The translations under genes were made by a program, and so were the position numbers. Below are positions 1 through 64,000 of a DNA stretch of 64,000 nucleotides, piece by piece. Under the pieces are notes generated by a model. That model was not told where the DNA came from. It saw only the letters and a program-made list of their open reading frames with translations, and did no database searches. Position 1 is the stretch's first letter; every line of letters starts with the position of its first letter. Source of the DNA: Acanthochlamys bracteata (Eukaryota; Streptophyta; Magnoliopsida; Pandanales; Velloziaceae); assembly GCA_019914995.1 (NCBI GenBank), contig CM034137.1, forward strand, positions 6,041,155-6,105,154, read 5' to 3'.

Positions 1-688
1 TTCGGCGGCGAGATTTCGGTCTGTGCGGCAAGTGGCGATCGTTCGAGCAGCGGCGAGCAAGGACGAAGCCGGATGCGATTGGCGGCAGCAGGCGGCTGTA
101 GACGGCGGCAAGGACGAAGCCGGATGCGATTGGCGACAGCAGGCGGCTGTAGACGGCGGCAAGGACGAAGCCGGATGCGATCGGAGGCCGCAGGAGTGGC
201 GACAGATTCGGCGGCAGTGGCAAGCGAGTCGAGGCAGCGGCGCGGCAGAGACGGCTGTAGACGGCGGCAGGGACGAAGCCGGATGCGATCGGAGGCCGCA
301 GGAGCGGCGACAGGTTCGGCGGCAGCGGCGAGAGAGTCGAGGCAGCGGTGGTGATGTAAATCCGGTGGCAGCCGAAGGTGGCGGTCGAAGGAGGCCGAGG
401 TTGGTCGATTAGATGCTCGGATGTTTGTATGTTTTGTGTTTTTTTTTTTTTTTCGTTCCCGGCGGTGACAAAATTTTTCTGGTCTAGTCCGGTGAGGATC
501 TGGTGGGATGTCGGAGTCGTCGGCGGCGCGGCAGAGACGGCTAGGATTTCTAACCCGCTCTGATACCATATTCAAATACATGTATTATTTCATCATACCT
601 AATACAAATACATGTCAATCTATATATAGTAGGTACATGGGGTATTATTGTCACTTCAACTCACGCCAACATATTATTGCATTCAACA
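1..688 (-). mobile_element. Copia-type LTR retrotransposon fossil, 5' LTR, PBS and leader only
   Basis: Read on the minus strand, an LTR of about 120 bp runs from 688 down to 569. It starts TGTTGAATGC and has a TATA-like CTATATATAG. It is followed directly by TGGTATCAGAGC (568-557), the standard plant Copia primer site matching initiator Met tRNA. A GC-rich leader with the 61-350 minisatellite continues to the window edge. The element is incomplete here because the window ends. It abuts the second Copia fossil at about 689. Age cannot be judged from one LTR. Confidence 0.7.
61..350. repeat. compound GC-rich minisatellite
   Basis: Two adjacent 51-bp units (61-111 and 112-162) begin GGACGAAGCCGGATGCGAT and differ at one base. 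They are followed by two longer units with the same start (163-270, about 108 bp, and 271 to about 350). The array lies just inside the primer site of a minus-strand Copia fossil, so it belongs to that element's leader or early gag region. The GC-rich bias contrasts with the AT-rich surroundings. Confidence 0.85.
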
Positions 689-3600
689 TGCTCTCTAATT
701 GAATGATGTCTTAAGTCAATATGATTTGCGCGAGAGTGTTGAATGGGATTTTTTGTTAACTTAATGGCACTAGTATTATCACAGAATATTGGCACATTTT
801 TAAAATCAAAGCCAAAATCAAAGAGTTGCTGTTTTATCTAGAGTACCTGAGAACAACAGTTTCCAGTAGCTACGTACTCTGCTTTGGCAGTGGGCATGAC
901 TACTAATGATTGTTTTCTGAAGCACCATGAAATCAAACAATTTCCTAGAAACTGACAAGAGCCACTTGTGCTCTTTTTATCAAGCTTGCACCCACCAAAG
1001 TCAGCGTCAGCATATGCATACAGATTAAATTCACAGCCTTTAGGGTAGAACAATCCTAGCTCTTTAGTTCCAACTAGATATCTAATGATTTATTTTACAG
1101 CTATCATATGGGATTCTTTAGGATCACTTTAAAATCCAGCACATAAGCACACACTAAATTGAATATCTGGTCTATTAGTAGTTAGGTATAAAAGTGATCC
1201 AATCATACCTCTATATAATTTTTGATCGACTGCTTTACCTGTTTCATCCCAGTTCAGTTTATAGGAACTAGACATTGAAGTGCTCATCTCCTTGCTTCTT
1301 TTCATGCTGTATTTCTTGATCAATTCCTTAATATACTTACTCTGACTTATGAAGATGTCATTTTTCAGTTGTTTGATTTGTAAACCGAAAAAGTAATTCA
1401 ATTCTCCCATGAGGCTCATTTCAAATTCTTCTTACATCAGCTCAGAAAATTTTCTATACAGTCTTTCATTAGTGGCACCAAAGATTATGTCATCTACGTA
1501 AGTCTGAACGATTAGCATGTCATTATTTTCACGCAAAGTAAATAAGGTTAAGTCAATATTACCTCGGATGAAGCCTTTCTCAATCAAGAATGTGCTTAAC
1601 TGCTCATACCAAGCTTTGGGAGCTTGTTTCAGACCATAGAGTGCTTTGTTCAGTTTGTAAACATGACTTGGGAAATTAATATTTTCAAAGCTAGGAGGTT
1701 GTTCAAAATATACTTCTTTTTTTAGAAATCCATTCAAGAAGGGCACCTTTGACACCATTTGAAAGAGTTTAAAGTCTTTATGACATGCAAAAATAAATAG
1801 TATTCTAATAGCTTCAAGACGTGCAATCTAGCTTTTTGATTATATCCTTTTGCCACCAATCTAGCTTTATTTCTAATGATATTTTTATTTTCATCCATTT
1901 TATTTCTGAAGACCCACTTAGTTCTTATGATGGATTTATTTAGTGGTTACTTAACAAGGTGCCAACATTGTTGCTTTCAAACTGATTTAATTCCTCTTAC
2001 ATAGCAATGATCTATGAGTTATCTGTCAGAGCATCATATATGCACTTTGGCTCTAGGCTTGATACAAATACAGAGTATTCCATAAAATTATTTTGAAATG
2101 AGATCTAGTTCGTATACCTTCATTTACCTCACCCAATATGTTTTTCTGTGGATGACTGGTTGTGTGCTTGAAAGGTCTGTGAATTGGTTCATTTATTTCT
2201 GCTTGATCAAGCATACCTCCAGAGACTTGTCCTTCCTCTGTTATTTCAATTGGCTATTCGTCAGCTGTTTGGTTCTCTGTAATTTGTTGTATTTCTGCCG
2301 ATGGGAATATTTCTTCTTCTTCTGACCGTGCACTAATTCTGGATTCTTTCGTGGCCCATTTTTAGACTCATTAAATAATACATGCATAGACTTTTCAACA
2401 ATCATAGTTCTTTTATTGAAAATTCTATATACTTTTGACGTTGAAGAATAACTAAGAAAAATACATTCGTCACTCTTTGCATCAAACTGTCCAATATTAT
2501 TTTTTCCATTATTCAGTATGAAGCATTTGCAGCCAAAAGTTCTTAAATAAGCAATATTGAGAATTCTTCCCTTTAGAAGCTCATATTGAGTCTTTTTAAA
2601 AATAGGTCGAATAAAAGCACGATTAATTGTTGACAGCTTCGGCCCAGAAATATTTTGGTAAGTTTTATTCTAATAACATAGTTCTGGCCATTTTTACTAG
2701 CACTCTGTTTTTCCTTTCCACTATACCATTCTGTTGGGGAGTTCTAGGAGCAGAGAAGTTATGTGTTAAACCATTAGTGTCGCAAAATTCATCAAAATAG
2801 AAGTTTTGAAATTTCTTACCATGATCACTTCTTACAGAATAGATTTTGAGGTCGAGTTCTTTTTAAATCTTTTTGAAAAAACATGTAAATATTTTTAGTG
2901 CATCATTTTTATATATAAGAAAGTAGACCCAACAAAAACGAGAGTAATCATCTACAATTACTAAGCAGTAGTACTTACCTCCCAAGCTCACTGTCCTTGA
3001 TGGCCCAAACAAATCCATGTGCAGTAGTTGTAATAGCTTACTAGTTGTTATTGCTTGCTTGAGCTTGAATAATGACTTCACTTAATTTTTTTTAACACAG
3101 GCATCACATAATTCATCCAGACTGTAATTTGTTTCAAGTAAACCTTTTACTAATTTTAATTAGATCGTTTTGACAGAATCTTTATGTTGCAGTGTCCCAA
3201 ACGTCTGTGCCAGAACCAGCTACTTTTCTGCTGACTTGCAACTAAACACATTTTATGGTTAGGGAAATCATCAATATAGAGAACATAAACATTGCCTTCC
3301 CTTCTTTCATTTAGTATTTCTTCTCCAGATGATAGGTTAACAATTGAACAACAGTGATTGTCAATGTTGACGTTGAAGCCATTATCATAAAGTTGATTTA
3401 TACTTATTAAGTTGTGTTTTAATCCTTTAATATGAAGAAGATTTTCGATGCAGAGGGATGAGGGATACCTATCTTTCTTACACCTATTACTTTGCACTTA
3501 CTGTTGTCTCCCAAAATCACATTTCTACCGAATTGTTTTTGCAAACTACTGAAGCATCTTTCATTTCCAGTCATATGTCTTGAGCACCCACTGTCCAAAT

Positions 3601-6600
3601 ACCACTTGTTATATTTTAGTCGTGTTGGCTCTTCTCCTTCTTGTAAAAGAGAGTTTCAGTGTTTAGATACACAAATTTCTTTAAGTCCTAGAGAGTTAGT
3701 GCTGTTAATTGTTTTTTTTGGAGCCCATATCATTTTTATTTTGTTAATGTTCTTTTTATACCAGCAGGAGTTAGTACTATGACCTTTTCTACCACAATAA
3801 AAATATTTAACGAAAGGTGTTATCAAATATGACTCATTTGCTGTGCATACTCTGGACACCAGATTTTTCTTGTTCTGTAACCTTACTGACTGCATACTTG
3901 TGTAGCTGGTACAGGATTGACCTTCATACCTTGTGATTTGTTTACCAGTTGCTTTAGATGATGTAGGTACAAATCCTATTTCTTCTTTTCTGTATGTGCT
4001 ACGTTGAGCTCCCAGTATTGCATCAAGTCTGTCTTTTTCTTTTTACAAATTTTGCCAGTGAAGCTTCTAGATCGAGATTCTTACTTTATATATTTTTGTT
4101 TTCTTGATGCAGTCTTTTGATTTTCTTCTTTCAGCTTACTCTCTTTTACGTACATAGTTGTGTAATTATTCATGAATGGCTCGAGATCTAAAATGGTAGA
4201 GTACTGTAATCTGTCTACTTCTCGACTCAGTGCTTTATTCAACTCTTCAAGTTCAGCAATTCTTTTTATTATATTCACACTCGAGCTTTCTGTGCAGTTT
4301 GTCAATTCACCAGTCTTACATTCGTCTAACTTGACATGTAACTTTTCATTAATTTGCATTAGACGTTTATTTTCAACGTGTAATGCACATAGTTTAGAAT
4401 TCATGTGATCATAATCAGCATGCAGTGTGTCTTTTATTGCATCTGTTTTATCCTCTAAGGCATTTTTTAATAAAGTATTTCTTCTTTTAGACATTCATTT
4501 TCATCCTTAAGTTTATGCATGCATACTTTTATAGTTTTGCAATCAGTCTTGGCATATAGGTATTTTGCATACAGTTCATCAAACAAATCTTGTAATTTTT
4601 CATTAGAGTCATCATAGTCAGTAGAGCTTACCTCATTAATGTCTTCATGATCGGCCATCAGGCATAAGTTGACTTCTTCATTTTTCTCAGTCTCAATCTA
4701 ACTATCTTCCCGATGAGCTTTCATCCTCATCACTCCAGGTTGACATTGCTCGTTTTCTTCTTGTGTGTTTATTTTTAGATCTCTTCAGTAAGGGACATTC
4801 GTTTTTAAAATGTCCTGGTTTGTTGTAATTGTAGAAGTTTTGTCTTATCTATCTTCTCGCTTATTGTTTCGTCTAAATCTTCTTCTTTTTCTGAACTTGT
4901 TTCTTCTAAGAAAGTTTTTAAATTTTTTGGTTAGAAGTGCAATATCTTCATCAGAGGAGGAATCACTTACCTGTTGTTCATTAGTTTTTAGTGCAATTCC
5001 TTCAGAACGTTCATCAGTTTCCTTTAAGGACAACTCTTTGGCCATCAGTTTACCGATTAGTTCATCTAGAGTCATTTGGTGAAAAGTTAGATTTTTCTCT
5101 ATGGCATCTACTTTTGATCCAAAGGTTGGGAGAATAGCTCTCTTTATTTTCCATTTCAGCTCTTCGGGATTGAAGACTTTTCCTTAATTCTTCAAGGGAT
5201 TTGTGATGTTAGTAAATTTAGTAAATATTTGAGTAATGGACTAACCTCGGTTCATTTTGAAGTTTTCATACTCATGCATGAGTAGATTTACTCTGATTTT
5301 CTTGACTTGTGTGGTTCCTTCATGTGTTAACTCTACTTGATCCCATATTTCCTTTGCAGTGTTGTAGGCACTAATTCTGTTGAACTCATTTGGATCCAGT
5401 GCACAGTAGAGAAGATTCATGGCTCTGTCATTCATTGATATCAGCTTGTTGTTTTCATCAGTGTATTCACGTTCTGTCTTTGGAATTCGTATTCCATCTG
5501 GACCAGCCTTTATTGGTATGATTGGTCCATCGCGTACGATTTTCCAGAGTGTAAAGTCTTGTGCTCGAATGAAGATTGTCATCTTCATTTTCCAATAGCC
5601 ATAGTTGGTTCCATCAAAGAGAGATGGTCTATTGGAGGATCTTTCTTCAAAAGCTATAGGAACAAGGTTAGCCATAAAGATCTTTTACCTTAAGGTTGTT
5701 AGATCTTTGATTTTGGAGGCCTGCTCTGATACCAATTGTTGAATCTGCTGCAATATCAACTCAAAAGGGGAGGGGTGAATTGAGTTGATAAATAAAAATT
5801 TTCGTAAATCTTAACGATCCTATAGACAGCAAACGTACAGTCGGCTATTAGTAGTCTTGTAACCTGCAAACAGAAAAGATTAGAGTATATGGCGATTTAG
5901 TTAAAGAAGAGAGTACTCAGAGTATTTTACGTGGTTCGGCAAACCTCTTTGCCTACATTCACGGGTGCTCTATCACAAGAGCTAAAGCTTCACTAAACTT
6001 TAAATAAGCTACACATACACCAAGAGTAAAGTGCTTCACCAAACACACTTACTCTTAAAGAGTTTCTTCACCAAGACAATCTTTCACAGCCTACTGAACA
6101 CCACTATTCCTCTGGCTGATATGCTAGCTCTATTATTATAAAGTTTAAAAACTTTCACCAAGCTCCAACCGAGCTTCTTTACCAGGTCCTCTGAGCACCC
6201 TGTCATATAACTGTATGAGGTTAAAAGAAAAAGAAAAGTTAGGCACAGAATCTATCTCAAAGTGAATGAGCTTTCTTAGGAGTTTTCTGTTGAGAAGATC
6301 GAGCTAGTTGCTGAGAATGATGCTTTCTATTTGATCAGCAGTAAGATTTCAATTTTTACTTGAGTGATTTGAGCGTTGTAGAGCAGATGAGTTTTTGGGT
6401 CTTCGTACGTTGATCATCACATTTTTTTGTTCCTCTACTTCCCTTCTTATAGACTTTCATTCCTTTGCAGGATGATTCTTCCCGTTGAATAAGATTGTCA
6501 TTGACGCCCTTTTGTGTTGGTAGATTTTCAAGATGGAGAGGAGCAGTTTATTCAGCAGTTAATCAATCGCTTCCACAGTCAGTTTCGGCTACTCTTGTGC

Positions 6601-7240
6601 AGTTCTTCATTTGCATTAAATGCAATGTGGAAGGAAATTTAAGTTTACCCACCCATAATCCTAGACTTAATTCAGCTGAATTGTTGTTTTTAATATTCGA
6701 GCTGAGTTGGCTTGTCCCAATTTAATGCATTCCAGGTTGTCTCCTTTGGGTTGGTTTGACTTCAACAATTTGACTTGATTAGTCAATATTAGTTGTATTA
6801 ATCTCTTTTCTTTCCTTAAACGTTGATCTTTTCCTTTTTTGTGAAAAGAATGATTCTTGCTCGTTGTAGATCTTGTATCATCTGACTTGTTTCAGTTCAG
6901 TGAAATGTGAATTCAAAAGATCTTGAAATGAAGGGCTTGAGCAAAAATTTTATTGTTGAACCCAATTCTCTGGTTTTGAGCGTCACAGAAAAGTTTTCGT
7001 ATGCTCAGTAGTTGAATGACTGGCTGTAGAGTGACTATAGGGTCCTCTGTTCTATATGTTGCTTGATTGACAGTAGCAGAACAGATGGCTGTTCAATAGC
7101 TGTGGTTGTTGTCTGTCGTGTGTAAGATAAACTTGATTTCTTTAATCCTACAGAACTTGATTTTAATTTATTAGTCCAATATAAATCATGATTCTTAATT
7201 CAATGTTATCCTCAAAATTAACTAGAGAGTGCCAACACGG
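689..7240 (-). mobile_element. Ty1/Copia retrotransposon fossil, Sirevirus-like
   Basis: This is a minus-strand element in Copia order (gag, integrase, reverse transcriptase, RNase H). A 5' LTR starts at 5737 (TGTTGAATCT on the plus strand), with primer site TGGTATCAGAGC at about 5734-5723. Gag lies near 5241-5675, with the phrase SLFDGTNYGYWK typical of Copia gag. A CCHC knuckle (CGRKGHSTNSC) lies near 3770-3800, integrase about 2860-3500, RT about 1130-1760 and RNase H about 690-1050. The outer LTR end is uncertain: TTCAACA at 6767 would give about 1.03 kb, while LTR-like sequence seems to run to about 7240. No 3' LTR is seen; another Copia LTR abuts. The element is clearly dead, with roughly ten or more breaks. 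The gag type and long LTR suggest a Sirevirus (inference). Confidence 0.85.
5737..7240 (-). repeat. 5' LTR of the Sirevirus-like Copia fossil
   Basis: It begins next to the primer site with TGTTGAATCTGC (plus strand), so the LTR ends TTCAACA in element orientation. The matching opposite end TTCAACA occurs at 6761-6767, though similar sequence continues to about 7240. It contains the phrase TTTACGTGGTTCGGCAAACC (near 5930), which also occurs in degraded form near 8960. That supports a second, older LTR scrap of the same group there. Confidence 0.6.
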
Positions 7241-8137
7241 CAGTTGCATCAAATCCTAATTGAATCAATCTAACAACCTTCTAGCTGATGACTTTCTATA
7301 GATATTGTGATGAACTTATAATTTTTTTCAAAATCAATTGGTAATAAAAAATTAGTGAACTCAAATATTTATGAATATTATTTTAAAACTATTGATAAAT
7401 AATATAAGATTAAATATTATTTAATAGATGTAAGCTCATATACCCTTGATGTATCCAACAAATTTCCATTTGGATTTAATTGGAACATAGCTGCGACAAC
7501 TATGCATATCAACCTCCTAAATATCCTTTGCGTGGCTTGAATCTAATAAGTCATTTGAAATCACATCGAATGGTGGAGTTTGAATCAATAAGAATTCTGT
7601 CAGGTGTAGTTCTTCTCTGGTGCAACTTCCTTAGTTCATGCATTCTTCTAGTGCTTCCATATGCTAATCAATCGATCGACCAATCACCGAGACATCCGTA
7701 GGTATAGCTTCCATAGCTACGGATCGCCACAGCTGTAGGAGGTACCATAGGTGGTAATGGTTGTGCCGCCTCCTAGGGATGCCAGCCATTCCTTTTCCAA
7801 AGTGTGTGCTATTCCTATGTAGAGCTGCCAAGGAGTAACACCAGTTTCTTCTTCTTTTCGGTTCTGATTTACTCTGTTTTTATTGTAGTACAGTATTTTT
7901 TCTTTCTGTTCATTGCCGTTGTGCATAAAAGCAGTTGATCCTAAGACAAACCTGTCTACCTGACAACATTCGGTAACCCCTGCGTAGTTACGACATCCGT
8001 TGAGTTTGCAATATCAAATCACAAACATGGAGGCCAATCTAACACTTGCCTTGGCAGATACAATGATTGATCAGGTGGAGACGAGGAGAATGTTATGGAA
8101 TCTGACATAAAACTAGTGGAATCCAGTTTAGCATTTA
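7241..8137. other. intergenic, no gene recognised
   Basis: The sequence is less AT-rich than its flanks between about 7450 and 8100. Short open frames exist on both strands (7480-7701 plus, 7717-7926 minus). Neither shows a domain, splice pattern or family resemblance that I can name. It may be old transposon or gene debris. Confidence 0.4.
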
Positions 8138-8792
8138 GGCTTTATTTGGATGATAGATAGACATGAAAAATAATGGTGAAGTAAATCATTTTTCTATGTC
8201 TATCTACGTTTGGTAATATATCGTTAATGAAAAAGTTAATGAAAAGGATGGAAAAGTATTCATCATCCTTTCCACTATTTAGTAGTTAAATATATACCTA
8301 ATAAATTTATTTCCCCTTTTATCATTTTATTTTTTTAAATATTTTTAATATTTATAATTTAATATTTATTTTTTATTTAATATTTTTAAATTAAAATATA
8401 TTCTTTTTATTATAATAATTTAAATTTTTTTATATTTATTTAATTTTAATTAGTGAGAAAATAATAAAATTATATGATTAGTTTTTATATTTAATAATTG
8501 CTATAATTTTAGATTAATATAAAAAATAAATTTAAAAATTATATTAATAAATTAATTAAAATTATATTAATAAAAGTAATATTAATATAAATAAATAAGG
8601 ATGTTTAAATTTTTTATAAAAAAATTACTTCTATTACTCATTTATTTAATTTATTACCTTCACTATATATCCAAATATCGTAAGATCAATTAATTATTTT
8701 TTTTATCCGTTCTCTTATTATTTTTCTTATCCGTCATCTTACTCTTATTTTTTACCTACTCTTATTTCTTACCTATAAATCCAAATATACCC
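8138..8792. mobile_element. Tourist/PIF-Harbinger-type MITE, 655 bp
   Basis: The ends are inverted: GGCTTTATTTGGAT at 8138 and ATCCAAATATACCC at 8792 (11 of 14 match). The copy is flanked by a TTA duplication (8135-8137 and 8793-8795). TTA or TAA target sites are the rule for PIF/Harbinger elements. The interior is very AT-rich with no coding frame, so it is non-autonomous. Confidence 0.75.
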
Positions 8793-8802
8793 TTAAGGGT
8801 TA

Positions 8803-9140
8803 GGGGAGAAGGTGGGTGTTGCAATTTAAATTTAAACTAATTTCTCACAAAATTCAATTGGAGTCGAGTCAACCAAAGCAAGGTTGATTTCTGCACTGAA
8901 AAATATTAGAATAGTAAATCAGATCCAAAACGCGAGAAATAATCAAACAACATATGATATAGTGAATTTTAGGTGATTCAGCAACTAAGTTGCGTACATC
9001 TACGACACCTGAAAGTGTTCAAGTAGAGCTATTACAACCAGATTAGCCAAGGTCTTCCAATTTCAACTTCTATGCTATTACACATCACTCGGGCTTGGGA
9101 TCCTCCGACTCTCATGGTGCAGCTTCATAACATATCCTCC
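8803..9140. mobile_element. degraded Copia LTR scrap
   Basis: The stretch near 8960-9040 (GTGATTCAGCAACTAAG, then a 'gcgtacatctacgac' phrase) resembles the LTR block near 5925-5990 of the Sirevirus-like element. The resemblance is in order and wording but diverged. No internal region or paired LTR is visible, so it is a solo or truncated LTR, older than the 5737-7240 copy. Confidence 0.45.
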
Positions 9141-9491
9141 AGTCGTTCTATTTATGCATTGTAGCTAGTTGAAGTCTATGCATTGTCACAATTTTCCTTC
9201 AGAATACATTTTTATATCAAGGTCTAATTGCTAGCTAAAATATGTACTATATATACACAACAGAGTCTCAGCCTACATTTTTAAACAAATTAACTCTCAA
9301 CATTTGTGCTGATAATATTATAATGACGTTTACATGTTGAAGAGTCTACATAGTTACCTTTGATTCCTAAAGCAGCTTGCACCATGATTCATCCTTTCAA
9401 CTTGTGGAGTTGCTGGTATTACATGATCATTTGCTGACTTCGCCATTTCACCTTTACTTGCTTTCTCGTCTGGCTATACAAAGCTGTTCAT

Positions 9492-12400
9492 TTAGAGGGG
9501 AATACCATCAACGGCCACACCTACTGGGGGTGGATCATTATGTGCTTCGTCAATTGCCTTGGAACTGTTCCCTTCAGACTTGTCAAATAGGCCATCCTCT
9601 ACTGTTTTCCCAGGCATGTCATCACCAGAAGCAACTTTGTTATCCTTCACTGCACTATTTGTCGCGCTGTTTCTAGTATCGTCTTTGTTAACTTTCTCTT
9701 CTCTGTCTTTCTCACGGTTGCAGTTATCAGCTGCAGTACCCGAATTATTGACAGATTCATCGTTCATTACAAGTTTGACTTTTTTCAACTTGTCACCAAG
9801 AGGTGGGGAGACTCTCTCATCAGTGTTTGTTGGACTGTGTACTAAACTATATCCAGCTTCTCCACGTCCTCCTGGACTTTTGTTGTTGAAATTCTTACCA
9901 AAGAATAAACCAACCTTCTCAAAGCCCTTCTTTATGTTATTCCCAAGCTTCTTACTCTTATGATGGCCACCACTCTCATGGGTCTGGCTTATGTTGCTGT
10001 CATCGGACCCAGAAGATGCTGATCTTGGGCTTGAAGGAGATAGATTAGACTCCTTGTCTTCTCCTTCAACTTGTGTTTCCGGATGCCGATCATGTCCTTT
10101 CCGTGGTTCCCAAGTCGGTGATACCTCGCTTCCAGGATGATGCACCCACAATACGTTTTTTTCCTGCCCTTCCATATCTACGGGCTCATAATGATCAGAT
10201 ATGTTCTGGACATCTTCTGTCTTTGCATTATCATTGAAATAGTTTTCAGAAGTTGAATTTCTGCTTGGTGTTTCACTTTCCCGTTTACCATGCATTTGAT
10301 CCTTTAAATTTCTTTCTGGTATTCCAGAGTCTGATTTTTTAGATGACTTGCTCCCATCAAAAGATTGCTCCATCTGTCACAAAATTCCATCACCTTAGCT
10401 CTAGACAACATCCATAATATCATAAGCAATGGAATATCATACCTTGACATTATCAGATTCTACAATAGTCAGTGCCACGTGCAGCTTCCCTGTGTTGGTG
10501 TTCTTCAAAGGCAACCACATATCATGTTTTTGTCCTCCCCTTAGTTCACTTACGTTTATTGAACAAGTCCTAAAAGCCATTGAAATGTTTCAGATGAAGA
10601 AAATGGATAAGGTTACAAATAGTTTAAGTCCCATTTCATCTGAGGACTCATGAACTTATTCTATATAGGTGTCAAGCCACATTTTGATCTTTGTATTATG
10701 CCAAAATTTCTTACGTGTACCTTGAAATGTTGGTTTGATCCCTATTCTTTCTCGAATAGCCTTGCTATGAACAGACAAACTAACTTGGCATCAACATTTG
10801 GTTTCAAGTGTGTTCAAACTATTTGGGTGCTGGATGGACTTTCATGTGGCACAAGCATTGCCTAGAACTTGACCTATACGAGAAATTGTATTTCTAGCTA
10901 ATTCATGATATCATTTTCTGCTCCACCTCTACATTCAAATATTATAAAAGTTTGACGTCCTAGCTCAGCTAAACTGTTAAGGACAAGAATCATTTGAAAC
11001 AAAAAGCTGAAATATGGGGACCAAAACAGGCAGTTTATATAGGATTAAGATGGAAATGAACACTTTCCCATCATAGTAGGAGGATCTGGTCTGGCTCTAC
11101 ATACACCTATTCATATTCAAGGAAGGAGTACTACGGCTGTCTCATGAATGGAATTGTCCTTTATTTCAGAGATTTCAATATCATCTACCTCACAAATTGC
11201 TAGTTTTCCCTCTAAAGCACATATACATCAAGATGCCAAACTATTTTAATTAAATTTAAGATCTTGTAGTAGTAACCAAGGTTAAAAAATTCCTCATTAA
11301 GCAAGATAAATCCTGACATATAAAAAAAGAGATTTCAGAGACACACCCGAGCATGTCATCTGTAGTCATACGATTCTTATCACAAACTTCAAGAACTAGC
11401 ACATTTTGTGCATCCCATGAAGTGAGCGGAACGTTGAAGTCTTCCATCCATTTAGGAGCCAGAGTTCTTCCTATAGTTTTTGTTTGGAATCTATAAGAAC
11501 CAAGTTGGCCTTTCACGTATGGGTCCGCAAGTCCTACATGACATTTCCAATCATTTATAATAAAAAAAAGGAAAATCGTCTCCTTTTAAGTCTAATCAAA
11601 TGGTTGAAATATACAAACCGTTCATGTCAGATGGCTTCAGTTCAGCTCCTTCCATAATCTCCACTTTAACAAACGCGACTGGATGCTTCTCATCAATATC
11701 AAACCACTTTTCTGGTGACATTAGAAAAGTTTCACCAGAGATTAGTGCATTTGACAACTGTATAGGACTAAAAAATTCCTTGCGAGTCCCACTATAAGAA
11801 ATGAACTGAGCTAAAATTTTTGCTTAAGGCAATTGGTTGGTGTTAGTTATCTTTCTAAGGTGTGTGTGCAAAGTGTTCCTCATGAACTCCTGCATTAAGA
11901 ATAAATCTTTCAAAGCTTTATATGAAGCTTTGTAGAAAATAAATTACCAACTCCATTTCCAAGATAAAATGAAACTAAGAGAACAAGAATTGCATGTTTT
12001 GCTACTTATTAAGGCACAAAAGTCATAGCAATAAAGATTCTACTACTCTGAACTCTTTAGTTAACGTTTAATGCAAACAGATTTGCCACCATTATCTGCA
12101 GGCTGTAGCTCACCCGATGGCGCTGAAACAAACTTCTCCACATCAATCACTAACATATTAGGCTGCAGGCAATAGAAGATATCAGAAATTAATGCATTAG
12201 ACATTCATCTAGCTCCTGTATTCAAAAATTCCATTAAGAAAAACCAACCTCAACAAGAGTCTGTTCAAATACAACATCTAGAATCTTCTCCTGTCAAGAA
12301 AACCAAGCAAAAGTAGCATCATTAAAACGCTTGCTATAAAGCAAAGACATTATAAGAATGCATATACAATAAAACTTACTATGTATCCTGCAATTCCTGG

Positions 12401-15400
12401 AACTTCCGTAACATCAACCCCATGACTGAAGATTGGCTTCACTGTCATATTGAAGTATGGTGGCTCCACAAAGCATACACGTATACGTTTAATATAAGGA
12501 AACTCTTTTATAAACTTTACACCCACTAAGACCTACATAAAGAAGATACGAATGTTTTAGTTTTTATGAAATAGCCAAACACTACAGAGCTACGTACTAG
12601 GAAGTATGGACAATTCTTAGAACTAGTCGTGTCCACTATTAGACACATCAAGGACACTTCATACTAAAAGTTTTGACATATTGATTTTTTTCAAATTTCT
12701 AGTACCTGCAAGCGGTATTCATCCTAATCTATATTTTCGGAAGGATTTCATGCAAGTTTATATTAATAGCTGCCATAAATATCATATATGGACCATATAT
12801 ATAAGGTAGTCAGTAATAGGAATAAAACAATGATACTCTGTAACCCTCTGTGTACCTTCTTTTCAAATCCAGCACTCATCTGTAAACAATCATCATGACA
12901 CATGTATGTCACCCCATCCCAGCAGCACAAATCCATCATTCACCTACTGTTTTCTAAAATCAGCCCTATATCTTCAAAAACAATGGGGACTTTCTCACAT
13001 GTCCATATCATGTCATGTCATTCTTTGTATCATGTGTCATACACTTACCCATTGAAGCATGGAGATCATATGATATCACACAAGCCATGATGCGAAACAC
13101 ACAACATGATAAGAATGTTTAATCATAGTGCCATTTTATGCGCCCTTGTCCAGGGCTGTCAAGAAAGCTGAAGTATAGTACCCGAATGGAGTATCAAAAA
13201 AATTATCTAATATTCTTCAAGATGTACAATGCACTTTGTTTATTGGAGCATGCTCTGAATGTTACTCTCTTGATGTTTACAGAGATCGTAGTGAAGTGAG
13301 CTTCTTGCGCTTTATATTATTATACTACTATAATCTAGCTACAGAATTTTTTATCTTTGCAAGTACTGGGATGGGAAGTCCCATCACTTAAAGAAAGAAA
13401 AAATCTAACCTAACGTGACCACTTAAGATTGTTAATGTTGTTTTGACCATTCAAAGGATTAGCATCAGTCTACAGAGTCAATAAGCTGAAATCATCGCTT
13501 TCACTTTGTAGGATCTGGTTTCCTTTATTGAAAGCTATTATGCAGTTTCTGTAACTTCTTAGAAAGTTGAAAAATAATTCTATTTATTGCATACTCTACC
13601 TTTCCCTCAACATGCATTCCCAGCACATGTGCTTTTGTCCATATTCCTAGACCAAGTCTTTTCCTTATCTGTATTGCAAGTATTCCATTCATATCTTCTG
13701 CTGATAAAAAACTCATGCCCAACTCTAGTACCTGAAAAAATGTACATTCATATTTTATGTTGAAGATAACTGTTTTTACAAACAGATTCATATAGTCTTG
13801 CATATAAGCATGTTACATATATTTCTTAGACATACCAGATCGTCATCGCTTGCTGACTCACCAAGAACTCTTATTGTAGTAAAGACAGGAGGGTTCCTAC
13901 CCAAGTAAAGATGTTCAAAAGCAACTTTGCTCTGCACAAACAAAAGAGTATTGCAAGATTGCTTCATATGTTAGAAAAAGTTCTTTGATATCAACAAATA
14001 AATAAAGAAAAGCAGACGAAAAATAAGCACCAATGCTTCGTCAGAAAATAAGCAAAACAACTTCATAATTGACTCAATTTGTGAAACTTATAGATTACTT
14101 TCAACATCGGGAGTCGATAGTGATAACAATGATACTTTTGAAGACTATCTAGCAAAAAAACCTACTCACAGCAGAATCATCTCTTGCAATATTGGTGCTA
14201 CTCTAACATTTGTATTTATTGAATGTTATGCATGTTTACATAAAGACTTGGATATGGTCTTTTGAAAAATATTATGCATATTTCTGTAAAGGATAGGTTA
14301 ACATTTAAACCTATATGGAAGTCCTAGAGAAAGTAGTTGAATAAAAAAGTACAGTGAGATCTCTGTAAAAGAATCACAAAGCAATTCCGAGTCTTCATAA
14401 AGTCTGACAAACTAATCTTTCAAAAAATGGAAACCTAGCTTATCCAAGAGACTCACTGACTGAAAAGAAAATGGCCTCTGCTACATCTACAGTACAACAC
14501 ATCATGGAAGAGCAAAGTAGGGTAAAAGTCATACAGCAGGCCAAGGCTTGTATTTTTCCAAGAACCATGGTATGACGGGCAGAAGAAATTTTTGAGTTGC
14601 AACTTGTTCCACACATACAAGCCAAATTTTTTCCAAGGCATGGTTTAACCACCGTACTGATTCTGAATCAGAAAGAACCTGAGCAAAAGGATTGGAGGTA
14701 AGAAATCAAACAATCAACAGAGAGTAGTATTTCAGAAAAACCATGTAAGAAATACCCTTTGCTGGTAAGCCTTTCTCCTCTCCTCAAACTCTATTTTTTT
14801 CTTCAACCTCAGTGAGTAACGTTCATTAACCTATAAATGATAACTTGAATCAGAAACAGTAAAATTAAAATGCAGTTCAAAAGTTATAGCTTTCTTCAAT
14901 TGGAAGCACATGTTTTGTTTTCTCCAAAAGCACTAGCAAGTCTAGCAACTAATGCTACAAATTTTACTATACAAGAAATTTACTATATTACCTGGAACAA
15001 AGTCCAAAATCAATAGCAAGAAAACCTTTTGTATTGTAAAAAATTACTAGCTAAATACAGACTTTATTATGAATGGAACAAACATAAATGGATTTTAAGT
15101 AACTATTGCTTAAGATATCAACTCTCAAGTCTCAAAGAATTTTTTTATTTATACATAATACTTTTTCTTTTTTCTCTTTCTTTTGTGGGAGGAGGGGAGG
15201 GGAGCGGATCCATGTATATCCAAGAGAGTGTAATATATACTGGTAAGAATCCCAAAGAAATCCTCTAAAACTAACTGCTTTTCTTCAAATGCCAAGAACC
15301 ACAATCAGTACCAATAACATTAACACGCCGAACTAGAAACAGATTAACGTTTCTGAAAAGGGAATCTTTGTTTGATGCGCTAATGAGAAATAACCTTCTA

Positions 15401-15703
15401 GTACTTGCAATTCATTCCTAACTCTGAACATTACTGTTCTAAAAACAAAAAAAATTTAAGGATAAGGTGTGAAGATATAAGAACAACTCCGCAATCCCAT
15501 ATTACCAGAAATTAATTTTCCGTCAATTAAAAAAACCATATAAGAGTGGAAGAAAGAAAGAAAGAAAAAATTATCACCAGGCAGATATAGACGAAAGAAA
15601 CGAAGAAGATCAAAGGATTGCTCCAGCCAGAAGCAGAAAGCGCCCAAAGAATCACCAGCACGATCGCTATGTGATGCAGGATGGAAGCCTGCGTTATATC
15701 CAT
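9492..15703 (-). CDS. NTMC2T6: NTMC2T6-like SMP/C2-domain membrane protein, 12 exons
   Basis: Exons (minus): 15703-15578, 14830-14756, 14678-14535, 13931-13836, 13731-13600, 12532-12380, 12290-12249, 12162-12114, 11711-11619, 11533-11347, 10569-10443, 10373-9492. All have GT-AG borders and compatible phases, giving 701 codons and a stop. Residues 8-42 form a hydrophobic N-terminal anchor. About 68-256 resemble an SMP-type lipid-transfer domain (VLSDSESVRWLNHALEKIW; LGRNPPVF; VEPPYFNMTVKPIF). About 273-400 are a C2 domain (SDMNGLADPYVKG, APKWMEDFNVPL). The tail is long, acidic/serine-rich and basic (EPVDMEGQEKNVLW, VSPTWEPRKG). This order matches Arabidopsis At1g53590/At3g14590 (about 750 residues). 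Related SMP-C2 proteins act at endoplasmic-reticulum contact sites; that role is inferred by family. The start is the first ATG before the anchor. The exon 8/9 border uses CCAG at 11712, giving APSE-KWF as in relatives. Confidence 0.93.
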
Positions 15704-15891
15704 TTTTCACTCAAATCCACGAGTTTGCTCAGAACAAAACCAACAGCAAGAATTCAAAGTTGGTAGTGAAACGAACAAATTCTTTTTTTCTTCTCTTTTT
15801 AACTCGAAGAAATTGAGGAACACTACCATAACAGTTATTGCAAGTGGTTTTATTTTTGAAATCTACAGAAGTCTTTCTTTGATCGTGACTC

Positions 15892-15902
15892 GGATATAAA
15901 CC
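15892..15902 (-). promoter_or_regulatory. possible TATA box of the NTMC2T6-like gene
   Basis: The minus strand reads GGTTTATATCC about 190 bp upstream of the ATG. The position is plausible for a plant core promoter with a 5' UTR of about 160 bp. The match to TATAAA is only partial. Confidence 0.3.
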
Positions 15903-18900
15903 AGCGCCAGCGCTCCCTTTTCGAAAAGTGGTTATTTCTTTTTGTCGCGCTGGGTAGTTGGAAAATGCACACGTGTAACCGTTTTCTATCAAGATTCTTC
16001 TCAGCAACAACTGTATAGCCTCCAGCCTTCTAAAATTAGAAAATAGTATTACCTTGTAGTACCCTCCTCAAAGGTCATGTTGGAATTTTATTGTTTAGTG
16101 GTTACTCAAATACAGTAAATTTTATTTTTTAATTTTATTCCACTAATTTATGTATTTAAAGTTTTATTTTAAATTTTAATTTTATATTCACACTAAAACT
16201 CAAAAAATTGTCTTTCCGTATTGATTAATTTAAAATACAAGATTACGATTCAGCTTCAAGAGACATAATCGTCTAAACAATAAAATGAAATTTTCTTACC
16301 ATATTGATAATTAATAAAAAATTAAGGTTAGAAATTGAATTTATTAGATTATATTTTGAAATTTTACTATTGTCTGAGATAATACTTTGCTGTGGTCTTC
16401 CAAGATATTAACAGATTTGATTTTTACCTTGGACAGATTCGCATTGGAACAAGTTAAAGTTGAACTTGTTATGACAATAAACAAGGTCCTATTTTTTTAT
16501 TGAAATAAAAGGGCACTTGGTAATATAGTTTTACTAGAGTGTAATTTAATTGGTATAACGTTAGTTTTGTAAAATTAAAAAATTTAATTTAATAAAAATA
16601 AATTAGAAATAAAATTGATGAGTTTGAGATAAACTAAATATGAGTTTGAATTCTAAATTTTAATCGAATAAAATGAGTTATATGCGATTCAATACGTTAT
16701 AAAACTACTTTAAAACTTGTCCATTTGCTTTCTAAAACAGATATTGATAAAAGTTTTTTGTTTCTTGTAAACATAAACAATAGTTTCTAGTAAAATCTTT
16801 CAAAAAGTACAAATACTGGTTTTTAGCAAAATTGATTTCAGAAATTAAATTTACGTATATGGAGAAACTTGCTAAAAGGCTTCTTCATGTCTTCTAGTTC
16901 TTTATTGGGGAAATTCTATTACCAGTCAAAAAGTGTAAAAATGAATTGCTTGTCGCGTCATTTTACAAAATTCGTTTTTATATAAAGTTTGATTTGGCTT
17001 ATACATTATAAAGTTGATCATTTTCATCTTTTTATATAAATTGCCACACCTTAATGTCAATGTATCTCTACTGTATAATCCTGAAATGATAGAGTTTATT
17101 TTCTTATAAAAATTACATAATCAGTGAACATGTATGTACATCATAGAGGATACTTCCATGAACAGGATGTACCAATTTATTGGCTTGCACCAACTCAATC
17201 ATGTGGAGTTCCATTTTAAACATTCCATTGTTTATGATGATATTTTGAGTGTGTTATAATCGGTGACAAATGAGTTTCGTGTATCTAAGCCGGATAATTC
17301 AGTAAAACTAAGTTAAAATAAGTTCGATGAATCTAGAATTAACTGAATATAAAAAATAAATTTTGTAAAATCAAAGATGATAAAAGACAAGCGTTTAAAA
17401 GTATTTTTTAAATAAAAACTTTTTAAAATAAAAATTATTTATTTTAAAAAATAAATTCTATTTTTTAATTTAAAAAATAATAATAAATATTACTAAGTAA
17501 ATATTTTTTAATTCTTCTTAAAATTTATAAAATATATTAAAAAATATAAATTAAAAAATTATTTTTTTAAGTAGAATACCAAACGCCGACTTCGAGAGAA
17601 CACCTAATAACTATATTGCATCACCATTTTTATGTAACTTCAAACTCTTAAGACTTTCTCGCCACTTTCTTATCACCACACCCGTTTCTCACGTTCCCAA
17701 ATTTGCATGCAACTAAACAGACGCAAAGAGTTCATAAGAACGCTTGAAAGGATTGGTTTACTTTCTTATTACTAGTTCCAAGCCTGCGCATGGCTACAGG
17801 ACATATAAAATGAAATTGTAACGCTAAATCTTTCAACATTGCAAGCTAAGAATGTTGTAAACATTTATCTGATTCTTCACGTAAAGAGCTAACGAATCAA
17901 ATGAATGCTAAGCTAATGCCGCTTTGGAGTTTGCATAAGTTCCTAACGTCTCAAAGTTTTATGCTGGCAGATAGCTGCTTGATGGGTACCATATGCTTTT
18001 CTTTACATTTACAAGAAAACACATGTACAAAAGCATATGATAATGTTATATGCTTTTATACATAAACAACTTCAGATGGAGTTGCATCCCTATGCAGAAG
18101 AACATTATCAACAATATGCACCCTGATGATATATCCACACAACCTCGTGTATCACACATGATATCAAACACCTAGGTGCAGAAGAATTCAGAAATATCCC
18201 AAATACCATATCCAGCTTCAGCGAATCCCTGACAAATTCTGTACATAACCTGGAAATAGCGAAAAGAGAATCAATGACTAATTGTCCACAAAAGAAAAGG
18301 TCATAAAGTTTGATTTCATATTTGAACTTCCTAATGTTCATAACTAGTAAAGAAGAATGTCTAAAATCAACCATATAAAGCTTCACAATTGGAACATAGA
18401 CAAACGATTACTTTCATTATCGCCTAGCTAAAGCCGGGATTTGAAGTTGTTTGATTTGGGAGCTAGGTAGCCCTGTGGGGCACAAAAATGACATCCTTCT
18501 GTACTCTTAAATGCTTATATAAGTCATATACTGAAAGCCAACGACTACACAACTAGCTTTCTTATTTCCAGCTACCCTGATGGTTATGTGAACAGCACAA
18601 GTTCTGACTTGCCTAAACAAATAACAATTTCCAAACTTTGTTTAAACTGTAAAAAACATACAAAAAGTGCCTTCTTCTATATAGGCTTAAAAAGTTTGCA
18701 TTTGGAAAAGGTTAAATTGAAAGCTAAACCTAAAAGAGCAACATAAAGATGAGAGATCCACAATCTACAAAAATGTATTTACTCTCTACTAGTTCCAACA
18801 AGACCATGGAAAATCAATTTCTTTATTGACAAAGGCTTCAACTCAGGCTGGATCCATTTAAGAAGGGTTAAAGAAATATGAACTTGCAACTAGACCTGAC

Positions 18901-18914
18901 TGAAGAAACTTCAT
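15903..18914. other. intergenic; AT-rich with one MITE-like block
   Basis: No supported gene. About 16070-17600 is AT-rich. A block near 17390-17584 runs from GCGTTTAAAAG to ACCAAACGC and shares A/T-rich wording with the MITEs at 43098, 57078 and 62690. About 17620-18910 has more balanced composition and looks like untranslated or old exonic sequence, but no coding frame there is convincing. Confidence 0.5.
17390..17584. mobile_element. AT-rich MITE-like element
   Basis: It starts near GCGTTTAAAAGT and ends near ATACCAAACGC, giving a partly inverted terminus GCGTTT/AAACGC. Between them are only A/T runs such as AAATATATTAAAAAATATAAA, which recur in other copies in this window. No target duplication is clear. 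Confidence 0.4.
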
Positions 18915-19570
18915 TGTTGGTTTCTTTTACACGAACTAACTTAGAACAAACATATATTGGAGAAGAGGACCACTGTGGCACATAGGACAACAACCCATAG
19001 TTGGACTAAGAGCCAAATTTGCACCGCTCGTTGTTATGGTCCTAGAAGATCAAGGTGTGAATATCCATCAAGATCTTTGAAGGACACTCAACTTCTTCAA
19101 AAAGTTATAATTATTTCTGCAGTCAAACTTCAGAGAGAAATACACTCGATCAGGACAAAGCAGAAAGAATTTTAGGGGAAAGTCAACATGCTCAAAATTA
19201 TAGCTCACTACATAGACAATTCATATGTTCACCTATAGCTTATTGAAGTAGGGTATTAATTGTAAGCTATTATGTCCACTATAAATAGTGGATTAATAAA
19301 ACTATAGACTTGAGCTGCTTTCTACTTCTCTACTCGTAATTCTGCTCTCTATTGGCTTTTCCCCTATTTCCACTCTTTTCTCCTCTTCTCCTATAATCTA
19401 TGTTGCTGAAGTTACAACAAGGTCTTTTAGTATAATGTGTTTCTCACAAGGTATCGAGCAAATTTTGGAGTTGATCAATCTGTCTAGCTTCAATCACAAT
19501 TGATTTATAACCCTAATTAAATTCTGCAACAAAATTAGCTAGGATTTAGCCAATTGAGATTTTTCCTTTA
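18915..19570 (+). mobile_element. Copia-type LTR and leader fragment
   Basis: A possible LTR runs from TGTTGGTTTC (18915) to TTTCTCACA (19448), 534 bp. It has a TATA-like CTATAAATAG near 19279 and pyrimidine-rich sequence after it. Immediately after, GGTATCGAGC (about 19451-19460) resembles the Copia primer site, as in the element at 31104. No internal genes or second LTR are seen, so it is a fossil scrap. Confidence 0.45.
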
Positions 19571-20448
19571 TGATATAGACATTCACGGAATTCTGTTTGG
19601 AGATGTGCTTTTTTAGTTTAGTTTGAGTTCGTGAGATTGCTTGTATCTTTTAGAATGTACGACTACTTTTTAAGTTCAAAGAGGAGTTTGGGTTACCCAT
19701 GTTCATGACTTTGGAGTATCCATTGCTGGTGTCAAGTGTATGATCAGCTTGTGTTCTGCAAGTTTCAGGTTTGCGGCTAAAGAGATTGTCTATTATGCAT
19801 ACTAATATATGTTATTCATCAAAGTGTGTCTTTCAAGTATAAATGCTATGTTCTACCCTAAATAGGTGCTATTCTGCTTAAAATCTACTGGTTGATTGGT
19901 TAGTAGATGCAGAAACAATTATGTTAGAAAATGAGATGTTTGCTTCAAAAAACGTTATTGTGCAGATCACATCAATATGGTTGGCCAGATTTCAAACGAT
20001 ATATTGTCACAAGCCATGAAAGATTAAATTTAGACTTATGAATTAAGAATGACTTACACCTCCACCATGAGTAGCTGCGCCACCGAATTTTCTTTATAAG
20101 GGTGTTAAACTATTGTGTGCTTGTGTGTGGGGCACATACAATTATCTAATACTACTAAACAGTGAGATCTTTTTGCGAAAGTGTATTACTTTCATTGTTG
20201 TACAAATTCATTCTTTCTGCCATGAAACCAAACTGGAATCTTTTCAAAAGCAGCCACACTCAGAGAAGAACAAAAGACAAACTTACTTGAGGCACAAATA
20301 GAAAATAGAGACGCAAATTTCAATCTATTAGGTTCAGGTTAGTTCTCAAATATTAACTATGTCTTTCATGTTTTAAGTTCTTCTTTCAATTCCCTAGTTT
20401 ATTTTAATCTTTTATAATTTGCCGATATTTTATGAGAAATCACTCTGG

Positions 20449-21362
20449 TGAGCTCACAATTACAAGAAAAGTTCTGGCGAATTTCTTCTAATTGATTAAG
20501 GGTAGCAAAGAAATCAGATTGAAGGAAAACTCTCCGATGAACACTACGTAACTCTAGTGTTTAAGGACAGTGGAAATGAGGAGAGAATTCACTGCTCTAA
20601 TAACAAAGGATAGTGAATGTTCATAGGTGATGCCATCGGTGGCCCAAAGATGCGAGAATAAACACTAGCGGCCCGTTGGTGGCACTAAAAAATAAACTAA
20701 CTTTATTCTACTCCCAAGAACATAAAGATAGAAAAATATTTTTAATTATTTTATTTCCTTGCTTGATTCCAAATAGAAAGATTTAAGGGTTTATAAGAGT
20801 CCTAGTGACTCTTCATAATTCCACATCAGGCCAAAGGGCTCACTAGATATTTAATAGCTAGTATTAGTTATGTAGTGATAGTTATGGTAATAGAAAAGTA
20901 GATTAAGAGTTTGATGTAATACTATGGAATTCACAAGGTTAGTTGATAGGTGGTAGTTAAATATTAATGTTTATATTGATGGGGAATTAGCAAGCATCAC
21001 TAGAAATCTTATATATACTCTTGCATCCTTCTATCTGAAATCAAGTAAAACGACAAAGTATATTTTTATCTTTTATTTTATATTATTAGAGTAAAATAAG
21101 TTACTTTAGTTTTGTGTTGATGCCACCAATCTGCCAAAATGTTTACTCTGGCATTATTAGGCAGCCAATGGCATTGCCTACCAACATTATGTATTGTTCG
21201 TGATTAGAGCAATCAATTCTCTCCCTCATTTCCATTATCCTTAAAGACCAGAGTTATGAAACGTTCGCCAGAGAGATTTTCTTTGATCTGATTTCTTATT
21301 ACCCTCTAATGAATTCAAAAAAATTAGCCAAAACTTTCCTTGTTATTGTGATTTTCTCACTT
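20449..21362. mobile_element. head-to-head LTR/leader copies forming a long palindrome
   Basis: The left arm 20449-20825 and the right arm 20979-21362 are imperfect inverted copies. GAAATCAGATTGAAGG...GAGAGAATTCACTGCTCTAAT on the left pairs with the complement of ATTAGAGCAATCAATTCTCTC...GATCTGATTTC on the right. The right arm is the 3' part of an LTR (TATA-like block near 21010) plus its leader. The left arm is the same unit in reverse. A spacer of about 150 bp between them is the 5' part of the plus-strand LTR. A third LTR copy in plus orientation lies at 22110-22420. Confidence 0.7.
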
Positions 21363-22430
21363 TCTTTCTCTTGTCTATCCCCTTATTTGCTGGAATTTTC
21401 ACTAAAAATAAGGAAAAAGGGACAAGATTACTGAAAATGATTGGTTTGGTAAGAGACTATTGACTTATTTTATGAAAGTTTTGAGTCCCAAGATCGTACC
21501 ATTCAAAACAACGAAAACTTTTCAACAATGGCATCATAATCTTGAAACTCTGTCATCTTCGTCAAGTTCATTTCATCACAAATTGTATGAGTCCCAACAA
21601 TGGCAACAATATCTCGAATTTTTCAAGTTATATCCAAAGTTCTTTATAGGTCTTCAAAGTGACATATTTGTGGCACATGAAGAAATTACGCTGCTATCAC
21701 CACTCTTGGACTTCGTGTATAGGTTAGCAAATTTATTTGAAGGAAATAGTAGTGGAGAGTTTGAAGATGTAAATGACTAAGAAACATGCAAATTGAGAAT
21801 CTTTATGATGACATTTTGGATGAATCTACTAGTGATTCGCTTTAGAAATTTGCATCAATGAACTATTAACTACGGTGAAGCATATTCACTGGTGATTGGT
21901 TCAACTAGGTATTGTCTCTTGGATCTTCACTACTATACTTTTATTGGATCACATGAAGAATCTCAACTCATGTTGATCATCCTTATCACATCTACCACTT
22001 TTCTATTTTATTTTGGTTATTCGAACATTGCCGATTCTCTAACTCAGCTACATCTGTTAACATTAAGGATAAGGTAATTTTTCAGGATGATGGAATGTTA
22101 TGCATTTAGAGTAGACTAATATGGTGGTTCATGCCAATTGAGCTAATTAGATATTTAGTAGTTAGTATTAGTTATGTAGTAATAGTTATGGAATTAAAAA
22201 TATACTTGGAGTTTAATGCAATAACTATGATATTTGTGTTGGTAGTTAGTATAGTAGTTAAGAAATTGATGTTGTATCAATGGATGAATTATCAAGAGTC
22301 ACTGGGTCTCTTACATAAACCCTTATATCCTACCATTTGAAACCAAGTAAGCGAATAATATATGTTTTCTTATCTCTTACTTTTACGTTAGCAGGAGTGC
22401 AATAGATGTTAGTTTAGCTTAGTTTTGTCG
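20845..22430 (+). mobile_element. small LTR element: two like-oriented LTR copies around about 1 kb
   Basis: TAGATATTTAATAGCTAGT at about 20846 and TAGATATTTAGTAGTTAGT at about 22147 begin two parallel blocks. Both continue with TTAGTTATGTAGTAATAGTT-type sequence, a TATA-like region and a 3' part ending near TTTAGTTTTGT. The spacing is about 1.3 kb, like a small non-autonomous LTR element. An open frame of 106 codons (21460-21780, MTYFMKVLSPKIV) lies between them; I do not recognise it. The copy is divergent and probably old. Confidence 0.5.
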
Positions 22431-22539
22431 TGCCGTCACCGGACACTCGGTGTATATCTTCATCTCGTCGAGCAGCTTACGGTGTTCGTCAAAAAGCATT
22501 GCATACAAGTACATACGGAATATTGTGTATCCTAAGAAT

Positions 22540-22980
22540 AACAACAAAAATAGAAAACAAATACAAAGAGAAATAGCAACAATTTTTTTTCAAGAACAAA
22601 GAAAAAAGGACGAAGAAACAAATAAAGCGAAGATTAGAATCAAAACAGAGAGAGAAAACTGAAAATAAAACAAGATAGTGAAAACGAAAAAAAAGAAGAA
22701 GAAATTACTAAAAAGATAATAGTAGCAAAAAGTTGATGACACACAAAAAAATAAATAAAAAAGAAAACAAAGAAAATCACATAATTTAGAATAAATACAT
22801 TAAAAAAGAAACTGATAAATTAAAACAGTAAAAAACATAAAAAAAGAACAAAAAAGATAAGAAGGAAGAAGAAAACAATAAAAGATGAAAACAATAATAA
22901 TAATAATAATAATAAGAAGAAGAAGAAGAAGAAGAAGAATTGAGAAAGCATTGCAAAAATAAAAATTAATTCTAGGTAAA
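22540..22980. repeat. A-rich low-complexity tract with AAT and AAG microsatellites
   Basis: Strongly purine-rich plus strand. (AAT)n lies at about 22893-22913 and (AAG)n directly after it to about 22939. Long frames on either strand here are products of the repeat. Confidence 0.85.
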
Positions 22981-24860
22981 GGTAAATAGAAACTGATCGA
23001 TTCAAGCATTTTGAGCCACGAAACTAAGCCTCAGTAGTAGAAGTAGTCGTTGGTTTGACCTCAAAGACTAAACGGACCAATTTCGTATCGAATGATAGGC
23101 AATTAAATCGACCTAACAATTTTTGAAAACCATCATCAATACGCCATTATATATAAGTCATACTACAATTCTTGAGGTATTTCCTCGAATACATTCTTTT
23201 TCTACTTTTAATAGAAAAGTAAGAAGGAAGTCAGAAGAGAGGGAGAGTCGGTTTTCCAAAAGAAGAATTGTTGAACACAATGACTAAATAGCCCAACATC
23301 CTCATTTGAACTCTTCGGAGATATGAAAACACTTCTACGTAAAGCAAACTAGATAACCTGAAAATGAATATGAGAAAAGATTGGGTTTTGCACTAATCTT
23401 CAAGATTTAATTATGAAAAGGCTGGATTATGAGTGCAGGCTTCACTAATGTGCAAGTTAGGTACAAGTTCGGACTATCATTTGCTCGAAACAAATTATGT
23501 GAGCATATGAAAAGGATACTTTTAGAGTGCTTTGATTATCTTTCGGAATTTTTGGCCTTTTCATTTGTTAGTCTGAGCTTCCTAGTGGGCTTACATTCGG
23601 ATTAATCTTTTTTCATTATGACCGAGATGATCAATGTAGGCTCTAATTGCAACTTCTGAATTCATCTTTATGCTTTCATTCAGCGATATGATACGCAATT
23701 TATTCAATAGTCCTATCCAAAAGAAACTAAAGTTGGGGACCCATACATTATCTTTTAGCTAGATTAGTGTAACAATAACCAATAGCATCACTAATTATAA
23801 ATCAACCTTGTTCATAAATTAATCTCCCTCACACATTACAGGCATGTATTAAATGCGCGGAAGTGAGTTCCGCAAAAGTGAAGGAAGAGTTCCTTGAAAA
23901 ATAGGATAAAATGAGTTCAGTTTTCGTGTTTCAATATTTTTGGAAGTAGATTAAAAGTGAGTTTATCAATTTTTATGTTTCATTTGTTTTTAATTGGATT
24001 AGAAGTGAGTTCAAAATTTATGTTTCAATTTTATTTGGAAGTAGGTTGAAAATTTAGTACAATTAGTATTTGAAAGTGAACATAAAAATAGATTAGAAGT
24101 ATTTTCAAAAGTAAAAAATATTGTTTTTCATCTCTCTTTCACAATCGATGTACAACCCCTACTATTTATGTATTCCCTCTCCTTCTCTTATCTTAATTTT
24201 TTATTTTCTCTTAATCCACTTTTAATTGACATTTCTAAACAACTCTCTTAATTCTTCACTTATTCCTCACGCAGACAACAACTCCCTCCTTCTCAGGCAA
24301 ATATTATTCTCTCATTTTCTCCTCGTAGATCACTCCGGTAATCTCTCTTCCTTGGCACTCCCCATCGATTTGTTCATCGATTTCGATCTTGATCTCTCAC
24401 TCCTGGCATATTCTCCCAACCCGATCTCACCTTGAAGATGAGAACGGCTGTGATCTCCTTATTGATTCTCTTCGTCGATCTCTCCCTGCAGGACCTGAGA
24501 ATTTGAGATTTGAATTTCGAGATCTGGATTTCGGGATTTCGATTTAGTTCAATTCTAGATTTAGATTTCGAGTATGAAAAAATTAATTTTGTTGAATTTT
24601 TAAAATCTGGTTGATTTATTATTTTTTGTAGGAAGGAAACAAATGTCAGAACTAGAGTTTGGCTAGAATTCCAAAAATTCCTTGCGTAAATGGAACTGGT
24701 GAACTCCCCAAATTTTCAAATTTGACGGGAGAAATTAGAGTTCCGGAAAATTAAAACACACGCTACTTGAAAGAGAAGTATTTGCAAAAAAAGGGCAAAA
24801 AATTATGTATGAAATTTCTGTTACGCAATAATTATAATAATGTCATTCTCCGAGCTACAG
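22981..24860. other. intergenic, one short tandem repeat, no gene
   Basis: Nothing with a protein family signature. 24150-24560 is pyrimidine-rich, then 'gatttcgag' wording, resembling a plant 5' untranslated exon followed by an intron ending TTTTTTGTAG near 24631. No coding exon follows convincingly. Confidence 0.4.
23913..24060 (+). repeat. three tandem copies of a 46-49 bp unit
   Basis: Units start GAGTT at 23913, 23959 and 24007. Each contains TGTTTCA and ends with a GGAAGTAGATTA-like block. The copies are diverged. Confidence 0.75.
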
Positions 24861-24893
24861 ATGGAAGCTTAGCAATCAAGCTACAACTTCATT

Positions 24894-25330
24894 GCTAGCA
24901 GAGGCTCGTTAGCAGTTTTGAGTTAGATAATCTAGTGTCTCTATATTGCCCTTCACTTTTATTTCGAGAAGACAACATTCTGGGAATTGAACCTTATTTA
25001 CCTATTTGCTTGACGACATTAATACATCCGATTGGATCTGAGACAACCTTGATGAGTTCTTTAAGACGCAAATTCCCACAAGATGACAACTTGATGCAGG
25101 TGAATTAACAATAACCTGATAGAGGACCTTTCTTCTTAGCATAGGAGGTAAAATCCCTTTTCCTTGATCTCTCTCCTAGTGAATCTACTATTAGATACAT
25201 CACTCTTTGATCCTAACATATTTTAGATAAGCAGTGGATGACATGAAGACAACGCTGATGATCCTGTTAGAGGACAAAAGCAAGCTCATCAACAAGAGAC
25301 TATGCTCTAGCCTTGGTTCGCATGATTGTA
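24894..25330 (+). pseudogene. possible exon remnants of an unrecognised gene
   Basis: After CATTGCTAG at 24893 a stop-free stretch of about 67 codons runs to a CAG/GTGAAT donor at about 25099. It contains FREDNILGIEPYL and SSLRRKFPQDDNLM. A second stretch near 25228-25310 follows TTTTAG and contains MKTTLMILLEDKSKLINKR. The composition is protein-like and the borders are splice-like. I do not recognise the family and no start codon is clear. Chance is possible. Confidence 0.25.
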
Positions 25331-25570
25331 TGGTTTAGATAGACATACCACAAGGTGGTCTGTTTCACTTGAATTAAATTGAACACCATATAGAACAAAA
25401 CCTATGGCCCAGCACGCTTATCATATTTTACTATAAATGGAGTGCATAGAAACTGACATATCCAATTTTCAAGCGTAAAAATCGATTCCTAAAAGAAGAA
25501 CACTAGACCCAAAATTATAGCATCGAGAGTAGAATTAGAAGTTTAACCTCTTTAAGCAAACGGCCAACGT

Positions 25571-27888
25571 TCATACAAGCAACGGTTGCCTGGTCTCTTC
25601 TCTCGATTTTCTGCTATAGTATGCATAAAGCAGCAACTGTATGATTCCTAGGACAGCACCAATCCCATTTGGAATCTGAAATTTAAGTCATAAAAACTGA
25701 ATTAGTCGAATTATAGGTTATCGTGACTACTTTCTACAAAATGCCAAATATAAGTGAAATCAATAAGAAAAAGAGAGCTTTAAGGACCCTTACAAATATA
25801 AAAAAGTCATGCCACAGCATCCCATATGCAAAAAAGGAGACGCTCATCAGGAAAGTTGAAAGAGATAGATAGAAGGGCATGAACTCCACACTCCTTGTCC
25901 GGATCACCAAATTCTGGCATGAAGATGTGAATCAATTGCTTCATATGCAATTAACCGTTAAAATGAAAATAATTCCAAAAAAGAGTCTCAGAACATCTAC
26001 AAGGTAAAGAAAAATTAACGAGGACTGCATACATACTATGATGAACAACGGGGAAGCAAACATGGAAATGAGAGTAGCAATACTCAAGTATCCAACAAAC
26101 ATTTGCCTTGAGCTTCCTTCAAATAACTCCAAGCTGACATAAACAACAAGAGCAAAAATGGAGAACACTCCTACCAATAGTCCACACATTTTAAGCTGCA
26201 AACATTATCAGGAAAAAGAACCAAGTTCAAAACAAACCCAAATGCGTTGGGGTATACGAGTAAGCTAAAAAATAAAATTGCTGCTACGAATATTTAAAGA
26301 AAGAAGCCCTTTAACAAAAATATTTAATAATAAGAAATTCAGAAATCACCTCTTCATTACATAATTATCAAAATAGGCCTGCAGAAATATCTACCCCAAA
26401 ATATGTATTCAATTAGAATATAAACCAAAGTTATACTAGTTTACCAGAAATAAGTCATTTAGCCAGTAATACCTGCCCTACTAGTATCGTTGTCCTGCAA
26501 GCTACAGCTCCATCTTGGGAGCTACTTGTGGGATTATAATGGCAAGAGACGAACTTTGGATTTTATTTTTACTTTTTGTGATGATAACAACATTTTGCTT
26601 GTCAACTTTGGATAATTAACAAACAAAGACTTGAATATTTGAAGAACAAGTTAACTAACCTTCCTTGTTTTTTCTGCATATGCAATGAAGAGGAAGACAT
26701 ATACCAACTGGAATACCGCACCAGCTCCATTGACAGTTGCCACCAAGATAACATTACGAGATACAATAGGTAAACCATACCAAAAAGTGATCAAGCAATT
26801 CAAGAGAGCATATATATAAGGCAACCCTGAGAATTGCTCGGTCGATTTGCTTCTCAAAATCCGCTTGAAGGTAGGTCTGAAGAAGCAAACATGTCCAACT
26901 TAAGAACATGCAACGAATTATATTTGATCCACAGCCAGAAGATCAGTTGAATACTTACATTGGTGAAATGAACAACACAAAAGCAAAGAGGTTGCCTGCA
27001 TGAAAGAACTAACATTAACCAACAAAATAAAAGTGAAGTACAAAAGCAATATCCTTAAAGTCACTAGCAAGCATCAGGCAAATGGATTAGTATATCAGAG
27101 AGAATGAGAACACAGCCATTGCATAAATAGAAGAAAATTTTGCTACAAAGATAGTTTAATTAACAAAAGAAGGGGGAAAAATAAGACGCTTCTTAAAGAA
27201 TCAGCCATTGAATGTCAACGTCCTCCTAGATGAGGTTCTCATGATCTGCCAGCCAATCAAATTGTCTCGTCTTGCTCACTGTATTGACAATTACATATGC
27301 AAATCCACCAAACTGTAGAATAACAGCATATGGAATCTTGAACTCAATGCCTGAGTATGCCATCTTAACTGCAGCCCAAAATGTAGTCATCTAGAGAAGC
27401 AGCTCATTAAAAGAAAATCATCCTTATGTAGTCAAAGAACCACCTCAAATCTGCCGCCATAACAAACTTTGAGCAGAAACAATTGCGGTCTAAATAAAAA
27501 TCTACAATAACTTCCTCTCTAACAATCCGAAAAAGAATTCTGTTGTTTAGAAAAGCAAGGTATTCCCTTACAATATTAGACCCACATTTACTTATACAAC
27601 TCCTCCGTGAAATGTATTGTGAAACTTCCGTCACACAAAACCCACATGGGATGGTGGAAAAACCGAGAGCCAGAACGAGAATTTTACTAAATGAGTTATC
27701 CTCTAGGGACAGGACAGAGAACTTGCTCCTTCTTACAACCAGCACTATCAATTACCATGTTTCAGAAAGCACCTAAATTCTAGAATGTAGCCTAGCAGAC
27801 GAAAGGAGAATTTACCAAGAATTCCTGCGGTGAGGCTGCAGAGCTGGCAGAAGGAAAACACAGCCGGTGAAAGAGTATTCATCAACAT
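25571..27888 (-). CDS. SWEET2: SWEET2-like sugar transporter, 6 exons
   Basis: Exons (minus): 27888-27816, 26995-26959, 26876-26660, 26195-26037, 25913-25794, 25675-25571. The borders are GT-AG, phases agree and the product has 236 residues, the same as Arabidopsis SWEET2. Two MtN3/saliva triple-helix bundles are visible. The first has GNLFAFVLFISPIPTFKRI, KSTEQFSGLPYIYALLNCL and FWYGLP. The second has GYLSIATLISMFASPLFII, RTRSVEFMPFYLSLSTFLM and IPNGIGAVLGIIQLLLYAYY. The conserved prolines in TM1, 2, 5 and 6 and the asparagines in LLNCL and PNGIG are present. SWEETs are bidirectional sugar uniporters. SWEET2 is clade I and vacuolar in Arabidopsis, limiting root sugar loss (family knowledge). 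The start is MLMNTLSPAVFSF; the second ATG two codons on is also possible. The tail is SRKSREETRQPLLV. It looks whole. Confidence 0.95.
27226..27390 (-). CDS. unexplained 54-codon ORF in SWEET2 intron 1
   Basis: ATG at 27390, TAG at 27226, same strand as SWEET2, wholly inside intron 1 (26996-27815). It starts MTTFWAAVKMAYSG, has a hydrophobic stretch PYAVILQFGGFAYVIV that could span a membrane, and ends DWLADHENLI. CTCTAG directly before the ATG could be a splice acceptor. I do not recognise it. It could be a retained small exon, a nested small gene, a gene scrap or chance. Confidence 0.25.
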   Translation of the reverse strand: MTTFWAAVKMAYSGIEFKIPYAVILQFGGFAYVIVNTVSKTRQFDWLADHENLI

Positions 27889-28070
27889 CAGCTCCCGCTT
27901 CTCTCTCTCTCTCTGTCGATAGCCTTGAATCCTTTTTTTAGGAAAACGTCTCTCTCTGTATATGCGTGTGTTTTTTAGGAAACAATGTTTTTCTCTCTCT
28001 CTGTGAGAAATCTTCAAAATGTCTCTCAAAACTACGGATAATTGATCGGATTGATCCTTGCTGGCGTGGT

Positions 28071-28082
28071 CCTATATTTATC
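28071..28082 (-). promoter_or_regulatory. probable TATA box of the SWEET2-like gene
   Basis: The minus strand reads AGATAAATATAGG about 185 bp upstream of the ATG. The transcribed leader after it is rich in CT/GA dinucleotide runs (27900-28020), common in plant 5' UTRs. Confidence 0.45.
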
Positions 28083-28099
28083 TCTCCGTAGAGAGAGAC

Positions 28100-30690
28100 A
28101 GAGAGAGCGCATGGCATATTCCATTAATTAATTAAATAATTACAAATTCAGCAACAGAAGCTGAGCTGGAAAAGAAGGCACACGCCTAAGAAACCGGTTC
28201 CTTCCAATTGTTGTTGTTGTTCGCTTTGATTTTGGTTTCTGTAGCTTGGTCAGCGCGTTATACAATGAAGTTTCTCATGTGGTTCCGATTTTTGGGTTAA
28301 TAACTGGAAGCTTGACTAAATATTTTATCATGAATACAGACAGACAGATCGACCGGGAGCTGCATGGGAACAACACGTCTCTTTTGGTTGGATATTCCAA
28401 TCTGGTTCTCCAGCAAAGCGCCGACCGACAGAAGGAGATAGCAACCCACTACTAATTCCTCATACTAGCACACTACCCTTCTCTCCGGTCCCAAAATATT
28501 ATTAGCAAATTGCTAGTAAATTAATAAGGTGAGTAAATCAATCATTAATCGTTAAATTAATAGCAGGACAAGTTAAATCCTTAATCTACACATGCGTCTC
28601 ATTCTCAGCAGGAGAAAAAGACAAATTGTCAACTATAGTCGTGTAACACGAGGATTTATAGAGCTACAAAGTGAAATTAAATGAAAATCGTAATAGACCA
28701 AGTAATTTTAAACGTTTGATTATTCGTTGAATTGAAATTAAATCTTTTTATTATAAAAAATTCAATTCTTAACAAATTGAAATGTCGAAAATTACTAGCT
28801 AATAATAAACAAAAATCTTTATTTGTGATGATGTTTTCTTACCAAATTTTAATAATCAGAATAATTTATGTAAGTTTCGATTGTTGGCTTAAATAATTCG
28901 ATAAATTAGCTCTTAAATTATAAATTTTTTTGGTGTAAAATTATTGAGTTTGAGTTATAATTCATGTCCATATAAGTAAATATAACTTTTCGAATGAGAA
29001 ATGATCTACATATCAAATCTTTCTCCTTGACAAATTTAACTCAGAGAGCTGTGTTAGAAAGAGTTAATAGTAATAGAACCACATAGAATTAACTTTTGAT
29101 TCTATTTGAAGTTCCCATTTATTAAAGTTTTAACTTCTACAATTAAATTTAGGCTATGTCAATTACGCTGAAATTATTTTATTTTTTTAAATTTAAATTC
29201 AATTATTTATATTTATATATATCAATTATTAGTTTAAATATTACTTTTATATTTATATCGAATTTGCTTCTATAAATTTTATTTCATATATTTTATTTGA
29301 TATTATGAACTTTATATAATTAAACTATTCTTATATAAATACAACTTCATAGGAAAGCCCATGTCAAAAATTTAAAAAAAATGGCCATTCTTCAACCGTC
29401 CGCTATGGTGAGGCATCTTGCGATATGACTTGCACGTAAACACCAAGAGAATTCAAATTAGATGGCTTCATAGGATTCCAAACTAGAGAACCAGAAAAGA
29501 TGATAATCATTTGAAGATCTTTTCTTCCCCAATGCCTTTGTCCACATGACTCGTGTGACATTGAAGGCCCTACAATTACCAATCATACAATTAATAGCAT
29601 TACAAACCAAATTACTTTTCCTGTCAAATTTTTACGAAAGCTGCCTATGCTATGCGGTCTGACAGTGTTTATTAATTATTTTGTATTTTATTTTAATGTA
29701 GAACGAGCTTCATAAATCTTCTTCGACTTTGGTCCGTTGATATATAGCACAGCCTCGTCAATTTGTTTCTTTGGAACATTCACCAGAAAGTGACCATTTT
29801 TTAGATTTTGCTAATAAAGAAGAGAAGCTTGACGCGGTTGCGTTGCTGACGGTAGGACGCTTATAATTTCTTCACGTTTTATTTCCATTGACGTTCACCA
29901 TAACAAAAACTGTAAGTCAATTACAGAAACCGAACAGAAAGGAATCATGCAAATGTCTAAAATTTTAAGCCTTCTCATATTTGCGTGGCAAAATTAGTAG
30001 ACTTAACTTATTAACTCTTCTCAACTAGTTTGAACAAGAACAATGTGTGTTGAACTCAGTTAGGATAATTCTTTTTTTTTAACATCCTCGAGAAAGTCGT
30101 ATCTCAGTTTATCAAGCTAAATTAAGGGTGTTGGACGGTTTGGGTCCAACCTAAACTAATCCAATTAGAACATATTTACTTAGGCCCACTATCTAAGCAT
30201 ATAGATGAGACTTTCTATGCGAGGAAATTTAGAACTTTTTATTTCCTTCGGATGCACAAGTTTTTCGAAGTTAAACAGACGTTCTGGTAGTATATATAGT
30301 ACTACTTTTCATTATTAAAAAAATTATTTTTTCAAATCTTTATAGTATTTTACAAAAAAGTTAAAATTTTAAAAGGAACATACAAAATATATTATTATTA
30401 TTATTTAATAAAAAATTGAAAGTCTTAGAACTCGTTTTATTTATAATTTTTTTTATATTAAAAACTCTTAAACTCATTAAATTTGTATATTCAATCACAA
30501 AATATGACACATGCGCTACGGCAGTTTTAAAATACTTCAATTCACTCAAAACCAATTTAAAATGAATTCACTCTAAGATTTTAATTTCCGCGGCCCACTT
30601 TCATATTCCATCCTACCTCTATATCTTTTCTTCCACATTCTCGTCTTCTTTCTTCTATTAGAGAAATACAACAAAAAAAAAGAGTGAATG
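28100..30690. other. intergenic, nothing recognised
   Basis: AT-rich sequence with scattered short frames and no domain. A GA-rich run lies near 28088-28110 at the SWEET2 promoter. Confidence 0.5.
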
Positions 30691-30699
30691 ACACTAAAA

Positions 30700-31099
30700 A
30701 GGTCCTACGGAAATCAACTGCTTGAGTACGCAAAAACAAAACTAAATATCATTGAAGCGTTAAATGGAAGGATGTTATGCTGTGCCATTGCGAGCTTTAA
30801 TAGAGAATTCCAAACAATATTCCCAGACACTCATGTAACTTCAAGCTAAAACCTCGTACATACAACCAGTACTAAAATATCATCCCAAAGACTCCTGTAA
30901 TCAAAACTACCATATACATCAAAGAAATGTCGGCAAAAAGTTCTACTGATCCTGGAAAATGCTTGAACTATGAATACAGCGAAGTCTTAAAAGACACCCC
31001 CAGTGAGAGATGCGACCAAGTGCAACCAATTGGAAGACGCTACAATAATTAACAAGTAAATCCAGGCCCAGGGACACCAAAAAGTTTCCGGCAAGCTAT
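30700..31099 (-). other. probable 3' untranslated sequence of gene 3, left of the Copia insertion
   Basis: Composition is balanced compared with the AT-rich DNA to its left, and there is no coding frame. The same kind of sequence resumes on the other side of the Copia element (36017-36190), where a minus-strand acceptor-like TGTAACAG occurs near 36180. The simplest reading is one transcribed, non-coding region split by the insertion (inference). Confidence 0.35.
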
Positions 31100-31103
31100 A
31101 CAA

Positions 31104-31226
31104 TGATTGGACTATACTATCGGACTATATGTAAACAAACCCATTATCTGTATTCTATATATATTTGTACGTGTAAACTCTAACATTAAAGATTTTTCAT
31201 CATATTTAATTCTATCAATTGTTTCA
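31104..31226 (+). repeat. 5' LTR of the 31104-36016 Copia fossil
   Basis: About 123 bp, with TATA-like CTATATATATTTG near 31160. It pairs with 35894-36016. The very short LTR suits compact Copia lineages. Confidence 0.9.
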
Positions 31227-34200
31227 TGGTATCGAGAGCCAAAATTTTTTTTTCTAATTGACTCTTTTTCAATCTATCTTCATCAATTTTAATTTTTTCT
31301 TTCTTCATAAAAAAAAAAGGAAATAAAAAATCATCGCCGCCGCTGTGCCATCACTGTATTTTTTTTCTCTCTAAGCCACTGCCGCCGTCGCCACCTTCAG
31401 CCGACATCTTCTCCAGCCGCTGCCGCTATATTTTCAGTCAATTTCGCCGTTCATCATCGCTGCCGCTGCTCTTCTTCACTGTCGCCGTGCAACTGCGGAA
31501 GCTTCTCGCCATCGCCTGCTGCCTGCCATAGTCGCCCGCTCGCCGAACCCTAGCCACATTCCAACCTGATCCGATCAGGCCAGGCTGTTTAGTCAGCCAG
31601 TTAGCCCAACCCTATCCACTGCTACAGTCGGGCTAGTCCCTCCCGATCTTTAGGCCCGGACCGTTCAACTGATAAAAAAAAAAATGCCTTCTTCTGAGGT
31701 CTTTTGGGATTTTCTACCAATTTCAACTGATTTTTTTAAACTTTGCTAATGATTAGGCTGAATGGGCTGCTTCTGTCAGAACTATCTTTCGTGGACGTCG
31801 TCTTCTTGGTCATCTAGAAAGCTCTATTCAACGTCCTCTCTCACCACCAGATGATGCAACTATTGAGGTTAAGAATAACATTCGTATTGCGCAGGAAGTT
31901 TGGGACGATTATGATGAGCGGATTCTTGCATTTATTATTGCATCAGTTGATCGATCTCTTCGACCACATCTTGAAGACATCCTGACTGCTGCATTATTAT
32001 GGAAGACTTTAACTACTCAGTTTGTTCAGTCCAGTAGTGCTAGAGAGTATCAAATTCTCAAATAGGCTTGGGCTGCCAAACAATATGATCTCGCACTATC
32101 CAGGAGTTCGCTACACTGATGCGAGGTTACTGGCGCGAGCTCTTGAAGCTTAAAGGTCATGTTTGTGCCTGCCACGAGTGTCATATTTGTCGTGAACGAC
32201 GTCAACTTTATCAATTTCTTATGGCTTTACGTTCAGAATTTCAGTCAGTGAGTGGTCGTATCATACAGAATAACACAAGTCTAGATGCTGCCATTTCTGA
32301 GCTTATTGCCGAGAAGACTCGCTTGCGGTCTCTTTCGATGATGATACTTACTTTGACTCTTAGTTCAGCTACAGTTCTTACTCCATCTTCACGTATTCCA
32401 TCTTCCACTTCGGGAGGTACTAGTACATACTCACAGGAGTTCTTTCCATTCTCGTCAGCACTCTAATTCTTCTTGTACTCATTGTAAAAAATCGGAACAC
32501 ACTGTAGATGGTTGTTTTCAATTTCATCCACATTTGCTTACTCAATATCGGGAGCGGAAGAAGGCGAAGGATTTCTCCACTATTCGCTTTCCAATTGCAC
32601 AGGCAAATGTTATTGATGCCGCTCCTGTCTCTCAATCTATCATCAATAATTCAGGTAATATTCACCATCGTCTGGCTCAGATTAAACTTCAGCTTCAGTG
32701 TTAATCTATTTTTGATGGCTCATCTCCCTTTGCTTCTTCAGCAACTCCTGATATATTTTCCTCTTGGATTTTAGATTCCGGTGCATCTCATCGTATGACT
32801 TCTGATCTATCATTATTATCTGACATGAGATTTTTACCACCAAACTTTTCATCTTTGCACACTTCTGATGGTTCTCAACTAACCATCACTCAGTCTGGCT
32901 CCATTATTTCGGACTCTCTTAATCTACCTTTTATTTTACATGTTCTTCATCTCACCCTACACCTAATCTCCGTTAGTTCTCTTTGTGAAAGCGGATTTAT
33001 TGTTATCTTTGATTCCCTTACCTGCTCTGTGCAGGATCTTCGTACCGACCAAACGATTGATCGTGCTCGTAAAAAGGGACGACTGTATCACTTAGAGTAT
33101 CTTCATCTTTCTTTTTCTACTATTTCAAATCTTAGTTGTACTGCTGTAGTTTCATCTGCTGCTGATTTGTGGCACAAACGTTTAGGTCACATTTCTGAAT
33201 CTCGTCTAAAGAGTCTCATTGATAGTGGAGCTCTTGGGCGAGTTTCTTTTTCTCCTTTATCTGCATGTACTAACTGTAAGTTAGCTAAACATTCATCTTT
33301 ACATTTCAATCAAAATTTATCTAATACTTGTCGTGCTTTTGAACTGATTCATTTTGATATCTGAGGACCAGCTCCAATTCCATGTATGACTGGCTTTATT
33401 TACTATGTGAGTTTTATCGATGATTATACTCGCTATACTTGGGTTTATCTTATGCGTCATCGTTCCGAACTTTCTGCTATATATACAACATTCAGCACTA
33501 CGGTCATATCAGTTTAATGCTCAGATTAAGATTTTTCGTTCTGATGGTGCTTGTGAATATACATCTTCTACAATGAGATCCATCTTACAGTCTCATGGTA
33601 CCTTCTTTCAATAATCTTGTCTCTATACACCTGAACAGAATGGGGTCGCAGAACATAAGCATCATCATATTCTTCAAACTGCTCGGTCTCTGTTGCTATC
33701 CTCTTCAGTTCCTCAAATATTTTGGGCAGAAGTTATTCTTACCTCTATTAATCTTATCAATATTACCTCGTCATCTGTTTTGTCTGGCAAGCCACCTCAT
33801 GAAAGCTTATTTCTATCTACTCCAGACTATAGTATGATCCGTACTTTTGGTTGCACTTGTGTTGTTCTGCTTTCTCCGACTGAGCGGACAAAACTGACTA
33901 CTCGATCAGTCAAGTGTGTCCTGATTGTTATTAGTTCTGAACATAAAGGGTATTAATGCTATGATCACACAGCACACCGACTTTGCATTTCTCATCACGT
34001 TATTTTTCTTGAGTACTCCTCTTATTTTTTCATGTCACTTTCTGATGTTCAATTTTTAGCACCATCACATTCCCTTTTATCCAGCTCATCTGTCTCATCT
34101 TCTCATATGTCTATTGATCCTACTCCATTACTTTCCTCTATTGATACCGACTCTCCTTTGACGACACAAACGCTAGCTAACGAGGATTTTTTTAATTCTT

Positions 34201-35893
34201 CTCCAATTTCACCATCTTCCAGACTACCTATGTCTTCACCACTATTTGTTCGGCAGTCACAATTTCCTCGTCGTCCTCATACTCATTTTACACCAGATTG
34301 TTCAAGCCCGCTGGATAGGTTTAGTTTTGCCACCCTCACCTCATATTCTCTCCGGTTTCAATCATTTCTTACTGTTATTCATACCACTCGTGAACCTAAT
34401 TTTTACCAAAAGGCAATTCAGTACCATGAGTGGCGAGAAGCAATGGCAGAGGAGCTTCGTGCATCTCAACAGACAGGTACTTGGGATATACTTTCATTAC
34501 CGGAAAGAGTACAGTCTACCAGTTGCAAATGAATTTTTAAGATTAAATATCGGCTTGATGGCTCCATTAAGAGGCATAAGAGCCTTATGCCAGAGGTTTT
34601 ACTTAGGAGTATGGGATTGATTATGATAAGTCATTCGCTCATGTTGCCTAGATGACTACTATTCGCACTTTATTAGCAGTTGCTGCTCTACGTCAATGCC
34701 TATTTATCAGATGGATGTAAAGAAATCGGAGGTTGTTTATATGCAGCCACCTCTAGGTCTTTCTACTCCTCTAGGTCATGTATGTCGTCTTCGTCGTGCT
34801 ATTTATGGACTCAAACAGGCTCCTAGAACTTGGTTTGAATGCTTTCGATGGACTATTACAGAGGCAGACTTTCAGCAGAGTTCTCAGGATCACTCCTTAT
34901 TTTATGCGGTTCTCACCGCAAGGGCGGGGTACTCCTGTTATTATATATATATGATATAATTTTAACAAGATATGATATTGCAGCCACGAAAAAGCACATT
35001 CATCAACAGTTTCAGATGAAAGGTCTTAGATATTTACGCTATTTTCTTGGATTGGAGATTACGCAAATTACTAGAGGAATTCTTATCTCTCAACAAAAAA
35101 ATATTTCTGATATTATTAAATCTGTAGGCTTATCTAATAGTCGGACGATTGATACTCCCTTAGAGCTTCATGTGAAACTTCGTCCTACAGATAGATGAGC
35201 CTCTCACAGATACTACTCGGTACAGACGACTTGTTGGTCAACTTGTCTACCTTTGTATGACTAGACTAGACATTTCTCATGCAGTAAGTGTCGTCAGTCA
35301 ATTTATTTCTGCACCGCAATCAACACACTATAGCGCTTTGTTCAGAATTTTCAGATATCTTTAAGACACTATTACTCGCTCTCTATTTATGTTCTCTACA
35401 TCCACTTTAAAGCTTCGAGCTTTTGCTGATGCAAATTGGGCTGATGATCCAACCACTAGAAGGTCTATTACAGGTTTCTGCTTATTCCTTAGTGATTCGA
35501 TAATTTCGTGGCACAGTAAAAAACATGAAGTTGTTACTTGTTCTTCAACAGAAGCTGAGTATCGAGCTATGGCTGATACCACAAGAGAAATTGTTCATGT
35601 GTGAAAATTACTTACTGATATAAAGGTTGCATTTACAAGAACCACTCCTTTACTGTGACAATCGGAGTGCTATTCAGATTATAAGCAATCCAATTTTTCA
35701 TGAACAAACGAAACATATTGAAATTGACAGTCACTTCGTTTGTGAGTATTTTCTGTTAAGTACTATTTCTTTACCATATGTTGCATCTACTGATCAGCTA
35801 AAAGATTTCTTTACAAAATCCCATCTGACACCGAAATTTCAAACATTATTGAACAAGCTTATGTTGTTTGACCCATCATGAATTTGAGGAAAA

Positions 35894-36016
35894 TATTAGA
35901 CTGTACTATCGGACTGTATGTAAGACAAATCTATTATCTATACTCTATATATATTTGTACGTGTAAACCCTAACATCAAGGATTTTTCATCATATTCAAT
36001 TCTATCAATTGTTTCA
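35894..36016 (+). repeat. 3' LTR of the 31104-36016 Copia fossil
   Basis: It aligns end to end with the 5' LTR and is preceded by a purine-rich tract. It is followed by ACAAT, matching the left flank. Confidence 0.9.
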
Positions 36017-36605
36017 ACAATATTGAATGCTGCAGAGCTTAATGCCATCAAAGGAATACAAAATACAAAATGGTTCAGAGGGATAACTACCCACCCTGCA
36101 GCAGCTCTCTATGCTAAGAACATGTTCCTACAAACAAGCTTATGATTCTCTTCCAGACCTCCTGATGCACTGTATCATCTGTTACAGTAAGAAACCACAG
36201 TTATTAACATTATTTAAAAATCTGTCTATAAGAAATGGAAACACACAAAAAAACATCAAGAGAAAATTCTGATAAAAAAGTAGAAGAAACTAATGACCTG
36301 CAACTATACGCATCATGAAGCATTTAGATAAAAACGTGTCGATGACGTTCCTCATTCAAGTCCATAAAAAACAGAGCACTCTGCAGATGCTTACCAATTC
36401 CGCTTGCTACATAGTCTACTTAGTTTTCTCTGATTAAACATGCTGGTGGAAGCTCTGCAGCAGCATATTTCACATGTTATGCACTTGAATCCAAATTCAG
36501 GTTAGGCTTAAGTTAACAGATAACCACAAAACAAAATGTCTCTCTTTTACTAGTTTTGGTAAATCAGGGTTTTGGCAATAGCTTATCATTTCAAATAACT
36601 CACCA

Positions 36606-37410
36606 TTTGGATTAAAAATATAAGATTTCAAAGACAAACAACCCCTAAAATAATAATAACAGTAAAACATTAAATATAAAAAAACTCAAAATATGTGAAT
36701 AACAATCTCATCGCCAACTTAATTTAGTGAGTTATAGGCGTGAGGCTGCTATTTTCTTTTCCCTTATCTCTTAATGAACAGGATACAAACTCAAAAAGCA
36801 AAAGACATCAAAGCTACTGATTTGACAAGTTTATCACCCATAAGTTATGAGTCGTTGATACTCATATTCATTTATCTTGCATCACGCAGCCTTTGAGCCA
36901 AATAACTTCCACACAAGACATAAAAGGTCACCCTACTTTCATTGAATCAACTCGCAATGGAATTCCAGTATACAACAGTCCATGCACCCACTAGAGTTTT
37001 TTGGATATAATCATCAATTTCAAAGGCAAACAGACCCCAAACAACAATAAGATTTCAGGATAAAAACCCTTACAGCTTGTGAATAAAAATCTCTAACCAA
37101 GTAATGTAGTGAGTTATAGGCTTGATGCTGCTATCTTCTTTTCCCTTATCTCTAAATGATCTGTGATGCAAAAGTTAAAAGTAAAAAAGTCAAATCTACT
37201 GATTTGGCAATCTTATAGCCCTTATAGTTCTCCATGTATCATTAGTCATTAATATTTATATTTAATTGATCTAACATTATTCAGCTTTTGCGGAAAATAA
37301 CTTTCACATAAAATATAAAAGATAAACCCTACTTTTGTTGAATCACCTCTCAATTAAAGTCCACTACATGCCATTCCATGTGCCCACTCTAGTTCATCTT
37401 TAGATACACA
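36606..37410. repeat. tandem duplication, unit about 394 bp
   Basis: Copy 1 is about 36606-36999 and copy 2 about 37000-37395. Shared blocks occur in the same order: TTTGGAT with TTTCAAAGACAAACA; GTGAGTTATAGGC with CTTTTCCCTTATCTC; CTACTGATTTG; CACCCACTAGAG/GCCCACTCTAG. A third start (TTTAGATACACATCATCA) appears at about 37400. The copies are clearly diverged, so the duplication is not recent. It lies downstream of the gene 3 stop, probably in an intron or 3' untranslated part. Confidence 0.8.
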
Positions 37411-37891
37411 TCATCATATTTATATATCCAGGTAAGTATGATAGTTGAGAACCTGTGAAATATTCCAACTCATTCTAACATAATTCATAAGAAAAATGTG
37501 CACGATCAAGATAAAGATAGTATTAAATCAATTAACAACCAACATGTTTTGCATTTTTATGAGTAAACATAATACCTTTCCGTCTAAAAGAGCAATTATG
37601 ACTTTGATATATTCACTTAACAAGTTCTTCGAAGCAAAACCACTTAAACTTGCAGTTACCAAAACCATTTGTAGCAGACTTAGTCACATACTGATCACTA
37701 TGATAGGACTGAGAAGCAACTGACTGAAACTTGATGTGATCATAACTTCAAATCAAAGCTTAAACATCTTCCATCTATTAAAAGATACACAAGGGCATAG
37801 CCAATGACTGAATGTGATTATTCAAATTCAAGCAACGACATCCACTCACCAGTCAAAAAGTATGCTGTTACCACAAGTTTATTACCTCATA

Positions 37892-39517
37892 TCATCTACC
37901 AGAGCCTGTAAAAACCTCAAGCAATCCGCAACAATTCCACCATGAGCTATGGGGTCTTAGTGCGCCACGAGCATCCTATCAACATTCATCCACCAATAAA
38001 ACAAACATCAGATAGAACAGCATCGCGGATAGAAAGAAAACGAACCTACCCAAGATCATCCTTTACCCCTAACGAATCACGCGGCTGATCCTCATGCATA
38101 GGAACAGCTGTGATCCCACTCTCTGTTGATAAAGTCTCAGTGTGAACTGCTTCATCAGTGCTTATAGCTTGCCTTTCAGCAGCCTGCACAGCCTCCTCAC
38201 TCATTGAGGCAGACTGCGAAGCAGCAAAGTCAGTTGGACCTACAGTCACTGAAGGCGGCTGCTCGCTTGACTCCATGCCACCATCATCCCTTCCTTCGTC
38301 TATGGTTTCCAGCCTAACATCCTCCGCCTCTGGAAGCTGCTCATCCTCCTCAACTGGAGGCCTCTCAGTCTCCACATCCTCTGTCTTTGGAGGTGGCTCA
38401 GCAAGACTTTCATTGGCATCCTTGTTCTCATAATTTGAATGCAATTTCTCCCTCTCCCCAGATGCATCCCAATCACCAACTTCCTCCATCTCAGTCAATG
38501 TCTCAACTTGGCCTGGGGTCTTCCCAGGGTCCCTCCTGTTCTCAGGATTCTCCATAGCAGCTACAGGTTCTAACTTTGGCTGATCTTCATCGTCCGTGGT
38601 GGCGAGATGGTCGCTATAACTATAATAGCCATCCATTTCCTCTTCTAATGATCCAAAAAAGAGCAAATTTATATAAATAGATAACAACACAAAGCATATA
38701 TTCTACCTAAAAAAAGAATATACAAGTGGGAATAATAACAATATACTAGACTGGAGCTCAACTTACTTACAAAAAAGTAAAAAAAATAAATCAACACAGA
38801 AGAAAAAAAATAAAGATAAAAATAATGACAAAAACAGGTAGAATTTATGAAATCTATCAAAAGGTTTGGGGGAAGATGATGCTAAAAGAGGAAACAACCG
38901 ATGTTGTGTTTGCTGCTGACTCCAGTGATTCCAGCAATCAAATCAGTTATTTAAGGCGATAAAAGAAGAGTTATTTTTGAGAAAGCGATGCAGACTGCAG
39001 AATGAGAGATAAAAGTAAAGAATGAATCAACGTTCATTTAAAAAATAACAAAAGAAAATAAATCGGCCATCAATCAACCAACCGAATTAAGAAAGAAAGT
39101 AGCGGATAGCAAATCCATTATCCATCAATCGATGGAAGCAAGTATGCTAGATCACATCATCAACCAATACTACAAAGTAAATAATGAATTCAGAAATAAA
39201 TCCACAACAGAGATGGCAAGAAAATACCAGCAATATTAAAATAAAATCACCAGCGGAATTACAATTACGATAGACATAGAGAGTGGGAAATGATTTCAGC
39301 ATCAATCATCATAATCAACAACCAATAAAACACGCAAGAGAAATAGTGGAGTGGTAGTAGTAGTAGTAGTAACAGTACCATGGTGGGGTTGAGGTTTGGT
39401 CGGCGAATCCGGTGATTCTCTTTGCTGCTGTTCTTGTTGTTGGTGGTAGTTGTGGTGATTGCTGTTCTCATTCTTCCGCTTGGCGACTTTCCTTGTCATC
39501 TTTGCCCGTGACGGCAT
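37892..39517 (-). CDS. unrecognised acidic protein, 3 exons, 266 residues
   Basis: Exons (minus): 39517-39379, 38644-38067, 37975-37892. Phases and GT-AG borders agree. The N-terminus is basic and Gln/His-rich (MPSRAKMTRKVAKRKNEN). The middle is strongly acidic, Glu/Pro/Ser/Thr-rich and probably disordered (EEEMDGYYSYSDHLATTDDE). The C-terminus is a compact aromatic/Cys motif (SSWWNCCGLLEVFTGSGR) that looks conserved. I chose the donor GGG/GTAAAG at 38066. A donor 17 bases further would end the protein earlier with MLVAH, which looks less protein-like. I do not recognise the family. A basic head and acidic body would suit a nuclear or chromatin-linked protein, but that is a guess. An upstream in-frame ATG exists, but the context and TATA distance favour 39517. 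Confidence 0.75.
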
Positions 39518-39618
39518 AGTGGCATGGCATTGGAATAGTTTCTCGACGGAACCGATGAAAGTTGACGCCCTAAATTGTTCAGAAGAAAGAACAAAGAGAG
39601 AGAGATGCTTAATTTGGA

Positions 39619-39630
39619 GCTTATATAAGC
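39619..39630 (-). promoter_or_regulatory. TATA box of the acidic-protein gene
   Basis: GCTTATATAAGC, a palindromic TATA box, lies about 104 bp upstream of the ATG at 39517. An AGAGAGAGA-type leader lies between them. Confidence 0.6.
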
Positions 39631-39749
39631 TATTGCGGCAGAAGGGAAACAAGTGGGAGAGAAGGAGGCCCTTGTCGGTTCTATTGGTTTCCAGGTTCCA
39701 GAAAATGAACACTTCTTTGTTGAAAAGTAGATATCTGCGTGTTTCAAAT

Positions 39750-40600
39750 ACCGTAACGAAATTTTACGAAACTAAAATATACAAAATAAAATTTGTGAAA
39801 TATAAATTAAAATAGAGTTTATTTATTTTTTAAAATAGATTAAAATTAAAGTTTAATTTTTATTTTAAAGTGAAGTTTAAATTTTAAAATAAAAAGTGAA
39901 ATTCTTTAAAAATAGATAAGAATAGAGTTTAATTTTTATAATATTTTTTAAAAATAAATTAAATGTAAAATATAATAAATTTGAAGTATAATTTTAAATT
40001 TAATTTATATTTGAAATATATTTTTTAAATTTTGAATTTTGATAAAAAAGTAAAAATTTTGAACATTTTAGATACTGTACTAAAATAGAGAGAGAGCAAA
40101 ATAGGAGTAACGAGATTGAAGAGAGATAGTAACAGAATCTCTCGTCCGGAAAGATCTGCATCCCCAAAATTATTTTGCTCTCTTTATGGCTTCACTCAGC
40201 AACCGGACAGAAAATTGTTATATATTAAGTTATTTTAATCATGATTAGCTATTGTACTGATAAATAGTTTTTATATAATTAAAAATTAAAATATTTGTAT
40301 TTTCAATTTTTTTGAAAATCTCCTGGCATTAGCTCACGGTTCTACAATATACAAAAATGTTAAAATGTGTAGTGTGGAAATTAAAGTGGCCATTCTTAGA
40401 AAAAATAAAGTACAGAATCTGTTTGATGTAGTTAGAAAATAATAAAAAAGACGAAATTAATGATTTAGATGTTCAATTTTTCACTCGGCAGTGTAGTGCC
40501 TGTGATAGAACAGTGAGCAGTTCTTGCTGACAAAAATATGAAATAAGATGCGTACGCAAATTGCCTTAGCAAAATGAAAGATTTTGCTTTGCATTATAGG
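39750..40600. other. AT-rich intergenic, probable MITE debris
   Basis: Long A/T runs between about 39780 and 40070, similar in wording to other AT-rich MITEs in the window. An inverted pair AGAGAGCAAAATA/TATTTTGCTCTCT occurs at about 40095 and 40172. No gene. Confidence 0.4.
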
Positions 40601-40629
40601 ACTTCTATTTTTAAAAGTTATTTGCGCTT

Positions 40630-40990
40630 GCGCTTATGAAACTTGCCATTTGAAGTCTAGAATAGGCCGGCGAATGAACAATTTTTTCATATCCTCTTCA
40701 AAAAGAGATATAGTTGGCAGAATCTGATCGGACGTCGACCTAAAAATTTATTCTGATCGGCAGGTTATGATTTGACCCAATGGGTCGATCTACTGGGTTA
40801 ATACTTTTGTGCTTATAAAATTTGTCATTTGAAGTTCAGATTAGGCGCCCGAATTGATAATTTTTTTTATACTTTTCAAAAAAAGACATAGTTAGCAGAA
40901 TCAGATCGGACGTCGATCCAAAAACTTATTTTGATCAGCAGGTCATGGTTTGATCCGGTGGGTCGACAAGTCGATCCACTAGGTCAATAT
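40630..40990. repeat. tandem duplication, unit 179 bp
   Basis: GCTTATGAAACTTGCCATTTG (40632) recurs as GCTTATAAAATTTGTCATTTG (40811). The parallel continues through CAGAATCTGATCGGACGTCG/CAGAATCAGATCGGACGTCG to GGGTCGATCTACTGGG/GTCGATCCACTAGG. The copies differ moderately. Confidence 0.85.
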
Positions 40991-41049
40991 TTTTGGGTTA
41001 ATGAGAGGAAATCAACACTTCAATTCTTGATTTTCGCTGATCCATACCC

Positions 41050-42540
41050 AGTAAATTTTCGTTAAGAAAAAAATTATGTTTTTGAATTGCTCAATGCTTC
41101 ATTCAATGTGTCATCAATGCTTCATTCAACGCGCCATCAATGCTCTGACATAACACCATCTTTCTCCTCAGCCTTCTTCGATATTTTCCTTACCTCACTA
41201 CTACAAAAAAATATCTTTACCGACTGAATATTATCGACTGATACGTTTCAGTGGGTAATTTTGTAAACTATCGACTTCGATAATTATCAATTGAATCTCT
41301 AGTCGATATTTAACGACTGACAAATTAGTCTTCAATTACCGACTGGGATCTTAGTCGGTAACTACCAACTACAACTGCAGTCGGCATTTACTAACTGTAT
41401 AAGCTGTCGGTATTTTCCGATCGATTGTCAGTCGGAAAAAATCGATCGAAATGGCGGTCGGTAATTGCCGACTAGCATGCTCGTCGGTAAAATTTACGAC
41501 CAACGTTTAGTCGGTATTTTCCGTCTGACTTACTGAGTCGGTAATTTACTGTACAATGCCGACTAACTTATTTGTTCAGTCAGTAAATGGTTTACCGATC
41601 TCGATTTGCCGACGTTTTTCCAACTGGTCTTTGTTTGGTCGATAATGGACTTTGCCGACTGAAATTAGTAGTTTACCGACTGATTTTGTCAGTCGCTGAA
41701 GCTGTTTATTGTAGTAGTGCCTCCCTTGTCCTTCATCTAATCCCCTCACCTTCTTCTCCTCCACTACTCATCAAAATTCATCTTCTCTAGATCACCATCC
41801 CCTCGATCACCTCCTTTTCTTCCTTATTCTAAGCCCACTGCTTTGCTCCAATTACAACACCGATCTTCATCTTCTCCACGACCAACTTCTCGACATTGAA
41901 TCTATGAACAATGGTCAGGTGATCATTGGCACGTCGGTGCTCTCCATAACTTAGTTCCATTCACTGTGCATAAGAAACCCTCTGATAGAAACATGGTTTA
42001 AGATTGAAACCTAATGAACCCATTTTCTTACTATGAAACCTTTTTCTTCTTCTTCGATTCTCTTGCTCAACTCTTCCGGCATCCAATCGAGCTCATCGTC
42101 ACTCTTCAAAACCCTGAAGACTAGTTGCCCCTTTTTCTGTTGGGGTGATTGTTTTAAGCTTGCAAGTTTTTTATAGAGCCATGCTAGCACTTCATTTGAA
42201 CCTTCGACGGCAACTTCTCGTTTGTCTATGCTCTTATATTAGTGTCGTGCAAGAACGTTGGGTCGACAAACCAGACTTTCTTCCCCACGGCCTCATTGTA
42301 GAATTCCTTGAAGTTTCTTTCCATATGTCGAAAGCTATTGACAATTTTCCCCTAGCACTAGAGATATGTTGTCCTTGAAGAGATAATCGGGCTGCTTTTC
42401 TGCTGCTCCCAAAGAGATAATGGCAGTTGGGATTTGAAAAACTCGAAGTTTTCGAGAAGACTGAGTACCGGAACCTTTTCTCCCATGCCAGCAATCAAGT
42501 CTTCCCTATAGGAGTTGCGGGTTGAGCTCGTGTAGAGAGA
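41050..42540 (-). pseudogene. UDP-glycosyltransferase (UGT73-like) pseudogene
   Basis: In order on the minus strand: FFKSQLPLSL (about 42440); VNSF and then NFKEFYNEAVGKKVWFVDPTF (about 42345-42250); PEELSKRIEEEEKGFIVRKW (about 42085-42025); a decayed PSPG box GFLMHSEWN with VPMIT (about 41985-41915); EKLVVEKMKIGVVIGAKQW (about 41905-41840). Beyond the CACTA insertion comes VRKISKKAEEKDGVM (about 41195-41145). These match the middle and C-terminal half of plant UGTs, which move sugar from UDP-sugar to small molecules. The N-terminal acceptor half is missing. Stops occur inside the PSPG region (after EWN, and TGA where Trp is expected after VPMIT), the Cys-Gly of HCGWNS is lost, and frames shift. 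It is not functional. Confidence 0.75.
41196..41719. mobile_element. CACTA (En/Spm) non-autonomous element, 524 bp
   Basis: Ends CACTACTACAA and TTGTAGTAGTG are perfect inverted repeats, flanked by a 3-bp CCT duplication (41193-41195 and 41720-41722). The interior is packed with subterminal repeats of the type ACCGACTG/AGTCGGTAA in both orientations, the usual CACTA transposase-binding array. No transposase is present, so movement needed a helper. It sits inside the UGT pseudogene. Confidence 0.95.
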
Positions 42541-42544
42541 ACCG

Positions 42545-43090
42545 GAGAAGGAGCATGTAGGGTTAGGTTTTAGTAAATTCTTTTCTAATTTTTAACATCC
42601 TGGATAGACATAGGTGGGAGGGTCACTCGGATCAAATTGGTTAAAACGAGTCAAAATCAGTTAAAACGGATCAGTTACATAAACGGTTCATTTACTGATT
42701 TGTATTCATTTGTTGACTAGGTCGACGATTTTCTAATCCATTCAGACGATTTGATCCGGATTTGCCATTTATGAAAAGAGGTCCTTTTACAAAACTTTTA
42801 ATTTCATTTCAATAGTTTATTTTAATTTTTATTTTTTAATAAATATTATAAAATATTATATATTTTTTAATAATTTAATAAATAAGTAAATTATACATCA
42901 TAAATTTTTATATTTATAATTATTAGTATTTTTAAAAATAAGTTATTTTGAATTTATTTCAAAAATTATTTAAAAATATTAACAAAAATTTATTAACCTT
43001 AAGTGCTTACAACCGATCTAAAAATGACTTTCTAGTGCAGTTATCTTCGATATGATGCGGAGCTGTCACGTGGCCCCCATAGGGACTACC
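42545..43090. other. intergenic, AT-rich
   Basis: No gene. Short 'gatccgg/ggtcgac' phrases near 42640-42760 resemble those of hAT-type MITEs elsewhere in the window (55694, 58127). Then an A/T-rich stretch runs to 43010. Confidence 0.4.
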
Positions 43091-43097
43091 AAGCAAG

Positions 43098-43357
43098 GGT
43101 GCGTTTGGGATTGTTTATGAAATAGAGCTTTTCTAAAATGGAGGATATTTTTGTCCTTTTTGAAAAACGAGCTCTATTTTTTCTACTTTCAAAAAAATAA
43201 TAAAAATATGCAATAAAAAGATCTCACTAATTAGAATTTTTCTATATATTTTAAATTTTTAAATAAATTTTCTAAATTTTTATAAAATATGTATTGAAAA
43301 ATATGAAATGGAAAAAAGTTGAAAAGTTGCGTTTGGCATGCAATCCCAAACGCCGCC
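43098..43357. mobile_element. AT-rich MITE, 260 bp
   Basis: Inverted ends GGTGCGTTTGGGATTG and CAATCCCAAACGCCGCC, with the same 4 bases CAAG on both sides (43094-43097 and 43358-43361). The interior phrase AATAAAAAGATCTCA is shared with the copy near 62690, so they are one family. The terminal style recalls Tourist-type MITEs, but a 4-bp duplication is not their standard. Confidence 0.7.
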
Positions 43358-43369
43358 CAAGATTCATAT

Positions 43370-43620
43370 TAGCCGTTTGGCGTAGTGTTCCTCTCCATTT
43401 CATTTCATTTACGTTTTCTAATAAATTTTTTACAATATTTTACAGAATTTAATTAAAATTATAGAAAGTATAAACATATTTCCCATTGTGATATTTTATT
43501 ATTGCTTAATTTTATTAATTTTTTTAAATAAAAAAATAAAATTTATTTTTTAAAATAAGATAAAAATATTTTTCGTTTCAGAAAAATATTATTTTATAAG
43601 CACTCCCAAATAATCCATCA
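43370..43620. mobile_element. AT-rich MITE-like copy
   Basis: Begins near GCCGTTTGGCGTAGTG and ends near AGCACTCCCAAATAATCC, with A/T-rich interior wording like the neighbouring copy in reverse. Ends are imperfect and no target duplication is clear. Confidence 0.4.
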
Positions 43621-44968
43621 TAATCAATATTTTAAGTTACCATTAATTACTACATGTAGTTGACATTGAAATGCTATGCATTTCATTAATCCTTGTCTTT
43701 AAATTTGACACAGTAATAATTGTTTAATCTATCTAACCTTACATAATAACCTATCCTTCTTCTGTTCTACTTTATTTCTTCTTTCATTTCTGCATAACTG
43801 GACCATTAACGATTCCTTTCACAAGATAAATTCTTAAACAGTTTCAAAATTATACCAACATTAATGGTGTTGCAAATTTTTAATGCTTACATACCACTAA
43901 CGGTGTATTTTAATTACATAAAGCGAGTTTCGTAAAAATAGAGTTCAATGAAAAGTAAAGTTTAATAGATGTGGAATGCGAAATAATAATTCAAGCACTT
44001 GAATTATATTCTTTATTATGTAAATATCACTAGGGGCTCCAATGTTTAGGTGAGATGCTACGTGTAATTCTCATCGTCAAGCTTTGTATTGAACTATTTA
44101 CTAACCTCCTTTCTATGCAGTCGGTATTTTCTTGATCGAAGGCATAAAAGGTTCGACATCGAAATTGGAGTAGATTAAGAGTCTAGCTGATTCATCGTTT
44201 AGCTAGATAAACTGTTTGGCTAAGCTAGCATTACTATTAGGAAACGACATAAAATTATGATTATGAAAGAAGGTTGAATTCATGTATATGTATTAATTTT
44301 AATGTAGCATTATAGCACTGTAAGTGCTTAGTATTCCATAATGTGAATCTGATGATATTGATAAAAGTTTGCAAATACTTGTTAGGATCGGAAAGAGAAA
44401 AATAGTGTGCTTAATTGGTTGTGATCAGTACACAGTTATACATTAATGAATGGCATAGGTGACGATTACCGCGCCTTTCTTTCTTCTTAGACTATAATTA
44501 GGTCTTCAACACATGTAATATTTGGTTTGTCCCTCCCGATACTTGGCCACTTTCGTGCATATATGATATAATGTGATATGCTGTGATGCATGATACATGG
44601 CCCTCCGGCATACATAGTCTTCATGATATATGATGTATTGTGATCCATATTTGCTATTAAACTGAATACTATGCATGTATTATACTTAAGTAAGATATTT
44701 CTAAAGCGATTACAGATGATTTCATGATATGTTATTATTATGTTATTGCATTGGATGACACATGATTTATAGATAACGAAATCATGAGTTGAGCAAGGTT
44801 TTACAAGCATATGAATATATTTTATGTGTACGTATGTCTATATAAAAATATTTTCATTAAATTTGGATATTCGCGCTGCACGGAGCTAGACTAGAAGATT
44901 AAAGGCTGAGATCAGGACCCTAATGTTCGTGGGGCAAGTACCCATCTATATTCATAGTACTAGATAGG

Positions 44969-45320
44969 CATATGTGCATGGGAGTGATGACCTCCAAATC
45001 CAATCGTCACCATTGGATACGAAGAAATATAAGGTAGAAATATATTTACAAAATTTCAGCTCAATCGAATCATAAATTCATGTCTATCCAGTCACTTGAT
45101 CAAGATGGTAGAAAGTAAGAAAACTTCAAAATATATATATTGTATCATTCATATCGTGATCAAGTAACTAGATGGATGTCGATTTGTAATCCGATTGAGA
45201 TAAAATTTTAGAAGTAGATTTTTAACTCATAGTTCTTGATATCCAACGTTAAGATTGGATTTGGAAGTTATTCCAATCATTAACCAGAGAGGGAGTGTCT
45301 CCAAAAAAGGAGTGCACATA
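44969..45320. mobile_element. fold-back element with arms of about 130 bp
   Basis: Left arm about 44969-45106 and right arm about 45155-45320 are inverted copies around a loop of about 50 bp. CTCCAAATCCAATCGTCACC and CACTTGATCAAG on the left pair with the complements of AAGATTGGATTTGGAAG and GTGATCAAGTAACTAG on the right. The outer ends share ATATGTGCA. No coding capacity. Confidence 0.75.
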
Positions 45321-45326
45321 TCCTTC

Positions 45327-45328
<2 letters not shown>

Positions 45329-45372
<44 letters not shown>
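45329..45372. repeat. (AT)n-(AC)n microsatellite
   Basis: About 18 AT dinucleotides followed by a short ACACACACA run, lying between the fold-back element and the MULE left end. Confidence 0.95.
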
Positions 45373-45393
45373 TAGAAGGGATAGGAGAACTCT

Positions 45394-48300
45394 GGTGTAT
45401 TAGTTTTATTTTTTGGGGTATTGATTTTTATTTTTGATGTATTGGTTTTATTTCTAATGGAAGTAAAATATGCAAGAACGTCTTCTGCGTGCATCACAGA
45501 AGACAATTGGTTGAGTGCCTACAAGATGGAATGATATGTTGAATTCATTGTTACTTAGATTGTGTAGGCAGGTTCATCCTACATCATAGATTGCTTAGAC
45601 CATTATGATGAGGCAATGACGAGTCTGAAAAAAATTCTTTCTTTTTCTTTCTTCCTGTCTTGGCACTTCCACTCCATTTAATCTTCCTGTATGTAGGCCA
45701 CTGGTAAAGTTAGGCGGCAACCACTTCAGCTATAATTAGAGAAAACAGTGCAAAGAGGGAAATAACTGTGAATGTTATTATTTCAAAAAATGCTGAAAGT
45801 ATATCTCATATATGCTGGAATGTAACTCTGAGTCTCCTTTTCTCTCTGTATTATTTTTTTGGTGTTGCTGGAAGCATTGCTTAAAATGTAACTCATGTAC
45901 ACTACAAATTGTAACACTTGTTATCGGCTGGAATATAACACTACAAATATATGCTTTTACACTGTGATCAGTTCCTCGTCTTTGTGTAAGGGAAAACTTC
46001 ATGTAAAAGTTTACTGTGTAATGCAATGCAGACGCTTGCAATCTTCATAGTTTGATTAATGAAATTAGTTATTCTTTTATTGATTTTAAAATTGTGATTA
46101 GTGTGAACAGAAGCAATTGACTAAGTTATTGAGAACTTTTTATCTTTTTTCTCGCTTGCTGCTTGCTTCCTTCTTCTTATTTCTATTAAACTCTCCTCCA
46201 AACAATAAAGCTCCATTAAATAGATAACAAAAAAAATTATAACAAGTAGAGAACAAAAAACCAAAAAAGCAAAACCATAAATTTATAACAAGTAGAGAAC
46301 AAAAACAATAATAATAATAAAACCACAAATTTATAAAATCAGAGAACAAAAAATAAAAAAATTAAAAACACATTACTAAGAACTAAAATAATAGCCTAGA
46401 ACATAATTTGATTAATAAAATTAATTATTTCATTAATAAATTTTAGATTGTGATTAGTATGGTTAAGTATTTTGGTACGATATTTTTTTTACACGCATAG
46501 CAGATAATTTCGCGTGCTTTTTATATTTTTCCTCGTTTGCTTCTTACTTCTCTGTTTCTTATTCTCGACTCACTCTCCTGCTCTAATTTTTTGTTCTTCC
46601 TTGTTCTCCACTCAACTATAGATTTTCATTCTTTCTATTGAAGAATTCACTAGCAAGAGTATCGTAATGCTTTTACGTTCACCGCAAGCTGCTCTCCTTT
46701 TTTTCTCTATAGTCTAAACAGAGGAGGTTGGTTGTTCTACTTCTACAACTCCGAATGTAACTCTCTAGAACGAAATGTCATTGTGCTTAAATATGATTTT
46801 TCCAAATCTTGAACAAGCAAAAGAAACGTATATATATTATGGTAAAGCAACTAGATTTGGTGCGGTTATTCGAAGTACGCAAAAAAAAAAAAAGGTTCGG
46901 AGGAAGTAATCAAATGCTTAATGATTTATCAGCGTTTTGGAAGTTACAGAAATCATATTAAGAAGAAAACAGGTGGGGAACTTGAGATACAAATTAATCT
47001 GAAAAAAAACACAATATTGTGCAGGTGTTTAGCAAGCAAGAAAGTGATAAAATAACTAACTGGATTGTGGAAGGTGATTTAGTATACAGATAAGTATAAT
47101 CCCAATCTAATCAGTCCATCAAAGAGGATGCGTATGCCCATTTGTAGAAATATGTCCGCTACTGCTAAAAGATTGGTTGATTCACTTCGTGACGAAGGTA
47201 TACCTGTTAATAAAGTTACAGATATACTCGAGGCACCACAACAGGATTTTGATGATAGAAATTGTTAGAATCATTTGGGACCTTTAAAGGAATACAAAAA
47301 ATCAGTCTCAGGTGATGCAACTACAGCGCTTGAATTTAAATTTAAAAAACTATATACAAGATCCAAATTTTTTTTATGCGATACAAATAGACAACGAAGC
47401 AAGAGTAATAATTTTTTCTGAATAGATGGTCAATCACGGCTGCAATATTAATATTTTATTGATGTGGTATTTTTGGACACAACATATCATAAGAATGTGT
47501 AAGAAATATCGTTTGCACCGTTTACAGGAGTTAACCACCATATGGAATCCATTCAGTTTGGTTGTGCTTTATTTTTGGATAAGACAGAAGAGTCATTTCA
47601 TTGACTTTTCGAGACATGGATTGCAGGAATGTACGAACATGCCCTATCTTCTGTTATCATAAATCAAGACAGAGCTATAATTGTAGCAATTGAAAAGGTA
47701 TTCCCAAACATACGACATCAATTTTGCCTTTGACATGTGATGAAAAAGTTTTCTGAAAAGCTTCCACACATATATTTCAAGAATTCACGGTTCAAAGAAG
47801 ATATAAAAATATATATTCGAGAAATTTATACTCCGACTTTTTCTGAGACGAGATGGGAGGAATTAGTATGTACATGTAACTTGCAGGAGAACGAATAGTT
47901 TCAAGTGATATACGAAATTCAAAACAAGTGGGTTCTAGCTTACCATTTAGACACTTTTTATACTAGCATGAACACTACAGAGCACTTCGAAGGTATAACT
48001 ATTATTTACGGTAATTTTTTCTACTCTACTACAATTTTTTGAGAGTTTGTATTGAAGAATGATAAGTGTTTGACTAAAATTATTGAAAAAGAAAAAAAAG
48101 AGGAATGTATTAGTAAACATTCTAACCGTATTGTCGACAATCATGCATTTCTTCTGAAGAGTGTAGCAAATATATACACGAAAAATGTGTACGACAAATT
48201 TAGAAAAGAATTTGAAAAAGTCTAAGCTGAGCATATCTTATATGATGATGAAAAGAATAATGATGGCTACACGACTTATATTTGTAAGTCTCGAGTGCTA

Positions 48301-49190
48301 GATGACAAGTGTAGGTGGACAGTGAAATTCAATATGCTACAAAAGAAGGTTACTGTGAATGCAAACTGTTTGAATTTGTATGGATTTATTATGGACACCT
48401 TATAAAAATTTTTCAGTCTTGTGATATGAATTTACCTAATCACTTCATTTTTAAAAAATGGATGAAATGGACTAACAAATATAGAGCTGAGTATGATGGT
48501 GAAGCAATATAAAGACACGAAAATTTTGAATTATTGAGAACTACCAAATCCTAAAGATTTTCACAAAGATGTCGTATAAAGTTGGTAAAACGTATGTTTC
48601 TTTTCAACCGATGTTGCAAACATTATAGAAATTATCACTGCAAGTTAAGGAATTGAAGAACCTAAATAAAATCTCAAAAGACTATTCATGCATTCCAGAA
48701 ATGCTTCCAACAACACCATAAAAAGAATAGAGAGAGGAAGAGAGGCTCAGAGTTATATTCCAGTGTATATGAGATATATTTCCAGTATTCTTTCCAATAA
48801 CAACATCTACTATTATTTTCCTCTCTCCACTGCCTTCTCTAACTATAGCTGTAGTGGTTGCCGCCTGACTTTACTAGTAGTCTTCCTTGCTGTCATTCTA
48901 CGTATTTAGAGAGCCAGTGCCAAGATAGGAAAAAATATCAAGAAATAATTTTTTCTAGACTCGTCATTTCCTCATAATAACGGTCTAAGTAACCTGTGAT
49001 GTAGGACCACCATACCTACATAGTCTAAGCAACCATGCATTCAAAACATCATTCTATCTTATAGGCACTTAACTAATTATCTTCTGTGATGCACGCAGAA
49101 GACATTCCTATATATTTACTTTATATTCAGAATTAAAACAAATATATAAGAAATCAAAGCCAATACCCGAAAAATCAAAACCAATACAAC
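45394..49190 (+). mobile_element. Mutator-like element (MULE) with long TIRs, about 3.8 kb
   Basis: The left terminal inverted repeat is about 45394-45882 and the right one about 48699-49190. Matching landmarks: GTCTTCTGCGTGCATCACAG versus the complement of CTGTGATGCACGCAGAAGAC; GGCGGCAACCACTTCAGCTA versus TAGCTGTAGTGGTTGCCGCC; GTTGCTGGAAGCATT versus AATGCTTCCAACAAC. Between them lies a decayed FAR1/MURA-type transposase. TIRs of hundreds of bases are a MULE hallmark. The exact outer ends and the 9-bp target duplication could not be fixed. TIR divergence is moderate, so the insertion is old. Confidence 0.85.
46890..48560 (+). pseudogene. FAR1/MURA-type MULE transposase, decayed
   Basis: Recognisable in order: a FAR1-like DNA-binding remnant (about 46900-47130, NLISPSKRMRMP); a linker with RLVDSLRDEGIPVNKVTDIL (about 47171-47232); the MULE transposase core (about 47420-47990: [78 protein letters not shown]); and a SWIM-type region (about 48340-48500: CECKLFEFVW, IKIFQSCDMNLPNHF). 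Several in-frame stops and frame changes are present, for example where Trp is expected in the HxFCLWH motif and in the SWIM CRH. The family also gave rise to host FHY3/FAR1 factors. The flanking TIRs argue for a transposon rather than a host gene. Confidence 0.85.
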
Positions 49191-49269
49191 AGAAATTAAA
49201 TCGGCTAAAATCTAAGAAATCAATCAAAATTAAAACAAATAAATTCAAATAACACAAATCAGCCGAAAT

Positions 49270-49640
49270 TCGGCGGAGTTGAAGCACGAGCCGAAATTTG
49301 TCATGACCCGAAACAGACTGCGGAATAGAGCCAGAATCGTCGGCATCTAGTGAAAATCAAGCCAGAATCGTCAGCATCGAGCCAAAATCGAAACATGTAA
49401 TGAACTCGAGCCGCAATCGAGCCGAAATGGGAGTAGGCTATGAAATTGATCCGCAACAGACGAAACCGAGCCCGAATCACCGAAACTCGAGCCAAAATCG
49501 AAGCAGGCGACGAATTTGAGCGCAATCAAGCCGGAGTTGAACCAGGCCGGCAAATTGAGACGGAATCGATGAAATCGAGCCTGAATCGCCGAACTCAAGC
49601 CGGAATTTGAGCTGGAATTTGCGTCAGAACCAAAGCAGGC
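49270..49640. repeat. degenerate short-period repeat around GAGCCGAAATCG
   Basis: Variants of GAGCCGAAATCG/GAGCCAGAATCG recur every 15-40 bases. The array makes several long overlapping frames on the minus strand with low-complexity products, which I do not treat as genes. It lies just outside the right MULE TIR. Confidence 0.65.
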
Positions 49641-49829
49641 GAGCAAGATGAGTCGAAACCCCAGGAACCGATCCAAAATTGGAGTTGTCGAGCTGCAATC
49701 GAGCCGGAGTGGGTGCATGCACAGTAATCGAAGCAAGCGTCATGGATCTAGTTGGAATCGCCGAGCTCTGAGTAGGTGTGAGAGAGACGAAATTTTGAAA
49801 AGAGAATGAAAAAAGAATACGTAAAATTC

Positions 49830-50075
49830 TATATTTATTTGTCGGCACTCGTGGTGTAATGTTGATTTAGTGAATGTAGCTGCATCAAAACCACTCATTC
49901 AATGAGTGCCTACGGTTTCTCGTGAGTGTCTGTAGGATAGGATGTGCTGATATCACACCCAATATATATATGAGAACGATACGCGCACATTGCGCGCACA
50001 TCGTCTCCTAGCCGTTGGATCAAGATCTGATGGTCAAGTTTAGCGCTCTCAAAAACGCGGGTACAGGCTTTACGG
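49830..50075. other. intergenic between MULE and gene remnant
   Basis: Contains GCGCACATTGCGCGCACATCG and GCCGTTGGATCAAG, wording often seen at ends of plant MULE-type MITEs. No second end was found. Confidence 0.3.
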
Positions 50076-50079
50076 AATC

Positions 50080-52870
50080 ACTGTTTAAGGGTATACTTAT
50101 CATTTCGTTCTGTTTTCTCCCATTCTCTTTTCATTTCCTTCTTCGTTCTCTCGTTGCAGCGAGCTTTCTCCCTCCCGCCCGCGTTTGATTCCAGCAGCCG
50201 GCCAGCCTTATTCTCCGCCGTGGCTTCAATTTTCCTCCTTCCTTCTCCTTTATTCCATTTTATTGAATAAATTCTGAGTTTCTCGCAGCCGTTAGCTCCA
50301 AACCCTTCCGTTCTTTGTGACTGTCGGAGCGTTCGAAGCTGGCCGGCGATCGAAATTAGATCCGGTAAACCGTTAGCTCCTCTTTTCGTCCTTCTATGTC
50401 TTCTACTGTTTTCAATTTCATCAATTGTCACCATTATATTATCAATGGATGAACATTTATCCTTATTATTTGTAAAGTGCAAATTTCAAACAGTAAAGCA
50501 GTTTGTCTTGTTGTTGAACAATATGTGCTTCCACAATTATGTAATTTTGACATTGTTCTTAATGTAAACAGCTTAGACTATCAGCATTGGAGAAGAAAGC
50601 TGTCAAGGACATGTTTGTAATCCTTTCAAATGTATGGTTGGACAGTGGCGAGGTGAGCTTTTTGTATACTTGTATTTCCAAAATTACTATCTATATCGAG
50701 TATTTCATTATTTATCTAACAGCAATTTGTTGATCTTCACATAGTAAAGGTTATGAGAAATCTTGCTATTGTCTTTGATGTCTACAAAATGTGGAAGTTG
50801 TTCCCTCATTGGTTGTTCTAATGGGAAACTTCTGCTCTCACCTGTGTAATATAGCCTTCCATTCATTCTCAAATCTAAGGTATCTATAACATGGCGTTTC
50901 TTTTCATCCAACATAAATTTTAATGCCAAGACCTAAGATACTAAAAGACAATTGCAAGTTCTGTAGGATGCAATTTGGGAGGCTTGGCCAACTGATAAAA
51001 TCTCATCTAAGTTCTGTAGGATGCAATTTTGGGTTTACTAATGATCAAAGACTACTCTATGAGTTTGATACTTTTTAGCTAGAGATGCTAGACTTACTTT
51101 CCAACTGTGGTTTTGTTCAAAGTTTTTGTCAACTTGAGATGGTGCTATTAACTGTATATTCTGAATTTTGTACCTGCAATGTTATTTCATGCAAGTTCGA
51201 ATTTTTTTTTGTCGCAGGCCCTGCCAAAGTTCTACCAAAGTGTGGGCTACCAAAACTTTTAACAGAAGAACTACAGAAGCAAATTCCTCGTGCTATTTTC
51301 TCCAGTAACACTTGCAGGTTATCTATCCTCTGATATCATCTAAAGGAGTCTATTAAACTGTGGGATCAAATGCTGATAAATAAAAAGAATAAGTGTATGT
51401 TTTACTTCTGAATATATTAAAAAAGTATATATGGGATTTTTTTCTATGTTTAGATGCACACTAAAGAGGTTATGAGAATGTTGCTTAACAGTTCTCTCTT
51501 GCTATTTATCCAAGTGTGGGTGCTTTTACCTTCTTTACACCTAAGAATAAGGGCAGGTGTTGTGCCTTCTAAAGAATAAGCGAATAAAATAAGTACCTTA
51601 GCTGCTTTGCTATTAAAAAAATGTGATGTTCTCAATTATTAGAAATTCATCTTTTTGGGATCATCTAAAATAAAGAGTTTTTGAAAAAAAAAATTATTTT
51701 AAAATTTTCAAAATGTAAACATATTTTTTATTTAAAAATGTGATCAAAATTATATACAAAGAAATTCTATAACGTACATATTTACCGACATTGTTCAAAT
51801 ATTGTAGAAATTTGTTAAGTAAGAAGTTGAAATGAAACGAAGAAGTACGTTTAAGCCTTGCAAAACCGCAAAAATCGAACATACACACTTACGGGCTGCC
51901 TGTATGCTTAAGGCCTAACATCAACGTAGAACGTACAACCCATGTGCACGGTTTGACTGTGTTTTCCTTTATGATTAGAATATTGGATCAAGATCGATTA
52001 GGCCCTTTGACTTCAGCCCTATCCATCTATAATTGGAGGGAGATTCTGGCTGTTTTCTTTCCATCCACGGGTCTGTTTGGATTTACATATGAAATAATAA
52101 GAGTAAGCAAAAGGTAAGAAACACTAATACAGAGGATCGATAGAAAAGACATCTGTTCTTAACGAATAATAGAAAGAAAAAAAATTTATAAAAAATTCCA
52201 ATGCTTTTTCATATTTATATAAATCTAACTTGAGGTTAATCTAGTTTTTATAAAATATAACTGTAGTTTAACTTTATTAATATAACTTTATAATAATTTT
52301 TTGTATTAATCTAACTTTAAATTAATGTTATTAATATATAATTAATTAGTTTTTTAGTATAAAAAGATTTGATCATATAATTTTATTATTTTTTCTATCA
52401 ATTAAAATTGATTGAAATTAAGTGAATCTAAAAAATATAATTATTATAAAAAGCAACACCCGTTAATTCTTAAAATATTTTGGTACTATCTTCCGTATAA
52501 ACTAAAATAGAGATGTATAAAATTTTAAAAATACATATATTACTAAATTAAAAATAAATATTAAATTAGAAAAAAAATAAGTAAATTAAAAAATAATGAG
52601 ACGCAATTTTGCTTTCCTACTGTACCATGCATACCCATCGAAATGGTGGGTACGAATTTAATCATAATTCATGGAAAGGGATGGTGAATTGCTTTCCTTC
52701 CCTCCCCTTATTGAAGTAATGCCACACATTATTAGCATGCTGGAAAATGCTTCACTTTTTGCTTCACTCTCCACTGCTATCTATAATCTAAACAGACCAT
52801 AACAACTCTTCGTATTCTGCAGATCTTGTCAGTGAAGATGATATTGTTCTCTGCGTAAACAAGTGAGTTT
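50080..52870 (+). pseudogene. possible gene remnant of unknown family, plus strand
   Basis: 50080-50345 is pyrimidine-rich and GC-richer, like a 5' untranslated exon with a donor at CCG/GTAAAC. Splice-like segments follow: about 50571-50653 (AAACAG acceptor, GAG/GTGAGC donor), 51219-51318 (GTCGCAG acceptor, CAG/GTTATC donor) and about 52832-52860. In one frame the second and third give NPFKCMVGQWR then LPKLLTEELQKQIPRAIFSS. I cannot name the family, the start codon is unclear, and a MITE (52070) lies between the last two. It may be a real gene with most exons missed, or a pseudogene. Confidence 0.3.
52070..52798. mobile_element. Tourist-like MITE, about 729 bp
   Basis: Inverted ends GGTCTGTTTGGATTTA (52070) and ATAATCTAAACAGACC (52798), with an AT-rich, non-coding interior. 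Terminal wording is like the 8138-8792 element. No clear target duplication, so the exact ends may be off by a few bases. Confidence 0.6.
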
Positions 52871-53099
52871 TCGGACTGACCGGAAGATTACTTCTGTTGC
52901 ATTCCTGACATCTGTGAAGCTACCGTTGTAAAATATTCAAATAGGTTTCAGACCATCTTTATGTTCAAAATTTGGAGTATTTGGAAGGAACGGGAATTTA
53001 CAAAGTTGTTCTACCAATCCAAATCTGGGAGCTGAACAAGGTGTCTTGACGCTATTTTTTTCTATAATAAAAAAATCACTTCTAACTCGCTTGCAGCAG

Positions 53100-54440
53100 C
53101 ACAAAACAATACACAAAGTTAGCTCTACTCACTTCTTCCTAAAAACTACAAAAACCAAAATTTGCTTCCAGCAACACTATCAACAATAACTCATTGTTAG
53201 TAACTCATTTACAACTCAAAAGAACACACACACTCTCTCTTTATCAGAGGCAAGGCTAGCATATGTTCATGTTTACTTCAAATATGAATTTATTTAAATT
53301 TGCTTCGATAAAGTTGGAACTTGCCTCAGCCAAAATTAAAAATCTATTTTAGGTCAAGTTCAATTTATCCTAAAATACCTTCGAGTTTATGTCAAATAGG
53401 TTAAACTTTTACCATATATATTTAATATAGATTAATGAGAATTAACCAATATTTTGACTAAGTGACGACAGCTTGTGACAAATGTTCACAAATCAAATCT
53501 ACCTTTCTTTCTGCAATCAAATACATATCAACTATTCTGTTATAATTCAACTACAACAGCAACATACAAATACAATCTTCTACTATCTCAACAATAATAA
53601 TAATAATAGAGTACAAAATTCATCTCTAATACACTACTAGAGGATCATCTCATTTCTAATTAAATATTAGAAGATACACATAACCAAGCCACAATAGAAA
53701 GGAGAAGTTTAGAATAAAATCATCTAAATTTTAAGAAAGATGACTGAGCTAAGAGGTGAAGGATTTCACAGTAAAAGTAAGATATCTCTTCTCTTCTTTC
53801 TCTTTCTTTTTTCTTCACATTTTCTTTCCCTCTCTTTTCCGTATTTTCTTTCTGTTCTCCTTATAGCTGCTGCTCACTGTTAGGGCTAAAAAAAACCCTC
53901 TCGATTCATCCTCTTTTCTTATTTCCTTTCTTTTCTTCTGCAACTTAGGGCCACAAAAATAGGAAGTAAAATTTATTTGGGTCCTCCACATTGGAGGGAA
54001 ACTCAACATATTTCAAGGGCACATAGTTAATGAATTCTTTATGAAAGAGATAGATGTGTAGCTCTCTGCTTATTCAATTTTCGTAAACATTGGCAATTAA
54101 TGACAGATTTTCATACATATATAATAGATCATTTGGACAAATCCAACTAGTACAGAAGCACGGTAACGCTTTTAGACATGGAGCATTGCACGTGAAGGTT
54201 TATAGAGGTTATTGCCTAGATGTTTCAAATATATGTACTCCTTATACAAGTAACTACCTAACATAAAATAATATATGAATAATTTCAACAATCTGCAAGA
54301 AAACATGTATCATGTGTAGCCAATAATTTTCACAGTTTAATAAGACTCGACGGGTGCTATCAAAACCAAATGGCAACATGCAAATTTTTGAAAATCTCCA
54401 TCCAAGAGGAAAAGCAGGTTCGCTAGAACATAAAGTAATA
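53100..54440. other. intergenic, nothing recognised
   Basis: No coding signal. Simple AAT repeats near 53590 and a CT-rich stretch near 53785-53950. Confidence 0.5.
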
Positions 54441-54456
54441 ATAGGGACCAAAATAG

Positions 54457-54965
54457 ATTGCTCTTGTAAGAAAATCAGTCGCAAACTGTATTTGTGACTA
54501 GAATAAGCTGGTCACAAATATCAGTCATTAAAAAATTGAGCCAATAGTAATAGCGACCGAAGAAATAATTGGTCACTATTGATTCAAACAACAACGATCG
54601 AACTAAGTTGTCGCCAAAATGAATGTGACCAAGTCAAACTGGTTGTTGTTTCTCTAATAATGGCAACCTGTAGCAGCATATCACTAATGTCTTACAGTGG
54701 CTAAGCCTAATTTGTTGCTATAGACTATTAGTTATCACGGAAATGCCAGTTGCTAATAATTATCATATCAAATTTGCCCTAGTCGCTAATGCATTTGTGA
54801 CTAGAATTATCCTGATCGTTAATGCATTATAGACTAGTAGAGCATTGATCGCTAATGAGATATGGACCATCTGTACGCTAGTCACGACACCTTTAGCAGC
54901 CAACTTCATCTTGGTCGCTACAATGTTTACAGATCAAACCATAGTTGGTCGCTTACGTACAATAA
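54457..54965. mobile_element. degraded CACTA-like subterminal repeat block
   Basis: Starts near CTCTTGTAAGAAAATC, resembling a decayed CACTACAAGAAAAT terminus. It is followed by many copies of GTGACTAGAAT/TTGGTCGCTA-type motifs in both orientations, as in CACTA subterminal regions. The other end is not identified. Confidence 0.4.
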
Positions 54966-55350
54966 TATTTTTATAAATATTTGATATTAAAAATATAATA
55001 AATATATAATAAATATTATACATATAAAATACATACAATAAACTGAATACATAACGAAATAATTATAAATATTAACTAAACATATTTTAAATATTTTACA
55101 TTAGTTAATAATTCAATAATTTTTAAATATAAAGTAGCTAATTATTTTGATAATACAATTCTCAGCAATCTTCATCAATATCAAGTTCATACAAAATATT
55201 GTCATCAATATTTATTTTATACAAGGACTAACACCAATCATAAACATGAAATAAAAGAGAAAAGAATGTTATTAAAACTCACCATATATAGTAAAATTAT
55301 AATCATATACAATAATCGAGTAATAAAAGTAACACCGCATCTAATTTACT

Positions 55351-55665
55351 CGACCTATTTGCAAACGCAAATTCATTTTTTCATTCAAATCACTCTCGCC
55401 GAGATGGTGGATATACGTAAATTTCGCAATATTTCGATGCTTTCTCTAGATTTTGACCTCTTAAATTATTATGAAGCTAAATTTAAAATATATAAATGTT
55501 TCTAATTCATGAGTCTTATCTTCAAACACAATTTCATTTTTCTACAAGTCACTCTAGCCAAAATAGTTGTTTACATATAGGTTCCGTAACATTTCGATAT
55601 TTTTTCTATATGTTAACATCTTAAATTGTTACGAATTAAAATTTTCTATATAAATTTTTTTTAAA
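55351..55665. repeat. tandem duplication, unit about 159 bp
   Basis: CAAATCACTCTCGCC at about 55387 recurs as CAAGTCACTCTAGCC at about 55546. TTTCGATGCTTTCTC/TTTCGATATTTTTTC and CTTAAATTATTATGAA/CTTAAATTGTTACGAA keep the same spacing. Confidence 0.8.
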
Positions 55666-55693
55666 ATGTCGTACAATTTTTTCAACTTAAAAC

Positions 55694-56152
55694 TAGAGGT
55701 GCAAATACGAACGAGACGGACCAAATGAGCTTACTGGACCTGGCCGACTCGGCCCGCTTCCTGTGCCCGAACCGGATCGCCTCACCTGATTACAATTTTT
55801 GTGGCCCGACCCTACCCGTTTTATTTTTTATTTTATATAATAAGTAAATAATAAAATTTTTAAAATAATTTTTAAAATACTAAGATAAAAATAAATAATA
55901 AATATTTATTATCATTAAATAATATTTTTTATTAGAAGTTAATGTGATCAATTGTCAATATTGACTAGATCAACGAATCGTCGTTAACTGATCAATGCGC
56001 ACAGTGACCCGGCGAGTGGGCTGACAATATTGACCCGATTATTGCCTGTTGGACGCGACCGGATCGGCTCAGTCTTGTACTATTCACGGGCTGTGCGAGC
56101 CAAGCCGAGTCACGGGTCAACCCATTTAACCCGATTCGAATTTACACCTCTA
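55694..56152. mobile_element. hAT-type MITE, 459 bp, perfect 8-bp target duplication
   Basis: Inverted ends TAGAGGTGCAAAT and ATTTACACCTCTA (12 of 13) are flanked on both sides by CTTAAAAC (55686-55693 and 56153-56160). An 8-bp duplication and TAGRGGTG ends are typical of hAT elements. GC-rich subterminal parts (GGCCCGAC, GACCCGGCGAG) flank an AT-rich middle. No transposase. Confidence 0.92.
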
Positions 56153-56169
56153 CTTAAAACTATAGTAAA

Positions 56170-58110
56170 ACTTATATATATAAGAATTTTATGACGTATA
56201 ATTTACTCATCTCCCCTAAACATTTTGAATTTTTTTCTAAAGTACTGTAGAAGGTTTTTGAGAAGCAAAAAAATGTAAAAGAGATGAAATAAAGAGTTAT
56301 AAGTAATGCCAAACGGTGCATAAAGCTTTTCCCAAGATCAAGCAAGCAATAATCAAGAAATGGTGCTTCCATTTTTCTTGCTTGTTATACACAATCTGAT
56401 TGGCTTGCTAATAAATAAGTTTGGGCAATCCGATGACAATTTTCTTGATGATCAATTTTATATTTTGCAATAACTCTCTTCATCGAACTTAGATGGACTT
56501 TGGGAAGGTGAGTTTCATAATCAGTAAGATGCAGTGCTACATTTTAAGTGGATAGCTTAGTAGTACTTATACCAGAAACCAAAGAAATGTTGAAGAGAAT
56601 TGTGACAAAAGGAAACATTCAAACGCTACTAAACACAACTTGGTGATTTGAATACTGAGAGCTGTTGATAATTGTATTATCAAATGTGATGAATCGTTTA
56701 CGAAAGACTATAAGGATTTTGTTTAAACTTTTCTCAACATTCATAAAAAACACAATCAGAACTCTGGATATCCTTAGTAATCTGTCTAGAATCATAGATA
56801 AATCACACTCTTATCCAAGCATTCTTCTTCCATAGCGCTCTTAGTTGAGTGTGTATATGTATATACTAATACCAGCTAGGAGTAGAAGAATTAATTGAAA
56901 AAGGGTGCCAAAGTCAATAGCAATCCCTTAGTACGTGTTTGTTAGTTGCTATAAATTAATTATGCTACTGTAATCAAGTCAATCTTTTCATCAACTTCAG
57001 TTCACCAACTAGCTAATTGCAGTTGAGCAACAACCATCTTTGGTTGGGTTTGGTTTTAGGTACGTATATGGTTGCATTGTGAGCGCGTTTGTTTGTGCAT
57101 TTAAAAAACTATTTATTAATTTTTTTTTATTTTATATTTTTTAATACATATTTTATAAGTATATAAAAAATTTATTTAAAAATTTAGAAAATGTAGAAAA
57201 ATTTTACGAAATGAAATTTTTTTATTACATATTTTTATTACTTTTTTAAAAATAAAAAAAATAAATTTTATTTCTTAAAAAAATAAAAATATTTTTTATT
57301 TTAAAAAAATTTTACTTTATAAGTAATCTCAAAACGTCATTTTAACGTCAGACATTAAAATGTGACATAAAAACTAATCTTGCAATTGATCGATGTTGTA
57401 TTGGTCATGAGAGGCAATGATAAGACCGTTCGTAAGAGATGACATCACATGATGACGTCTCAACTATGACTAACAATTCCGAGTTTTTGATTTTTCATTT
57501 CACTTTTACTTTTTCATGTCTTTATTAATTTAGCGTTTCTTTAAAAAAGATTATAATATTTTGAAATTTCTAAAATATATAAATAAATTATACGTTATAA
57601 ATTTTTTATATTTATAATTTTTTAAAATAAAAAAATAAATTTTACTTTAATAAATTTTATTAACACTTATTTTATTTGTTTTATTTTAAATAATTTCAAA
57701 CGATATCTAAATTTGAACGGAGCTTTTCAAAATGTAAGCGCTGTTTGCTTCATAAAATCTGAAAATAATTCAATGCTTCAATATAGTTGCTCATGCTAGG
57801 AAGCTAAAATAATTTATCTTTTTATCTTAAAATAACAAAATTATACATGCATATTACGTAAAAAACCTATATATCGTCTTACAAATTTAAAAAAAATTAA
57901 AAGTGTTATAAAAGATCTTTTGAAAAATGAAATATTCAAAGTGATATAGACAAAATCTTATAAGCAATGTTAAATAGGCCCTTAAGTGGAGCTTGTGTTT
58001 TAAATTCTTACAGAATCCTTATCTCAATTTTAAAAAAAAGAAAAATTATATTTATTTTTTGGTTTATTTTAGTAAAAAAATATGTAATTATAATTATCTT
58101 ATTGTATGCT
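56170..58110. other. intergenic with AT-rich MITE copies
   Basis: No gene. About 57078-57340 (from GCGCGTTTGTTTGTGC to TAATCTCAAAACGTC) and about 57530-57715 repeat the AT-rich family wording. The first copy is in opposite orientation to 62690. Confidence 0.45.
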
Positions 58111-58126
58111 TTTATATAACTGAAAT

Positions 58127-58927
58127 TAGGGATGACAATATATGATCCGATCCGAAAATGCAACCCAAAATCGACCCATTTAATTAGAATTAGAAAATTT
58201 GATCCGTATAAATATATGGATTGGGTTAGGGTTGAGCGAATTTGATCCGATTATTAAATGGATCGATCGGAATTAATCTGAAATTGACCTACCAATCCGA
58301 ATTGTCATCTCTTGAAAAAATAACATTTGATTTTTCTTTTTCATTTATTAAAATATTAGTAATAAAAATAATCGATAATAGTAATTTATAAATTATTAAA
58401 TTATATAATATTTATAATTAATTGTTATTTTTATATTTTAATAAAATAGTGTAAGATGAGAATTATAACACTATCGAAAGTATTACTATGTAGGTATTTT
58501 TGTATAAAAAATTTAATCAAAATTTGCTAGATAGTTATGTTTAATAAAAGTTTTATTGAAATTATTAGGATCTCTTTATAATCATAAAATTTCAGCTGTC
58601 ACCACATGTTTTCAAGAAATAAATTTTTTGAATATTTTAAACCGATAAAGATACTAAAAAAAATATATTTTGACGGGTATTCACTATATCTCGTCACTAA
58701 AAATATCGTGCATTTTTATTAAAGCTGATATTATAAATTCGCTGAAGTTTAAAAATATATAATTAAAAATTAAAAATTTTAATTATTAAATGGGTCGATC
58801 CGAATTTGATTGACGATTATAATTGACGATTTTGACCCGTATAAATTTATAGATTGGATTAGAATTAAACGAATTTGATTCCGTTATTAAATAGGTCGAT
58901 TCGAAATAATCTAAATTGCCACCCCTA
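58127..58927. mobile_element. hAT-type MITE, 801 bp, perfect 8-bp target duplication
   Basis: Ends TAGGGATGACAAT and ATTGCCACCCCTA are inverted (11 of 13) and flanked by ACTGAAAT on both sides (58119-58126 and 58928-58935). Internally, GAATTGTCATCTCTT at about 58300-58315 is a third, inward terminus. The block near 58195-58275 (GATCCGTATAAATATATGG, GGATCGATCGG) is repeated near 58835-58910. So the element contains a shorter 188-bp unit at its left side. Confidence 0.9.
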
Positions 58928-58939
58928 ACTGAAATGTTT

Positions 58940-59768
58940 TCTTTAACAGTACTTATCAGTAGTTACTAATATTTCATTTAAATTTTATATTTTAGTAATT
59001 ATAATAATTTAAAATATTTTAAAAAGTAAAAATAACATAGGATTAATAAGTCGTAGAACTTTTATATATAATGTTTCATTTTTATAATAAATAAAGAAAT
59101 TAGTTCAAGCATGCATTACTGGTTTGTGACGGGCGTCTAATTAGAAGGAAGAGTTGCACATATGGTATCACCTAAAGGAAAAAACACATAAACTTAGGAA
59201 ACAAGAAGCATTCTTAAAGAGTGCGTTTTTTTTTTTTAAATGAGTTAAAAATAATTTTATAGTAAAAAAAAGTGACTTTCTAATGGATTCTTGGTTATTA
59301 TCTTCCCTAAGATCTACCCGGTAAGGTTTTACTTCCACGTGGTAACCAACTAAAGCAACAACGTCTAGAATGTTACAGAATGCAGCATCCCGCTATTCCT
59401 AGTGTAAAATGAACACGAAATCTATCTAATAAACCTGTAGAAGAAACAAAACAAAAGTATAATACTAGTTGTAGGAATCTGCATCCAACACTTGTTTGTC
59501 TAGGGTTTGCCAAAAATTAGTTCTACTTTAAATTTCTTGGAGCCATGGTGTTCGCGCCATCTGTTACCCACACGAGGATTTCACATTTGGAGTCTTCGTG
59601 GATGGCTTGTTCTACTAGTTCTATCAAAAAGGTCTCCACATCAGCTCCTAGAAAACATAAAAGGATTAATGTCAAACAAATCTGTTTATTATATCTCTTG
59701 GTTGGCTTTGGATATTTCGAATTTTCCACCTGAGGAATGGCATCCCGAGCAAGCTGCTTCGTGTAAGA
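58940..59768. other. region downstream of the kinase gene, no gene assigned
   Basis: About 59480-59765 has balanced composition and open frames on both strands, and probably includes the former 3' untranslated part of the kinase gene. Neither frame shows a known domain. Confidence 0.4.
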
Positions 59769-59773
59769 CGAAG

Positions 59774-60032
59774 GGCGTGTTTACCTAGAAGGTGGAAGTG
59801 GAGTTTTAGGGGAAGTGGAGTTTTTAGAAAATAAATTTAAAAAATAAAATAAAAAATAAAAAATATTTAATAAAAAATAAAATTTTATATTAATTATATA
59901 TTTTTAGTAAGTTTTAAATTTGAATTTTAAAAAAAATTTTATTGATAAAAAAATTTATTTTAATTTTTATAAGTATTTATATGAAATTTGAGTTTAAAGG
60001 AAGTGGAGTTTAGGAGTGTTGGTAAACACGCC
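59774..60032. mobile_element. MITE, 259 bp, inserted over the 3' end of the kinase CDS
   Basis: Inverted ends GGCGTGTTTACC and GGTAAACACGCC match perfectly. CGAAG flanks both sides (59769-59773 and 60033-60037); if the ends are taken as GGGCGTG, the duplication is GAA. The interior repeats GGAAGTGGAGTTTTA-type phrases and A/T runs. The kinase reading frame enters the element at 60032 and stops inside it at 59960. Confidence 0.88.
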
Positions 60033-61567
60033 CGAAGCAAAGCATGCCAGGTCAATCCAGCTAGCTCGAAGAACAGCAAAAAACAATATGTGCAGGAAAC
60101 CAAAAACAGGGATAACAGGTGTTTGACATAACGTGTAGATTTATTGTCATCATCTGAATATTGCTTTGCCTTTACATTGTAATGATAATTGTTGCAGAAA
60201 TTTTTACACAGACCGATGTTTTTACTTTCTAGTGTTGGTGAAACATCAATTGTAATATTGAATCCAATTCCAATAGAATTGTTGGTACTATCACTACTAC
60301 AGGAATATTGGAACGAAAACTCCTGTGTGTCTACTAGGTGCTCATTATCTGAAGGCGTGAACTCTACGCTGCTCTGCTGAATTGTTGTTGTTCTGCTACT
60401 GCTACTGTTACTGCTGCTGCCGCTGCCGCTACTACTGGAAACTAGAGCAACCATCGATGTCTCCTCGGAGACTACATTTTCATTGGCGATTATAATCGGA
60501 ATCCACGCTACTGATCCTTCAGAGTTCGCGATGCTGCTGCCGTTAGAAGATCTAACAGTTATCCACCCAGAGTTCTCCTCCCACGCCCATTCCATGAATT
60601 GATCAGAAGAGGCGTTGGCTTCTCCGGCGGCAAGCTGACCGATCCTTTCAAATGCATCATGAAAATCTTGAATGCATTCATCTTCTTCTTCATCCTCTGT
60701 CATTGAATCCCAGATGTCCTGATCAAGAACTGTCTTCGGTGAGACCCAATTCGGTAATTGTACAGAAGAAGAATAGTCGGCGTTGACGAAGGGATGCATC
60801 AGCAGCTGCTCTGCTGTCCACCTCTGTTTTGGGTCTCTCTTCAAACACTTGTCCAGGAAATCCTTCCCTTCCTCCGAAAGCCAGCAGGGAATCTCCGGCA
60901 CACTGTTGCCAAATGCAATCTCATGAACTGCTGCGATCGGATCACCAAAATCAGGCCAAGGAGATCGACCGGTTGCCATCTCAATTACCGTGCAGCCGAA
61001 CGCCCACATATCCGATTCAGCTCCTTGCATATCTCCTCTTGCCACTTCCGGCGCCATGTACAGCGGTGTGCCACGAACAGATTTATCCCACTGGTCATCG
61101 CAGACCCACTTTGCGCACCCAAAATCTCCGAGCATCGCGCGGCCGTCAGCGCCGATGAGCACGTTCCTTGCCTTCACGTCGCAGTGGACAAGACCGACAC
61201 CGTGTAGATACGCGAGACCGCGCAGCACATCCCTCGAACGAGATCGGATCAGAGATTTATCGCCCATGCCACTGCCAAACTTTCCTCGGACTTCGTCGGC
61301 GAGTGATCCACCAGGCGCGTACTCCATGAAGATATTGAACTCTCTGTAATCGGCAGTGGCTTCGAAGCCCAAATAAGAGACAACATAACGAGAGTTCAAA
61401 GAAGAAAGAATTCTTTGCTCCCGCTGAAGCAGAGTAGAATAAGAGAATCCAGCCGCCGATGACTTGACTGCGAATGGAAACGGAGAAGACGGCGATGTTG
61501 CGAGCCATACGGTCGCCGTAGACCCGTGTCCCAAAGCTCGAACTTTGCTCCACGATCCAACTGCCAT
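59960..61567 (-). CDS. MAPKKK17/18-like: MAPKKK17/18-like protein kinase, single exon, 535 residues
   Basis: A complete kinase domain spans about residues 6-265: glycine loop GHGSTATVW (13-21), AVK Lys35, catalytic HCDVKARN with Asp130 (HCD instead of HRD, as in this clade), DFG 148-150, TPLYMAPE to 174, and [13 protein letters not shown]. Intronless ABA-related MAPKKK17/18 of Arabidopsis are the closest match (LLMEYAP-, VHCDVKG-type motifs). They phosphorylate MKK3 in stress signalling (family knowledge). After it come an acidic segment ([20 protein letters not shown]), a Ser-rich tract and a hydrophobic stretch at about 483-511 ([20 protein letters not shown]) that could anchor it in a membrane. 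About the last 23 residues (from [11 protein letters not shown]) are encoded by an inserted MITE. It is much longer than the Arabidopsis proteins. Confidence 0.92.
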
Positions 61568-61690
61568 TCGTTATTGAGAAACGGAAAGATCAAAAGTTTC
61601 TCTCTCGTTTAACGTCTTTTGAGCGTTAGTTTGTTGGTTGCGTTTAGCATCGCTGGAGAGAATGAATGAAGAGAGAAAAAGGACCAAAGT

Positions 61691-61703
61691 CTTATATATA
61701 GGG
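61691..61703 (-). promoter_or_regulatory. TATA box of the kinase gene
   Basis: The minus strand reads CCCTATATATAAG about 125-135 bp upstream of the ATG, followed by an A/G-rich leader. A good match to plant TATA boxes at a normal distance. Confidence 0.6.
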
Positions 61704-61809
61704 TTGGTTTTGGGTTTTGGGAATTTTCGTTAAGAAGAACAGGTGCCATGTGTTGTGAGAAGAAATAAGGAAGCTGGCCGCCCACGCCCTTCGAAGTTTT
61801 TTTTTCTCT

Positions 61810-64000
61810 TCTTAATATTGTTTTTCTAAATAATCAGAAATGTCAAGTCTATATAGTTCAATTTGATTATGAAAAAAATTCTCTACTACTCTTGTAGTAG
61901 AATTTATGATTAGTCCAAAGGGAGTTGATGGAGAAGACCGTCAACAAGGGATTAAAACTCGAGCTGAATTATTTTACGTTCCGCGTGTTTTCGTCTTTAT
62001 TTGTAGCTCATCACGTGCGCATACCAATAATTAAATAGAATAAGTTCGTTATTCTATCTGAACAGGAAAAGGTTCATAAAATGATAATAGCGTAATCGAT
62101 GAGATCATTTAAGCATAAGCAGATAGTAAATGTTCCTTTCGTTTTAGTTAGTATTAATTTTTTTGAAATATTTTTTTAAATTAAAAAAATTATTCTATTT
62201 TGTTAAATAAAATTTATTATCTGATTCAAAAATAAATAATAAAAATTTTAGTACGTATTTTATAATTTATAAAATTTTAAATAAATTTTATAAAATATTA
62301 TAAAAATTTATTAAAAATATAAAGTAAAAAATTATTATTTTTATATGCGTAACTAAATACATTTTTAGTACAATTTCAAAAACAAGCTGAATTTGTTTTG
62401 TTTTGAAAAAAAATAAAAAACACAAAAAGAGTGACGGCAGACTTAATGTCAAATTAGTGATTAATACAAGTTAAGTATTATCTATTTTGATAATAACCTG
62501 TCAAATCTTTATTAAAGATTAAATCATTAATGAAACTATTGTAAAATCTTTTATTCGACATAAGCAATTTTAGCGGTAACAATAATAAGACAAACAGAGT
62601 GTGCAGAAGAGTTTGACCATTAATTCACTGACCTTTAGACCAAATAATTGTTCCACGTTTGGAAATGATCCTCTTTCTTAATTACGGAAATATTTGATAG
62701 TAATTATGAAATAAAATTTTTTTAAAATAAAAATATTTTTATTTTTTTTAAAATAAGTTTTATTTTTTTATTTTTAAAAATAATAATAATAATATGTAAT
62801 AAAAAGATCTCATTTTATAAAAATTTTTTATATTATCTAAATTTTTAAATAAATTTTTTAAATATTTATAAAATATATATTAAAAAATATAAAATTAAAA
62901 AATTAAAAAACTATTTTTGATAAGTAGTGTCAAACGCAGACTACTTCTTTGAATTTGGCGGTAATATACCCACAATGTTGACCTCGTGATCAATTTTATC
63001 AGGAGTATAAATTTATCAATACACGAATTTTGAGGATGTATGAGAAATGAGTATATAATGAAGTCTCAAAATTTATTGTTATACTAATTAGTTATATGAA
63101 ATTATTTCGTCAACTGTGGTTTATGGAGTTTGATATTTACATGTTCATGTTGACTTTTAGAAAATAAGAGTTTAAAAATTTTAGAAATTATATTTTGTAA
63201 AATTTTATTATTATTTTAAAATAAAAAATATATATTATATTTTAAATATTTTAATTTTAATTTTTTTAAATTACTCATAAATATTTTTTAAAGTACGAAG
63301 GAAAAGATCAAATTAAATAATAAAAGTTCAATTTTAGTATGCATATATAATTGTCTTTAGAGAGAAGTTACGTAAACATTTTGTTTTCGTAAATTAACAA
63401 TACAAATCAATTTATCTCCAAGTAAGAGCCAGAGATAATTAACTTAAAAAAACTTTTTACATCTTTTGTCATGCGTGGAAATGTTCTTCGAAGCAGCCAA
63501 GGGAGACGGATCAAAATTTTCTTGATCCAAATTGAGATATCTCACTTTTTATTAACGTTTGACCCTTGGTGGAACTTTTTGCGCAGGCGGCGGTCTCCGT
63601 CATGCGTCTGCATGATACATTGCTCCGCCGGTCATGGAGAGACGAAGGCATAATGTTCTTGACCATTGTGAAATGTTATAATAATTTAAGATGATTAATT
63701 CAAGGGACTGATGTAGATGTTTGTAAAAATAATTAAAATATATAAATATGTTGATTAGTATTAAGGAATGCTAATGACGTATTGGTTTGTTTAAATTAAT
63801 TAATTAGTTATATAAGTACATCCATTATGAAAGTAGATTTTTTTTTCTTGAAACAAAATCATTCGTCATGTACTAAGAGCTCGAAGTTGTATTCTGATTG
63901 CTGAAAGCGGATGCAATTTGGTCTACGAATTGAGAACTATACTAACAAACAACTGTATTCTTGCCTTTTTGAATTTCTTTTGTTGCGGGAGAAGCAAATT
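61810..64000. other. intergenic, AT-rich, MITE copies, no gene
   Basis: About 62140-62370 and 62690-62940 are A/T-rich family copies. The latter has AATAAAAAGATCTCA, as in 43098-43357, and ends GTGTCAAACGC. A small GC-richer patch at 63560-63650 has no supported gene. Confidence 0.45.
62690..62940. mobile_element. AT-rich MITE copy
   Basis: From ATATTTGATAGTAATTATG to AAGTAGTGTCAAACGC. Shares the internal phrase AATAAAAAGATCTCA and the A/T order with 43098-43357. Ends are imperfect. Confidence 0.5.

Follow-up and report, generated by a model that had tools for sequence, protein, structure and literature searches.

A MEKK-type protein kinase frame runs into a Tourist-like MITE and stops inside it. 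As judged from sequence, the MITE probably sits in a former 3'UTR and ends a run-on frame, with small functional consequence. Little effect on signalling is expected because the kinase domain and the conserved C-terminal region are intact. Since the replaced sequence carries no sign of mattering, the case looks ordinary. The window (the whole stretch of 64,000 nucleotides that was analysed) is C12:6041155-6105154 within a 195.5-Mb genome of 557 contigs, which is probably a plant's to judge by its size and genes.

The MITE at the end of the kinase frame

The kinase gene, the element and its coding contribution are located as follows.

59960-61567, minus strand: MEKK-type protein kinase, one uninterrupted frame of 535 codons and a stop by translation, with the ATG at 61567
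59773-60033, no strand assigned: Tourist-like MITE of 261 bp, 80.1% A+T, with 39 other copies aligned
59773-59785, plus strand: terminal inverted repeat GGGCGTGTTTACC, 13 bp
60021-60033, minus strand: second terminal inverted repeat, 13 bp, perfect reverse complement of GGGCGTGTTTACC
59770-59772, no strand assigned: left target-site duplication GAA, in the 3-bp register of the other copies
60034-60036, no strand assigned: right target-site duplication GAA, in the same register
59963-60031, minus strand: the 23 codons wholly within the MITE; the consensus of the 39 copies has this frame and stop too
59960-59962, minus strand: stop codon TAA inside the MITE, by translation; also in the family consensus
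59672-59674, minus strand: TGA at which the frame would end if the site were empty, after 543 residues and not 535, with the MITE and one GAA removed

An earlier note on this DNA had the kinase frame entering the MITE at 60032 and ending at 59960, with the last 23 or so codons and the stop supplied by the element. As far as the DNA frame goes, translation confirms this: flank and MITE share the codon 60034-60032, and the 23 codons wholly inside the element lead to TAA 59962-59960. The note also had the flank staying open past the insertion, which is correct, although its estimate of about 25 codons to a TGA near 59680 becomes 31 codons to TGA 59674-59672 when the MITE and one GAA are taken out. 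At the C-terminus 24 residues stand in place of 32, with the shared codon in both counts.

The edges of the element are given by its relatives. Forty full-length copies were scored including the window's own, and the other 39 were fetched with 300-bp flanks on each side. Because 38 of these 39 retain the outer G as well as the outer C, and 36 have a 3-bp duplication beyond these bases, we place the element at 59773-60033. The MITE with perfect inverted ends described before is thus real, but it measures 261 bp instead of 259 and its ends 13 bp instead of 12. The flanking CGAAG copies do not hold as target duplication: a 5-bp register fits only 10/39 other copies against 36/39 for the 3-bp register, and what was read as CGAAG is GAA beside a terminal base of the element, C or G. 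The duplication is GAA, 3 bp.

The element fits a Tourist-like MITE of the PIF/Harbinger type, with its 3-bp duplication, inverted ends of at least 10 bp, short length, A+T-rich sequence and high copy number. For such MITEs a 3-bp TAA/TTA duplication is given in PMC10004981. The present family resembles those described there in being short, A+T-rich and high in copy number, with perfect inverted ends and a 3-bp duplication that is most commonly TAA or TTA (20/36). It differs in that 16/36 family duplications are of another kind and the window copy lies in GAA. Counts among the 36 are TAA 10, TTA 10, TTT 4, AAA 3, TTC 3 and GAA 2, with TAG, GTA, CAA and AAT once each.

The GGGCGTGTTTACC end occurs exactly 601 times (289 + 312) in the 195.5 Mb, against once for the reversed control. 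Aligned to the window copy, the other 39 copies are 95.8-97.7% identical; these are the most window-like among 1484 first-look candidates, and no age is taken from their divergence for this reason. The window copy differs from the family consensus at 8/261 sites and the 39 others differ by 1.46% on average. Six of these eight differences are plus-strand G-to-A changes, the pattern expected from methylated-cytosine decay on the opposite strand. Each of the six reading frames in the consensus meets its first stop within 24 codons, i.e. the element has no coding capacity. At least 151 DDE_Tnp_4 matches are found in the genome; among the 10 transposase loci fetched, none is an autonomous partner with GGGCGTGTTTACC-type ends (up to 3 mismatches, about 1.5 kb on each side).

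Kinase identity, paralogues and the empty site

The comparison set consists of four paralogues from one genome. A7, on C7, is the homeologue of the window gene and shares its setting and direction; B12 is an inverted paralogue about 10 kb from the window gene on C12; and B7 is a paralogue on C7, inverted relative to A7. Both C12 and C7 thus carry a head-to-head pair, as segmental or whole-genome duplication would give. The proteins have four different ends, with lengths of 535 (window), 485 (A7), 483 (B7) and 458 residues (B12).

The kinase frame holds one Pkinase domain (residues 7-261, E 7.7e-50), and the catalytic motifs HCDVK and DFG are found at residues 128 and 148. The nearest solved structures by sequence are MAP3K5 and MAP3K2, among the best 60 of 250 hits. 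The MEKK signature is printed as G(T/S)PX(W/F)MAPEV in PMC7011567. At residue 166 the window kinase has a near-match with Y at the W/F position; the paralogues read GTPLFMAPEV (A7 and B12) and GTPLFMSPEV (B7). A wider form of the signature permits Y. With its short length, N-terminal kinase domain and single exon, the gene resembles the MAPKKK17/18 clade, of which it is a putative member. A study of Arabidopsis MAPKKK18 left the C-terminal region out of its simulations because the model score there was very low (PMC11020294). If the putative clade membership is right, that region would fit the loosely constrained tail of the window gene. A Ser/Gly-rich insert, encoded by a run of AGC/AGT-type triplets at about 60390-60440, is absent from the three paralogues.

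The window gene (60780-61567) and its inverted neighbour (L021, C12:6112156-6113592) have the closest kinase domains of the four, with a dS of 0.43 against 0.59-0.70 for the other pairs. The C-terminal regions of the same two genes give 0.61. Close kinase domains without equally close C-terminal regions suggest that gene conversion may have acted between the two C12 copies.

The empty site is seen in A7. This homeologue lacks the MITE, both flanks are common with the window and the aligned site is continuous without an insert; the downstream flanks match at 80%. The A7 stop is at C7:7435108-7435106 and the empty site at about 7435039, approximately 65 nt beyond it. A 12-nt word of the insertion site recurs in B12, about 106 nt downstream of the B12 stop, and this length was reached in 0/2000 shuffles. 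The four-way alignment, however, does not pair this word with the window site and B7 lacks it; as a consequence the 3'UTR origin of the target rests mainly on A7.

Downstream of the MITE, the window interval 59630-59772 has 81% identity to the C7 homeologue. This is higher than in the kinase tail and well above the approximately 58% predicted from synonymous sites. No Pfam match was found to it in two minus-strand frames, and its alignment contains indels, including ones of 1 and 2 bp, so that a coding role is unsupported. Rfam gives no match in 59000-61700 at E up to 1. The interval may be a conserved 3'UTR or regulatory element.

Reading the fused end

An open frame into the element does not by itself make a protein. 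The mRNA could be spliced or ended before 60033, leaving the MITE non-coding and the protein with another end, which we regard as unlikely. This reading draws on the other copies of the element. Four of the 39, judged with 300-bp flanks, have a flank that is open for at least 60 codons into the element (L027, L043, L059 and L060). Of the three pre-MITE parts compared with Pfam, those of L059 and L060 have no match, whereas that of L043 matches Usp (E 1.7e-06, profile positions 3-53 of 141). In L043 the flank has 92 open codons; its frame then passes into the MITE just as the kinase frame does and closes at the same stop. Beyond the MITE we find, by eye, more open stretches that resemble the remaining Usp protein, and the copy lies in what appears to be the first intron of a Usp gene (L074, C15:406576-410439). 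Most likely the L043 MITE is intronic, and its fused tail arises only because unspliced DNA was read. An open frame into the MITE alone is weak evidence, since L043 gives the same fused tail from an apparent intron.

In the kinase gene itself, an AATAAA at 60145 on the minus strand (also present in A7) would suit an earlier mRNA end, and an acceptor-like site ending at 60061, with a 72% pyrimidine tract, would suit splicing. An unspliced earlier end, however, would leave the mRNA without a stop codon, since the frame contains none ahead of the MITE. A simple count against the usual consensus gives the donors in the kinase tail before the MITE (60225, 60213 and 60175) no more than 3 of 6, and one inside the MITE at 59784 a score of 4. 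In addition, all three paralogue frames reach their own stops with no need for an intron. Splicing at the kinase tail is, on these sequence features, not favoured.

The earlier note went further and saw in this a clear transposon-driven remodelling of a signalling protein's C-terminus. We consider it decidedly improbable that a functional C-terminus was cut short and remade by the MITE, with effects on localisation or regulation of the kinase. Frame and stop are as first described, and the coding-like pattern does come near the element: in the kinase, the window gene and A7 give a dS of 0.607 and a dN/dS of 0.163, and the 35 codons up to residue 476 show differences of 13/3/13 over the codon positions with a dN/dS of 0.164. 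Over 60139-60259 identity to A7 is 75.5%, with differences of 13/3/11. Although the codons are few, and the same 35-codon tail gives 0.54 to 0.64 against the B copies with one pair saturated, the pattern against A7 looks coding-like up to residue 476, and the protein would therefore extend close to the MITE. The stretch that follows is different.

60037-60138, minus strand: pre-MITE tail, 57.8% identical to A7, which is in a different frame there
60061-60063, minus strand: TAG that would stop the window gene if read in the A7 frame, 27 bp before the MITE

In these 102 nt the differences from A7 are spread as 10/13/20 over the codon positions. A dS of 0.607 predicts approximately 58% identity at neutral sites, so the observed identity is at about the neutral level, though it depends on an alignment that contains a long gap. 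Neither the 34 codons before the MITE nor the 31 replaced codons are conserved in frame with A7, and the B copies lack both. The MITE thus appears to interrupt no conserved C-terminus. What is borne out of the remodelling claim is the DNA frame and the different end without the MITE. Calling it a clear case exceeds the evidence, given four paralogues with different ends, a pre-MITE stretch at neutral level and an empty site in the 3'UTR of the homeologue.

The frames of the window gene and A7 diverge between about 60145 and about 60110 through a net 1-nt difference; here CTGTTTTTGGTTT is present in both genes and read in different frames. In the alignment it is this upstream difference, and not the MITE, that takes the frame past TAG 60063-60061. 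A single net base decides whether the frame meets the MITE, and the stretch contains an AAT run. The base could be a rare allele or a sequence error, with the true stop at 60063-60061 before the element. This is very improbable: the locus is present once in the assembly, with no alternative version, and real divergence is likely because the stretch differs from A7 at many other bases as well. It is hardly credible that reading of the T-rich former 3'UTR created a hydrophobic segment resembling a tail anchor (residues 484-502), with the MITE supplying the last 23 residues of a membrane-tethered MAPKKK; the 19-residue hydropathy maximum after residue 300 is indeed highest in the window gene (2.10, against 1.66 in A7, 1.15 in B7 and 0.41 in B12), but this signal is weak because 125 of 1391 stop-free shuffles of the pre-MITE 102 nt also reach 2.10.

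Summarizing, we prefer a MITE in former 3'UTR that ends a run-on kinase frame. A high-copy Tourist-like MITE inserted, with GAA duplicated, just past the constrained part of a MEKK-type MAPKKK, a step seen in the sequence. Its target in the ancestral gene was probably 3'UTR, as the empty site beyond the A7 stop indicates. The net 1-nt frame difference takes the frame of the window gene beyond that end region into the element, where it stops at a TAA carried by the MITE family. Provided that the mRNA is unspliced there and reaches past 59960, the protein would end with 24 residues, 23 of them wholly MITE-coded. These would replace 32 residues that bear no sign of constraint: one unconstrained run-on tail for another.

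Comparable systems and meaning

It is already known that MITEs can bring stop codons into reading frames. The present case mainly serves as a caution, because one genome offers both a homeologue whose site is empty and another copy of the element that is likely intronic; they illustrate that a frame open into a transposon need not mean protein remodelling. Should transcripts confirm the fused end, it would add a further small instance of a protein end set by a transposon.

Copies of a high-copy element were also compared with insertion-free paralogues within one genome for the Stowaway MITE BRAMI-1 of Brassica rapa. There the element belongs to a different superfamily and 71/71 copies in genes are intronic (PMC3626606). 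Another comparable case is the Mariam insertion in exon 6 of the wild emmer wheat 5-formyltetrahydrofolate cyclo-ligase gene (PMC6824096). As in the window, a miniature element within a gene brings a stop codon (for Mariam at position 41 of its 307 nt) and a shortened and altered C-terminus, with 249 residues against 280 for Mariam. Mariam comes with a sequenced transcript, a known domain that is cut, no inverted ends and a 9-bp duplication, whereas the window case is known from DNA alone and no domain is touched. The FaSt MITE in apricot ParM-7/ParMDO is likewise an in-ORF MITE that brings a premature stop; it differs from the window case in its 9-bp duplications, a truncation at residue 111 and a loss of function linked to self-compatibility (PMC5853662). 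Mariam and FaSt are therefore comparable, and stronger, published cases (PMC6824096, PMC5853662).
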